Shown: positions 1 to 34,929 of the stretch, in pieces
How the letters are laid out: every line of letters begins with the position of its first letter
Numbering within the stretch: the first letter of the stretch is position 1
DNA from: a virus
Virus record (IMG/VR): IMGVR_UViG_3300004097_000021
Span: 1-34,929 of that record
Length of the DNA stretch: 34,929 bases
Direction: 5' to 3' (one strand)
Made by a program: the position numbers and the translations under genes
The notes under the pieces: generated by a model
What the model was told of the DNA's origin: nothing
Seen by the model: only the letters and a program-made list of their open reading frames with translations
The model's database searches: none

Positions 1-3000
1 ATGATGGAATCACTTGGGAGTTTATAGGACCTAGAGATTCCATTTCTATATCAGTGACGGCCTCTGGAAGTGCTTTACCTTTAAATGACTTAACAGATGT
101 AAATGCTGCTGCTCCTAGCGCTGGTCAGATTTTAAGTTGGGACTCTACAAATTCAGAATGGATTGCAGGGCCATGGAATGTTACTGAAGTAGTCAGAGAT
201 GGCTTAACAGCAGCAACAGGTTCATTGATATACAATACAACTACGAACTTTTTGAATTATTGGAATGGTACTGAATGGCTTACTATTCCTGCGGGTGGTG
301 GTGATGCTACAGCAATTCATATTGATGCTGCTGGAGAGATAGCAGGTATTACTTTGAAAGCTTTACCAGTAGCTGCTGACCTTCTTGTTATAGAAGATAG
401 TGAGGCTGCAAATGCTAAAAAGAGTATTACAATTGGAACTATTGACCATGATTCTCTTGCTAATTTTGTAGCTAATGAACATATAGATTGGACTTTGGCA
501 GGGGCAGGAACGATAGATGTTTCTAACTATGTAGAGGGTGGCCCAGGCACAGATACAACTGCTTTCCATAGAGATATTAACGGAGAGTTTGCTTCTCTTA
601 CAGCGAAAACCATACCAGCAGCAGATGACTTCTTAGTTATAGAAAGTCTTGCAAATACTAATGCTAAAAGGTCTGTTACGTTTGCTAACCTTAATGCAAC
701 TATAGACCACGATGCTCTTACTAACTTTGTGGCCAATGAGCATATAGATTGGAGCGCAGCTTTAGCAGGTACTATAGATGTTTCCAACTACATCGAGGGT
801 GGGCCTGGAACAGACACAACTGCTTTCCATGATGTGGCCAATGAACTTACTACAAAAACAGTAATAAAAACTACTCCTACAACTGCAGATATTATTTTGA
901 TTCAAGATCAAGCAGATGCTGGGAATCTTAAACACGCTACTGTAGCCTCAATTGTTTCCTTGGGTGCAGATGCAGATGCTATTCATGGTAATGTTGCTGG
1001 CGAGATAGCTGCCTTAACTGAAAAGGCCGTTCCTGTAAGTGCAGATCTTTTAATTATAGAAGACTCTGCCGATAGTAATAATAAGAAGAAAGTACAGATA
1101 GGTAACTTGCCGGCCGGTGGCGGGGATACTACTAGAATAACAGATGGTGGTGCTGTTTGGGTAGATACTGATGAAGTAACAGATCAAGTAATAATGAATG
1201 TTGGTCTTACAGGTGGTGCACGGGCAATATGGAGTCAAACGAATGGCGGCCAGTTCGCTCTAAGGCCTAGCTCTGGCGGCACATCACCTACTATTGCATT
1301 TCAAGAACCTGATGGACTTCAAAACAATGTTATAAAACTAGGTGCTCCTCAAGTAGATGTTACTGAATATTCGATACAGCTACCTGCTGCTCCTCCTGGC
1401 GCAAACCAGATACTACAATCAGACGCTACTGCTGATGCCATTGCTATACTTAGTTGGGTAGATCCACCTGCAGGCGGAGGCTCAAGCTTTGAAATAAGAG
1501 ATGAAGATTCAGACACATACTTCACTACTCAACAAAATGGTGTAGGTACAGATTCAGACGCTTTATTTTGGCAACTAGGGGTCACTCCAGGAATCTACAC
1601 TGGTGTTTTTGATTCAGGTAATCTTCAGTTTAATTGGAATGATGGCACAGATATAAGTTATATTACTTTTTCAACTAATGATGGCCTATTAGATATTTAT
1701 AATCAGGTAAGTGATCAGGCAGGTATTAACTTGTTTGGTGGTACTAATTCTGCTTTCTCTGTAGCAGTAAAATCTCCTACAGGCTTAACGGCCAATTACA
1801 ACATCACTTTACCAACAGCAGGCCCAACAGGAGCAGGCCAGATCCTAGAGTCAGATGCTTCTGGGAATTTAAATTGGGTTACTCCTTCTGGAGTTGCTGA
1901 TGAAATCAGAGATGCTGATGGTGATACTCAGATCCAAGTGGAAGAAACTGCTGACGATGATACTATTCGTTTTGATGCTAATGGAACTGAAATTGGTGTG
2001 ATTGATTCTAGTGGATTCACTCTAAGTAGTGGGGTCTTTAGCGGCGATGGGTCTTCATTAACCAATATTGGATCATCCTCTATCTCTGATGGAAGTATCA
2101 CAGTTAATGATACTAGCTTTGGTTCGACTACCTCTACTCAAGAAGGTTTAAACATACCTACGGCAGCGACGGCCCCGACTAATGATAGTTTAGGTAATTT
2201 ACTTTCTACTGATGATAAAGGACAGTTCTATTTCAATACAACAGATAACAAGCTACAAGTTTGGGATGGAGACTCTTGGGAAGATAGTGCTGCAGGTTCC
2301 GATAGTATCATAGATGCTGATGGTGATACTTATATCACAGTAGATAAAGGTCCTGATTTTGATGAGATTAATTTTTATACTGGTTCTCAAGGAGCGAGGA
2401 CAGTAGATAATCCGGTTATGAAACTGAGGGACGTTTCACTTCAAATTAATTCCCGTAGCACTCGTATGCGTCCTTTAGATCACCTAGGGGATGTATGGAC
2501 GCAAGAGCAACCTGTCCTTACCGTTTCCAGATACTATGTACAGGGTAACGGCCTTAGTGAGGTTGCTAAGTTCGATTCTGAGTCATCGGCTGGCGGAGCT
2601 CTTGATGGTGATGGTGGATACATTTCTTTATTTTCACAGACTCCGGGCTTTGTCGCTATGAGGCCAGCAGTTCAATTGGCTTGGTTATTTACCAATGAAG
2701 CTAACGAGACCTTATCAGAGGGTTTATTTAGAACTTACTTAGAGGATCCTAATGATGGTGGTCTTAACCCAACCATGTCCTTGGCAACAGAGCTAAAGAT
2801 GGGCGAACTAACCATAAAAGGACTAAGCGGTGCCATTAACAGGTCTGCAAAGGTAACTCTCCATGATCAGGATAACTCAAATAAACTATCTATTAGTGCA
2901 CCAGCAAATGTTACTGTTGATAAAAATATCATCTTACCAACTGGCAACCCAATAACAGGACAAGTTCTAGAAGTAGTATCTATAAATAACCCTAACACTA

Positions 3001-3434
3001 ATGATGTCGAATTAGGTTGGGCAACTCCTTTATCTGGCGGTGGAGCTGGTACACAATATGTTTATACGGCCAACGGTGATGGTATCTCAACGGTGGTTCC
3101 AGATTCTCAATGGACAGCCGCTTGTGCTGATACTGATGGATGCACAGTTAGAATGATGATGAGAAGCTACTCTGCTACCGGGGATGCGGCACATTCTAAA
3201 GTTATTAGTTTTTACGTTAATAGTGGCTTCAATAATGCTTTTAGAATAGATGAACCAGCATTGAAAACAGGTAATGTGGGTAACAATATTAATCAGAATA
3301 TTATAGATCATTTCAGCTCTTGCAGATTTGAAGATTTTCAACAAGGCTTTACAGACTCCACTAACGATTTGTGGCTGAATAACTATTCAGCAGGCTTTAC
3401 AAATGATGTATGTATTCTGGTAATCGTAGACTAA
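1..3434 (+). CDS. Tail fibre protein, 5' end cut by the window
   Basis: The frame is open from base 3, so the GTG at 54 is internal and the true start lies outside the window. The first visible residues (DGITWEFIG) resemble a segment near residue 60 of the fibre gene at 32006 (DGGTTW), so an N-terminal piece is probably missing. The protein is long, rich in Gly, Asp, Thr and Asn, and built of short repeats: AIH/AFH...GE...K..P..ADLLIIEDS, DHD.L.NFVANEHIDW, NTT.N.L..W.G..W, and QILESDASGNLNWVTP-like linkers. These are typical of phage tail fibres. The C-terminal ~130 residues are non-repetitive and contain four cysteines; this is probably the receptor-binding tip. Host adsorption is inferred from family and position after the structural genes. 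Four small + strand genes follow. Fibre identity is confident; the receptor is unknown. Confidence 0.85.
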   Translation, partial: DGITWEFIGPRDSISISVTASGSALPLNDLTDVNAAAPSAGQILSWDSTNSEWIAGPWNVTEVVRDGLTAATGSLIYNTTTNFLNYWNGTEWLTIPAGGGDATAIHIDAAGEIAGITLKALPVAADLLVIEDSEAANAKKSITIGTIDHDSLANFVANEHIDWTLAGAGTIDVSNYVEGGPGTDTTAFHRDINGEFASLTAKTIPAADDFLVIESLANTNAKRSVTFANLNATIDHDALTNFVANEHIDWSAALAGTIDVSNYIEGGPGTDTTAFHDVANELTTKTVIKTTPTTADIILIQDQADAGNLKHATVASIVSLGADADAIHGNVAGEIAALTEKAVPVSADLLIIEDSADSNNKKKVQIGNLPAGGGDTTRITDGGAVWVDTDEVTDQVIMNVGLTGGARAIWSQTNGGQFALRPSSGGTSPTIAFQEPDGLQNNVIKLGAPQVDVTEYSIQLPAAPPGANQILQSDATADAIAILSWVDPPAGGGSSFEIRDEDSDTYFTTQQNGVGTDSDALFWQLGVTPGIYTGVFDSGNLQFNWNDGTDISYITFSTNDGLLDIYNQVSDQAGINLFGGTNSAFSVAVKSPTGLTANYNITLPTAGPTGAGQILESDASGNLNWVTPSGVADEIRDADGDTQIQVEETADDDTIRFDANGTEIGVIDSSGFTLSSGVFSGDGSSLTNIGSSSISDGSITVNDTSFGSTTSTQEGLNIPTAATAPTNDSLGNLLSTDDKGQFYFNTTDNKLQVWDGDSWEDSAAGSDSIIDADGDTYITVDKGPDFDEINFYTGSQGARTVDNPVMKLRDVSLQINSRSTRMRPLDHLGDVWTQEQPVLTVSRYYVQGNGLSEVAKFDSESSAGGALDGDGGYISLFSQTPGFVAMRPAVQLAWLFTNEANETLSEGLFRTYLEDPNDGGLNPTMSLATELKMGELTIKGLSGAINRSAKVTLHDQDNSNKLSISAPANVTVDKNIILPTGNPITGQVLEVVSINNPNTNDVELGWATPLSGGGAGTQYVYTANGDGISTVVPDSQWTAACADTDGCTVRMMMRSYSATGDAAHSKVISFYVNSGFNNAFRIDEPALKTGNVGNNINQNIIDHFSSCRFEDFQQGFTDSTNDLWLNNYSAGFTNDVCILVIVD
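288..1115 (+). repeat. Degenerate tandem repeats in the fibre shaft
   Basis: Four diverged copies of one protein unit begin at AIH or AFH codons at 312, 561, 822 and 978. Copies 1 and 2 also share the DHD.L.NFVANEHIDW...GTIDVSNY.EGG half, giving periods of about 249 and 261 bases. Copies 3 and 4 are shorter. A further copy (AIHDNVSGEI...DLVIIEDS) lies in the second fibre gene near 32921-33003. Confidence 0.75.
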
Positions 3435-3451
3435 TAACAAAAGGATATAAA

Positions 3452-3664
3452 ATGGATCAAGAACTAAAAGACAAACTAAAAGCAGAAGGACTAGACCTAG
3501 CAGAAGAAAGTGTAAAGGATCTAGTAGAGAACGCTCTAAACACGATTAAAGCAATCGTAAAGGTCACAGAAAATAAATATGATGATATGGCATTACCTCT
3601 AATTGACTTGGCGGAGAAGGCGATTATGGATGCCGTAGACAAGATTGATGGCGAAGAAGGGTGA
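3452..3664 (+). CDS. Small acidic helical protein of unknown function
   Basis: 70 residues, very rich in Lys, Glu, Asp and Ala, with no membrane segment or cysteine; most of it reads as amphipathic helix. The ATG at 3452 is chosen because AAGGA lies about seven bases upstream and the longer frame from 3410 would run into the fibre gene. It starts just after the fibre stop and its own stop overlaps the GTG of the next small gene, so it looks like part of one + strand unit. The stretch ENKYDDMALPLI followed by a DKIDGEEG tail reminds me of small proteins of marine phages, but I know no function. Position between fibre and lipoprotein would fit a lysis or virion accessory role; this is only a guess. 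Confidence 0.7.
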   Translation: MDQELKDKLKAEGLDLAEESVKDLVENALNTIKAIVKVTENKYDDMALPLIDLAEKAIMDAVDKIDGEEG

Positions 3665-3837
3665 GTGACGGAGACAGAGTAAATAACGGCCTTAAGCTCA
3701 AAGACGATTATTTATCTGAAAAAGAGATTAGGGCCTATATTTCTAAGATGGCAGAAAAAGAGTTTGATGCTGAGAGGTTTATCAGACTAACTCAAAAAAC
3801 TGTAGAGGACTTAAATGGAGACAGCAACAATCATTAA
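3661..3837 (+). CDS. Small hypothetical protein with GTG start
   Basis: A 58-residue frame opens with GTG at 3661, overlapping the previous stop in a GTGA junction, and ends with TAA at 3835-3837, inside the start of the next gene. It fills a gap of about 150 bases between two likely genes, and both junctions overlap, as expected of coupled phage genes. A purine-rich stretch (GAAGAAGG) touches the start codon, which is close for a ribosome-binding site, so coupling may matter. The product is charged and probably helical (LSEKEIRAYISKMAEKEFDAERF), with no membrane segment or cysteine. No function recognised. Confidence 0.5.
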   Translation: MSDGDRVNNGLKLKDDYLSEKEIRAYISKMAEKEFDAERFIRLTQKTVEDLNGDSNNH

Positions 3838-4054
3838 ACTAGCCACAGAAGTAGCAGGAGTTTTAAATAAGCTTCTTTCTAATATGCCGACACAAGAACA
3901 AAAGAGGATGGATAGTTTTTTTAAATTTCTTGATGCTTACGAAACAGAATTAAAAAAGGCCGATGCGGATTTTGATAGAATCCTTTTAATGAGGCAACGT
4001 AAGGAACTTCTCCTAGATACTGTTATCGAGCAATTGAGAAAAGGCAGGGGGTAA
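3815..4054 (+). CDS. Hypothetical helical protein
   Basis: 79 residues with ATG start at 3815; GAGG lies a few bases upstream inside the previous small gene, which it overlaps by 23 bases. The N-terminal half (TIIKLATEVAGVLNKLLSNM) is amphipathic rather than a clear membrane span; the C-terminal half is charged and looks coiled-coil-like (ETELKKADADFDRILLMRQRKELLLDTVIEQL). It directly precedes a lipoprotein gene. In many phages the slot after the fibres holds holin and spanin genes, but this protein lacks a convincing transmembrane helix, so I do not call it a holin or inner spanin. Confidence 0.65.
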   Translation: METATIIKLATEVAGVLNKLLSNMPTQEQKRMDSFFKFLDAYETELKKADADFDRILLMRQRKELLLDTVIEQLRKGRG

Positions 4055-4056
4055 GA

Positions 4057-4362
4057 ATGAAATCTAATGACGAAAAAAAAATTCCTTATTTTGTAATGAT
4101 TCTTAAGATGAGTTTTTTCCTCTGCCTGTTTATTTCATGTGCTGATTTAACAAAAGTCTCTACAGACCCTCTTGCAAAAGATCAAAGGTATTACAGGCTA
4201 AGAACTGATAAGCCTTTAATTATCTATCATAGAAAGTGCAAGAAGGTTGGGACAGGATTGACAGGTAAGTTTGACTGTACTGAGACTGAATACGACCTAA
4301 AGAAAGATTGGGATTATTTTGCTCCAAGCTTTATGTTTGCCCCTTATCATATATTAAAGTAG
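4057..4362 (+). CDS. Predicted lipoprotein, exported
   Basis: 101 residues. The N-terminus has a charged n-region (KSNDEKK), a hydrophobic core (FVMILKMSFFLCLFI) and a probable lipobox ending LFIS-C, so signal peptidase II processing and attachment to a membrane in the envelope are likely. The mature part is about 70 residues with two more cysteines (CKK and DCTE) that could pair. A strong GGCAGGGGG ribosome-binding site sits before the ATG, two bases after the preceding stop. An outer spanin is possible from the lipoprotein character and position, but no inner spanin partner is apparent. A superinfection-exclusion lipoprotein is an alternative. It is the last + strand gene before a convergent junction. 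Confidence 0.65.
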   Translation: MKSNDEKKIPYFVMILKMSFFLCLFISCADLTKVSTDPLAKDQRYYRLRTDKPLIIYHRKCKKVGTGLTGKFDCTETEYDLKKDWDYFAPSFMFAPYHILK

Positions 4363-4439
4363 CCCCGCCTTAGCTTCCAGAAAAGTAACAGTTTATATTA
4401 CTTTAACTAAGACAGAGCTTAATTTGAAAACATGACCCC

Positions 4440-4458
4440 CATTAATTATTAATTAATG
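4440..4458. other. Perfect AT-rich palindrome between convergent operons
   Basis: CATTAATTA and TAATTAATG pair perfectly around a single T. It sits in the 157-base gap between the + strand lipoprotein gene (ends 4362) and the - strand operon (ends 4520). It lacks GC pairs, so it is a weak terminator at best. I see no standard terminator elsewhere in this gap. Confidence 0.4.
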
Positions 4459-4519
4459 CCATACCAATCTCTAATTTAAGTGAGGGCCATATTTTTTGAT
4501 TTTACTTAGCGTACTAATT

Positions 4520-4804
4520 CTAAGGATTAACAATCTTAGCATCGGCCTTATCTTTTGCCAACGTTAAATCTTCAACAGGTTCTTTTACTTTAGGTTGAGC
4601 TTCTTTAAGCTTTTTTAAAGCATCTGCTACTTCAGCTTTAGTGAAGTTCTTAGTCTGGCATACAGTAACAGAAGTCGTTGTAGTGACATTTGTTGTAGGA
4701 TCTGTCACAGATGGCTTTGTGTCAGTTGTGCAAGTCTGTCTGTTTAATCCAGTAGCAGAAAATGCACTCGTCGAAATAAGCGCCAATAAAACTAATTTTT
4801 TCAT
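4520..4804 (-). CDS. Small secreted (periplasmic) protein
   Basis: The start is set at the ATG at 4804, where GGAGGAATT lies just upstream; the longer frame from 4834 has no such site and would bury the signal peptide. The 94-residue product begins MKKLVLLALISTSAFSA, a clear Sec signal peptide with cleavage expected after AFSA. The mature part has two cysteines (QTC and VCQTK) around a Thr/Val-rich stretch, then a charged, probably helical C-terminal half with lysines and prolines. It is the last gene of the long - strand operon, directly after two tiny membrane or lipid-anchored proteins. Envelope modification, superinfection exclusion or lysis support are all possible; no family is recognised. 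Confidence 0.7.
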   Translation of the reverse strand: MKKLVLLALISTSAFSATGLNRQTCTTDTKPSVTDPTTNVTTTTSVTVCQTKNFTKAEVADALKKLKEAQPKVKEPVEDLTLAKDKADAKIVNP

Positions 4805-4815
4805 AATTCCTCCAT

Positions 4816-4923
4816 TTATAAAGTAAGTAGCCAATCGGCTATCATGTAAAAAAGTATTGAGAATATAAAAGTCACATAAAGTAAAACGCAGACCCAGCCG
4901 AAGTGCGAATATTTATCATTCAT
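4816..4923 (-). CDS. 35-residue single-span membrane peptide
   Basis: A short frame opens with ATG at 4923-4921, overlapping the TGA of the upstream lipoprotein gene in an ATGA junction, and ends with TAA at 4818-4816, about a dozen bases before the next start. The peptide has a short polar N-terminus (MNDKYSHFGW) and a run of roughly 20 hydrophobic residues (VCVLLYVTFIFSILFYMI), then a short tail. No own ribosome-binding site is seen close by, so translation is probably coupled to the upstream gene. The overlap on one side, tight spacing on the other and a clean membrane span argue that it is real. Role unknown; a holin-like or membrane-stress peptide is conceivable. Confidence 0.5.
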   Translation of the reverse strand: MNDKYSHFGWVCVLLYVTFIFSILFYMIADWLLTL

Positions 4924-5063
4924 CGTTCGCACTCAATTGCTATCCTCTCTATGTAGCTATAGCCATTCCAATCGTAATAATATTTTTCATGGCAGGTTTT
5001 TTTACCACAACCGCCCAAACTAACAATAACTGCTAGTAGTAGTATCCTAATTAACAAAACCAT
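4920..5063 (-). CDS. 47-residue lipoprotein
   Basis: The frame starts with ATG at 5063-5061, inside the last codons of the upstream gene, and stops at 4922-4920. The N-terminus MVLLIRILLLAVIVSLGGC is a textbook lipoprotein signal with lipobox LGG-C, so a mature lipopeptide of about 29 residues would be anchored in the envelope. The mature part has two further cysteines and is Tyr-rich (YYYDWNGYSY). GGAGG lies about 11 bases upstream of the ATG. It overlaps neighbours on both sides (17 bases upstream, 4 downstream). Very short lipoproteins of this size occur among phage outer spanins and exclusion proteins; the function here is not established. Confidence 0.55.
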   Translation of the reverse strand: MVLLIRILLLAVIVSLGGCGKKTCHEKYYYDWNGYSYIERIAIECER

Positions 5064-5286
5064 AAATTTCTATGCCTCCACGAAGGTTCAACTTAGGAAA
5101 GCTACTTTTCTTTTCTTTACCTTCAAATAGATAATTAACATAGACTCTATCTAGTTTCTTATCTAATCTCATTGATAAAACCTCATCAGCGTGTCCTAAA
5201 TGGTTTAATATTTGCGTAATCCTAAGATCCTTAACTTCCTCCATATTATCCATTTTGATTTTATGGCGGTCAAACTTTTTACTCAT
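5047..5286 (-). CDS. Hypothetical protein
   Basis: 79 residues, ATG at 5286 with AAGGGA about nine bases upstream. It overlaps the end of the CsrA-like gene upstream by eight bases and the following lipoprotein gene by 17 bases, so it is embedded in the operon. The N-terminal part is basic (MSKKFDRHKIKMD); the middle reads as helix (EEVKDLRITQILNHLGHADEVL); the C-terminus looks like beta strands (LDRVYVNYLFEGK, GGIEIYGF). No cysteine pairs or membrane segment. I do not recognise a family. Its tight link to the CsrA-like gene leaves open a joint regulatory role. Confidence 0.65.
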   Translation of the reverse strand: MSKKFDRHKIKMDNMEEVKDLRITQILNHLGHADEVLSMRLDKKLDRVYVNYLFEGKEKKSSFPKLNLRGGIEIYGFVN

Positions 5287-5455
5287 TGTAGTCCCTTATG
5301 TGTTCAGGTCTTTCTATTTTAAGTTCTTTATCAGCATGAATTATAAGCTTGAATTTATTTTTTCCTGCTACTCCAGCAACTTTAATATCAATAGGCCCTA
5401 TGGTTATCTTTTCTTCGCCTCTAACCACTAGAACTAATCTTCCTTTATTCGTCAT
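5279..5455 (-). CDS. csrA: CsrA/RsmA-like RNA-binding translational regulator
   Basis: 58 residues, the usual size for CsrA (about 60). It aligns by eye with CsrA along its length: LVLVVRGEEKITIG matches LILTRRVGETLMIG, then IDIKVAGVAG matches the VTVTVLGVKG strand, and ADKELKIERPEHI matches APKEVSVHREEIY. The RNA-contacting arginine of the C-terminal strand (Arg44 in E. coli) is kept as Arg49, and Glu46 as Glu51; Glu45 is replaced by Pro. CsrA dimers bind GGA in RNA hairpin loops, often at ribosome-binding sites. The ATG at 5455 has AGGGG upstream and avoids overlap with the preceding gene; a TTG at 5476 is the alternative. Four early genes in this window carry GGA-loop hairpins at their starts and are candidate targets. 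No structure search was possible. Confidence 0.75.
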   Translation of the reverse strand: MTNKGRLVLVVRGEEKITIGPIDIKVAGVAGKNKFKLIIHADKELKIERPEHIRDYNE

Positions 5456-5463
5456 ACATACCC

Positions 5464-5679
5464 CTAAGATTGCCAATTCAGATTATTTTTACACGCCTTA
5501 CAAACTCTATTAACCTTGCTTTTACTCCAAAATTGCTTGTCACAACTAAGACACTTACGCTTTTCTTTGCCTGATGAAACATCTTCAACTTCTTTACAAT
5601 ACTTGCAAAGCCTTCTGGTATCGCCATCAGAGATTTTCCACCAGAAGGACTCACAACAAAGCCTGCACTTTCTTTTCAC
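5464..5679 (-). CDS. Tandem zinc-ribbon protein
   Basis: 71 residues, GTG start at 5679 that overlaps the previous stop (GTGA); GGAAG lies upstream. The protein is an internal duplication of one unit, RKC..C...FW.K....R.CK.CK: the first copy has cysteine pairs at 5/8 and 25/28, the second at 43/46 and 60/63, so each copy can hold one zinc ion. Both copies are basic and aromatic. Such small treble-clef or ribbon proteins in phages usually bind nucleic acid or a host protein, for example RNA polymerase or a nuclease; the partner is unknown. It lies directly before the CsrA-like gene in the early operon. Confidence 0.7.
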   Translation of the reverse strand: MKRKCRLCCESFWWKISDGDTRRLCKYCKEVEDVSSGKEKRKCLSCDKQFWSKSKVNRVCKACKNNLNWQS

Positions 5680-6143
5680 GCAGACTTCCTTTTATTTGCT
5701 ATGTGTTCAGCTCTTAACTTTACCCATTTTTTGTACTCGTCATGGCTCATAGTTTTATGACCTCTAAGCGTAGGATAATGGGCCATCCTTGTATTTCCAT
5801 TCTCACAATTACATCTAAAAGCAGACGAGTAAGGCTTAGGCTTGCCAGACATAGGACATTTTTGAACTACATACCTAACAACAATTCCAGTAGAATCACA
5901 CATAGTGCATGGTGTAAAGCTTTCCGCTTCCATCTCAGCCCTAGCCATCATTAGCCTATTATCAAAATCTTTCATGGTAGGCGTGAAGTTATTGTTTCCG
6001 ATAATATCATTTACTGCCTCAGTAAAATCATCGTTCTCAATATTTTTATATCTAAGCCAAATTAACTCTACTCGTTCTTCTGCAAAGTTTCTGAAACAGC
6101 TCTGGATTCTACCTATCTGTACTTGGAAATGGGTTCTATGCAT
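5676..6143 (-). CDS. Possible replicative-helicase-loader-like protein with zinc motif
   Basis: 155 residues. The N-terminal part (about 15-62) has a helical pattern ending PTMKDF that resembles the N-terminal domain of G39P-like phage helicase loaders. This is a weak match by eye. The middle (79-113) has CTMC, a lone C96 and CNC with Gly-rich spacers, a probable zinc site; the C-terminus is basic. The ATG at 6143 directly follows a hairpin that holds the Shine-Dalgarno sequence in its loop, and that hairpin overlaps the stop of the ERF gene. Position beside recombination genes suits a replication role. A general zinc-finger nucleic-acid-binding protein is the alternative. Confidence 0.5.
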   Translation of the reverse strand: MHRTHFQVQIGRIQSCFRNFAEERVELIWLRYKNIENDDFTEAVNDIIGNNNFTPTMKDFDNRLMMARAEMEAESFTPCTMCDSTGIVVRYVVQKCPMSGKPKPYSSAFRCNCENGNTRMAHYPTLRGHKTMSHDEYKKWVKLRAEHIANKRKSA

Positions 6144-6159
6144 ACTAACTCCTATTAGT
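6144..6159 (-). promoter_or_regulatory. Shine-Dalgarno hairpin, candidate CsrA site (copy 1)
   Basis: Read on the - strand: ACTAA, loop TAGGAG, TTAGT, then ATG at once. The stem is five perfect base pairs and the loop holds AGGAG. The 5' stem contains the TAA stop of the ERF gene (6157-6155), followed directly by an in-frame TAG, so ribosomes finishing ERF would reach and open this hairpin. Confidence 0.7.
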
Positions 6160-6757
6160 TTTTATTGCGCAAAAAATGGCGTGCATTATTTATAAAGTGA
6201 GTAGCTTGGTCATTCAAGTCTTCTTGCGTCGATAGCCACTTACAATAATCAATCAAGTCATTCCTATCTACCTCATTAAATCTCTTTCCCTTCATTTTAC
6301 CCATTGGGATGATATAATCCTCGATCTTCCCAATAGAATCGCTCGCAGAGGCATTTACGGGTTTATCAGACCCATGCTTGTTAGTGCTATCGCTGTCTTT
6401 GCTATCATCTATGCAAAATAATCCGTTAAGCGCATATTTTCGAGCATAACTAGAAGTTGATCCAGTTAATTGACTGGAATCCATCCCTTTCTTATTTGCT
6501 TCTTCACGAGCAAAGCCCTGAGCTGATATAGATTCTTCATTTAAAGAAATAGTAGCAGTCGCTTTGATATAGATTCTATCTCCAACAGCAACTATGTCAT
6601 CATTGATTACTAATACACAGGGAGCGAGTAAAGGCTTCAAAGCCTCTAATATATCTTCGCAACTACGATAATTGTACTTCCCAAAATTATTTCTTTGGTT
6701 CTTTGGTGCTTTGAGTTCTCTTTGGATCTTTGCTAAATTCTTTTGTAATTCACTCAT
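6155..6757 (-). CDS. erf: ERF-family single-strand DNA annealing protein
   Basis: 200 residues. ERF proteins anneal complementary single strands in phage recombination and genome circularisation. Family signs are the N-terminal helix and PKN..NNFGKYNYRSCEDILEALKPLL (about 18-44), the beta-rich core (INDDIVAVGDRIYIKATATI), and the signature SSYARKYALNGLFCIDD at about 102-118. After a Ser/Asp-rich linker, the C-terminal ~55 residues (PMGKMKGKRFNEV...YCKWL) resemble the small DUF3820-type domain, an uncommon tail for ERF. TAGGAG lies before the ATG but without a paired stem. It lies downstream of the RecE-like exonuclease with a homing endonuclease between, so exonuclease and annealing protein probably work as a two-component recombination system. 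Confidence 0.85.
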   Translation of the reverse strand: MSELQKNLAKIQRELKAPKNQRNNFGKYNYRSCEDILEALKPLLAPCVLVINDDIVAVGDRIYIKATATISLNEESISAQGFAREEANKKGMDSSQLTGSTSSYARKYALNGLFCIDDSKDSDSTNKHGSDKPVNASASDSIGKIEDYIIPMGKMKGKRFNEVDRNDLIDYCKWLSTQEDLNDQATHFINNARHFLRNKN

Positions 6758-6769
6758 TTTTTTCTCCTA

Positions 6770-7306
6770 TTATAAATGCGCCCATTTTCTCTTTTGGGCA
6801 ATGTGGGCAATTGTGCTTTTACTTATTCCAAACATACCAGCGATGGTACTGTAGGAATGCTCTTTTTCGGCCACAAGCTGCTTAATTTCAATAACTTGAG
6901 ACTCTGTTAGTTTTGCTGCTGGATTCTTTTCTCCAATAGGTCTTGGGACTAAACCCATCCTAAATGCGTGTAGAGCGTTTCCACTAGCACAAATCCATTC
7001 CAAGTTAGCTAATCTATTGTCATTTTTGATGCCGTTCATGTGGTTTATTTGAGGCAAATTATCAGGATTGGGGATAAATGCTATTCCAACAAGTCTATGC
7101 ACTTTAAAAAAATTTTTCTCCCTATTCTTATATAAAACAACAGTTTCATAACCCCTATTGGTGCTTGGACGTAAGAATTTGCCTTTAATATTTCTATGCC
7201 CATTCTTAAACTTTGAAGTCCTATCAAGGGAGCGGACTCTCCCCTGATTAGATACTTCATATAAACCTTCAAAACCTTTAACTGGCTTCCATATTTCTTT
7301 TGCCAT
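6770..7306 (-). CDS. NUMOD4/HNH homing endonuclease
   Basis: 178 residues with three recognisable parts: NUMOD4 at the N-terminus (about 4-30, EIWKPVKGFEGLYEVSNQG), an HNH nuclease core (VHRLVGIAFIPN...INHMNGIKNDNRLANLEW) and a C-terminal helix-turn-helix (about 132-172, LTESQVIEIK...SYSTIAGMFGISKSTIA) that would read the target DNA. Free-standing HNH genes of this kind nick or cut DNA of related phages and spread themselves. It starts at 7306, the last base of the exonuclease gene, and sits between exonuclease and ERF, a pair usually adjacent, so it is probably a later insertion. GAGGGGGG precedes the ATG. All domains look intact. Confidence 0.9.
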   Translation of the reverse strand: MAKEIWKPVKGFEGLYEVSNQGRVRSLDRTSKFKNGHRNIKGKFLRPSTNRGYETVVLYKNREKNFFKVHRLVGIAFIPNPDNLPQINHMNGIKNDNRLANLEWICASGNALHAFRMGLVPRPIGEKNPAAKLTESQVIEIKQLVAEKEHSYSTIAGMFGISKSTIAHIAQKRKWAHL

Positions 7307-8124
7307 TATAAACCCCCCTCAAGTTTCTGTTCTGCGGCCTCAAGCTCATAAATAGGAAGTTCTATGTCTACAACCTCATTAGAATATCCAAAGTCTTTAG
7401 AAGGCTTATCACTTGCTTTAAATTCTGCAAGATCAGTAAGGGCTGCCGCATATCTTTTTCTACCTGCTAATAATGACTGAGCATCTAACCTGTAAACACC
7501 AACAGCAAATGGAGCAGTTTTCTCAACAGCGATGAAGATAAAGTCATTAACTTGATCGGTTCCTTCTAAATTAACTGTGTCCATGTAATAGGCAGCTTGG
7601 AGGTGATAGTTAAACTTCATAATTGAGCGCATGAAGCCTTGTGGGGAGGCATCCAAAGTAGACTTGATATCAACTATAGTATTACCTTTTCTGTAATCTA
7701 AACGGCACTTTCTTTCGATATTTAAAGCATCTTTTGCAAAGTAACTCATCTCAGACTCGCCTCCACTTAGAAGGTTTTCCGTTACTGGATTATCTAGGAT
7801 TGCCTTGGCCATTTCATTGGCCTGCTTCCAGATGTCACTAGATACAATAGTCTTAAGTTCGGCTTCTTCCAAAAACTCAGCGTAAAGTGCTTTACCTGAC
7901 TTTGTTCTTCTATCTACTACTGGCTTTACAGCATAAGCATCTTCTACCGTTTCAGGCTCAAGAATTAGAGCGTGTAACAACTGACCTAATAAAAGAGCGT
8001 CAGTCTGCTCGAGTTTTTGATTCACAGCGTGGTAAACACTTTTCTTATCAATCGTCTTTAATGTAGTTGATCCTACTGCTGGTGAATTGTGATAATCTGC
8101 ATTACTAATTAGTCTTTTTGTCAT
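7306..8124 (-). CDS. RecE-like PD-(D/E)XK exonuclease
   Basis: 272 residues. It resembles the nuclease domain of RecE (exonuclease VIII) and related phage exonucleases that resect double-stranded DNA to give 3' tails for an annealing protein. Visible motifs: GQLLHALILEPE (47-58), an acidic stretch GGESEMSYF (121-129), RLDYR with Asp143, VDIK with Asp152 and Lys154 (the D...DxK metal site), and HLQAAYYMD (174-182), the usual QxxxY helix. Length fits a full domain. It is the first gene of the - strand operon; AAAGGAAAG lies before the ATG and a promoter candidate lies about 35-60 bases upstream. The downstream ERF gene is the expected partner. Confidence 0.85.
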   Translation of the reverse strand: MTKRLISNADYHNSPAVGSTTLKTIDKKSVYHAVNQKLEQTDALLLGQLLHALILEPETVEDAYAVKPVVDRRTKSGKALYAEFLEEAELKTIVSSDIWKQANEMAKAILDNPVTENLLSGGESEMSYFAKDALNIERKCRLDYRKGNTIVDIKSTLDASPQGFMRSIMKFNYHLQAAYYMDTVNLEGTDQVNDFIFIAVEKTAPFAVGVYRLDAQSLLAGRKRYAAALTDLAEFKASDKPSKDFGYSNEVVDIELPIYELEAAEQKLEGGL

Positions 8125-8156
8125 CTCATCTTTCCTTTGTTTGAGTTTATGAATCA

Positions 8157-8185
8157 GTCATATCAAGCTGAGTAAACGATTGCAA
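8157..8185 (-). promoter_or_regulatory. Candidate early promoter for the - strand operon
   Basis: On the - strand TTGCAA (8185-8180) and TATGAC (8162-8157) are 17 bases apart, a sigma70-like arrangement. The start point would fall near 8150, giving a leader of about 25 bases to the ATG at 8124. Not tested; AT-rich DNA gives chance matches. Confidence 0.45.
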
Positions 8186-8772
8186 TACTTTTTTTTAATT
8201 ATTATTTACTTGTAGCGTTAGATTTATTTTGGGCATAGTTACCCTTAAGATCAGAAGTTCATTGGCAGGATGTCGGCTGAAGCCGCCAATAACAAGTTAT
8301 GTAGCTGAGTAAGTAAGCTTTGCGATCCTACATTGCTTTCTATTAGTTATCACTCCACCTCCTAACTAATTTGTAGCAATTAATGTTTAGTTAAAGTTGT
8401 TTTTATTTTTACTATCCAGAGGGCCAGCCCCCCACTCTAGGGGCGTTAGGCCCGTCTATGATTTATTTATTGAAAATTATGTAGTTCTAAAATATTGTGC
8501 TGAATACGAAATGGAGAATATTAAACTAAAAGAAGAAAAGAATATATTATTACTCGAAGAAAATCTTTTTCCCCCTTACCACACGCTTCCCAGCCGTTCG
8601 CATGGAGCTTTCGCCGCTCACTGGGAGCATTTTATCGTTAGGTCACGAAAAGTCAAAAATCATAACCTTGCAATTATCAAACACTTACAAGCTTCACTCG
8701 ATACTTAAGGCCTAGTAATTATAGGGATTTTATGAAATATTTTTAGCTCAACTAAAAAAATAGGAGATGTGC
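8186..8772. other. Non-coding control region with GC-rich hairpins
   Basis: I see no convincing gene here. Three inverted repeats stand out from the AT-rich background. At 8261-8290, ATTGG...CCAAT encloses CGGCT-GA-AGCCG, with CAGGATGT bulged on one side. At 8421-8453, GGGCC...GGCCC encloses GCCCC...GGGGC. At 8585-8628, GCTTCCCAG...CTGGGAGC encloses GAGC...GCTC. The region lies between the - strand early operon and a + strand nuclease gene. Candidate contents are a small RNA, a replication origin or operators. A 103-codon frame at 8397-8708 runs through two of these structures and is probably not a gene. Confidence 0.55.
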
Positions 8773-9180
8773 ATGGATGATGTGATTTTAAATGGTTGCC
8801 CCTTTAAAGCAATAAAGAAATATGTTTTTTGGACGAGGGACATTGGCAATACCAAAACCCAATACGAAGTAGATTACTATGTCCCTGAGATTGGCCTAGC
8901 AATAGATCTAAAAGGCAGAGGTAATGCCTATATGAGAAGGGCATTGCTAAGACAAAAAGGCGTGAAGATTATGCTTCTAAACCCATCAGACCGCCCCAAT
9001 TGGAAAAGTATAGCTGAGAATATGCCTAAAGTAGAAGAATCCTTCAAAGACGAAGATAAGGACTTTAAAGGCAGAGAAGAACTATACCTTCAAGAAGAAA
9101 AACTCAAATATAATGGTTACGATATCGTCGAACCTAAAAGAAATATGACAGCAGCAGAAGCTTTAGATATGGCACAATAA
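8773..9180 (+). CDS. PD-(D/E)XK nuclease, possibly Holliday-junction resolvase-like
   Basis: 135 residues from the ATG at 8773, chosen because AGGAG (8762-8766) is correctly spaced; an ATG at 8767 would touch it. The segment YEVDYYVPEIGLAIDLKG carries Asp34, Asp45 and Lys47, matching the D-x(n)-(D/E)-x-K metal site of small PD-(D/E)XK nucleases such as T7 endonuclease I. A conserved-looking helix with arginines (YMRRALLRQKGVKIMLL) and NPSDRPNW follow. Such enzymes resolve branched DNA before packaging. The C-terminal 50 residues are charged and helical. The gene stands alone on the + strand within the early region, ending at a bidirectional terminator. A restriction-like or other nuclease role is not excluded. 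Confidence 0.65.
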   Translation: MDDVILNGCPFKAIKKYVFWTRDIGNTKTQYEVDYYVPEIGLAIDLKGRGNAYMRRALLRQKGVKIMLLNPSDRPNWKSIAENMPKVEESFKDEDKDFKGREELYLQEEKLKYNGYDIVEPKRNMTAAEALDMAQ

Positions 9181-9185
9181 AAAAA

Positions 9186-9204
9186 GGGGAGCAAAAAACT
9201 CCCC
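9186..9204. terminator. Bidirectional rho-independent terminator
   Basis: GGGGAG, loop CAAAAAA, CTCCCC, followed by TCTTTC on the + strand and preceded by a run of A that gives a U-tract on the - strand. It sits six bases after the + strand nuclease stop and 30 bases before the end of the convergent - strand gene at 9234, so it can serve both. Confidence 0.8.
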
Positions 9205-9233
9205 TCTTTCGTCTAACTACAATAACAAATATT

Positions 9234-9449
9234 CTAGTGGTGGGTAATGTATTCTAATTGATCGTCGGCGATTAGGTCAAGAAGCTCGCAATTATCACAA
9301 CCAAAAAAAGCAAGATCATCAGCAGTTTCTAGCTCTAGCTCTTTTCTGATTCCGCAACACTCGCACACATCAGATTCACATTCAGCCTGAAGCAAGTTGT
9401 GTCTAATTAGGTATTCTGTCTCAATTTGGTTAAATTCTAAAAAACTCAT
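9234..9449 (-). CDS. Small acidic zinc-ribbon-like protein
   Basis: 71 residues from the ATG at 9449, which directly follows a hairpin holding the AGGAG Shine-Dalgarno sequence; the longer frame from 9482 lacks a site. Cysteine pairs CECC (29/32) and CDNC (51/54) can bind one zinc. The protein is strongly acidic, unlike the basic ribbon protein at 5464-5679, so it may bind a protein rather than nucleic acid. It follows another zinc-ribbon gene with the same start architecture and ends at a shared terminator. No family recognised. Confidence 0.7.
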   Translation of the reverse strand: MSFLEFNQIETEYLIRHNLLQAECESDVCECCGIRKELELETADDLAFFGCDNCELLDLIADDQLEYITHH

Positions 9450-9465
9450 AATAACTCCTATTATT
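9450..9465 (-). promoter_or_regulatory. Shine-Dalgarno hairpin, candidate CsrA site (copy 2)
   Basis: On the - strand: AATAA, loop TAGGAG, TTATT, then ATG at once. Five perfect pairs. The loop is identical to the other copies while the stem differs from copy 1 at two positions with pairing kept. Confidence 0.7.
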
Positions 9466-9471
9466 AATATG

Positions 9472-9630
9472 TTAAGCGTCAATATCTCTTAAATCTTCTA
9501 AACAACAATCTTGGCAAATAAAGCCATTGTGGTGTCTTGAGTAGTAAAGATCATTATGTTCTGATTTACAGTAAGGGCATGCTTTAGGTACTGCGGTGAT
9601 TTGTAATGCTTCTAATTCAAATTCATTCAT
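9472..9630 (-). CDS. 52-residue zinc-ribbon protein
   Basis: The frame runs from ATG at 9630-9628 to TAA at 9474-9472, which is 22 bases before the next start. Cysteine pairs CPYC (18/21) and CQDCC (39/42) frame a His/Tyr-rich middle (YYSRHHNGF), a compact zinc ribbon. The ATG directly follows the strongest of the four Shine-Dalgarno hairpins. The two start and stop junctions, the ribosome-binding site and the metal motif together make this a solid gene despite its size. The next gene has the same start architecture and is also zinc-ribbon-like, suggesting one short operon. Confidence 0.7.
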   Translation of the reverse strand: MNEFELEALQITAVPKACPYCKSEHNDLYYSRHHNGFICQDCCLEDLRDIDA

Positions 9631-9648
9631 ACTTAACTCCTATTAAGT
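9631..9648 (-). promoter_or_regulatory. Shine-Dalgarno hairpin, candidate CsrA site (copy 3)
   Basis: On the - strand: ACTTAA, loop TAGGAG, TTAAGT, then ATG at once. Six perfect pairs, the longest stem of the set, with an extra pair inserted relative to copy 1. Confidence 0.75.
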
Positions 9649-9677
9649 TGTTTCTTGTAAGAGTACACTATCTAAAT

Positions 9678-9703
9678 AAAAAAGGGCCGTCAATAGACAG
9701 CCC
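9678..9703 (-). terminator. Rho-independent terminator after the gene at 9730-9963
   Basis: On the - strand GGGCTGTC, loop TATT, GACGGCCC, then six U. The stem is eight pairs with one G-U. It lies 26 bases past the stop of the 77-residue gene and 30 bases before the hairpin of the next gene, so that next gene needs its own promoter or readthrough. Confidence 0.7.
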
Positions 9704-9729
9704 CAAAAAAAATAAACTTTTTTACTTTT

Positions 9730-9963
9730 TTACTTATAAGATGAGAAGTTAAGAAGTAAAGCATCAAGAGCTTCTAATTTGGCCGAATAATCTGCAATTT
9801 GTTTTGAATAGTAAGAAGCGTCATCATTCCAGCCATGCTCTTTGATGATTTCGTTTAACCTTTTTGAGTAATTAGCAAGAAAGCTCTCATAAACCTCATA
9901 AGCTAATTGAGCTTGGACTGTTTGGTTTGTACTGTTTGATGTAGGGGATTTTTGTAGTTTCAT
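9730..9963 (-). CDS. Hypothetical helical protein, first gene right of the early region
   Basis: 77 residues, ATG at 9963 one base after a Shine-Dalgarno hairpin like those at 9450 and 9631. After a polar Ser/Thr/Asn/Gln-rich N-terminus, two likely helices follow (QAQLAYEVYESFLANYSKRLNEII and SYYSKQIADYSAKLEALDALLL) with heptad-like spacing, so a coiled coil is possible. No cysteine or membrane segment. It is divergent from the HTH-terminase operon across about 100 bases and ends at its own terminator. Function unknown. Confidence 0.7.
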   Translation of the reverse strand: MKLQKSPTSNSTNQTVQAQLAYEVYESFLANYSKRLNEIIKEHGWNDDASYYSKQIADYSAKLEALDALLLNFSSYK

Positions 9964-9964
9964 T

Positions 9965-9978
9965 CTAACTCCTATTAG
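9965..9978 (-). promoter_or_regulatory. Shine-Dalgarno hairpin, candidate CsrA site (copy 4)
   Basis: On the - strand: CTAA, loop TAGGAG, TTAG, one unpaired A, then ATG. Four pairs; an A-A mismatch replaces the outer pair found in copy 1. This is the weakest of the four. Confidence 0.55.
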
Positions 9979-10063
9979 TAATGATTAACGTTTGTTTGAC
10001 AACGCATATTCGCTTTGCCTTTCTGATTATTTTAAACCATACTTTAGATGGGATTGCAACATT
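9979..10063. promoter_or_regulatory. Divergent promoter region between early and packaging operons
   Basis: For the - strand, TTGCAA (10059-10054) and TAAAAT (10034-10029) lie 19 bases apart; TTGTCA at 10003-9998 is another -35 candidate. For the + strand, TTGACA at 9996-10001 is a perfect -35 hexamer but the best -10 (GATTAT, 10025-10030) is too far. An operator for the adjacent HTH protein could lie here; I see no clear dyad. Confidence 0.35.
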
Positions 10064-10474
10064 ATGAGCGAAAAAGGTTTAAAAAAAAATTGGAAGTATA
10101 AATGCGATTGGCAAAGCAATTTTATTTCTAATGTAGAACACGTTATCAAGTGTTTAGGTATCTCAAAGAGGGAACTAAGTCGGGATACAGGGCGTAATTG
10201 TACGTATTGGAACGACGTAATATCGCAGAATAGGGCAATAACATTGCATCAAGCCGTAAATATTTCTTTGGTTTTAGACTTCTTGGTTGATGATCTTATA
10301 AAGAATCCAGAAGTATTTGAGGATACTGCCTCAAAAAAGATAGATAAATGGCAGGAAAGGATGAAAGCTAGTGAAAGACAAAGAATCAGAATCGAAATTA
10401 AAAAAAGAGCCTACGAGAAGGAAAAACGTGGGTGTAAAGGCAAGCAGAAAACGATTCAACCCTCAACAGTTTGA
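10064..10474 (+). CDS. XRE-like helix-turn-helix DNA-binding protein
   Basis: 136 residues from the ATG at 10064; a TTG at 9992 is an earlier alternative but would place the divergent promoter region in the gene. Residues about 20-75 (NVEHVIKCLGISKRELSRDTG.....WNDVISQNRAITLHQAVNISLVLD) follow the five-helix XRE/Cro pattern, including the LGISKRELSR turn. The C-terminal third is very basic (KKRAYEKEKRGCKGKQK) and may wrap DNA. The start of the small terminase gene lies inside its 3' end. It could be a repressor of the divergent early gene or a packaging-associated DNA-binding protein. No strong ribosome-binding site is seen. Confidence 0.6.
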   Translation: MSEKGLKKNWKYKCDWQSNFISNVEHVIKCLGISKRELSRDTGRNCTYWNDVISQNRAITLHQAVNISLVLDFLVDDLIKNPEVFEDTASKKIDKWQERMKASERQRIRIEIKKRAYEKEKRGCKGKQKTIQPSTV

Positions 10475-10841
10475 AAGGCTTTGCTCTATCCAATGCACAG
10501 GTAACGAGATTGCTCACGTATTAGGTTATAGGAGAGAGACTCTCCAAAACATATGTAAAGAGCATTACGGAAAGCCTCTAGGTGAATGTATAAAGGAGTT
10601 CTCTGCCTACGGTATAGCCTCTCTTAAAAGAGCGCAATGGGAGAAGGCAATTGATGAAGGCTCAGAAAAGATGATGATTCATTTAGGTAAGCACTATGCA
10701 GACCAAAAAGACCAAGTGGAGGTTCTTACTAAGGTTCAGGTTGAGCAGTTATTTGGGCAAAAGTCAGATATTGAGATTGAGAGCGCTATAAAAGAGCTAG
10801 ATTTAACCCCTGAGCAAATAGAGTCTATAAATGATACGTGA
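10371..10841 (+). CDS. terS: Terminase small subunit
   Basis: 156 residues if GTG at 10371 is used; a GTG at 10428 with AAGGA five bases upstream is at least as likely and would shorten the overlap with the HTH gene to 47 bases. A basic N-terminus leads to a helix-turn-helix (FERLCSIQCTGNEIAHVLGYRRETLQNICKEH), then IASLKRAQWEKAIDEGSEKMMIHLGKHYADQKD, a pattern I know from phage small terminases, followed by an acidic C-terminus. The small subunit recognises the pac or cos site and loads the large subunit. Two short genes separate it from the large subunit, which is less usual. Confidence 0.75.
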   Translation: MKDKESESKLKKEPTRRKNVGVKASRKRFNPQQFERLCSIQCTGNEIAHVLGYRRETLQNICKEHYGKPLGECIKEFSAYGIASLKRAQWEKAIDEGSEKMMIHLGKHYADQKDQVEVLTKVQVEQLFGQKSDIEIESAIKELDLTPEQIESINDT

Positions 10842-11247
10842 TTGGAACCTTAACGATTTAGACTTTATCTATCACTCTTGGATCAAGAGCAGTAGGGACA
10901 CTAACCCAATGTGGAGAGGTGTACCAAGCTCCATTTACTGCCCACAAGTGGAAAAGAGGATCAAAACGGTACTAAACAAATATACTACAAGAATAAGCAT
11001 ATATGGGGATGAATCAGGTCTTATCCTTTCTTATTTGGTATATGAGGAACTCTCAAAGGGTAATGTCTACCATTATGCCTATACAAAGGGAAAGCTACGT
11101 AAAAAGGGCATTATGAGCTTATTAATCGAAGCAAGCAAACCAAAAGAAGTCAGTATTTACACTCACTCAACAAATAAAGCTAAGAAGCTATTAAAACAAA
11201 GCAAAGTTATAATATTTAACCCTTTTCTATTTTTGGAGGAAGAATGA
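10831..11247 (+). CDS. GNAT-like acetyltransferase
   Basis: 138 residues, ATG at 10831 overlapping the small-terminase stop by 11 bases. The N-terminus (MIRDWNLNDLDFIYHSWIKSS) looks like the first strand and helix of GNAT folds. Residues about 53-70 (TRISIYGDESGLILSYLVYE) fit the central strands, and YTKGKLRKKGIMSLLIEAS fits the cofactor-binding motif A, here K-x-x-x-x-x-G rather than the classical Q/RxxGxG/A. The rest (KEVSIYTHSTNKAKKLLKQ) fits the last strand and helix. The weakened motif leaves activity open. GNAT-like genes occur next to terminases in other phages, possibly acting on virion or host proteins. Confidence 0.55.
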   Translation: MIRDWNLNDLDFIYHSWIKSSRDTNPMWRGVPSSIYCPQVEKRIKTVLNKYTTRISIYGDESGLILSYLVYEELSKGNVYHYAYTKGKLRKKGIMSLLIEASKPKEVSIYTHSTNKAKKLLKQSKVIIFNPFLFLEEE

Positions 11248-11612
11248 TACACGCAATTAGATGCTATCAGCCTGTTAATATTCCAGGACGCACTTCGTTA
11301 AACATGGTGAGTATAAAGCAATTACCTGACCTATTGGAAATAATAAGAGCAGAAGGCGGTTTTGTTATTATGGGTAAATGGAACGCACTTTGGGGCGATA
11401 AGAGAGAGCTTTTTAATATCTTTGTACCAGATGCAAATGTGCAATATGCTTACATTACTGACATTCACGATACCAAGATTAAGGAAATGACTTACAATGC
11501 AAGCAAATTCACATTAACAGAGCTTAAGTCATTAGCTAAAGCTAGAGGTGTAGAAACATCGGGCAAAACTAAGAATGATCTAGTAAACGAGTTGAACGCA
11601 CTTGGATTTTAA
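11244..11612 (+). CDS. SAP/HeH-motif protein
   Basis: 122 residues, ATG at 11244 with GGAGGAAG directly upstream, four-base overlap with the previous gene. The C-terminal ~33 residues (FTLTELKSLAKARGVETSG, then KTKNDLVNELNAL) are a SAP or HeH-type helix-extended-helix motif, usually DNA-binding. The N-terminal ~80 residues (GFVIMGKWNALWGDKRELFN) are beta-rich and not recognised. It lies between small and large terminase, so a link to packaging or to the DNA end is plausible but inferred from position. Confidence 0.6.
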   Translation: MIHAIRCYQPVNIPGRTSLNMVSIKQLPDLLEIIRAEGGFVIMGKWNALWGDKRELFNIFVPDANVQYAYITDIHDTKIKEMTYNASKFTLTELKSLAKARGVETSGKTKNDLVNELNALGF

Positions 11613-13035
11613 AAGATTAACCCCAGCACAAAAAATGCTTATTCTGGAGGCAAAGAAAAGAGGCATCATCAAACCTCATGTTTCCAATTATCGTCATGGA
11701 GACTTTGTAAGACAAAATGCCTACCTAGATGCCAGAAGTACAGCTAGGCATAGGGCCGCACTCTGTACCAGAAGGGCAGGAAAGTCCATGGGCGAAGCTA
11801 TAGATATGTTAGAGGTCGGAACTCTATTCCCTAATAGCAGACAAGTTTATGGAGGTCTTACAGTATCAACAGTCTTTGACATTATTTGGGATATCTTCCT
11901 AGAGCTAGACGAAGAATACAAAATAGGCATAAAGCCCTTAAAGGCTGATTATAAAATCATCATGCCCAATAAAACCCAGATACAGCTTTTTGGATTGGAT
12001 GCTAGTCAAAAGCAAATGAGAAAGATCCTCGGTAGAAAGCTAAGAAAGGCCACAATAGATGAAGCAGGTTCAATCACAACAGGATTAGAGAAGATTGTTA
12101 AGCAGGCAATTAACCCAGCTCTAGCAGATTTAAGGCCATATTCATGGCTCAGCCTAATTGGTACACCTGAGAATATTCCTAATACATATTTTGAAAAGGT
12201 GACTACAGGCAATGACCTCGATATCGGGTGGAGTATCCATAGTTGGACTGCCTACGAAAATCCTTTTATGAAAAACCAATGGACTGAAGAAGTCGCTGAA
12301 ATGAAGGCAAATAACCCAGAAGTGGTAAATGCTTCATGGTTTAAAACCCACTATTTGGGTCAATGGTGTACTGATGAAGAAATGCTTATCATCAACTTCA
12401 AAGAAAGCAGAGATTATGTAACAGAGTTTAATAAGAATAATGAGTTTGATTGGTATCACATACTAGGCGTGGATATTGGATACAACGATGCCACCGCATT
12501 TGTAGTTTTAATAACTAGCCCTTACTCAGACACCTCTTACATCGTGGAAGCCTTTAAACAGGAAGAAATGGACTTCACAGATGTAGCTAACACCATCAAA
12601 GCAATATGCTCAAGATACCCTATTGACTACAGGGTAATAGATGGCGCTAACAAACAGGGCGTGCAAGAAATCATTAACAGGCATGGGATTCAATTAGAAA
12701 GCGCTGAAAAGCAAGATAAGAATATACATTTAAGACTTTTAAATGATGACTTGAAGATGGGAAAGGTGAAGCTGGTAAGAAATAAAACTGAAGCTCTAGC
12801 AGATGAATGGAAGGCGCTTGTCTGGAAAGATGAGATGAAAGAAAAAGAGGATGATAGATGTCAAAACCACTTATCTGATGCTGCCCTATATGCTTGGAGA
12901 AAATCATTACACTTTATAGGACTCAAGATGAAAGAACCGCATAAACTCCATAGCTATGAAAAACAGCTAGAATGGGAAAAAGAAGAAATGAAGCAATTAG
13001 AGCGTGAAAAAGAGGAAATGGGATTTTTATGGTAA
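11602..13035 (+). CDS. terL: Terminase large subunit
   Basis: 477 residues, the packaging ATPase and nuclease. Walker A is RRAGKS (57-62), Walker B is ATIDEAG with Asp153-Glu154. The coupling region follows at SLIGTP (184-189). The RNase H-like nuclease begins at GVDIGYNDATAF with Asp291, and includes VIDGAN (Asp347) and HLSDAALYA (Asp426), so the metal triad looks complete. The C-terminus is a charged helix (EKQLEWEKEEMKQLEREKEEM). The first possible start is TTG at 11602, overlapping the SAP gene by 11 bases with no strong ribosome-binding site; ATG at 11635 is an alternative. A 59-residue gene begins inside the last codons. Confidence 0.95.
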   Translation: MDFKRLTPAQKMLILEAKKRGIIKPHVSNYRHGDFVRQNAYLDARSTARHRAALCTRRAGKSMGEAIDMLEVGTLFPNSRQVYGGLTVSTVFDIIWDIFLELDEEYKIGIKPLKADYKIIMPNKTQIQLFGLDASQKQMRKILGRKLRKATIDEAGSITTGLEKIVKQAINPALADLRPYSWLSLIGTPENIPNTYFEKVTTGNDLDIGWSIHSWTAYENPFMKNQWTEEVAEMKANNPEVVNASWFKTHYLGQWCTDEEMLIINFKESRDYVTEFNKNNEFDWYHILGVDIGYNDATAFVVLITSPYSDTSYIVEAFKQEEMDFTDVANTIKAICSRYPIDYRVIDGANKQGVQEIINRHGIQLESAEKQDKNIHLRLLNDDLKMGKVKLVRNKTEALADEWKALVWKDEMKEKEDDRCQNHLSDAALYAWRKSLHFIGLKMKEPHKLHSYEKQLEWEKEEMKQLEREKEEMGFLW

Positions 13036-13208
13036 CACCAAAAGAATTAACAGAGTTGGCAGAAGTTTGTATTAAGTTTGGAATCCAGCACATGAAAACA
13101 CCAGAGCTGGAGATAATGATTAATCCTTCTTTACAGCAGGGTCAACAGTTAGCTTTAAAACAGATGAGTAAAGCAGAGCTAGAAGAATTAATGTATGCAA
13201 GTACCTGA
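13029..13208 (+). CDS. Small hypothetical protein overlapping the large terminase end
   Basis: 59 residues from ATG at 13029 (within the terminase stop region, ATGGTAA) to TGA at 13206-13208. GAGGAAATGGGA lies upstream. The product looks helical (TPKELTELAEVCIKFGIQHM; LALKQMSKAELEELMYAST) with a Gln-rich middle. The overlap and ribosome-binding site support it; no family recognised. It ends just before a hairpin and a new promoter candidate, so it is the last gene of the packaging unit. Confidence 0.6.
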   Translation: MVTPKELTELAEVCIKFGIQHMKTPELEIMINPSLQQGQQLALKQMSKAELEELMYAST

Positions 13209-13216
13209 TTAAAAGA

Positions 13217-13259
13217 GAAGGGTGGAGACTACAATAGGAGAAACAATCCCCGACCCTTC
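13217..13259 (+). terminator. Hairpin after the packaging genes, possible attenuator
   Basis: GAAGGGT (13217-13223) pairs with ACCCTTC (13253-13259) across a 29-base loop. No U-run follows, so it is not a standard terminator. It falls in the 143-base gap between the packaging genes and the basic-protein cluster. Confidence 0.35.
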
Positions 13260-13286
13260 CCTCAGCGTCGTCCATGACACAATTAA

Positions 13287-13315
13287 TTGTAAATTATTAA
13301 TAATGAACTTAAAAT
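13287..13315 (+). promoter_or_regulatory. Candidate promoter for the late structural genes
   Basis: TTGTAA (13287-13292) and TAAAAT (13310-13315) are spaced by 17 bases, a sigma70-like match, 37 bases before the next ATG at 13352. It lies after a hairpin and at the head of a run of close-set + strand genes. AT-rich context makes chance matches likely. Confidence 0.4.
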
Positions 13316-13351
13316 AACTAAATACTTTACAGGAGCAAAAAGGGGTAGAGG

Positions 13352-13678
13352 ATGGCGTTCAAAAATGCACTAAGAAAAAAATTTCAAGGCAAAAATAAAC
13401 CTAAGGGTGATATCTATGATAAAGATGGTTATATAGTTTTGCCTGAGTCTAATAATGGTTGGGGTGAGGACTTCTATAGAAAAAAACTTCTAAAACCTAA
13501 TAGAAAATATAAAAGAGAAGAGCCTAAGGATGATAAGGATAAAATTTACGAGGGTTTTATAACTCTGCCTAAGGATCCAAAAACGTGGAATTTTAACCTC
13601 AACGCTCCAAAAAAACCATGGAGAGGTAGGGAGAATAGGCGGAATGAGCGAAGGTGGAAACCGCGAATGGTGAGATAA
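13352..13678 (+). CDS. Very basic small protein, possible virion cargo (1)
   Basis: 108 residues with many Lys and Arg. It begins MAFKNALRKKF, an F-K-x-A-L-x-K-K motif that recurs in the next genes. Two related segments follow: KDGYIVLPESNNGWGEDF at about 24-41 and YEGFITLPKDPKTWNFNL further on, suggesting an internal duplication of a (G)-(Y/F)-I-x-L-P unit. The C-terminus is almost all Arg, Lys, Trp and Asn. GGGGTAGAGG lies before the ATG. A DNA-associated protein packed inside the head is my inference from charge and place before the portal; no family is recognised. Confidence 0.65.
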   Translation: MAFKNALRKKFQGKNKPKGDIYDKDGYIVLPESNNGWGEDFYRKKLLKPNRKYKREEPKDDKDKIYEGFITLPKDPKTWNFNLNAPKKPWRGRENRRNERRWKPRMVR

Positions 13679-13681
13679 ATT

Positions 13682-13933
13682 ATGAAGTTTAAAAAGGCAT
13701 TAGCAAAAAAGGTGAAAACAATAGAAAACAAACCTATAAGCATCACCAAAGATATTGGAAGGCCCGAAGATCCTGATTGGTCAAAATATAATGAAAATCG
13801 TAAGAGCAAGAAAGGCAAACGCATCCGAGTTTATACGCCTTTAACAGAAGAACAGATGAACTTATATGAGCTAGACCCTGAGCATTATGAGGATCTGGAA
13901 GATTCAGGTATTGCGAAATGGATGTTCGATTAA
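13682..13933 (+). CDS. Basic small protein with FKxALxKK N-terminus (2)
   Basis: 83 residues, ATG at 13682 four bases after the previous stop. It begins MKFKKALAKKVK, like its neighbour upstream. The middle is basic (RKSKKGKRIRVY) and the C-terminus acidic (LYELDPEHYEDLEDSG). No known domain. The shared N-terminal segment with otherwise unrelated bodies suggests a common targeting or packing signal rather than simple duplication. Confidence 0.6.
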   Translation: MKFKKALAKKVKTIENKPISITKDIGRPEDPDWSKYNENRKSKKGKRIRVYTPLTEEQMNLYELDPEHYEDLEDSGIAKWMFD

Positions 13934-13942
13934 GAGGAAAAT

Positions 13943-14485
13943 ATGAAGGAAGCATTTAAACAAGCATTAAGCAGGAGAGTGGCTGAAATAAAAAGAGCTA
14001 AAGATGTTTTCGAGCTTAATCCAAAAAAAGATAATCCAGACTTTTATTTACAGCGTGTAGGTAGCCGTAAAACAGTTGGTAGAGTCCATGATAAGATACC
14101 AGATAAGGGACTTCCAAGCACATATATTGGCGTAAAGGTGAAGCCGCCACATGATCCTGAACTGGTTAAGATAGGCTTCAAGGGCCATAAGATAACAGGG
14201 GCGCCTGAACTAAAAGGAATGGGAACGGCCCAACAGTTTGTTAGGAAAGCAGATATTCAAGGAATGAAATTTGATTATCCATCTGAAGGTAAGGCCAATA
14301 AAAATGCTCAATCAGTAATAGCGAATGAGCTTAAGGGATTGAAAAAAATGGAAATGAAAAGACTCGAAAAGATGAATAAAACAAATAAGCTTTTAAAAGC
14401 ATTAAGTAAAGCAGGTGGATCTAGTTCTGGATTAAAAGGTGGCGGGTCAATCAAAATACCCCAGCCAAAATTAAGGAAGGATTAA
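13943..14485 (+). CDS. Basic protein with FKxALxRR N-terminus (3)
   Basis: 180 residues, ATG at 13943 with GAGGAAA upstream. It begins MKEAFKQALSRRVAEIKRA, a variant of the motif in the two genes before it. The middle has SRKTVGRVHDKIPDKGLPSTY and a region with GFKGHKITGAPELKGMGTA; the C-terminal part is a basic helix followed by a Gly/Ser-rich tail (KAGGSSSGLKGGGSIKIPQP). No catalytic motif is visible. Structural or cargo role inferred from neighbours only. Confidence 0.6.
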   Translation: MKEAFKQALSRRVAEIKRAKDVFELNPKKDNPDFYLQRVGSRKTVGRVHDKIPDKGLPSTYIGVKVKPPHDPELVKIGFKGHKITGAPELKGMGTAQQFVRKADIQGMKFDYPSEGKANKNAQSVIANELKGLKKMEMKRLEKMNKTNKLLKALSKAGGSSSGLKGGGSIKIPQPKLRKD

Positions 14486-14488
14486 GAT

Positions 14489-14737
14489 ATGGATGACTAT
14501 TATAGACGATTAAGAAGGACAGAGATACTTAGGCCAAAGTCTTATACAGATTTAGGTAAATCTTTACATAAAAGGTTTAGTGATTGGTTGGACAATTACC
14601 ATAAAAAAGCTATGGAAAGCGAGGAAGGTAAAAAGTGGCTGAAAGAAAAGAAAAAGAAAGATGCCTTTAGACAGTCTTTATTGAATCAGCAAAAGAAATG
14701 GAGAGAGGCTAAGAATAAAAGAGAGAACAAGAAATGA
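14489..14737 (+). CDS. Basic helical protein (4)
   Basis: 82 residues, ATG at 14489 after AAGGAAGGAT overlapping the end of the previous gene. A KSLHKRFSDWLDNYHKK segment at about 23-40 resembles the basic amphipathic motif of the neighbours; the C-terminal half is a nearly continuous Lys/Glu/Arg helix. The next gene starts inside its stop (ATGA). Function unknown. Confidence 0.6.
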   Translation: MDDYYRRLRRTEILRPKSYTDLGKSLHKRFSDWLDNYHKKAMESEEGKKWLKEKKKKDAFRQSLLNQQKKWREAKNKRENKK

Positions 14738-15801
14738 GCGATTCATATAGATCAATTGCCAAAACCAACTATGTCGATCCAAGAGAACAAGAAAAAAGGA
14801 AAAAGCTTAAGAAAGGGCTAATAAGAAAAGCTAAGGAATTAAAAGGGATAGCATATAGGAAAGCTGATCCAAACTATAGCTTAGGTAAAAAATGGAAGTA
14901 TAAAAAAGAACACGAAGTAGACACAAAAAAAATCGTAAAAGGCGTCAATGAATATGCAGGTATTGCAAAAAAGACCTACGAAGGTAAAGGTATAACAAAA
15001 AAAGAATATATTGGTGCGCTTAAGTCTGGTCAATCTCAATTAAAGCAAATGCGTGATAGAGGTCAGGCGGGAATTGATTATACATTAGATAAATTTGATC
15101 GTGAACTTAATATAGGTTCTAAGACAAGCGACGCAGATACAAAGACCATTAGAAAGTTTGGAAAGTTAGATCCTAAATTAGATAAAAGGAAAACCAGAGG
15201 CCAGTTTTCTTTAAATATAGTTAAGAATGAACGGCCAAAGATAACATACTCAAAAAAGAACGTAGGAGTTTCTACTATGCTACATGAACTCGATCACATG
15301 AAAGACTATGCACAGAGGAACTTTGTCCCATCAACTAGAGAAGGAGGCTTCTGGAAAAGTAGGCAAGTACCAACGGAAACAGTTGTGAAAGGCGCTACAT
15401 CTCCAAAAGGGATTGGGCATCATAGTTGGGAGACAGGACAAACTGAGATGGCACAAGAAAAGCACTTAAAAACTGGTGGATCAGCATTAAACTATGTGAA
15501 TATACCTAAAGTTATAAAAGGCGCAGAGGAAAGGTTTGAAAAAGATAAAGAATCATTCGTGCATAGACCAGAGAAGCCAACTCAATATGAAACGAAATAT
15601 GGCAAAAAATTAAAAGAAAGCAATGTAGATACCAGCGTAATGAAAGGTGATGTTAAAGACTTGGTAGATATTCAAGGTAAGAAAGAGCCTTGGGAAAAAA
15701 TACCTTATCACAAAATGTCCGATATAAGAGTTAAAGGAATCAGCTACCCAGAAGATCCGAAGCCAATTAAAAAATCATTAAAACGATTGAATTTAATGTG
15801 A
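14734..15801 (+). CDS. Basic protein with HELDH zinc-peptidase motif
   Basis: 355 residues, four-base overlap with the previous gene. The N-terminal ~100 residues are extremely Lys-rich and contain KLKKGLIRKAKEL, like the neighbours' leader motif. Residues 184-188 are HELDH in the context VGVSTMLHELDHMKDYAQ, a good HExxH zinc-binding helix preceded by a short strand as in metallopeptidases. Glu233 and Glu237 (WETGQTEMAQ) are candidates for a third ligand. The rest is charged with no recognised domain. It lies between packaging and portal genes, so it may be a virion-carried peptidase acting during maturation or after injection. Activity is inferred from one motif. Confidence 0.6.
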   Translation: MSDSYRSIAKTNYVDPREQEKRKKLKKGLIRKAKELKGIAYRKADPNYSLGKKWKYKKEHEVDTKKIVKGVNEYAGIAKKTYEGKGITKKEYIGALKSGQSQLKQMRDRGQAGIDYTLDKFDRELNIGSKTSDADTKTIRKFGKLDPKLDKRKTRGQFSLNIVKNERPKITYSKKNVGVSTMLHELDHMKDYAQRNFVPSTREGGFWKSRQVPTETVVKGATSPKGIGHHSWETGQTEMAQEKHLKTGGSALNYVNIPKVIKGAEERFEKDKESFVHRPEKPTQYETKYGKKLKESNVDTSVMKGDVKDLVDIQGKKEPWEKIPYHKMSDIRVKGISYPEDPKPIKKSLKRLNLM

Positions 15802-15812
15802 AGGAATAATTT

Positions 15813-16031
15813 ATGACTATAAAAAAATACAATCAAGACGAAAAGTTATATGGCCCTGTTCCTGTAACAAAAAGTAGGATGCACAAGTTTTTACAAAAGT
15901 ATTTTAAAATGAGATCAAAGGTTCATGCTATGGACGATTGGGAAAGCCCTGAGTTTAAAAAAGGTCGAAAAAAATACAAGCAAGAACATAGTGCTTGGCA
16001 AACTTCTGAGGAACTTTTGAAGGATAAATAA
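15813..16031 (+). CDS. Basic small protein (6)
   Basis: 72 residues, ATG at 15813 with AAGGA upstream. The middle (SRMHKFLQKYFKMRSKVHAM) is a basic amphipathic helix similar in character to the leader segments of the preceding genes; the rest is Lys/Glu-rich. Its stop TAA overlaps the A of the portal ATG. No family recognised; the close spacing suggests co-expression with the portal. Confidence 0.6.
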   Translation: MTIKKYNQDEKLYGPVPVTKSRMHKFLQKYFKMRSKVHAMDDWESPEFKKGRKKYKQEHSAWQTSEELLKDK

Positions 16032-17893
16032 TGATACATCATATTCAAACGAACAAACCTTGGTGGGAATACCCAAAAAATGAAGTAGGGCCTGCGCTTC
16101 TAGGTCATATTGAGTACCTAAGAACTAGGTATGGAACAAGGTCAGATAAAAACCTTACTCATTTAAAGCTTTTTGGGCAGTCTGATATTTTTGGGCTTAA
16201 TGATGATGTTGTTACCCTATTCAGAAGTCGTGAAAGGGCAAGAATTAACATTATTAGGCAAGTGATTGAGGCGGCTCAGGCAAAAATAAGTAGGCATAAA
16301 CCAAAGGCTAGATTCTTGACTGAGAATGGGAATAGTCTGAAGCAAAAAAATGCTAAAAAGCTAGAGAAATATTGCTTAGGTGTTTCTCATAACGATAATC
16401 ATTGGCAAAAGTCTAACGTTGATTTTATTCATGCTGCTGTCTTTGGTACTACAGCAAGAAAGTTTTTTATGGATGAAGAAGGGAATCCAGCTTCAGAAAC
16501 GGTTTTAATTGAAAACATTAAAGTTGATGAGTCTGAAATAGCTATAAGCGGTGATGGGAAGCCTTTGGCCCTATACCAAGAAGATTTTGTTCATATAAGC
16601 GCACTTCAAAAAAAATATCCTAAATACAAAGATCAATTTGAGTCTTGTGGTATAACCCATCATGCTTTCTTTTCGGCTAGTGATTTAAAAGGAATGGCAA
16701 GGGTTACGGAAGGATGGAAATTGGCCAGTGCTAAAGGTGCAAAAGATGGTAGGCACGTTATAACTTGTGGGAAAATAACCTTAGTCGATCAGGCTTGGAC
16801 AGAAACAGAATTTCCTTTCGAGTTCTTCAAAATGTATGAAAATATTTTAGGCTTTTTCGGTCAAGGTGTCCCAGAAAGGCTATTGAGTTTGCAGATAGAA
16901 ATAAACAAGCTTTTAAAAGATATCCACGAGATTATCCATTTAGGTTGTGTCCCTAAGATATTTAGTCCAGTTGGGGCGATTACAAAGTCACATCTTAATA
17001 ATGCTATTGGAACAGTTGTAGAGTTTATGGGCCAAACAATGCCTCAAATGACCCAACTAATGTCCGTCCCGCCTGAATTATTTGTCCAGTTGGAAAGGTT
17101 GATTAAGTTTGCTTTTGAAGAAGTAGGTTTATCTATATTAACAGCTCAGTCTGTAAAGCCTGCTGGTTTAGACTCTGGTAAAGCATTGAGAGAATTTAGC
17201 GATATTGAGTCTGACAGGTTTAGCATTATGTCTGAACAATGGGAAGATTATCACATGAGATGCTTTGAGAAGTATCTGAAAGTAGCAGAAAATGCGGCAG
17301 AAAAATACCCAGAGTTATCAAGTAAAGCGCTTGATGATGAGGGATACGAAGTAATCAATCTAAAAGAAATAGATATGCATGACCTCGACTTTGTTGTTAG
17401 GACTTACCCAGTAAATCTTTTAAGCGATAGACCAGCTCACAGATTGGCAGATGTAAGAGACTTAATTGACACTGGCTTAATTACCCCAGAAGAAGGGAAA
17501 GGTCTGCTTAACTTCCCAGATGTTACTGCCCACATGAATAGAACTATGGCCCCTGAACAATTTCTCAAAAACGCAATAGATACTATCCTCGAAAAAAATA
17601 TGTATATACCGCCAGATCAATTTCAGGATCTTGAGCTTGGTATCAGAATGTTTAATCAATCAATTAACTACTATAGAACAGTAGACGTTCCACCAGATTC
17701 GATATTCCTACTTGAGCAATGGGTTAGTGATGCTATTGCAATCGTTAACCAGCAACAACAGCAAGCTATGGAACAAGAGATGATGATGGCACAACAACAA
17801 CAACTTTTAGGAGGAATAGATGGAACAAGTCCAGACACAGCAGCAATCGGCGCCAATGCAGGAGCATCCCAACCAGCCCCAGCAGGGATCTAA
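16031..17893 (+). CDS. Portal protein
   Basis: 620 residues, a typical length for podovirus portals. The portal forms the dodecameric ring at the head vertex through which DNA passes. Supporting features are: position after the terminase and before scaffold and capsid; the start region with RSRERARINIIRQVIEAAQAKISRHKPK; a middle with GFFGQGVPERLLSLQIEINKLLKDIHE, a helix pattern common in portals; the DSGKALREFSDIESDRFSIMSEQWEDYH segment; and a Gln/Met-rich C-terminal barrel region (NQQQQQAMEQEMMMAQQQQ). The scaffold gene starts inside its 3' end in another frame. Confidence 0.85.
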   Translation: MIHHIQTNKPWWEYPKNEVGPALLGHIEYLRTRYGTRSDKNLTHLKLFGQSDIFGLNDDVVTLFRSRERARINIIRQVIEAAQAKISRHKPKARFLTENGNSLKQKNAKKLEKYCLGVSHNDNHWQKSNVDFIHAAVFGTTARKFFMDEEGNPASETVLIENIKVDESEIAISGDGKPLALYQEDFVHISALQKKYPKYKDQFESCGITHHAFFSASDLKGMARVTEGWKLASAKGAKDGRHVITCGKITLVDQAWTETEFPFEFFKMYENILGFFGQGVPERLLSLQIEINKLLKDIHEIIHLGCVPKIFSPVGAITKSHLNNAIGTVVEFMGQTMPQMTQLMSVPPELFVQLERLIKFAFEEVGLSILTAQSVKPAGLDSGKALREFSDIESDRFSIMSEQWEDYHMRCFEKYLKVAENAAEKYPELSSKALDDEGYEVINLKEIDMHDLDFVVRTYPVNLLSDRPAHRLADVRDLIDTGLITPEEGKGLLNFPDVTAHMNRTMAPEQFLKNAIDTILEKNMYIPPDQFQDLELGIRMFNQSINYYRTVDVPPDSIFLLEQWVSDAIAIVNQQQQQAMEQEMMMAQQQQLLGGIDGTSPDTAAIGANAGASQPAPAGI

Positions 17894-18809
17894 TGACGTA
17901 AACATTGATTCTATTGTTGAGCAAATTAATGGAGAGAGGCAAAAAGCAAGTCCAGAGCAACAGCCCGGCCCTACGCAAGATCCTCAAGAAGCAAACAATG
18001 CAGGCAGGTTAGATGAACTTCATAAGCTTGCAGAGCTTGAGAGAGAGCATTACAGGCAGAGAAAACTGCAAAAAGAAAGAGAAAGCGAGCATGAAAGAGA
18101 GCGCTCTCAATGGGAGCAACAAAGGCAACAATACGATCAAGAGCTAATGAGAAACAAGCCTTCTAAATGGCTTGAGCAAAAAGGCATGAGCGTAAAAGAA
18201 TTGGCCGATTCTATTATGCAAGAACAAGAAGATGATGGGACTCTTGAGGGTGATAAAATTGATTATAATACAGCTCTACAACAAGCTATGGAGCAACTTG
18301 AGGGCCGTTTTGAACAAATGTATGACCAAAGAAGGCAGCAAGAACAAGAACAATACGAAATGAATGAAGCCTACGATCAATACACTACAGAATTGAACGG
18401 CTTTTTAAATGAACATATACAAGATTTTCCAGTTTTAGTTGGCTTCAACGGACAAGACCATGTCCTTAAGGCCATTGAAAATGAATTTAACGAAATTGAA
18501 GAACAATATGGGGAAGAATACGCAGATAAATGGCTAAGCAGAGTAAATTTTGGGGATTATGCCCACAATGTGCAAAAAGAGATTGAAACTGGCCTAGTTA
18601 ATGCGTTACAATTACCTGAACTAAGGTCTTATGTAGAAAATATACTACACCAGACCGGTCAAGCTGACCGTAATGTTGAGCCACGTGAAGATGCTCCAAC
18701 AACTTTGACCAGAAACAACTTTGCTAGTCCATCGGGTAGATATCAGGCCGATGAAATGACTGAGCAAGAGCGGATTAGTGCCGCAATTAACATGGTTAAA
18801 GGGCAATAG
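17820..18809 (+). CDS. Scaffold protein
   Basis: 329 residues, starting inside the last 74 bases of the portal gene after TTAGGAGGAATAG, a strong ribosome-binding site. The composition is typical of scaffolds: extremely rich in Gln and Glu, mostly helical, with a long coiled coil (about 65-110, ELEREHYRQRKLQKERESEH...) and a short basic-hydrophobic C-terminus (ERISAAINMVKGQ) suited to capsid binding. Scaffold proteins direct capsid assembly and are lost or cut before packaging. Position directly before the major capsid gene supports this. Confidence 0.85.
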   Translation: MEQVQTQQQSAPMQEHPNQPQQGSNDVNIDSIVEQINGERQKASPEQQPGPTQDPQEANNAGRLDELHKLAELEREHYRQRKLQKERESEHERERSQWEQQRQQYDQELMRNKPSKWLEQKGMSVKELADSIMQEQEDDGTLEGDKIDYNTALQQAMEQLEGRFEQMYDQRRQQEQEQYEMNEAYDQYTTELNGFLNEHIQDFPVLVGFNGQDHVLKAIENEFNEIEEQYGEEYADKWLSRVNFGDYAHNVQKEIETGLVNALQLPELRSYVENILHQTGQADRNVEPREDAPTTLTRNNFASPSGRYQADEMTEQERISAAINMVKGQ

Positions 18810-18825
18810 CCCAAAGGAGTAAAAA

Positions 18826-20103
18826 ATGTCATTACAAGGTTTAGACATTACACCAGTCTTAAAGACGTTATATCCAGCCAAAGTGGTTGAGGATATGACT
18901 TACAACGATTTCCCGCTATACGCTATGCTACCAAAGTCTATGGAGTTCTATGGACTTGATATGAAGTCACCAATTAAACATGGTAGACCTCAAGGGCGTT
19001 CAGCAACTTTTGCACAAGCAAAGGCAAACAAGTCTAATTCAAAGTATAAATCTTTTCTTCTTGAAAGAGTAAAAGACTATTCAATGGTAGACGTAGATCA
19101 CGAGCAAGTAGAAGCTTCAGAAAAAGACATGGGAGCTTTCGTAAGATGGCTTAAGTCTGAAATGGACGGTGCTTTTGAAACAATGACTCATGCAATGGGT
19201 TGGTCAGTTTACGGTAATAACTCAGGTACAATTGGGCAAGTAGAAGGTGTTTATGCTTCTGTTACTAATGCCTTAGCTGGAACTGCTGGCGATGGTAATT
19301 TTATCAAGCTTAAAGAAGTTGATGATGTTGTAAAATTTGAAGTAGATCAAGTTCTTGACTTATTTTCATTAGAAGTTGGCGGAACTGATATTGATCTTGA
19401 TGGAGCTGGAACTACACTAGTTAAAATCGCTTCAGTAGATAGAGAAAATGGAATTATTTCAGTTACAAAAACTGATGGATTGGCCGTAACTCTACTTGTT
19501 GCTAACGTAGTTGCTAATTCTTTCATCTTCACTGATGGTGATAAAGAAGCAAGAATGTCAGGCCTAGATGCTTGGATTCCAGCCACAGCCCCATTAGCTG
19601 GTGACGATTTTTTTGGTGTTGACCGTTCAGTTGACCCTACAAGACTTGCAGGAATCAGAGTTGATGGAACTGGACTTCCAATCGAAGAAGCTCTAACTAA
19701 AGGGATCACAACTTCAGGTAGAGAAGGTGCTTTCTTTGATTATTACTTTGTAAACTGGAAGAAATACCAAGAACTACAAAACGCTCTAGGCGCTAAAGTT
19801 CAATATGTTAAAACAAACGCCTACGGTAGAGCTGATATCGGTTTCACTGGTATTCAACTTACTTCAGGGAAAAGACCTGTAACAGTTATCGCTGACCCAA
19901 TGTGTAGAGATAAAGTAGCTTATGGGATTAAAATGGATACATGGTGTCTGCACTCTCTTAAGGCTCCAATCAGAATCTTGAATTTAGATGGAAACAACCT
20001 TCTAAGAAATAACAATGCTGATTCTTCAGAACTAAGAGTTGGTGGTTATTTCCAGATGGCTTGTACTGCACCGGGCAAAAACGCTAGAGTAGCACTTGAT
20101 TAA
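18826..20103 (+). CDS. Major capsid protein
   Basis: 425 residues, preceded by an ideal AAAGGAGTAAAAA before the ATG. The N-terminal part (YNDFPLYAMLPKSMEFYG, ...KSKYKSFLLERVKDYSMVDVDHEQ) and the helix with DGAFETMTHAMGWSVYGN fit HK97-fold capsid proteins of marine and enteric podophages. A beta-rich insert (about 165-235, VKFEVDQVLDLFSL...FIFTDGDKEARMSG) leads to LDAWIP and the C-terminal domain (WKKYQELQNALGAKVQY, then VTVIADPM). It follows the scaffold and is followed by a terminator, as expected for the most highly expressed gene. An unrelated fold cannot be excluded without modelling. Confidence 0.85.
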   Translation: MSLQGLDITPVLKTLYPAKVVEDMTYNDFPLYAMLPKSMEFYGLDMKSPIKHGRPQGRSATFAQAKANKSNSKYKSFLLERVKDYSMVDVDHEQVEASEKDMGAFVRWLKSEMDGAFETMTHAMGWSVYGNNSGTIGQVEGVYASVTNALAGTAGDGNFIKLKEVDDVVKFEVDQVLDLFSLEVGGTDIDLDGAGTTLVKIASVDRENGIISVTKTDGLAVTLLVANVVANSFIFTDGDKEARMSGLDAWIPATAPLAGDDFFGVDRSVDPTRLAGIRVDGTGLPIEEALTKGITTSGREGAFFDYYFVNWKKYQELQNALGAKVQYVKTNAYGRADIGFTGIQLTSGKRPVTVIADPMCRDKVAYGIKMDTWCLHSLKAPIRILNLDGNNLLRNNNADSSELRVGGYFQMACTAPGKNARVALD

Positions 20104-20118
20104 TAAATAATTAAGAAT

Positions 20119-20145
20119 AAGGGAGAGGTTAGCCGCTTCTCCCTT
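20119..20145 (+). terminator. Terminator after the major capsid gene
   Basis: AAGGGAGA (20119-20126) pairs perfectly with TCTCCCTT (20138-20145) across an 11-base loop, followed by pyrimidine-rich TCCCTTTT. It lies 15 bases after the capsid stop and probably cuts expression of the downstream tail genes relative to the capsid. Confidence 0.7.
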
Positions 20146-20166
20146 TCCCTTTTAAAAGGATGAACA

Positions 20167-20541
20167 ATGGCAAATCGTAATTTTCAAAACAACCTTTATC
20201 ACATGGAAAGAGCTGTAGTTAAGCTTTACGCAGAAGTCGCTATTGGGGCTGCAGGCGTTCCTACTTTGATGTATGGTAATGGTGTTGAGTCTGTCTCTTT
20301 AACGGCGGCAGGAGACTATTTAATAACTCTACAGGACTCTTATTACAGGTTACTAGACCTAAACGGCTCTCTTGAAGCGGTTGCAGGCGAGGACTTAAGG
20401 TTCCAAATTAAGGAAGAAGCAGTAAAAGACTCTAAAACTTTATCTGTTTTTTGTTTAGCTGGAGCAACTCCGACTGACCCTAGTGATGGATCTAAAATAA
20501 GACTTGAAATAACTTTGAAGAACTCAGGTATGAGGCAGTAA
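20167..20541 (+). CDS. Small head protein, possibly capsid decoration
   Basis: 124 residues, AAAAGGATGAACA before the ATG. It is mostly beta-strand by pattern (VVKLYAEVAIGAAGVPTLMYG; VSLTAAGDYLITLQDSYYRLL; KIRLEITLKNSG), without charge clusters. The stretch in which a physical quantity is followed by GDYLITLQDSY...L resembles small beta proteins that follow capsid genes in podophages and are thought to decorate the head or form fibre-like head proteins. Identity rests on pattern and position. Confidence 0.55.
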   Translation: MANRNFQNNLYHMERAVVKLYAEVAIGAAGVPTLMYGNGVESVSLTAAGDYLITLQDSYYRLLDLNGSLEAVAGEDLRFQIKEEAVKDSKTLSVFCLAGATPTDPSDGSKIRLEITLKNSGMRQ

Positions 20542-20542
20542 T

Positions 20543-20746
20543 ATGCTAAATATGCAAGAGAAGGTCAGAAGGCAAGGCATGGTAGTGGAGGGTTCTAGCG
20601 AGTCCTCCACCTCTAAAGGCCTTAAGGAAGCTGCCAATGTTATGCTTCAGGCGATTAGAACAAACGACGCAGAAATGTTGGCGAAGGCGTTAAAATCAGC
20701 GATTTCTTTCCTTGAAATGGAAGGGGAAATGTCTAAGGAGGACTAA
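20543..20746 (+). CDS. Small hypothetical protein
   Basis: 67 residues, ATG at 20543, one base after the previous stop, and its own stop precedes the adaptor ATG directly (TAAATGG). A Ser-rich segment (VVEGSSESSTS) is followed by one long helix (LKEAANVMLQAIRTNDAEMLAKALKSAISFLEMEGEM). The tight spacing indicates a translated gene. This slot between head and adaptor genes often holds small accessory proteins; no function can be given. Confidence 0.65.
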   Translation: MLNMQEKVRRQGMVVEGSSESSTSKGLKEAANVMLQAIRTNDAEMLAKALKSAISFLEMEGEMSKED

Positions 20747-21418
20747 ATGGCCTCTAAAACTTTAGCCGAGCTTAGAGCAGTAACAAGGCAAAGGGCCAAC
20801 ATGGAAAGGTCTAACTTTGTTACTGATACCGAAATAAATGGCTACATAAATACTGCCTATTCACATCTTTACGATATCTTGACCAATACTTTCGGTGATG
20901 AATATTTCTCAGCAAGCACAACACTAACAAAAGTCGGGGAAAGCCCTGAGTTTGATATATCTTCGCTAGATCCTGAGCTTTACAAAGTTATTTCAGTTTG
21001 TGCTGTAAGTAGCGGAATAAGATATCCAATAAAAAAAATTGATGGGCTAACGGCCACTTACGGGAAACTTAATACCTCTATAAACCAATTTGAATTAACT
21101 TATGTGCCAATGCCTACACAGGCGCTTGGTGATTCAGATGCTTTTGAAATACAAAACGGCTGGGATGATTTCATAACTTCTAGTGCAGCAATAAAATGTC
21201 TTGTTAAGGAAGAATCTGATATCTCACAGATTATGATAGAAAAATCTGAAGCAGAAGAAAGGATCGTGGCCATGTCGAGGTCAAGAGATGTTGGACAGGT
21301 TCATCAGGTTAATGATGTTAGAAGGAATACAAGTCACTTCTTTTTACTAGGCTATCACATAAAAGCAGGCAAAATAATAATCAGCAATACCGATAGGGAT
21401 TACTACTATGGGTATTAG
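20747..21418 (+). CDS. Head-tail adaptor protein
   Basis: 223 residues with CTAAGGAGGACTAA before the ATG. The N-terminus TLAELRAVTRQRANMERSNFV, followed by TDTEINGYINTAYSHLYDIL, is characteristic of the podovirus adaptor family that forms a ring below the portal (like P22 gp4 or T7 gp11). The middle has FELTYVP.P.....SDAFEIQNGWDDFI, also usual for the family, then a helix with charged residues. It lies between capsid and nozzle genes, as expected. The last ten bases overlap the next gene. Confidence 0.8.
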   Translation: MASKTLAELRAVTRQRANMERSNFVTDTEINGYINTAYSHLYDILTNTFGDEYFSASTTLTKVGESPEFDISSLDPELYKVISVCAVSSGIRYPIKKIDGLTATYGKLNTSINQFELTYVPMPTQALGDSDAFEIQNGWDDFITSSAAIKCLVKEESDISQIMIEKSEAEERIVAMSRSRDVGQVHQVNDVRRNTSHFFLLGYHIKAGKIIISNTDRDYYYGY

Positions 21419-21791
21419 GAGCCACATACACAGCATTTTGAAAAAAACAGGTACGGAGGAAATAGACCAAACTTTTAAGTCATTAGATCAGAAAGTTAAG
21501 GCCCTATCTGAAATAAGAGAAAAAAGACAAAAAAAAGATGATGTGACTAATGAATTTAAACCGCAAAATAGTTTCAGACCAATGGAAGGAACTTACTTAA
21601 AAGATATTGATATATCTACTGGTGGAACTAAAGTCACGCATGGACTAGAGAGAGATATTTTAGGATTTATTGTTATAAATATAAATGCAAATACTAATAT
21701 TTGGAATACTACGCCAACAGACTTTGATAAAAAATTACACATGAGACTACAAGCAGGGGCTAATTGCAAAGTTAGTTTATGGGTGTTTTAG
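21408..21791 (+). CDS. Small tail-connector-associated protein
   Basis: 127 residues overlapping the adaptor gene by 11 bases. The N-terminal ~50 residues are a charged helix (EEIDQTFKSLDQKVKALSEIREKRQKK). The C-terminal ~65 residues are a small beta domain with the pattern THGLERDILGFIVINI...KLHMRLQAGANCKVSLWVF. That (V.HGL.R.p.G...) to (...vtLWVF) pattern is familiar from small structural proteins encoded beside adaptor and tail genes in podophages. Helix plus beta tip suggests a trimeric stalk or plug; this is inference. Confidence 0.6.
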   Translation: MGIRSHIHSILKKTGTEEIDQTFKSLDQKVKALSEIREKRQKKDDVTNEFKPQNSFRPMEGTYLKDIDISTGGTKVTHGLERDILGFIVININANTNIWNTTPTDFDKKLHMRLQAGANCKVSLWVF

Positions 21792-24700
21792 ATGGAAGAA
21801 GGAATAATCCCGATAGATATAACTGGTGGGATGAAAGATGATTCATCTATAAAGCAAACAGTAGAAACAGAACTACTCGAAAACGTAACTTTAGATGAAG
21901 ACGGATATCCAAAAAAAAGAAATGGTTTTGTTCAAAGGACTATCAATCCTCCAGATCCTGAATCAGATAGTGAACCTTACCTTGACGGGATAAAAGGAAC
22001 GCCCAGAGGAATTGTAACATCTGGAGACAAGGATTTTTTACTCTATGATAGACTGATGGGTACATATAATTATAATACCGAAAAGATAGATTTAGATTAT
22101 CAACAAATTTCTCATGTTTTGGCCGTAGAGTATATAGAGCTTCTAAGTACAATTGGGTTAAGTGAGTTCCAAAACGATAACCGTCCTAGTCCTTATCTTT
22201 TTAGTGGTTTTGGCTTTCCTAATGCTGAAATACACCAGAATGATGTCGGTTATTGGATATCTTATGGCGATATTGAGTATCAAACGGCTAGTTTAGATAA
22301 AAAAAGCTTACTGCCCATTGAAGGTGGGAAAAGTTTAGGTGTAAACGATAACTTTTCAATAGGTACGAGTCGTATGGCCGTGACTACTAAAGGTAGAGTT
22401 TTTAATCATGTTACGTTTGAACTTAGAGATACTACTGGAACACAAACAACTGAATCAGCAGTAGGAATTGAGGTATTTGAGGCGCCTCGATTCGCAGGCG
22501 TTGATTTTGGTGCCGCAATTAATAAAACTCAATTTACGATTAATGTTCCTGCTACGCTTACAACCGATGGTGTTACCTATGAAAACCCTGATAGATTTGT
22601 TGAAAATGGGTTCGATGTCTTTACAGGATATTTTGATAATACAGATTATGTTTATGTTGTTTTTACCGCAATTTATCAAATACAGGGTACAATTGGTTTA
22701 CCTACCGACTTTAGACCTTTACTTTTTTCCTTCCGTTATGAACCAGACTTTCCGCTTCTTTCTGATTATGATGTTTGCGATTCAAATGGTGTTGGGATTA
22801 TAGCAGTTGGCGTTAAGGGGGCTTTTCATACGGTACTACTACGTGATATTGCCCGTGGTTATGTTGTAAGTGGTTGTGTTGATCCTGTTAGAGATAGAGT
22901 TTATATAAATTGGTTCGGCTACAGTGAAGATGGAACTATCGTCACAGAGAGAAGTCTTGATAGCACAATAACTATAAACCGTATTGCACCGGGTAGAACG
23001 GCGGGTATGCCACTTTCGGCCAGCACAATTCCTTATGAAAATGGTGTAATAACTATTGTAACTGGAAATAATGCTTTAACGGAACCTTTTAACTCCTTCA
23101 CTTCCATCTTTTTGTGGTCAAATTTCTTTGCTAATGATGATTATACAGTTAATAGTGAGCTTCAATATTACCTAGCTAACACTTTTGCTTTAACTAATCT
23201 GATTGAATATCAAGGCTTCCCTTGTTTTATCTTGGCTTATGTAACAGATGGAAATTATAGCCAAATTCTAGTAGATGCAGTTAATGTAAAAATGATGGCC
23301 TTAACAAATGTGGGAGATAGGCCAACTAATTTTTTATCGGGGAGAAGAAGTTGGGGTGGCTACCAGACTTTATCTCGCCTAGAAGAATATAATGGAGATT
23401 TATATTACTCTCCTGTTATACAAAATGATGTTTATGGAACGTCTGTTGGTGGTATTGCGGGCCGAAGAAATAGCGTTCTTAAGCTTATCCGTATTTATAA
23501 CCAACAATTAAAAAGAACAACTTTTAATAATGACCTTGTGTTAAATGGTAGTTTTGCTTGGAATATTGTAGGCAATGTACCAAATATGCTTGGCTTTGCC
23601 CATCCACCAGATCTTGATGATGTCGCTCATGACACAGTCACTACTGGCAAAATTTATTATAAATTGGTGTACGAAACATTTGATAATAATGGGAACATTA
23701 TTCGCTCTCAGTCCAGTATACAAAAAGAGGCTTCTGAAACAAATTTTTCTAATCCTGCTACGCTCTCCTACCTTCCGTACCATTTCTCAGATTATAATAA
23801 TCACTTTGTAGCAGTATATAGAACAAAGGCAGGTAATCCAGAAACATTTTATTTTGTAAAAAGGCATAAGTTGCCACCAGCTTTTTTAAACGGGACTCTT
23901 GCTCTTGAAGAGTTTATTGATAATCTTAATGATTCTGAACTTGGTGGAGAATTATATATTGGCCAGCTTTCTGCTGTATCAGAATTAGAAAATACGACTC
24001 CACCAGTTCTAAGTTATGTAACTAATCATAATAACAGAATTTATGGAGTTTCCTCTCAGTACAAGAATAAAATCTTTTACTCAAAACAATTAATTGAAGG
24101 CAGAGGCTTGGAGTGGAATGATACTCTAAGTTTTCTTGTGGATAGGGACAAGGAAGGCCAAAAAACTGGATTAACAGCTCTAGCAAGTACAGAAAATTAT
24201 CTTATATGCTTTAAGGAGACATCTATTTTTGTGGTTGGTGGTGATGGCCCTAATAATGTTGGAATAGGTGAGACACATACGCTTCCTAGTCTTGTAAGTG
24301 ATGCCATTGGTTGCATTGATTCTGAATCGGTAATAAGCGTAACAATGGGGGTAATCTTCAAGTCTTATAAGGGTTGGAAGCTTATCACTAAAGGCTTAAG
24401 CGTTATAGATATAGATATGGGGGTATCAAGCAGGCAAGACGATAAGATACTAAGGTCGCTTATCCACAGAAATCGAAATGTAATAATGTGGCTAACTGAT
24501 AATCAAGAAATTCTATGTTTAGATATGAACGAAAACGAGAATCCGATAAAATGGACAGTATGGAAGGGTTCATTTCTAATTAATTCCATAGATATGAGCT
24601 ATGGGAATGGCACACTAAGAATCTTAAGAAATGATGGATCTATAATAGATGAAACTGACGCTTACTTTGATAAAGTTGATAATAATACTCAATACCTAAG

Positions 24701-25097
24701 ACAAAAGATAACAACAGGATGGCTTAGGGTTGGTGATATAGCCGAATATCAAAGAGTAAAAAGGTTGTTTATCACGGGCGAATGGAAATCAGACCATATT
24801 TTTTATGTTGATGTTTATTATGACTTTGAAGAATATAGCACAGAAACGATAACATTAACGCCTGAAGGTCTTTACGAGGTAGATACACCTCCCACAAATG
24901 TGAATAACGGTGAAAATACTGGTGTTTATGAATGGGATATCCACCTCTCAAGACAGAAATGTAGTGCTATAAAATTTACTATTTCCGACGGTAGTTTAAA
25001 TGGTAGCATTGGAGAAGGTTTCCAGTTAGAAGGTATGGCCCTTAAGGTTGGCAAAAAGATTGGTTTAAGAAAAATAAGTGAACGGAAGAAAGGATAG
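21792..25097 (+). CDS. Large tail nozzle / hub-like structural protein
   Basis: 1101 residues, starting right after the previous stop. The N-terminal part (PIDITGGMKDDSSIKQTVETELLENV..DEDGYPKKRNGF) is like that of podovirus nozzle and stabilisation proteins (T7 gp12, P22 gp10 type), where the GYPKKRNGF-like loop is followed by propeller blades. The whole protein is beta-strand-rich. A later part (NRIYGVSSQYKNKIFYSKQL, LICFKETSIFVVGG, GVIFKSYKGWKLI) has the repeated sugar-free propeller-blade look of this class. It would form the tube through which DNA leaves. Placement after adaptor and before ejection proteins fits. Which exact family it belongs to needs structure comparison. Confidence 0.7.
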   Translation: MEEGIIPIDITGGMKDDSSIKQTVETELLENVTLDEDGYPKKRNGFVQRTINPPDPESDSEPYLDGIKGTPRGIVTSGDKDFLLYDRLMGTYNYNTEKIDLDYQQISHVLAVEYIELLSTIGLSEFQNDNRPSPYLFSGFGFPNAEIHQNDVGYWISYGDIEYQTASLDKKSLLPIEGGKSLGVNDNFSIGTSRMAVTTKGRVFNHVTFELRDTTGTQTTESAVGIEVFEAPRFAGVDFGAAINKTQFTINVPATLTTDGVTYENPDRFVENGFDVFTGYFDNTDYVYVVFTAIYQIQGTIGLPTDFRPLLFSFRYEPDFPLLSDYDVCDSNGVGIIAVGVKGAFHTVLLRDIARGYVVSGCVDPVRDRVYINWFGYSEDGTIVTERSLDSTITINRIAPGRTAGMPLSASTIPYENGVITIVTGNNALTEPFNSFTSIFLWSNFFANDDYTVNSELQYYLANTFALTNLIEYQGFPCFILAYVTDGNYSQILVDAVNVKMMALTNVGDRPTNFLSGRRSWGGYQTLSRLEEYNGDLYYSPVIQNDVYGTSVGGIAGRRNSVLKLIRIYNQQLKRTTFNNDLVLNGSFAWNIVGNVPNMLGFAHPPDLDDVAHDTVTTGKIYYKLVYETFDNNGNIIRSQSSIQKEASETNFSNPATLSYLPYHFSDYNNHFVAVYRTKAGNPETFYFVKRHKLPPAFLNGTLALEEFIDNLNDSELGGELYIGQLSAVSELENTTPPVLSYVTNHNNRIYGVSSQYKNKIFYSKQLIEGRGLEWNDTLSFLVDRDKEGQKTGLTALASTENYLICFKETSIFVVGGDGPNNVGIGETHTLPSLVSDAIGCIDSESVISVTMGVIFKSYKGWKLITKGLSVIDIDMGVSSRQDDKILRSLIHRNRNVIMWLTDNQEILCLDMNENENPIKWTVWKGSFLINSIDMSYGNGTLRILRNDGSIIDETDAYFDKVDNNTQYLRQKITTGWLRVGDIAEYQRVKRLFITGEWKSDHIFYVDVYYDFEEYSTETITLTPEGLYEVDTPPTNVNNGENTGVYEWDIHLSRQKCSAIKFTISDGSLNGSIGEGFQLEGMALKVGKKIGLRKISERKKG

Positions 25098-25100
25098 GTT

Positions 25101-25922
25101 ATGGGTCTTTTTAGTAGTATAGGTAGCGCAGTAGGTGGTCTTGTTGGGGGTGCTGGTAGTCTTTTAGGTGGTGCAATAGGGCTAGGAAAGAAAGTTTTTG
25201 GCGCTGAAAAATACAAGATGGCCCCTGTTAAATTTGAAGGTAAGCAAAATAAATTGGCTGATATGCTTATGCAGCAAGCTCAAGGTAAAGGCCCTAGTGT
25301 TGCTATGGAGGCAATGAGGAAAGGTACAGCTCAAGGTCTTGCAAACATTAGAGGTGGACTTCAGGGGATGTCAGGATTAAGCCAAGGGGCAAAGGCTAGA
25401 ATGTATGCTCAACAAGCTGGAAAAATGACCAGAGGGGTTGCTTCAGAAGGTGGAACAATGAGAGCGCAGGAACAGATGGGTGCTAGAAAAAGCTTAGCTG
25501 ATTTTATTCTAAACTCTCAAGCGCAGCAGACAAGTAGAAGTAATGTTGCTAGGCAGGCTCATCAAGATTCTTCAGATCGCAGACAAAAAGCAGTAAAAGG
25601 TATCGGTGAAGGTATAGCAACTTTTGCAATGATGGGTGGTTGCTGGGTAGCCAGAGCAGTTTTTGGGGTAGGCGATATTAGATGGATCTACGCTAGAAAT
25701 TACATCTTTAATCATGGCCCTGTTTGGTTCCGTAATTGGTATAAAAAGAATGGTGAAAAATTTGCTCAAAAAGTTAAAAAATCAAAGATCCTCAAAGCTC
25801 TTATCACGCCTCTTTTCGTTTTCTTTGCAAAAAAAGGTGAAGAATTGTGGAATACTAATTTAGACCCCTATGACGATACTTTTTTTAATGAATTAAACAA
25901 AATAAAAGAATTAAGAGGTTAA
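25101..25922 (+). CDS. Internal virion / tail protein with CWVARAVFG domain
   Basis: 273 residues. The N-terminus is a Gly/Ala-rich hydrophobic stretch (SSIGSAVGGLVGGAGSLLGG) as in small ejection proteins that insert into membranes. The middle is Gln/Ala/Gly/Arg-rich helix. The C-terminal part begins GGCWVARAVFGVGDIRWIYAR and continues FRNWYKKNGEKFAQKVK, a conserved module I know from the C-termini of many marine phage tail and ejection proteins. It starts a run of three ejection-type genes. DNA translocation across the envelope is inferred from class and context. Confidence 0.7.
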   Translation: MGLFSSIGSAVGGLVGGAGSLLGGAIGLGKKVFGAEKYKMAPVKFEGKQNKLADMLMQQAQGKGPSVAMEAMRKGTAQGLANIRGGLQGMSGLSQGAKARMYAQQAGKMTRGVASEGGTMRAQEQMGARKSLADFILNSQAQQTSRSNVARQAHQDSSDRRQKAVKGIGEGIATFAMMGGCWVARAVFGVGDIRWIYARNYIFNHGPVWFRNWYKKNGEKFAQKVKKSKILKALITPLFVFFAKKGEELWNTNLDPYDDTFFNELNKIKELRG

Positions 25923-25923
25923 T

Positions 25924-26373
25924 ATGGAAGGATTTATGAAATTTGCAAAGGCGTTAATGAGAAGTGGTGAAGCTAAAGAAGTAGGAGGTCTTGCCAAAAA
26001 ATGGAAGGACGTCGATGCCCCTAAGGGGTTTTTAGATGGGGCAAAAGAAGTAGAAGGGCAAGCCAAAAAATGGAAGGACGTCGATGCCCCTAAAGGGTTT
26101 TTAGATGGGGCAAAAAAACCTACCACAGGTCAAAAGATTGCTACTGCTATCGGTACAGGCTTTGCAGGAGTCGGTAAAGATAATAAAGCACTTGATATGG
26201 TCAAAGACAAGTATGGCCCTAGCTGGTTAAAAGATTGGAGTAAAGGAGGATCTGATTCCGAAAGTGAAGATGATGGGTGGGACGTATATGACAAAAATCC
26301 AGATATGCCTAATGGTAGAGAATTAAATATGGATAAATTCCTAAAAAGAATAAAGATGATGTCGGATAATTAG
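25924..26373 (+). CDS. Small virion-associated protein with tandem 23-residue repeat
   Basis: 149 residues, one base after the previous stop. It starts MEGFMKFAKALMRSGEAKE, a leader reminiscent of the F-K-x-A-L motif in the cluster at 13352-16031. Residues 18-63 are two nearly identical 23-residue units (KEV.G.AKKWKDVDAPKGFLDGA). Then TGQKIATAIGTGFAGVGKDNKAL, which matches a segment of the next protein (TGNKIMLAIGVGMAGVGG.NNAL), links it to the ejection proteins. The C-terminus is acidic, then basic. Likely a small injected or scaffold-associated virion component; function unknown. Confidence 0.65.
   Translation: MEGFMKFAKALMRSGEAKEVGGLAKKWKDVDAPKGFLDGAKEVEGQAKKWKDVDAPKGFLDGAKKPTTGQKIATAIGTGFAGVGKDNKALDMVKDKYGPSWLKDWSKGGSDSESEDDGWDVYDKNPDMPNGRELNMDKFLKRIKMMSDN
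25975..26112 (+). repeat. Two tandem 69-base coding repeats
   Basis: 25975-26043 and 26044-26112 each encode 23 residues and are nearly identical at the DNA level, including a long shared stretch from GCCAAAAAATGGAAGGAC to the TTAGATGGGGCA end. Differences lie in the first third of each unit and one silent change. The near-identity indicates recent duplication or ongoing recombination. Confidence 0.9.
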
Positions 26374-26396
26374 GATGAAAGACAAGAGGTATTAAA

Positions 26397-27860
26397 ATGG
26401 TTGCTCCAGTAGGGACAAAAGATATAGAAAAAAATGCTATAAATAAGTTGCGAGAAGCAAGGGCCACTGAGGGGCCTTCTAATGTAGATGAAATACCAAC
26501 TTACTTGGCCAGACCAGAAGATCAAACAGAGCCAATTAATGTGGAAGGTTATTTTGCTAATCCTGTAAGTCAGACAGCTCCAGCGCCTGCGCCTCAAGAG
26601 GCAGCTCCAGTAGGGATGAAAGATATAGCACAACCGTCTAAAGTGGTACAAACTCCAGAAGCTCAAGCAATGAAGGGACTTCAGACCGCAAAAGAAAATG
26701 AAACTTTAGCCCATGTAAGTGAGGCCCAAACTTTACAACAGCAAGCTCAAAAAACTTATACAGCAGCACAAGGCATTTCTAACCAATTGGAAACCAACGC
26801 TCTTAATTTACAACAATATCAAAAAGAACTAGATGAACAATATAAGCAAAACTTAATAGTTCAAGAACAGCGTAGAGCAGAAATACAAGAACTCCAAAAC
26901 GCTATTAAAAATATCAATGCAGATGTTGTAGAAACGCAAGTTGACCCAAAAAGAATTTTTAAAGACATGAATACGGGCAATAAAATAATGCTTGCTATCG
27001 GCGTGGGCATGGCCGGTGTTGGTGGCGGCACTAACAATGCTTTAACTCATATTCAAAACCTTATGGATAAAGACATTGAGGCACAAAAAGAGGCATCAAA
27101 AAGTAAAAGCGGTGGTGGTAAAAAAATTAAATATTTAATGGATATTATGAAAATGAAGTATCCAGAAGCTCCTGAAGATGCAGCAAAGCTTTATCTGGGA
27201 AATAAATATAAGACATTAATTGAACTCCAAGGAGCAAAGGTTAAATCAGCAGAAGCTAAGCTTAGAGCGCAACAATTGGCCAATGATTTAGAACTGAAAA
27301 ATAGAGAGGTACTATCAAAACTATCATCAATACACAAAAAAGATCATATGGATCAATTAAAATCTTTAGGTGATGGTAAAGTTGATTTGAAGTACGAAGG
27401 AAAGCTTAGAATAGAGAAAATTAATGCAGCTACAATATTCTTAGAGAAAGTCATAGAAACTATAGCAAAAGATATAGTTCCAGTAACTAAAGGTGGGATT
27501 GATAATTACGCTGCCTTAGTCGATGAATATATTGTTAATAAAGTCATGGGTAGATCAGGTGCTTCTTTTAGGGATGATGAACTATACAGAGTAGGTAAAG
27601 TCGCTAGAGGTTGGTTACTTTCGGACAAAGTAGATAGGATTAAGCACCTTGTAAATCTTGAGCTAAAAGACTTAGATGATACTATGAAAATTCATACTGG
27701 TGAAGATTATGAGGGGTTCCCACATTCAGATGTAAAAAGGGACTACCTACAAAGAATTAAAAAAATGCGTAAGATGTTAAGACGATTGCTACAAAACAAA
27801 GGTGGAAAAACTAAATCAAAATATGTACCAACTATTTCTGTTGAAAATTCAGCCGATTAG
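26397..27860 (+). CDS. Internal virion (ejection) protein
   Basis: 487 residues, ATG at 26397. An Ala/Pro/Gln-rich N-terminal ~95 residues contains two copies of APVG.KDI (at 3-9 and about 70-76). A long coiled coil follows (about 95-180, Gln-rich, QQAQKTYTAAQG...LQQYQKELDEQYKQ), then the hydrophobic TGNKIMLAIGVGMAGVGGG (about 197-215) and HIQNLMDKDIEAQKEA. That motif, a Gly-rich helix next to a D.DI.AQ helix, is typical of ejection proteins in podophages. The C-terminal half is helical and basic. These proteins leave the head ahead of the DNA and help build a channel. No enzymatic motif is visible. Confidence 0.7.
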   Translation: MVAPVGTKDIEKNAINKLREARATEGPSNVDEIPTYLARPEDQTEPINVEGYFANPVSQTAPAPAPQEAAPVGMKDIAQPSKVVQTPEAQAMKGLQTAKENETLAHVSEAQTLQQQAQKTYTAAQGISNQLETNALNLQQYQKELDEQYKQNLIVQEQRRAEIQELQNAIKNINADVVETQVDPKRIFKDMNTGNKIMLAIGVGMAGVGGGTNNALTHIQNLMDKDIEAQKEASKSKSGGGKKIKYLMDIMKMKYPEAPEDAAKLYLGNKYKTLIELQGAKVKSAEAKLRAQQLANDLELKNREVLSKLSSIHKKDHMDQLKSLGDGKVDLKYEGKLRIEKINAATIFLEKVIETIAKDIVPVTKGGIDNYAALVDEYIVNKVMGRSGASFRDDELYRVGKVARGWLLSDKVDRIKHLVNLELKDLDDTMKIHTGEDYEGFPHSDVKRDYLQRIKKMRKMLRRLLQNKGGKTKSKYVPTISVENSAD

Positions 27861-27868
27861 GGGCCTAA

Positions 27869-30800
27869 ATGAATAGGTTATACAATTACCAAACAGGAAA
27901 ATATGAGATAGTGCCAGATGAGATGGCGGCTCAGGGACTGGTTAATGGTGCTTATGGATTCCCTTCTGATAAGCCAGTTAAACTGTTGGATCAAGAAGGC
28001 CAGATAGTTGAAGTTTCTCCACGAGAAGCACTAACGGAAATGTCTTTAGGAGATAATTCTAATTACACATGGTATAGCGGTGAAGCTCAGGAGGCTGATA
28101 GAGTCAGAGATGAGTATGGGGATATGGCTGGAACGGCCTTTGTGGAAGGTGTTGCTGATTCCCTCACAGTGGGTGCTTATCCATCAATTGCTGAAGCCGT
28201 TAATTTAACAACAGCAGAAGATATCAAGCTTAGAGCAGAACATAACCCAAAAGCATCAATGGCAGGCGCAGGGGCAGGGATCGTAGGATCTTTTTATTCG
28301 CCTCTAGGCCCCTTAAAAGGATTACAAGCATTTCAAAAATTTGGTCAATCTTTAGGTATTATTGATAAGGGCTGGAAGTTTTTGGGATCAGGCGTTCGGT
28401 TAGTTGATAAAGTTGGCGTAAAGGTTGCCGATGGACTCATAAAAGGGGCCACAGCACTTAAAAACACTGTTCCTGCTTTTAGGTCGGCTAAGGATGTAGG
28501 CAAGGCTGAAGCACTAGCCAAGGCTGCCAAGGCTGCTGGATGGACAGAATCTATTACAAGAGGGGCCATTCAAGGCGGTGTAGACTCTCAGTTATATAAT
28601 TTATTTGATAGTTTAAATGAAACGATAGTAGGTGATCCAGCTTTTACAGCAGAGGCGCTCAAGGCGAATATAGCTCAAAATTCAGTAGAAGCAGGAAAGA
28701 TAGGTGTTATTGGCGGTGGCTTTATTGGTGCTTTAGCAAAGGCTACTCAATCAACAATTAAGTATCTCGATGACAAACACAAAGATTGGATTAAGACCCA
28801 CTATAATGATGTTCCAAACTCTAAGATGGACAATCTTCCATCGGATAAAATTAACGATGCTCTTGGGTTTGATAGTCAAACAACTGCCGTACATTTTACC
28901 GTAGCAAAAAATAATCAAGGTGAGCCAGTCTTAAGGCTTAAATATGGTGATAGGTATTTACCGTTAGACGAGGCTGAAAAGCTAGATATTATTGATTTTA
29001 ATAACAGTAACACTATAGATGAAATTGCAGATTATTTACGTCCAGACTATGCTGAGATAATGGCAAAAGAGAGCTGGAAAAAAAACCCAACACTAGATGC
29101 TTTGATTGATAAAGAAAATGCTGGTTTTACTAATATTTCAGACAAGGAACTAATTAACTATACAAACTTAGAAGCGCAAAGAGATGAACTAGTTAGTAAG
29201 GTTCAAGGTATAGACAGTAAAATTTCAGGCGCCAGTTCAAATATTAATAAATTCTTAGGTAAAAGATCGTTAAATAAACAACTTGATTTGTTTGAAGAAG
29301 CAAGACTTGGTGAATATTACAAAAATAGAAACAATCTGAGAAAAACACTAAGTGACACTAAAGACAGGCTAGGTAGGATACAAAAAAAGATAGACGATTT
29401 TAACGAAACACATTTTGGAGATGCAGTTACCGTAAATAGGAAAGCCATTCAAAAATTAATAGAAGCTAAAGACGGTATAAGAATTGGCAACAATATATAT
29501 ATAACTAAGATAGATAAATTAAGCCATGTAAGAGGGACTACTTTAGGTAGGCCAAAGATAAGTGCCGCACAAGATTCTATTTTTTCATTAATTGGAGTAG
29601 GTAAGGGGCAAAGAAAGAAACTGAGGCCTATGGACGCCAAAAGAATGGAGTCTGGAATTAGATCAATTGTTAGAGAGTTGACTGGTGGGCGATTTGGTAA
29701 AATAAAGGTTGCTAAACAAGTTTTAAGAACAGATAAAGGTCGCATAGAGTCTTTTGTTGACGTAGCAGAGGAAAGGCTAGTTAAGGCGTCGAGAGACATG
29801 GAAGATGTTCAAAATGCCATACATAAATATGACAATGACGTTTTTAGAGGCACTGGTAAGTACTCAACTGGAATTACTTACGGTGCACTCAAAACTAGAA
29901 TTAAAAACAAGTTAGACGGCTTATTAAACAAAACAGAAATACCAAGTACGATGGACAGGAAAGAGGTTAAGCATATCCAAGATGAGCTGGAAAGTATGTT
30001 TGCCGACAAAAACCTTTCTGAAAATGTTAGGGCCTATGATTTAAGAAAAGGCTCTATAAATTACAGAAATGAAGGTTATAAACACTCTCCATTCACAGAT
30101 GGCTATATGGCGATAAAGCCGAAGGCATCGAGAGCAATAGGAGAAACGCTAGAAGATATTTACCAAGAACATATCAAACAAGTTGCACCTAAAAAGGTTT
30201 TCCAAAAGTATAAAAATGCTAGAGATCAATATGCAACTTATATAGGGATAAGAAATACATTAGAAGATAAAATAGCAGGTCGAGTAACTAGGGGGAGCAT
30301 AGGTTTTAGCGATATTATGACAACTGCTAGTATCGGTATTGGCATTGACCCTTTTCTTGGTTTAGGCACTAACCTATTGAGAAGATCCACGCCAGAAATG
30401 AAAGCTTTTTATATGCTTAAAATAACTAAAGAAAATGACAAGTGGTACAAGCGTGTAGACGAAGCAGCGAAGGGATTCTTGGAATCAGGACTTATAAAGT
30501 CTGCAATTATGGGTATCGCTACTAGTGATGAATTACTTCTTAGTTATAAACCTGATTATATAGCAAGCTCTTTAGAGGAAGATATAGAGTCATTCGCTGA
30601 GGATAATCCAGCTCTAATAGACTTTTTACCAGAAACATCTACAGAGTTAGTTGGAAAATTTAACAAATCAAAACAGTTAATTGAATCCGCTTTGCCACAA
30701 GAAACCGATGTAGATAAAATTCCAGAAGTTTCCACAATACAAAGTTATGAACATAGAAAAGCTGCTAGGATACAGCATTTAATAAAAAACCCACAAAAGA

Positions 30801-31132
30801 TGCTTAAAGAAATATCTATGGGGTATATAACAAATGAAACATCTCAGATAATGGATGAATTATATCCAGCTACCAAGAATCTATTAATAGAAAGATTAGT
30901 TGAGCAAATGGGTAGCGCTTACTTAAGCCCATCTCAAAAAAGCCAACTAAAGAAATTATTTAAGGAAAGCGCAGATCCAACTTTGACAGTAGAAGGTTAT
31001 AATATGCTACAATTGAGTAACAAAAATATGGGTTTACAAGCCCAGCAAGAACAGGCTCCAACAAGCGCAAGACCTTTTAAAAAGAGGCCATTATCAGATA
31101 GAACAGATAATGAGCGTAGATTAACTAGATAA
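27869..31132 (+). CDS. Large internal virion (ejection) protein
   Basis: 1087 residues, starting after GGGGCCTAA. The N-terminal ~125 residues (YETGKYEIVP-like start, VEVSPREALTEM, EYGDMAGTAFVEGVADSLTVGAYP) form a domain seen in large ejection proteins. Gly/Ala-rich hydrophobic stretches follow (MAGAGAGIVGSFYSPLGPLK; GVIGGGFIGALAKA). The middle ~500 residues are charged helices with probable coiled coils (LEAQRDELVSKVQGIDSKIS; TLSDTKDRLGRIQKKIDDF). A late hydrophobic part has SDIMTTASIGIGIDPFLGLG. The C-terminus is basic and Arg-rich. Size, composition and place after the other ejection genes support the call. No lytic transglycosylase or ADP-ribosylase motif was recognised. Confidence 0.7.
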   Translation: MNRLYNYQTGKYEIVPDEMAAQGLVNGAYGFPSDKPVKLLDQEGQIVEVSPREALTEMSLGDNSNYTWYSGEAQEADRVRDEYGDMAGTAFVEGVADSLTVGAYPSIAEAVNLTTAEDIKLRAEHNPKASMAGAGAGIVGSFYSPLGPLKGLQAFQKFGQSLGIIDKGWKFLGSGVRLVDKVGVKVADGLIKGATALKNTVPAFRSAKDVGKAEALAKAAKAAGWTESITRGAIQGGVDSQLYNLFDSLNETIVGDPAFTAEALKANIAQNSVEAGKIGVIGGGFIGALAKATQSTIKYLDDKHKDWIKTHYNDVPNSKMDNLPSDKINDALGFDSQTTAVHFTVAKNNQGEPVLRLKYGDRYLPLDEAEKLDIIDFNNSNTIDEIADYLRPDYAEIMAKESWKKNPTLDALIDKENAGFTNISDKELINYTNLEAQRDELVSKVQGIDSKISGASSNINKFLGKRSLNKQLDLFEEARLGEYYKNRNNLRKTLSDTKDRLGRIQKKIDDFNETHFGDAVTVNRKAIQKLIEAKDGIRIGNNIYITKIDKLSHVRGTTLGRPKISAAQDSIFSLIGVGKGQRKKLRPMDAKRMESGIRSIVRELTGGRFGKIKVAKQVLRTDKGRIESFVDVAEERLVKASRDMEDVQNAIHKYDNDVFRGTGKYSTGITYGALKTRIKNKLDGLLNKTEIPSTMDRKEVKHIQDELESMFADKNLSENVRAYDLRKGSINYRNEGYKHSPFTDGYMAIKPKASRAIGETLEDIYQEHIKQVAPKKVFQKYKNARDQYATYIGIRNTLEDKIAGRVTRGSIGFSDIMTTASIGIGIDPFLGLGTNLLRRSTPEMKAFYMLKITKENDKWYKRVDEAAKGFLESGLIKSAIMGIATSDELLLSYKPDYIASSLEEDIESFAEDNPALIDFLPETSTELVGKFNKSKQLIESALPQETDVDKIPEVSTIQSYEHRKAARIQHLIKNPQKMLKEISMGYITNETSQIMDELYPATKNLLIERLVEQMGSAYLSPSQKSQLKKLFKESADPTLTVEGYNMLQLSNKNMGLQAQQEQAPTSARPFKKRPLSDRTDNERRLTR

Positions 31133-31151
31133 CCCTAAAAGGGAGAAAAAA

Positions 31152-31499
31152 ATGACAAGAAACATTATTCGTAATTGGAAAGCACTAGTAGACGGTGATC
31201 TTTCTCAAGCTTTAGAATCAGACTACACAGATGCAGCTTTTTTAGATAAGGGCAGAGTCCTTATTGAATGGGTTGGAGCAGATGCTATTACTGCGCAAGT
31301 AATTGTAGAAATTTCAAATGATACAGAAAATTGGCGCTCAATTGTATCTACTTCCATCGTTTTAAACGCTTTAAGCGGTAGTCACGAAATAGCGTTCCCT
31401 TTGATGGATTTTGGGTACATGAGATTTAGGACAGTACCTTTAGGAGTAACACAAGGGACTGTTAATATTTCACTTTCAGCTTCAACAGAGGGTAAGTAA
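31152..31499 (+). CDS. Small beta-rich tail or fibre-base protein
   Basis: 115 residues, AAAGGGAGAAAAAA before the ATG. It is a single beta domain by pattern (GRVLIEWVGADAITAQVIVEIS, SIVLNALSGSHEIAFPL, YMRFRTVPLGVTQGTVNISLSA), resembling small proteins that measure-like names aside often sit before fibre genes in podophages and may attach fibres. Its stop TAA is followed directly by the next ATG. Function inferred only from place and fold pattern. Confidence 0.55.
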   Translation: MTRNIIRNWKALVDGDLSQALESDYTDAAFLDKGRVLIEWVGADAITAQVIVEISNDTENWRSIVSTSIVLNALSGSHEIAFPLMDFGYMRFRTVPLGVTQGTVNISLSASTEGK

Positions 31500-32003
31500 A
31501 TGTCTAATTTTGTATATTTGAATGGAGTTATAGTAGATGAAGCTACAGCTTTCGCAGGCGGTGGCGGCGGTGGAGGAACAGGTGGTCTTGTCCAGTTTAC
31601 TAGAGATGGCGCAACAACAACTGTATTACAAGATACCGTAACGCCAGCGAACGATATACCACTGCCAGTAGCAGTAGTAAGTGGTGGAACAGTCAACAGA
31701 AGTGTTGTAGATTTTATTGCTACTCCGATTGATTCCTCTGTAACAAATATACCAGCTTCAGCTAGTCCGCCTTTAGGGATACATACTTTAGCAGCAGACA
31801 TAGTTAAGATCCAAGTAATAGAGGATATCGGCGAGTTTATGGCCCTTTACGATGATGCAGCAGGGACGAACCGTATCTGTAATTTGCCTCTAGGTGGTGG
31901 AGTCGTGGAGGTTGTTAGGCCAGCAGGGACTGGTATTTTTATAAGATCCCTTTTTAATACTGCAATTAATAGCGGTACAATTGTAATGAATTTTGTGGGG
32001 TGA
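31500..32003 (+). CDS. Fibre-base or fibre-associated protein with Gly hinge
   Basis: 167 residues, start codon directly after the previous stop. A short N-terminal segment (MSNFVYLNGVIVDEATAF) is followed by a Gly-rich hinge (AGGGGGGGTGGLVQF) and a beta-rich body (TTVLQDTVTPANDIPLPVAVV, ...) ending IVMNFVG. The hinge and beta composition fit proteins that link fibres to the tail. It lies directly before a fibre gene, two bases away. No named family recognised. Confidence 0.6.
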   Translation: MSNFVYLNGVIVDEATAFAGGGGGGGTGGLVQFTRDGATTTVLQDTVTPANDIPLPVAVVSGGTVNRSVVDFIATPIDSSVTNIPASASPPLGIHTLAADIVKIQVIEDIGEFMALYDDAAGTNRICNLPLGGGVVEVVRPAGTGIFIRSLFNTAINSGTIVMNFVG

Positions 32004-32005
32004 TA

Positions 32006-34929
32006 ATGCGTAATCTATTAATTTTTATCTTTATGTTTCTCTCATTTCACATAAAAGGCAATGCTCAAAACGCTGCAATATTTAGCGGTGATGGGGTCAA
32101 GCTTTTAAAAAATACGCTAAAGTTTAAAGATACAGATGGTGGTATCAGGTTTGAATCTGGAGGCCTCGAAACTACTGTTGATGGTGGAACTACATGGACT
32201 CCTCTTGGTGGCGGTGGTACTAGCTCAAGTTCTCTCCAATTAGTTGATGCCGATGGTGATAGTACGGCGGATTTTTTTGCTGATGATGCTTTTTTTATTA
32301 AGCTTGTTAATCAATCAGATTTTACTTTTAAAGTCGATGGACTTTTCACAACTCTAACAAACGTCTTCAAGATAGATACTACTAATAATTTCCTGCCGCT
32401 AATAAACCCTATTTTAACTAATACATCTGGTAGCGAAGATCAGGTTGAAACTTATTTAAAATTTGAACATAAAATGGATGTCTCATCTACTCCAACAGTT
32501 GGTTTTGGTGCGGAACAGTCAGTTTGGCTTGAAAATTCAGTTAATCTATTAGAACACGCTTCAAAGATTGAAACTAAATGGACAGACGTTACCAATACTG
32601 GTGAAGATGCTGTCCTTACATTTTCGGTATTTACGAATGGAATACCTGATCCAGTTGAACATATTAAACTTGAGAATAATGAGCTTCATTTACTATCTAG
32701 GGCCGGTGTTGAAGGGAAGGTAGTTTTCCATGAACAAGGTACAAATGGAACTGATACTTTTACTATTTCTGCTCCAGCTTTAGGGCAAAGTAAAGCATAC
32801 ACATTACCGAACCAAGAACCCGCCGCCCTTGTTCCACAGTCTCTTTTAGCTGTCACACCAACAGGCGTAATGAGTTGGGTTGATCCTGCTTCTTTAGGCA
32901 CTAGCACTGATGGAGATGCAATCCATGACAATGTTAGTGGTGAAATATTAGCTATAGCGACAAAGACTGCATTAGAAGGGAATGATCTAGTTATTATCGA
33001 GGATTCTGCCACTACATTTAGTAAAAAAGGAACAAGTCTTGAAAATATAAAACTTTTTACTTTAGATAGTTTAATAGATGGTCAAGTATTAGACTCTACG
33101 CCTGATCCTGCAAATGATACCGTTCTTACTTGGGATTCTGATGCCTCATCATTTAAAAAAGTTTTAATTCAAGATTTAAGTGGCGGCGCTAATGATCCTA
33201 CTAGAATAAATGATGGCGATAACGACACATTTGTAGATACTGACCAATTAACTAATACCATTAATATGGGCGCTCTCCAAATAGTGATGAGTGTTGGAGG
33301 TAGAAATGCAGTCTACGATGATCTAGGTAACTTTACACTTTATGGTCTGCCAGGTGATCTTTTAGATAGAGGGTCGCTTGTTCTTGTTGAGCCTGATCTC
33401 AATGGTTCTAATAGGATCTCGCTAACGGCCCCTTTATTTGTAGATAATGATTATAAAATATGGTTACCTGAAAACGAAGGTGTTGCGGGCCAATTCCTTT
33501 CTGCTAATAATGTTTTTACTGACGGATCTACACAAGCAGTTAGCCTAGGTTGGACAAATCCTTTTAGAATACAAGATGGGGATAACACTACATTTGTAGA
33601 TACCACTGCCTCATTAGATACTATAAATATGCAGGCTGGTAACGGTATCAATGACTCAACTGTAACACTTACTAACTCTGCTCTTACTGTCAATGCCGCT
33701 TATGTAGCTATGGTAACAGATAACCATGTTGTCTCTATTAGAGAGGACTTATTTACTGGTAAAGGTTATGCAGCTTTATATGCTAATTTTCCTTTGGGTG
33801 ATCCAAAACTAGATACAGAAGTAATGGAGTTAAGGTTTTACGGGCCTTTTAATGATGGTAGTAATTATGTTGGACTTGAAGCTCCTGATGATTTAACGGC
33901 TACTTATACACTAAAACTTCCAACGACTGCCCCAGCAGATAATCTTGTATTAAAAGCTACAGGTACTGAAGGTCAGCTTGCATGGGGTGCTGGTAGCTCT
34001 GTTTCTATTCAAAATGTGACAGCGTATCCAACTAGTTCTACAGATGCTCTTGCTACAGATGTTGGGCTAATATCTTTTGATGATGGATTAGCAGCGTCTG
34101 GCAGTAACGCAGTTATTTCTGTTAAGCTTGATATGGACGATTTTCCTGAGCAGACAGATACTAACCTTATTTTACCTAGTTATAAAATTCTTATGGATAA
34201 TGGTGTATCGCCACAGTTAATTAACTTATCTAATATTCCAAATTTAGGGAAACCAAGTATTTATGATAATGGTGTTCTTGTTACTACTTATGCTGATGCA
34301 CTAGACTTTAAAAATGGGATAATAGCTAGTGATGCGACTGTTACAGATACGCCTTATATATATATTGACCACAATTTAGACCTCATTGCTTCAGATGGAA
34401 CTGACTCAAACGGATCTTTATCTATTTACGACGGAACTGGAAATGGAAATAATAAAGTAACAATAGGTGTAGTTGATGACGTTTCTGCCGATCAAACAAT
34501 ACTTTTCGGCGGAGATACACCTTTTGATAATCAATCAATGGTTATAAACTCAGATGGAACTGTTCGATATGAGTATGGTGCATTTCAAATCGGCTGCGAT
34601 ATGGAGGAAAGACTCGACAACAATGTAGACGGTCAAGTAGGTGTTGGTGACGGAAATGCAGCTTCGGAATACGATGTAAGAAAGTTTTCTAGTAAAGTTG
34701 GAAATTGTAGCTGGCTAACAGAGGGAACGAAAACAGCTAATACTGACTACGCACAAGACGAATATTGGGAAAGCTTTTTTCTACCTTTTGGAATCTATAG
34801 AATTACTTGTGAGACAGATGTTTGGAATCAAAGTGGTACAAATTCTCTTTATATGCACTATGCTCTTTATGCTCCTAGTGCTGACCAGTTTTCTACAACT
34901 TGCTCTACGGTTCAAAGACTATATGCAGG
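32006..34929 (+). CDS. Second tail fibre-like protein, 3' end cut, with predicted signal peptide
   Basis: The frame is open from ATG at 32006 to the end of the window (974 codons plus two bases). It begins MRNLLIFIFMFLSFHIKGNA, which reads as a Sec signal peptide with cleavage after GNA, unusual for a phage fibre. The body is a fibre: DADGDST.., AIHDNVSGEI...DLVIIEDSA, two copies of INDGDNDTFVDT-like segments (about 33207 and 33573), and ILESD-type linkers. Related segments occur in the fibre at 1-3434. The last ~100 residues contain several cysteines and aromatic strands (GNCSWLTEG, FGIYRITCETD), probably the start of the tip. A surface adhesin of bacterial origin is an alternative. Confidence 0.75.
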   Translation, partial: MRNLLIFIFMFLSFHIKGNAQNAAIFSGDGVKLLKNTLKFKDTDGGIRFESGGLETTVDGGTTWTPLGGGGTSSSSLQLVDADGDSTADFFADDAFFIKLVNQSDFTFKVDGLFTTLTNVFKIDTTNNFLPLINPILTNTSGSEDQVETYLKFEHKMDVSSTPTVGFGAEQSVWLENSVNLLEHASKIETKWTDVTNTGEDAVLTFSVFTNGIPDPVEHIKLENNELHLLSRAGVEGKVVFHEQGTNGTDTFTISAPALGQSKAYTLPNQEPAALVPQSLLAVTPTGVMSWVDPASLGTSTDGDAIHDNVSGEILAIATKTALEGNDLVIIEDSATTFSKKGTSLENIKLFTLDSLIDGQVLDSTPDPANDTVLTWDSDASSFKKVLIQDLSGGANDPTRINDGDNDTFVDTDQLTNTINMGALQIVMSVGGRNAVYDDLGNFTLYGLPGDLLDRGSLVLVEPDLNGSNRISLTAPLFVDNDYKIWLPENEGVAGQFLSANNVFTDGSTQAVSLGWTNPFRIQDGDNTTFVDTTASLDTINMQAGNGINDSTVTLTNSALTVNAAYVAMVTDNHVVSIREDLFTGKGYAALYANFPLGDPKLDTEVMELRFYGPFNDGSNYVGLEAPDDLTATYTLKLPTTAPADNLVLKATGTEGQLAWGAGSSVSIQNVTAYPTSSTDALATDVGLISFDDGLAASGSNAVISVKLDMDDFPEQTDTNLILPSYKILMDNGVSPQLINLSNIPNLGKPSIYDNGVLVTTYADALDFKNGIIASDATVTDTPYIYIDHNLDLIASDGTDSNGSLSIYDGTGNGNNKVTIGVVDDVSADQTILFGGDTPFDNQSMVINSDGTVRYEYGAFQIGCDMEERLDNNVDGQVGVGDGNAASEYDVRKFSSKVGNCSWLTEGTKTANTDYAQDEYWESFFLPFGIYRITCETDVWNQSGTNSLYMHYALYAPSADQFSTTCSTVQRLYA

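What the first reader, a model, noticed from the sequence alone, without database searches (positions are those of the whole stretch)
6144..9978. Four co-varying Shine-Dalgarno hairpins that look like CsrA sites, in a phage that encodes a CsrA-like protein
On the - strand the starts at 6143, 9630, 9449 and 9963 share one design. The loop is TAGGAG in all four, holding the Shine-Dalgarno sequence. The stems differ but stay paired: ACTAA/TTAGT, ACTTAA/TTAAGT, AATAA/TTATT and CTAA/TTAG. The ATG follows the stem with zero or one base between. Compensatory changes around a fixed loop suggest selection for RNA structure. CsrA/RsmE proteins bind GGA in hexaloops of the form ANGGAN, often over ribosome-binding sites; here GGA sits at positions 3-5 of a hexaloop. 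The same early region encodes a CsrA-like protein (5279-5455). I infer a phage post-transcriptional switch repressing or timing these four genes. Host CsrA could instead be the ligand.
Basis: partly seen in the sequence, partly recalled or inferred. Interest (0 to 1): 0.9.

Follow-up and report, generated by a model that had tools for sequence, protein, structure and literature searches.

The report
Four hairpin-shaped phage ribosome-binding sites
An environmental phage starts four of its early genes with near-identical ribosome-binding sites whose flanks pair into small hairpins; the pairing looks real rather than accidental, but the idea that the phage's own CsrA-like protein controls them is possible and not supported by related phages.

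Summary
On the - strand, genes at 9963, 9630, 9449 and 6143 begin with TAATAGGAGTTA, flanked by arms that stay complementary through both-sided changes. In 114 unrelated viral contexts with the same core, the arms pair no more than chance; four sites this well paired arise with P about 8.5e-5. A CsrA-family gene is present (PF02599, 30.6 bits, cut-off 27), and CsrA-like genes also occur in three further lineages of the same newly traced phage family.

The proposed link is weak. The loop is UAGGAG, not ANGGAN. Each leader has one GGA within 70 nt and no ANGGA. The csrA-bearing relatives lack the hairpin. A covariance model finds only these four sites. In relatives the same core recurs as a ribosome-binding site without paired arms. 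The hairpins are weak (-0.6 to -3.2 kcal/mol), and in local context they dominate in only two of four leaders.

Best reading: an early-gene ribosome-binding site of this lineage, wrapped in this genome in a small SD-presenting hairpin that acts in cis. Control by CsrA is a live minority hypothesis.

The parts
9965..9978 (-). SD hairpin 1, CTAA(TAGGAG)TTAG, one base before the ATG at 9963
   Evidence: sequence; pair probability 0.97 or more in local context
9730..9963 (-). gene behind hairpin 1, 77 aa, no family, no homologue in the phage family
9631..9648 (-). SD hairpin 2, ACTTAA(TAGGAG)TTAAGT, flush with the ATG at 9630; upstream ACTCTTA can pair with the SD instead
   Evidence: sequence; hairpin probability below 0.1 in context; alternative fold
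9472..9630 (-). gene behind hairpin 2, 52 aa, zinc-ribbon-like Cys pattern (weak)
   Evidence: Zn_Ribbon_TF E 0.006, below cut-off
9449..9466 (-). SD hairpin 3, TAATAA(TAGGAG)TTATTA, the last pair using the A of the ATG at 9449
   Evidence: sequence; hairpin probability about 0.1-0.3 in context at 25-37 C
9234..9449 (-). gene behind hairpin 3, 71 aa, Cys pairs, no family
6144..6159 (-). SD hairpin 4, ACTAA(TAGGAG)TTAGT, flush with the ATG at 6143; the TAA stop of the ERF gene lies in its 5' arm
   Evidence: sequence; pair probability 0.8-0.9 in -60..+60 context
5676..6143 (-). gene behind hairpin 4, 155 aa, Cys-rich, no family
5279..5455 (-). CsrA-family protein, 58 aa; its own start has no SD hairpin
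   Evidence: PF02599 30.6 bits, cut-off 27; R49 and K43 conserved
6155..6757 (-). ERF single-strand annealing protein; its start has AATAGGAG without arms
   Evidence: PF04404 E 4e-38
7306..8124 (-). exonuclease VIII-like protein, marks the early recombination operon
   Evidence: phrog_412 E 3e-70
9683..9704 (-). intrinsic-terminator-like hairpin between gene 1 and gene 2

Best explanation
The four sites are one ribosome-binding-site module used for early genes. Its core, AATAGGAG(TTA) placed 5-6 nt before the ATG, is a preferred early-gene Shine-Dalgarno context of this phage lineage. In this genome four of the six early copies are additionally wrapped in a short A-U-rich stem that puts the SD in the apical loop, flush with the start codon. 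The stem is too weak to block ribosomes by itself. I infer that it works in cis: it keeps the SD exposed and stops it pairing with neighbouring RNA, so that these small early genes start efficiently. Shown here: sequence, pairing beyond chance, restriction to early genes, recurrence of the core in relatives. Inferred: that the RNA hairpin forms, and its effect on translation. No trans-acting ligand is needed, but none is excluded.
For: Four exact cores only at four early starts. AATAGGAG also precedes the early genes at 6757 (-) and 8773 (+) but none of the late genes listed. The same core with ATG at the same distance recurs at starts in relatives: 9 of 25 phage records with at most one mismatch and none on the reversed control pattern; three copies in L269. 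Arms pair beyond chance. Hairpin energies are -0.6 to -3.2 kcal/mol. The hairpin leaves most of the SD exposed at 9963 and 6143.
Against: At 9630 and 9449 the predicted fold in context pairs the SD with upstream RNA instead of exposing it, the opposite of what a protective hairpin should do, unless transcripts start nearby or folding is co-transcriptional. The arms are not seen at the core in any relative. No expression data.
Confidence: 0.45

Rival explanations
1. CsrA operator: the phage CsrA-like protein, or host CsrA, binds GGA in the loop over the SD and represses or times the four early genes.
For: CsrA-family gene in the same early strand region with the R44-equivalent kept (essential according to PMC7366521). 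GGA in a hexaloop on a stem over an SD. RsmE also binds A-GGA-X loops lacking N with micromolar affinity (PMC4005645), which UAGGAG could mimic. CsrA-like genes recur in the family and are known in phages (PMC7366521).
Against: Loop U instead of A at position 1. One GGA per leader and no ANGGA, although CsrA usually uses two or more sites. No SD hairpins in csrA-bearing relatives. The csrA-like gene itself has no such site. The R6-equivalent residue of the protein is Val.
Confidence: 0.27
2. Coincidence on a shared ribosome-binding site: the core is the selected element, and arm complementarity arose by chance and copying (6143 and 9963 share 14 nt).
For: The core recurs with unpaired arms in relatives and in 83 of 114 unrelated viral contexts. 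Patterns chosen after reading a whole window have a large look-elsewhere factor. Hairpins do not dominate at two sites.
Against: P about 8.5e-5 given the core; the 9630 version needs a symmetric insertion in both arms and the 9449 version both-sided changes.
Confidence: 0.17
3. Operator for another RNA-binding factor: a RegA-like repressor or a RegB-like GGAG nuclease silences these early mRNAs.
For: T4 RegB cuts GGAG in early translation initiation regions (PMC3014915). The loop is invariant beyond what an SD needs.
Against: No RegB-family hit in the record (PF10715). RegB sites are protected by structure and have an A-rich 3' context; RegA sites lack structure (PMC3014915).
Confidence: 0.07
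4. DNA operator: the dyads are binding sites for a phage repressor on DNA; the SD is only the spacer.
For: All pairs are Watson-Crick, so pairing fits DNA as well as RNA. A protein with an HTH-like look to the eye (no Pfam hit) is encoded divergently from 10064.
Against: No copy of the C/G-containing arms anywhere else in the window, including the divergent promoter region, with any other 6-nt spacer. Every copy sits at a start codon, one of them inside an operon at the end of the ERF gene.
Confidence: 0.04

Closest known systems
CsrA/RsmE target hairpins over ribosome-binding sites (for example P. fluorescens hcnA, loop ACGGAU)
   Same: GGA at positions 3-5 of a six-base loop on a stem, overlapping the SD next to the start codon; a CsrA-family gene in the same phage.
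   Different: Loop begins with U, not A; stem almost all A-U and weak; a single GGA per leader; no binding shown.
CsrA homologues carried by phages (30 phages listed in PMC7366521; PHROG 9500)
   Same: Small CsrA-family gene in a phage genome, arginine for the first G conserved.
   Different: More divergent: Pfam score just over cut-off, no tblastn match in 50,697 phage records.
T4 RegB GGAG sites / RegA operators in early mRNAs
   Same: Many early genes marked at the SD for post-transcriptional control.
   Different: No RegB gene found; T4 sites are unstructured.
Repeated leaders before small early genes in relative G051 (L339)
   Same: Several unrelated small early genes share one leader in a phage of the same family.
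   Different: There the leader is an identical repeat of about 25 nt with a CCC/GGG hairpin upstream of the SD, not around it.

Membership tests
CsrA/RsmE protein family (5279-5455) | Match to the family profile | tested here: met
   PF02599 30.6 bits against cut-off 27; NCBIfam csrA equivalogs well below cut-off
CsrA/RsmE protein family (5279-5455) | Arginine equivalent to E. coli R44 | tested here: met
   R49 invariant in the alignment of four phage proteins and E. coli CsrA
CsrA/RsmE protein family (5279-5455) | Intertwined beta dimer fold | tested here: inconclusive
   AlphaFold monomer model with four sequences, pLDDT 58
CsrA/RsmE RNA target site | GGA exposed in the loop of a stem-loop at the RBS | tested here: inconclusive
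   present in isolated folds; dominant in context at two of four sites
CsrA/RsmE RNA target site | ANGGAN loop sequence | tested here: not met
   loop is UAGGAG in all four; no ANGGA within 70 nt of the starts
CsrA/RsmE RNA target site | Usually two or more GGA sites per leader | tested here: not met
   one GGA within 70 nt on either side of each start
CsrA/RsmE RNA target site | Direct binding by a CsrA protein | not testable with these tools
   needs a gel shift
Covarying conserved RNA element | Both-sided compensatory changes among copies | tested here: met
   3 of 6 pairs within this genome
Covarying conserved RNA element | Recurrence in related genomes | tested here: not met
   covariance model finds nothing below E 0.29 in 45 sources besides the window; the four genes have no homologues there
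T4 RegB system | RegB nuclease gene | tested here: not met
   PF10715 absent; the record may be incomplete

The most novel reading that the evidence does not exclude
A phage-encoded, divergent CsrA has evolved its own loop code (UAGGAG on an A-U stem) and acts as a dedicated translational repressor or timer of a set of phage early genes: a self-contained phage Csr regulon.
Probability: 0.18. Interest if true: 0.75.

Novelty: new member of a known kind. Interest (0 to 1): 0.36.

Why it matters
CsrA genes in phages have been catalogued but, in the papers read here, without known phage targets. If these four leaders were targets, they would give a compact, testable phage regulon and show what a phage gains from carrying CsrA. 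If not, the case is a useful warning: an AT-rich ribosome-binding site that recurs in a lineage supplies the loop and inner pairs of a CsrA-like hairpin by itself.

Tried and rejected
Close relatives by single-protein scans: none for TerL, the CsrA-like protein or the 155-aa protein; an aligned terminase was needed. Rfam: nothing at gathering, nothing credible at E<1. Exact hairpin CTAATAGGAGTTAGNATG in IMG/VR: 37 contigs falling into about half a dozen unrelated groups, one copy each, so no second genome with a set. ERF-gene relatives: 49 records, no CsrA. CsrB-like sponge in 8126-8766: GGA density 1.09 per 100 nt against 0.84 for the strand, fold z -1.5, rejected. Structure of the CsrA-like protein: low confidence, not searched further. 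Repeated RBS words in relatives as analogues: L269 and G051 only. In one search the count of GGA sites for G055 is inflated by an edge error; one search repeats it correctly. Host: a single TerL relative in a Methylococcaceae MAG contig, which may be a mis-binned phage contig, so the host stays unknown.

Full report
WHAT IS THERE. The window is one virus record of 34,929 bases, 37.7% G+C, with late genes on the + strand and recombination/early genes mostly on the - strand: exonuclease VIII-like 8124-7306, HNH endonuclease 7306-6770, ERF 6757-6155, a 155-aa Cys-rich protein 6143-5676, a small Cys-rich protein, and a CsrA-family protein 5455-5279. Upstream lie three small genes at 9963, 9630 and 9449, with terminator-like hairpins after the first (9704-9683) and beyond the third (9185-9205). 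The genes at 9963, 9630, 9449 and 6143 all start with TAATAGGAGTTA, the only four copies in the window, each flanked by complementary arms and placed zero or one base before the ATG.

IS IT MORE THAN CHANCE. Three tests agree. (a) A strict scan for SD-in-hexaloop hairpins flush with a start finds these four plus one spurious site inside a gene; first-order random sequence gives 0.9 on average. (b) The same core and ATG spacing in 114 distinct unrelated viral contexts shows arm pairing at the chance level (27% at pair 4, 31% expected); four random draws match the window with P about 8.5e-5. (c) Re-pairing the arms within the window gives 0.74 expected against 4 observed, P 0.0035. Three pairs show both-sided changes, and sliding the partners destroys the signal. 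Limits: the pattern was picked after reading the window; 6143 and 9963 share 14 nt; and the inner three pairs belong to the core, so only the outer pairs carry information.

WHAT THE CORE IS. An aligned terminase uncovered the phage's family: records of about 35 kb with 40-53% TerL identity and shared portal and capsid. In that family AATAGGAGTTA(N)NATG is a recurrent ribosome-binding site: 9 of 25 phage records within one mismatch, none on the reversed control; L269 uses it three times. There the arms are not paired. In the window AATAGGAG is restricted to early genes, including 6757 (-) and 8773 (+), where it has no arms. Loop and inner pairs are therefore explained by the ribosome-binding site; the outer arms are the special feature of this genome.

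DOES THE HAIRPIN FORM. Isolated hairpins fold at -0.6 to -3.2 kcal/mol, with U.G closing an AGGA tetraloop. With 60 nt on each side the hairpin dominates at 9963 (0.97 or more) and 6143 (0.8-0.9), but not at 9630 (below 0.1), where upstream ACUCUUA captures the SD, nor at 9449 (about 0.1). Transcript starts are unknown. From general knowledge of translation initiation, stems this weak do not block ribosomes.

THE CsrA LINK. The 58-aa protein is a CsrA-family member by Pfam (30.6 bits, cut-off 27), though weak by NCBIfam, and its structure model is inconclusive. It keeps R49, equivalent to the essential R44, and K43. CsrA-like genes also occur in G055 (clear, E 4e-17), G052/G053 and G063 of the same family, the latter two lineages below the Pfam cut-off. 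Phage-borne CsrA is known (PMC7366521). Against a link: the high-affinity site is an ANGGAX hexaloop directly on a stem (PMC4005645), while here position 1 is U; each leader has a single GGA and no ANGGA within 70 nt; csrA-bearing relatives lack SD hairpins; a covariance model finds only the four sites. A mitigating point is that RsmE binds A-GGA-X loops lacking N with micromolar affinity, and a phage CsrA could have its own preference. The four genes have no homologues in the relatives, so the failure to recur is weak evidence.

VERDICT. Observation confirmed; interpretation partly supported. Most likely this is an early-gene ribosome-binding-site module carrying a weak SD-presenting hairpin that acts in cis (0.45); CsrA control 0.27; coincidence on a shared site 0.17; another RNA-binding factor 0.07; DNA operator 0.04. 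The cis function is inference; no tool here measures translation.

Noticed in passing
L339 (G051) - strand 4472, 4309, 4026: Three tandem unrelated small genes share an identical leader of about 25 nt, TTAAATAACCCTTATGGGTATGGAG, just before the ATG; a CCC/GGG hairpin sits upstream of the SD. A shared early leader in a relative of this phage.
   Followed up: partly
L326 1222-1668 (G055): Clear CsrA domain (E 4e-17) with a C-terminal extension in a 149-aa ORF of a related phage.
   Followed up: partly
window 9670-9630, - strand: ACTCTTA upstream of gene 9630 can pair with its SD (TAGGAGT), mutually exclusive with the SD-loop hairpin; a possible two-state leader.
   Followed up: no
window 8126-8766: 640-nt region without a clear gene between exonuclease VIII (-) and the + gene at 8773, containing ATTAGTTA-GGAGGTGGAGTGA-TAACTAAT (8-bp stem) and G+C-rich stems; no Rfam match, fold z -1.5.
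   Followed up: partly
window 1-3434 and 32000-34929: Long, similar-looking repeat-rich ORFs run off both ends of the record, perhaps one tail gene cut by linearisation; at a direct junction the frames differ, so not shown.
   Followed up: partly
window 10064-10474, + strand: Divergent gene next to the 9963 promoter region, HTH-like by eye (SKRELSRDTG...), no Pfam match; candidate repressor.
   Followed up: no
L351: TerL relative (46%) on a 17.8-kb contig of a Methylococcaceae MAG; a possible host hint or a mis-binned phage contig.
   Followed up: no

Follow-up and report, generated by a model that had tools for sequence, protein, structure and literature searches.

The lysine-rich gene island

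Six tightly spaced open reading frames (ORFs) on the + strand, here termed b1 to b6, lie at positions 13352-16031 of the window, a linear virus record of 34,929 bases (IMGVR_UViG_3300004097_000021), between the terminase and the portal genes. The record belongs to an uncultured phage, presumably of the short-tailed type. The six ORFs have purine-rich sequence upstream of their starts, and all are rich in lysine (17-22%) with isoelectric points (pI) of 8.8-10.2, so that the cluster of six basic proteins that had been described here from the letters alone is confirmed. The protein b1 (13352-13678, +; 108 aa, K 19%, pI 10.2) begins with the leader MAFKNALRKKF, in which FKNALRKKF takes up residues 3-11. 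The leader of b2 (13682-13933, +; 83 aa, K 17%, pI 8.8) is MKFKKALAKKV, with FKKALAKKV at residues 3-11, and that of b3 (13943-14485, +; 180 aa, K 18%, pI 10.2) contains FKQALSRRV at residues 5-13. Loose matches to these words were seen in b4 (14489-14737, +; 82 aa, K 22%, pI 10.1), with LGKSLHKRF at residue 22, and in b5 (14734-15801, +; 355 aa, K 18%, pI 9.9), with LKKGLIRKA at residue 25; b6 (15813-16031, +; 72 aa, K 21%, pI 9.8) has MHKFLQKYF at residue 23.

Codon bias favoured the own frame of b1, b3, b5 and b6. All forward frames of b4 were alike, and in b2 another frame scored higher than its own; b2 was accepted as a gene because of its near-zero spacing to its neighbours and because it carries the leader. 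We found no match for b1 in Pfam or NCBIfam (best PHROG E 0.22), while the best PHROG match of b2 (E 0.0063) was to a family of unknown function, and b1, b3 and b5 had no match in the phage collection. None of 21 pairs of proteins showed full-length gapped similarity at shuffle p<0.02, in line with the view that the bodies are otherwise unrelated.

The longest of the six, b5, contains HELDH at residue 184, an HExxH pattern with possible further ligands downstream; 56 of 5000 shuffled versions of the protein also contain HExxH. No match to b5 was found in Pfam, PHROG, NCBIfam or PDB sequences, and its single-sequence model was poor outside helices 16-130, with pLDDT below 50 around HELDH. On the strength of the motif, b5 is a candidate zinc metallopeptidase; we take HExxH to be a zinc-peptidase pattern and not one of the prohead-protease type.

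The genes on either side belong to packaging and head formation. The terminase large subunit (11602-13035, +; phrog_2, E 1e-28) is followed by a small acidic gene of 59 aa (13029-13208, +), which forms the left edge of the island. The right edge is the portal gene (16031-17893, +), whose product is 22-24% identical to the portals of a Cellulosimicrobium and a Microbacterium phage. Next come an acidic scaffold-like protein of pI 4.6 (17820-18809, +), named for its position between portal and capsid, and the major capsid protein (18826-20103, +), which matched phrog_14242 weakly (E 6e-5) and showed 31-48% identity among the matches listed. The terminase, portal, scaffold-like and capsid proteins have pI values of 4.6-6.2, in contrast to the basic proteins of the island. 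Given its first ATG, the scaffold-like ORF overlaps the portal ORF by 74 bases (17820-17893).

Insertion at the terminase-portal junction

A near-identity DNA search of the phage collection with the window gave no match, and scans of viral contigs with single proteins gave nothing. Relatives came only from alignment-based scans, with terminase identities of at most 35% and portal identities of up to 38%. By terminase, portal or capsid similarity we gathered 222 loci (L009-L230), a set without de-duplication in which some loci overlap as parts of a single contig and others are distant recruits by terminase only. A capsid search of genome contigs led to three MAG contigs of mixed labels, and we therefore claim no host. 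The scaffold-like protein has relatives in 22 of the 222 loci.

When these loci were searched for relatives of b1-b6 at E<1e-3, none contained any. Terminase and portal were both present in 144 loci, and the interval between them measured 60-400 bases in 111; in 14 it was shorter than 60 bases or the genes were out of order. It reached at least 1500 bases in two loci and 1761 bases at most, compared with 2996 in the window, so that none of the 144 was as long. What the interval usually contains is a single small gene, in most cases acidic, immediately ahead of the portal; the gene at 13029-13208 resembles it in size, charge and place, with weak sequence similarity (best E 0.15). In the two loci whose capsids come closest, L171 and L173, the portal is likewise preceded immediately by a small gene, and the island is missing. 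Ten of the extra junction genes in relatives were tested, and these comprised one recombination endonuclease VII (L226) and nine genes without a Pfam match (E 0.01). Since no relative of b1-b6 was found in the 222 loci and no interval is as long, b1-b6 is a lineage-specific insertion at a place where relatives too carry extra genes. The insertions in related phages share the site of the island (19 of 144 intervals are at least 400 bases long) but differ in content, as they neither form a run of lysine-rich genes nor include a relative of b1-b6.

A lysine content of at least 16.5% was reached by 67 of 3287 non-overlapping ORFs of at least 60 aa in the 222 loci. The distant contig L082 has the longest series of them, with four, and L165 has a series of two. 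The four very basic small ORFs of L082 (7549-8511) stand in a row upstream of the terminase and form an analogous-looking cluster. A basic protein of 386 aa lies between portal and scaffold in L173 (4096-5256) and is absent there in most relatives; it was considered as a counterpart of the island and rejected, having no match to b1-b6 or to the lysine-rich ORF at 25924 described below (p 0.06-0.92, 14 tests).

A leader common to b1, b2 and b3

The original prediction had placed a common N-terminal segment on all six proteins, more loosely on the last three. When the best-scoring block of nine residues was sought blind, with one window per protein, the same words were recovered, and the starts of b1-b3 follow the pattern FK-x-A-L-x-[KR][KR]-[FV]. 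For the first 20 residues of this trio the block score was 77, compared with 33.3 (sd 7.3) in shuffles that keep composition, and 0 of 500 shuffles reached it. Natural N-termini were taken from mechanically called ORFs of the 222 loci, and of random trios of these with at least seven K/R, 1 of 500 reached the score. Using 40 residues of b1-b5 the score was 170 versus 96.1 (sd 13.5; shuffles 0/150, natural sets 1/150), and with all six it was 207 versus 134.8 (sd 18.1; 0/100 for both shuffles and natural sets). Because the two larger sets contain b1-b3, what the other genes add was tested with the b1-b3 matrix. This gave shuffle p values of 0.043 for b5 and 0.067 for b4 and left b6 outside the 18 best of 43 genes; by these sequence scores the matches of b4 and b5 appear marginal and that of b6 is not separable from chance. 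Furthermore, when scores were anchored at the N-terminus, the three pairs among b1, b2 and b3 were the top three of 903 gene pairs. Taken together, the sequence comparisons support a common leader for three genes and not for six.

The similarity of b1-b3 thus outlasts control for composition in the block test, while pairwise tests were much weaker. With the first 20 residues, 9 of 400 shuffles reached the score of the top pair among the six, 1 of 400 reached the score summed over all pairs, and 12 of 60 reached that of the top pair drawn from all 43 genes. Over 40 residues the corresponding counts were 88/400, 6/400 and 39/60, and in gapped comparisons of 60 residues none of the b1-b3 pairs gave p<0.02. 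The strict leader pattern occurred at 24 places in the viral DNA collection, none of which opens an island-like gene; these sites open frames of at most 61 codons or sit inside longer frames. At an E limit of 0.01 only one of the 24 loci matched any of 28 window proteins, namely a recombination protein.

At the DNA level, b1-b3 are 63-70% identical over the 27-nt leader, compared with 17-57% over the 30 bases flanking it on each side. At third codon positions the leaders agree in 4-5 of 9, and b2 and b3 have the codons TTT AAA and GCA TTA in common. The confinement of DNA similarity to the leader suggests that it was kept at the protein level and not left by a recent copy, and recent copying of gene starts was not supported, as the likeness is bounded to the leader and the flanks differ. 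The helical moment of the b1-b3 leaders was not above that of shuffles (p 0.11-0.45). The b3 leader was modelled as a helix at residues 2-21 with low confidence, and the prediction for b3, made without relatives, was poor.

Three further likenesses were examined and set aside. A second common block at about residues 45-60, in b4-b6 or in all six, was not above shuffles (z -0.3 to 0.9, seven tests). The first 20 residues of b4 and b5 resemble each other (anchored score 23, rank 7 of 903); with b6 included 79 of 300 shuffles reach the score, and the likeness is unproven. A stretch of 14-15 residues in b5 and b6 had a shuffle p of 0.017 as one of many tests, and the block test was unsupportive.

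A leader-like start in the presumed ejection-protein cluster

The same leader had also been assigned to a K-rich ORF of 149 aa at 25924-26373 (+), in a presumed ejection-protein cluster. Its sequence reads MKFAKALMRSG from the fifth residue (25936). Taken from the fifth codon, the ORF has a summed score of 56 to b1-b3, which 1 of 2647 natural N-termini reach. When about 40 genes and two starts are allowed for, this support becomes modest, and the p value with the b1-b3 matrix was 0.047; the assignment is thus retained as a moderate match from the fifth residue. The start at 25924 has a better-spaced ribosome-binding-like sequence than that at 25936. The one natural N-terminus that reaches 56 is in L210 (12652-12972), in a homologue of the window protein at 21408, and begins MSFKKALRKI. 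Many homologues of the 21408 protein start with a looser FKK.

Two tandem copies of 69 nt, 91% identical, lie within the 25924 ORF (25972-26109) and encode a 23-residue repeat with KKWKDVDAPKGFLDGAK. The presumed ejection protein at 25101-25922 is 33% identical (E 1e-4) over its C-terminal part, residues 157-238, to a hypothetical protein that the marine Puniceispirillum phage HMO-2011 encodes near its tail genes.

Comparison with T4 and giant phages

The leader had been compared in idea with capsid-targeting sequences. Published accounts of T4 describe a short N-terminal segment common to otherwise diverse head proteins (PMC3012670, PMC5694885), with internal proteins in which only the targeting sequence is conserved (PMC3012670), and report that this leader (CTS) is removed by the gp21 protease (PMC5694885). 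For the giant phage SPN3US, the account in PMC5694885 gives N-terminal extensions that are proposed to target proteins to the prohead, identical first 15 residues in gp53 and gp54, and several propeptides of more than 100 residues that are cut by the prohead protease. The island resembles the T4 internal proteins and Alt in its short leader, small unrelated bodies and variable set, the T4 leader being compared by description, and it resembles SPN3US in having an N-terminal segment common to several proteins. It differs from SPN3US in that its leader has only about 10 residues and no protease was recognised, and from the T4 CTS in that neither a protease nor a common cleavage position was seen and the island is known from its genes alone.

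No prohead protease was found among 39 window ORFs compared with PHROGs (E limits 1, 0.1, 0.01 and 0.01), nor any member of the protease family in smaller ORF sets compared with Pfam and NCBIfam, in a record that is linear and may be a fragment. Assuming x-x-E as the cut motif, the first Glu after the leader is at residue 32 in b1 (LPE) and at residue 15 in both b2 (TIE) and b3 (VAE), and reading the translations gave no common Glu-type cleavage position in the b1-b3 leaders. The comparison with giant phages and T4 therefore fails on the prohead protease, which was not recognised among the window proteins scanned. As neither a maturation protease nor a common cleavage site was seen, the data do not support placing the island in the T4 capsid-targeting system. 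If the leader is a targeting signal, the lack of a protease and of a common Glu position makes an uncleaved docking helix more likely.

A tentative role for the leader and its alternatives

We sought one account for the packed insertion among head genes, the lysine-rich unrelated bodies and the common start. Our preferred but tentative reading is that the leader of b1-b3 may be a head-loading docking segment whose cargo is delivered with the DNA. Having entered after the small acidic gene and ahead of the portal, the island would be read together with the packaging and head genes, presumably late, and would supply small basic accessory proteins. The basic segment of about 10 residues on b1-b3, and perhaps on the 25924 ORF, would act as an uncleaved docking helix that attaches to the portal or to the acidic scaffold (pI 4.6) while the head is assembled. 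In this way the unrelated bodies would come to be packed in the head and passed on along with the DNA, as T4 internal proteins are. The location of the genes, the type of protein (small and basic, with unrelated bodies) and the moderate leader match in the 25924 ORF make such a role plausible. Against it count the short, K/A/L-rich nature of the leader and the fact that b4-b6, half of the island, are without a clear one. We consider it doubtful, though worth stating, that these genes represent an independent head-loading code in a small phage outside the T4-like and giant groups, with an uncleaved helix of about 10 residues, an island of exchangeable cargo next to the portal and perhaps a metallopeptidase cargo and a tagged ejection-module protein.

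Head loading ranks first among four explanations, with non-virion proteins that bind nucleic acid and take over the host close behind, followed by a relic of gene copying and last by chance. The second of these is itself rather improbable. In it, basic N-terminal helices would bind DNA, RNA or membrane and be alike through a common job, which would suit the high lysine content of the whole proteins. The endonuclease VII at the junction of a relative points the same way, indicating that genes with no connection to head contents also enter at this site. However, genes of the host-takeover type usually lie in early regions and the island lies between terminase and portal, and a loose basic helix would not call for so strict an FK-x-AL order as the three neighbours show. 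It is unlikely that the leader is merely what remains of one gene start, start codon included, copied long ago before different bodies and now functionless. Three direct neighbours do carry it with some identical codons, but the low agreement at third positions and the unlike flanks mean that any copy is old, and a leader without a function should have decayed like its flanks.

Still less likely is a chance convergence of lysine-rich, AT-rich gene starts from which the best-looking three were picked. The motif was indeed selected after looking, and shuffles do reach the pairwise scores (9/400 for the six, 12/60 for all genes, oftener within 40 residues). This explanation has to contend with the trio score, which no shuffle out of 500 and a single natural trio out of 500 reached, and with the top three of 903 pairs falling on adjacent genes. 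If head loading is correct, delivery of proteins by short tags would no longer be confined to T4-like and giant phages but would include a group seen repeatedly in IMG/VR contigs; the tag would be testable by simple fusions, and cargo genes without homologues would become recognisable. If it is wrong, the island still exemplifies lineage-specific gene gain at the terminase-portal junction.

Outside the head region of the window, at 6155-8124, an HNH endonuclease is flanked by genes for an Erf-like annealing protein and an exonuclease VIII-like protein, an arrangement that suggests a homing insertion in a recombination operon.
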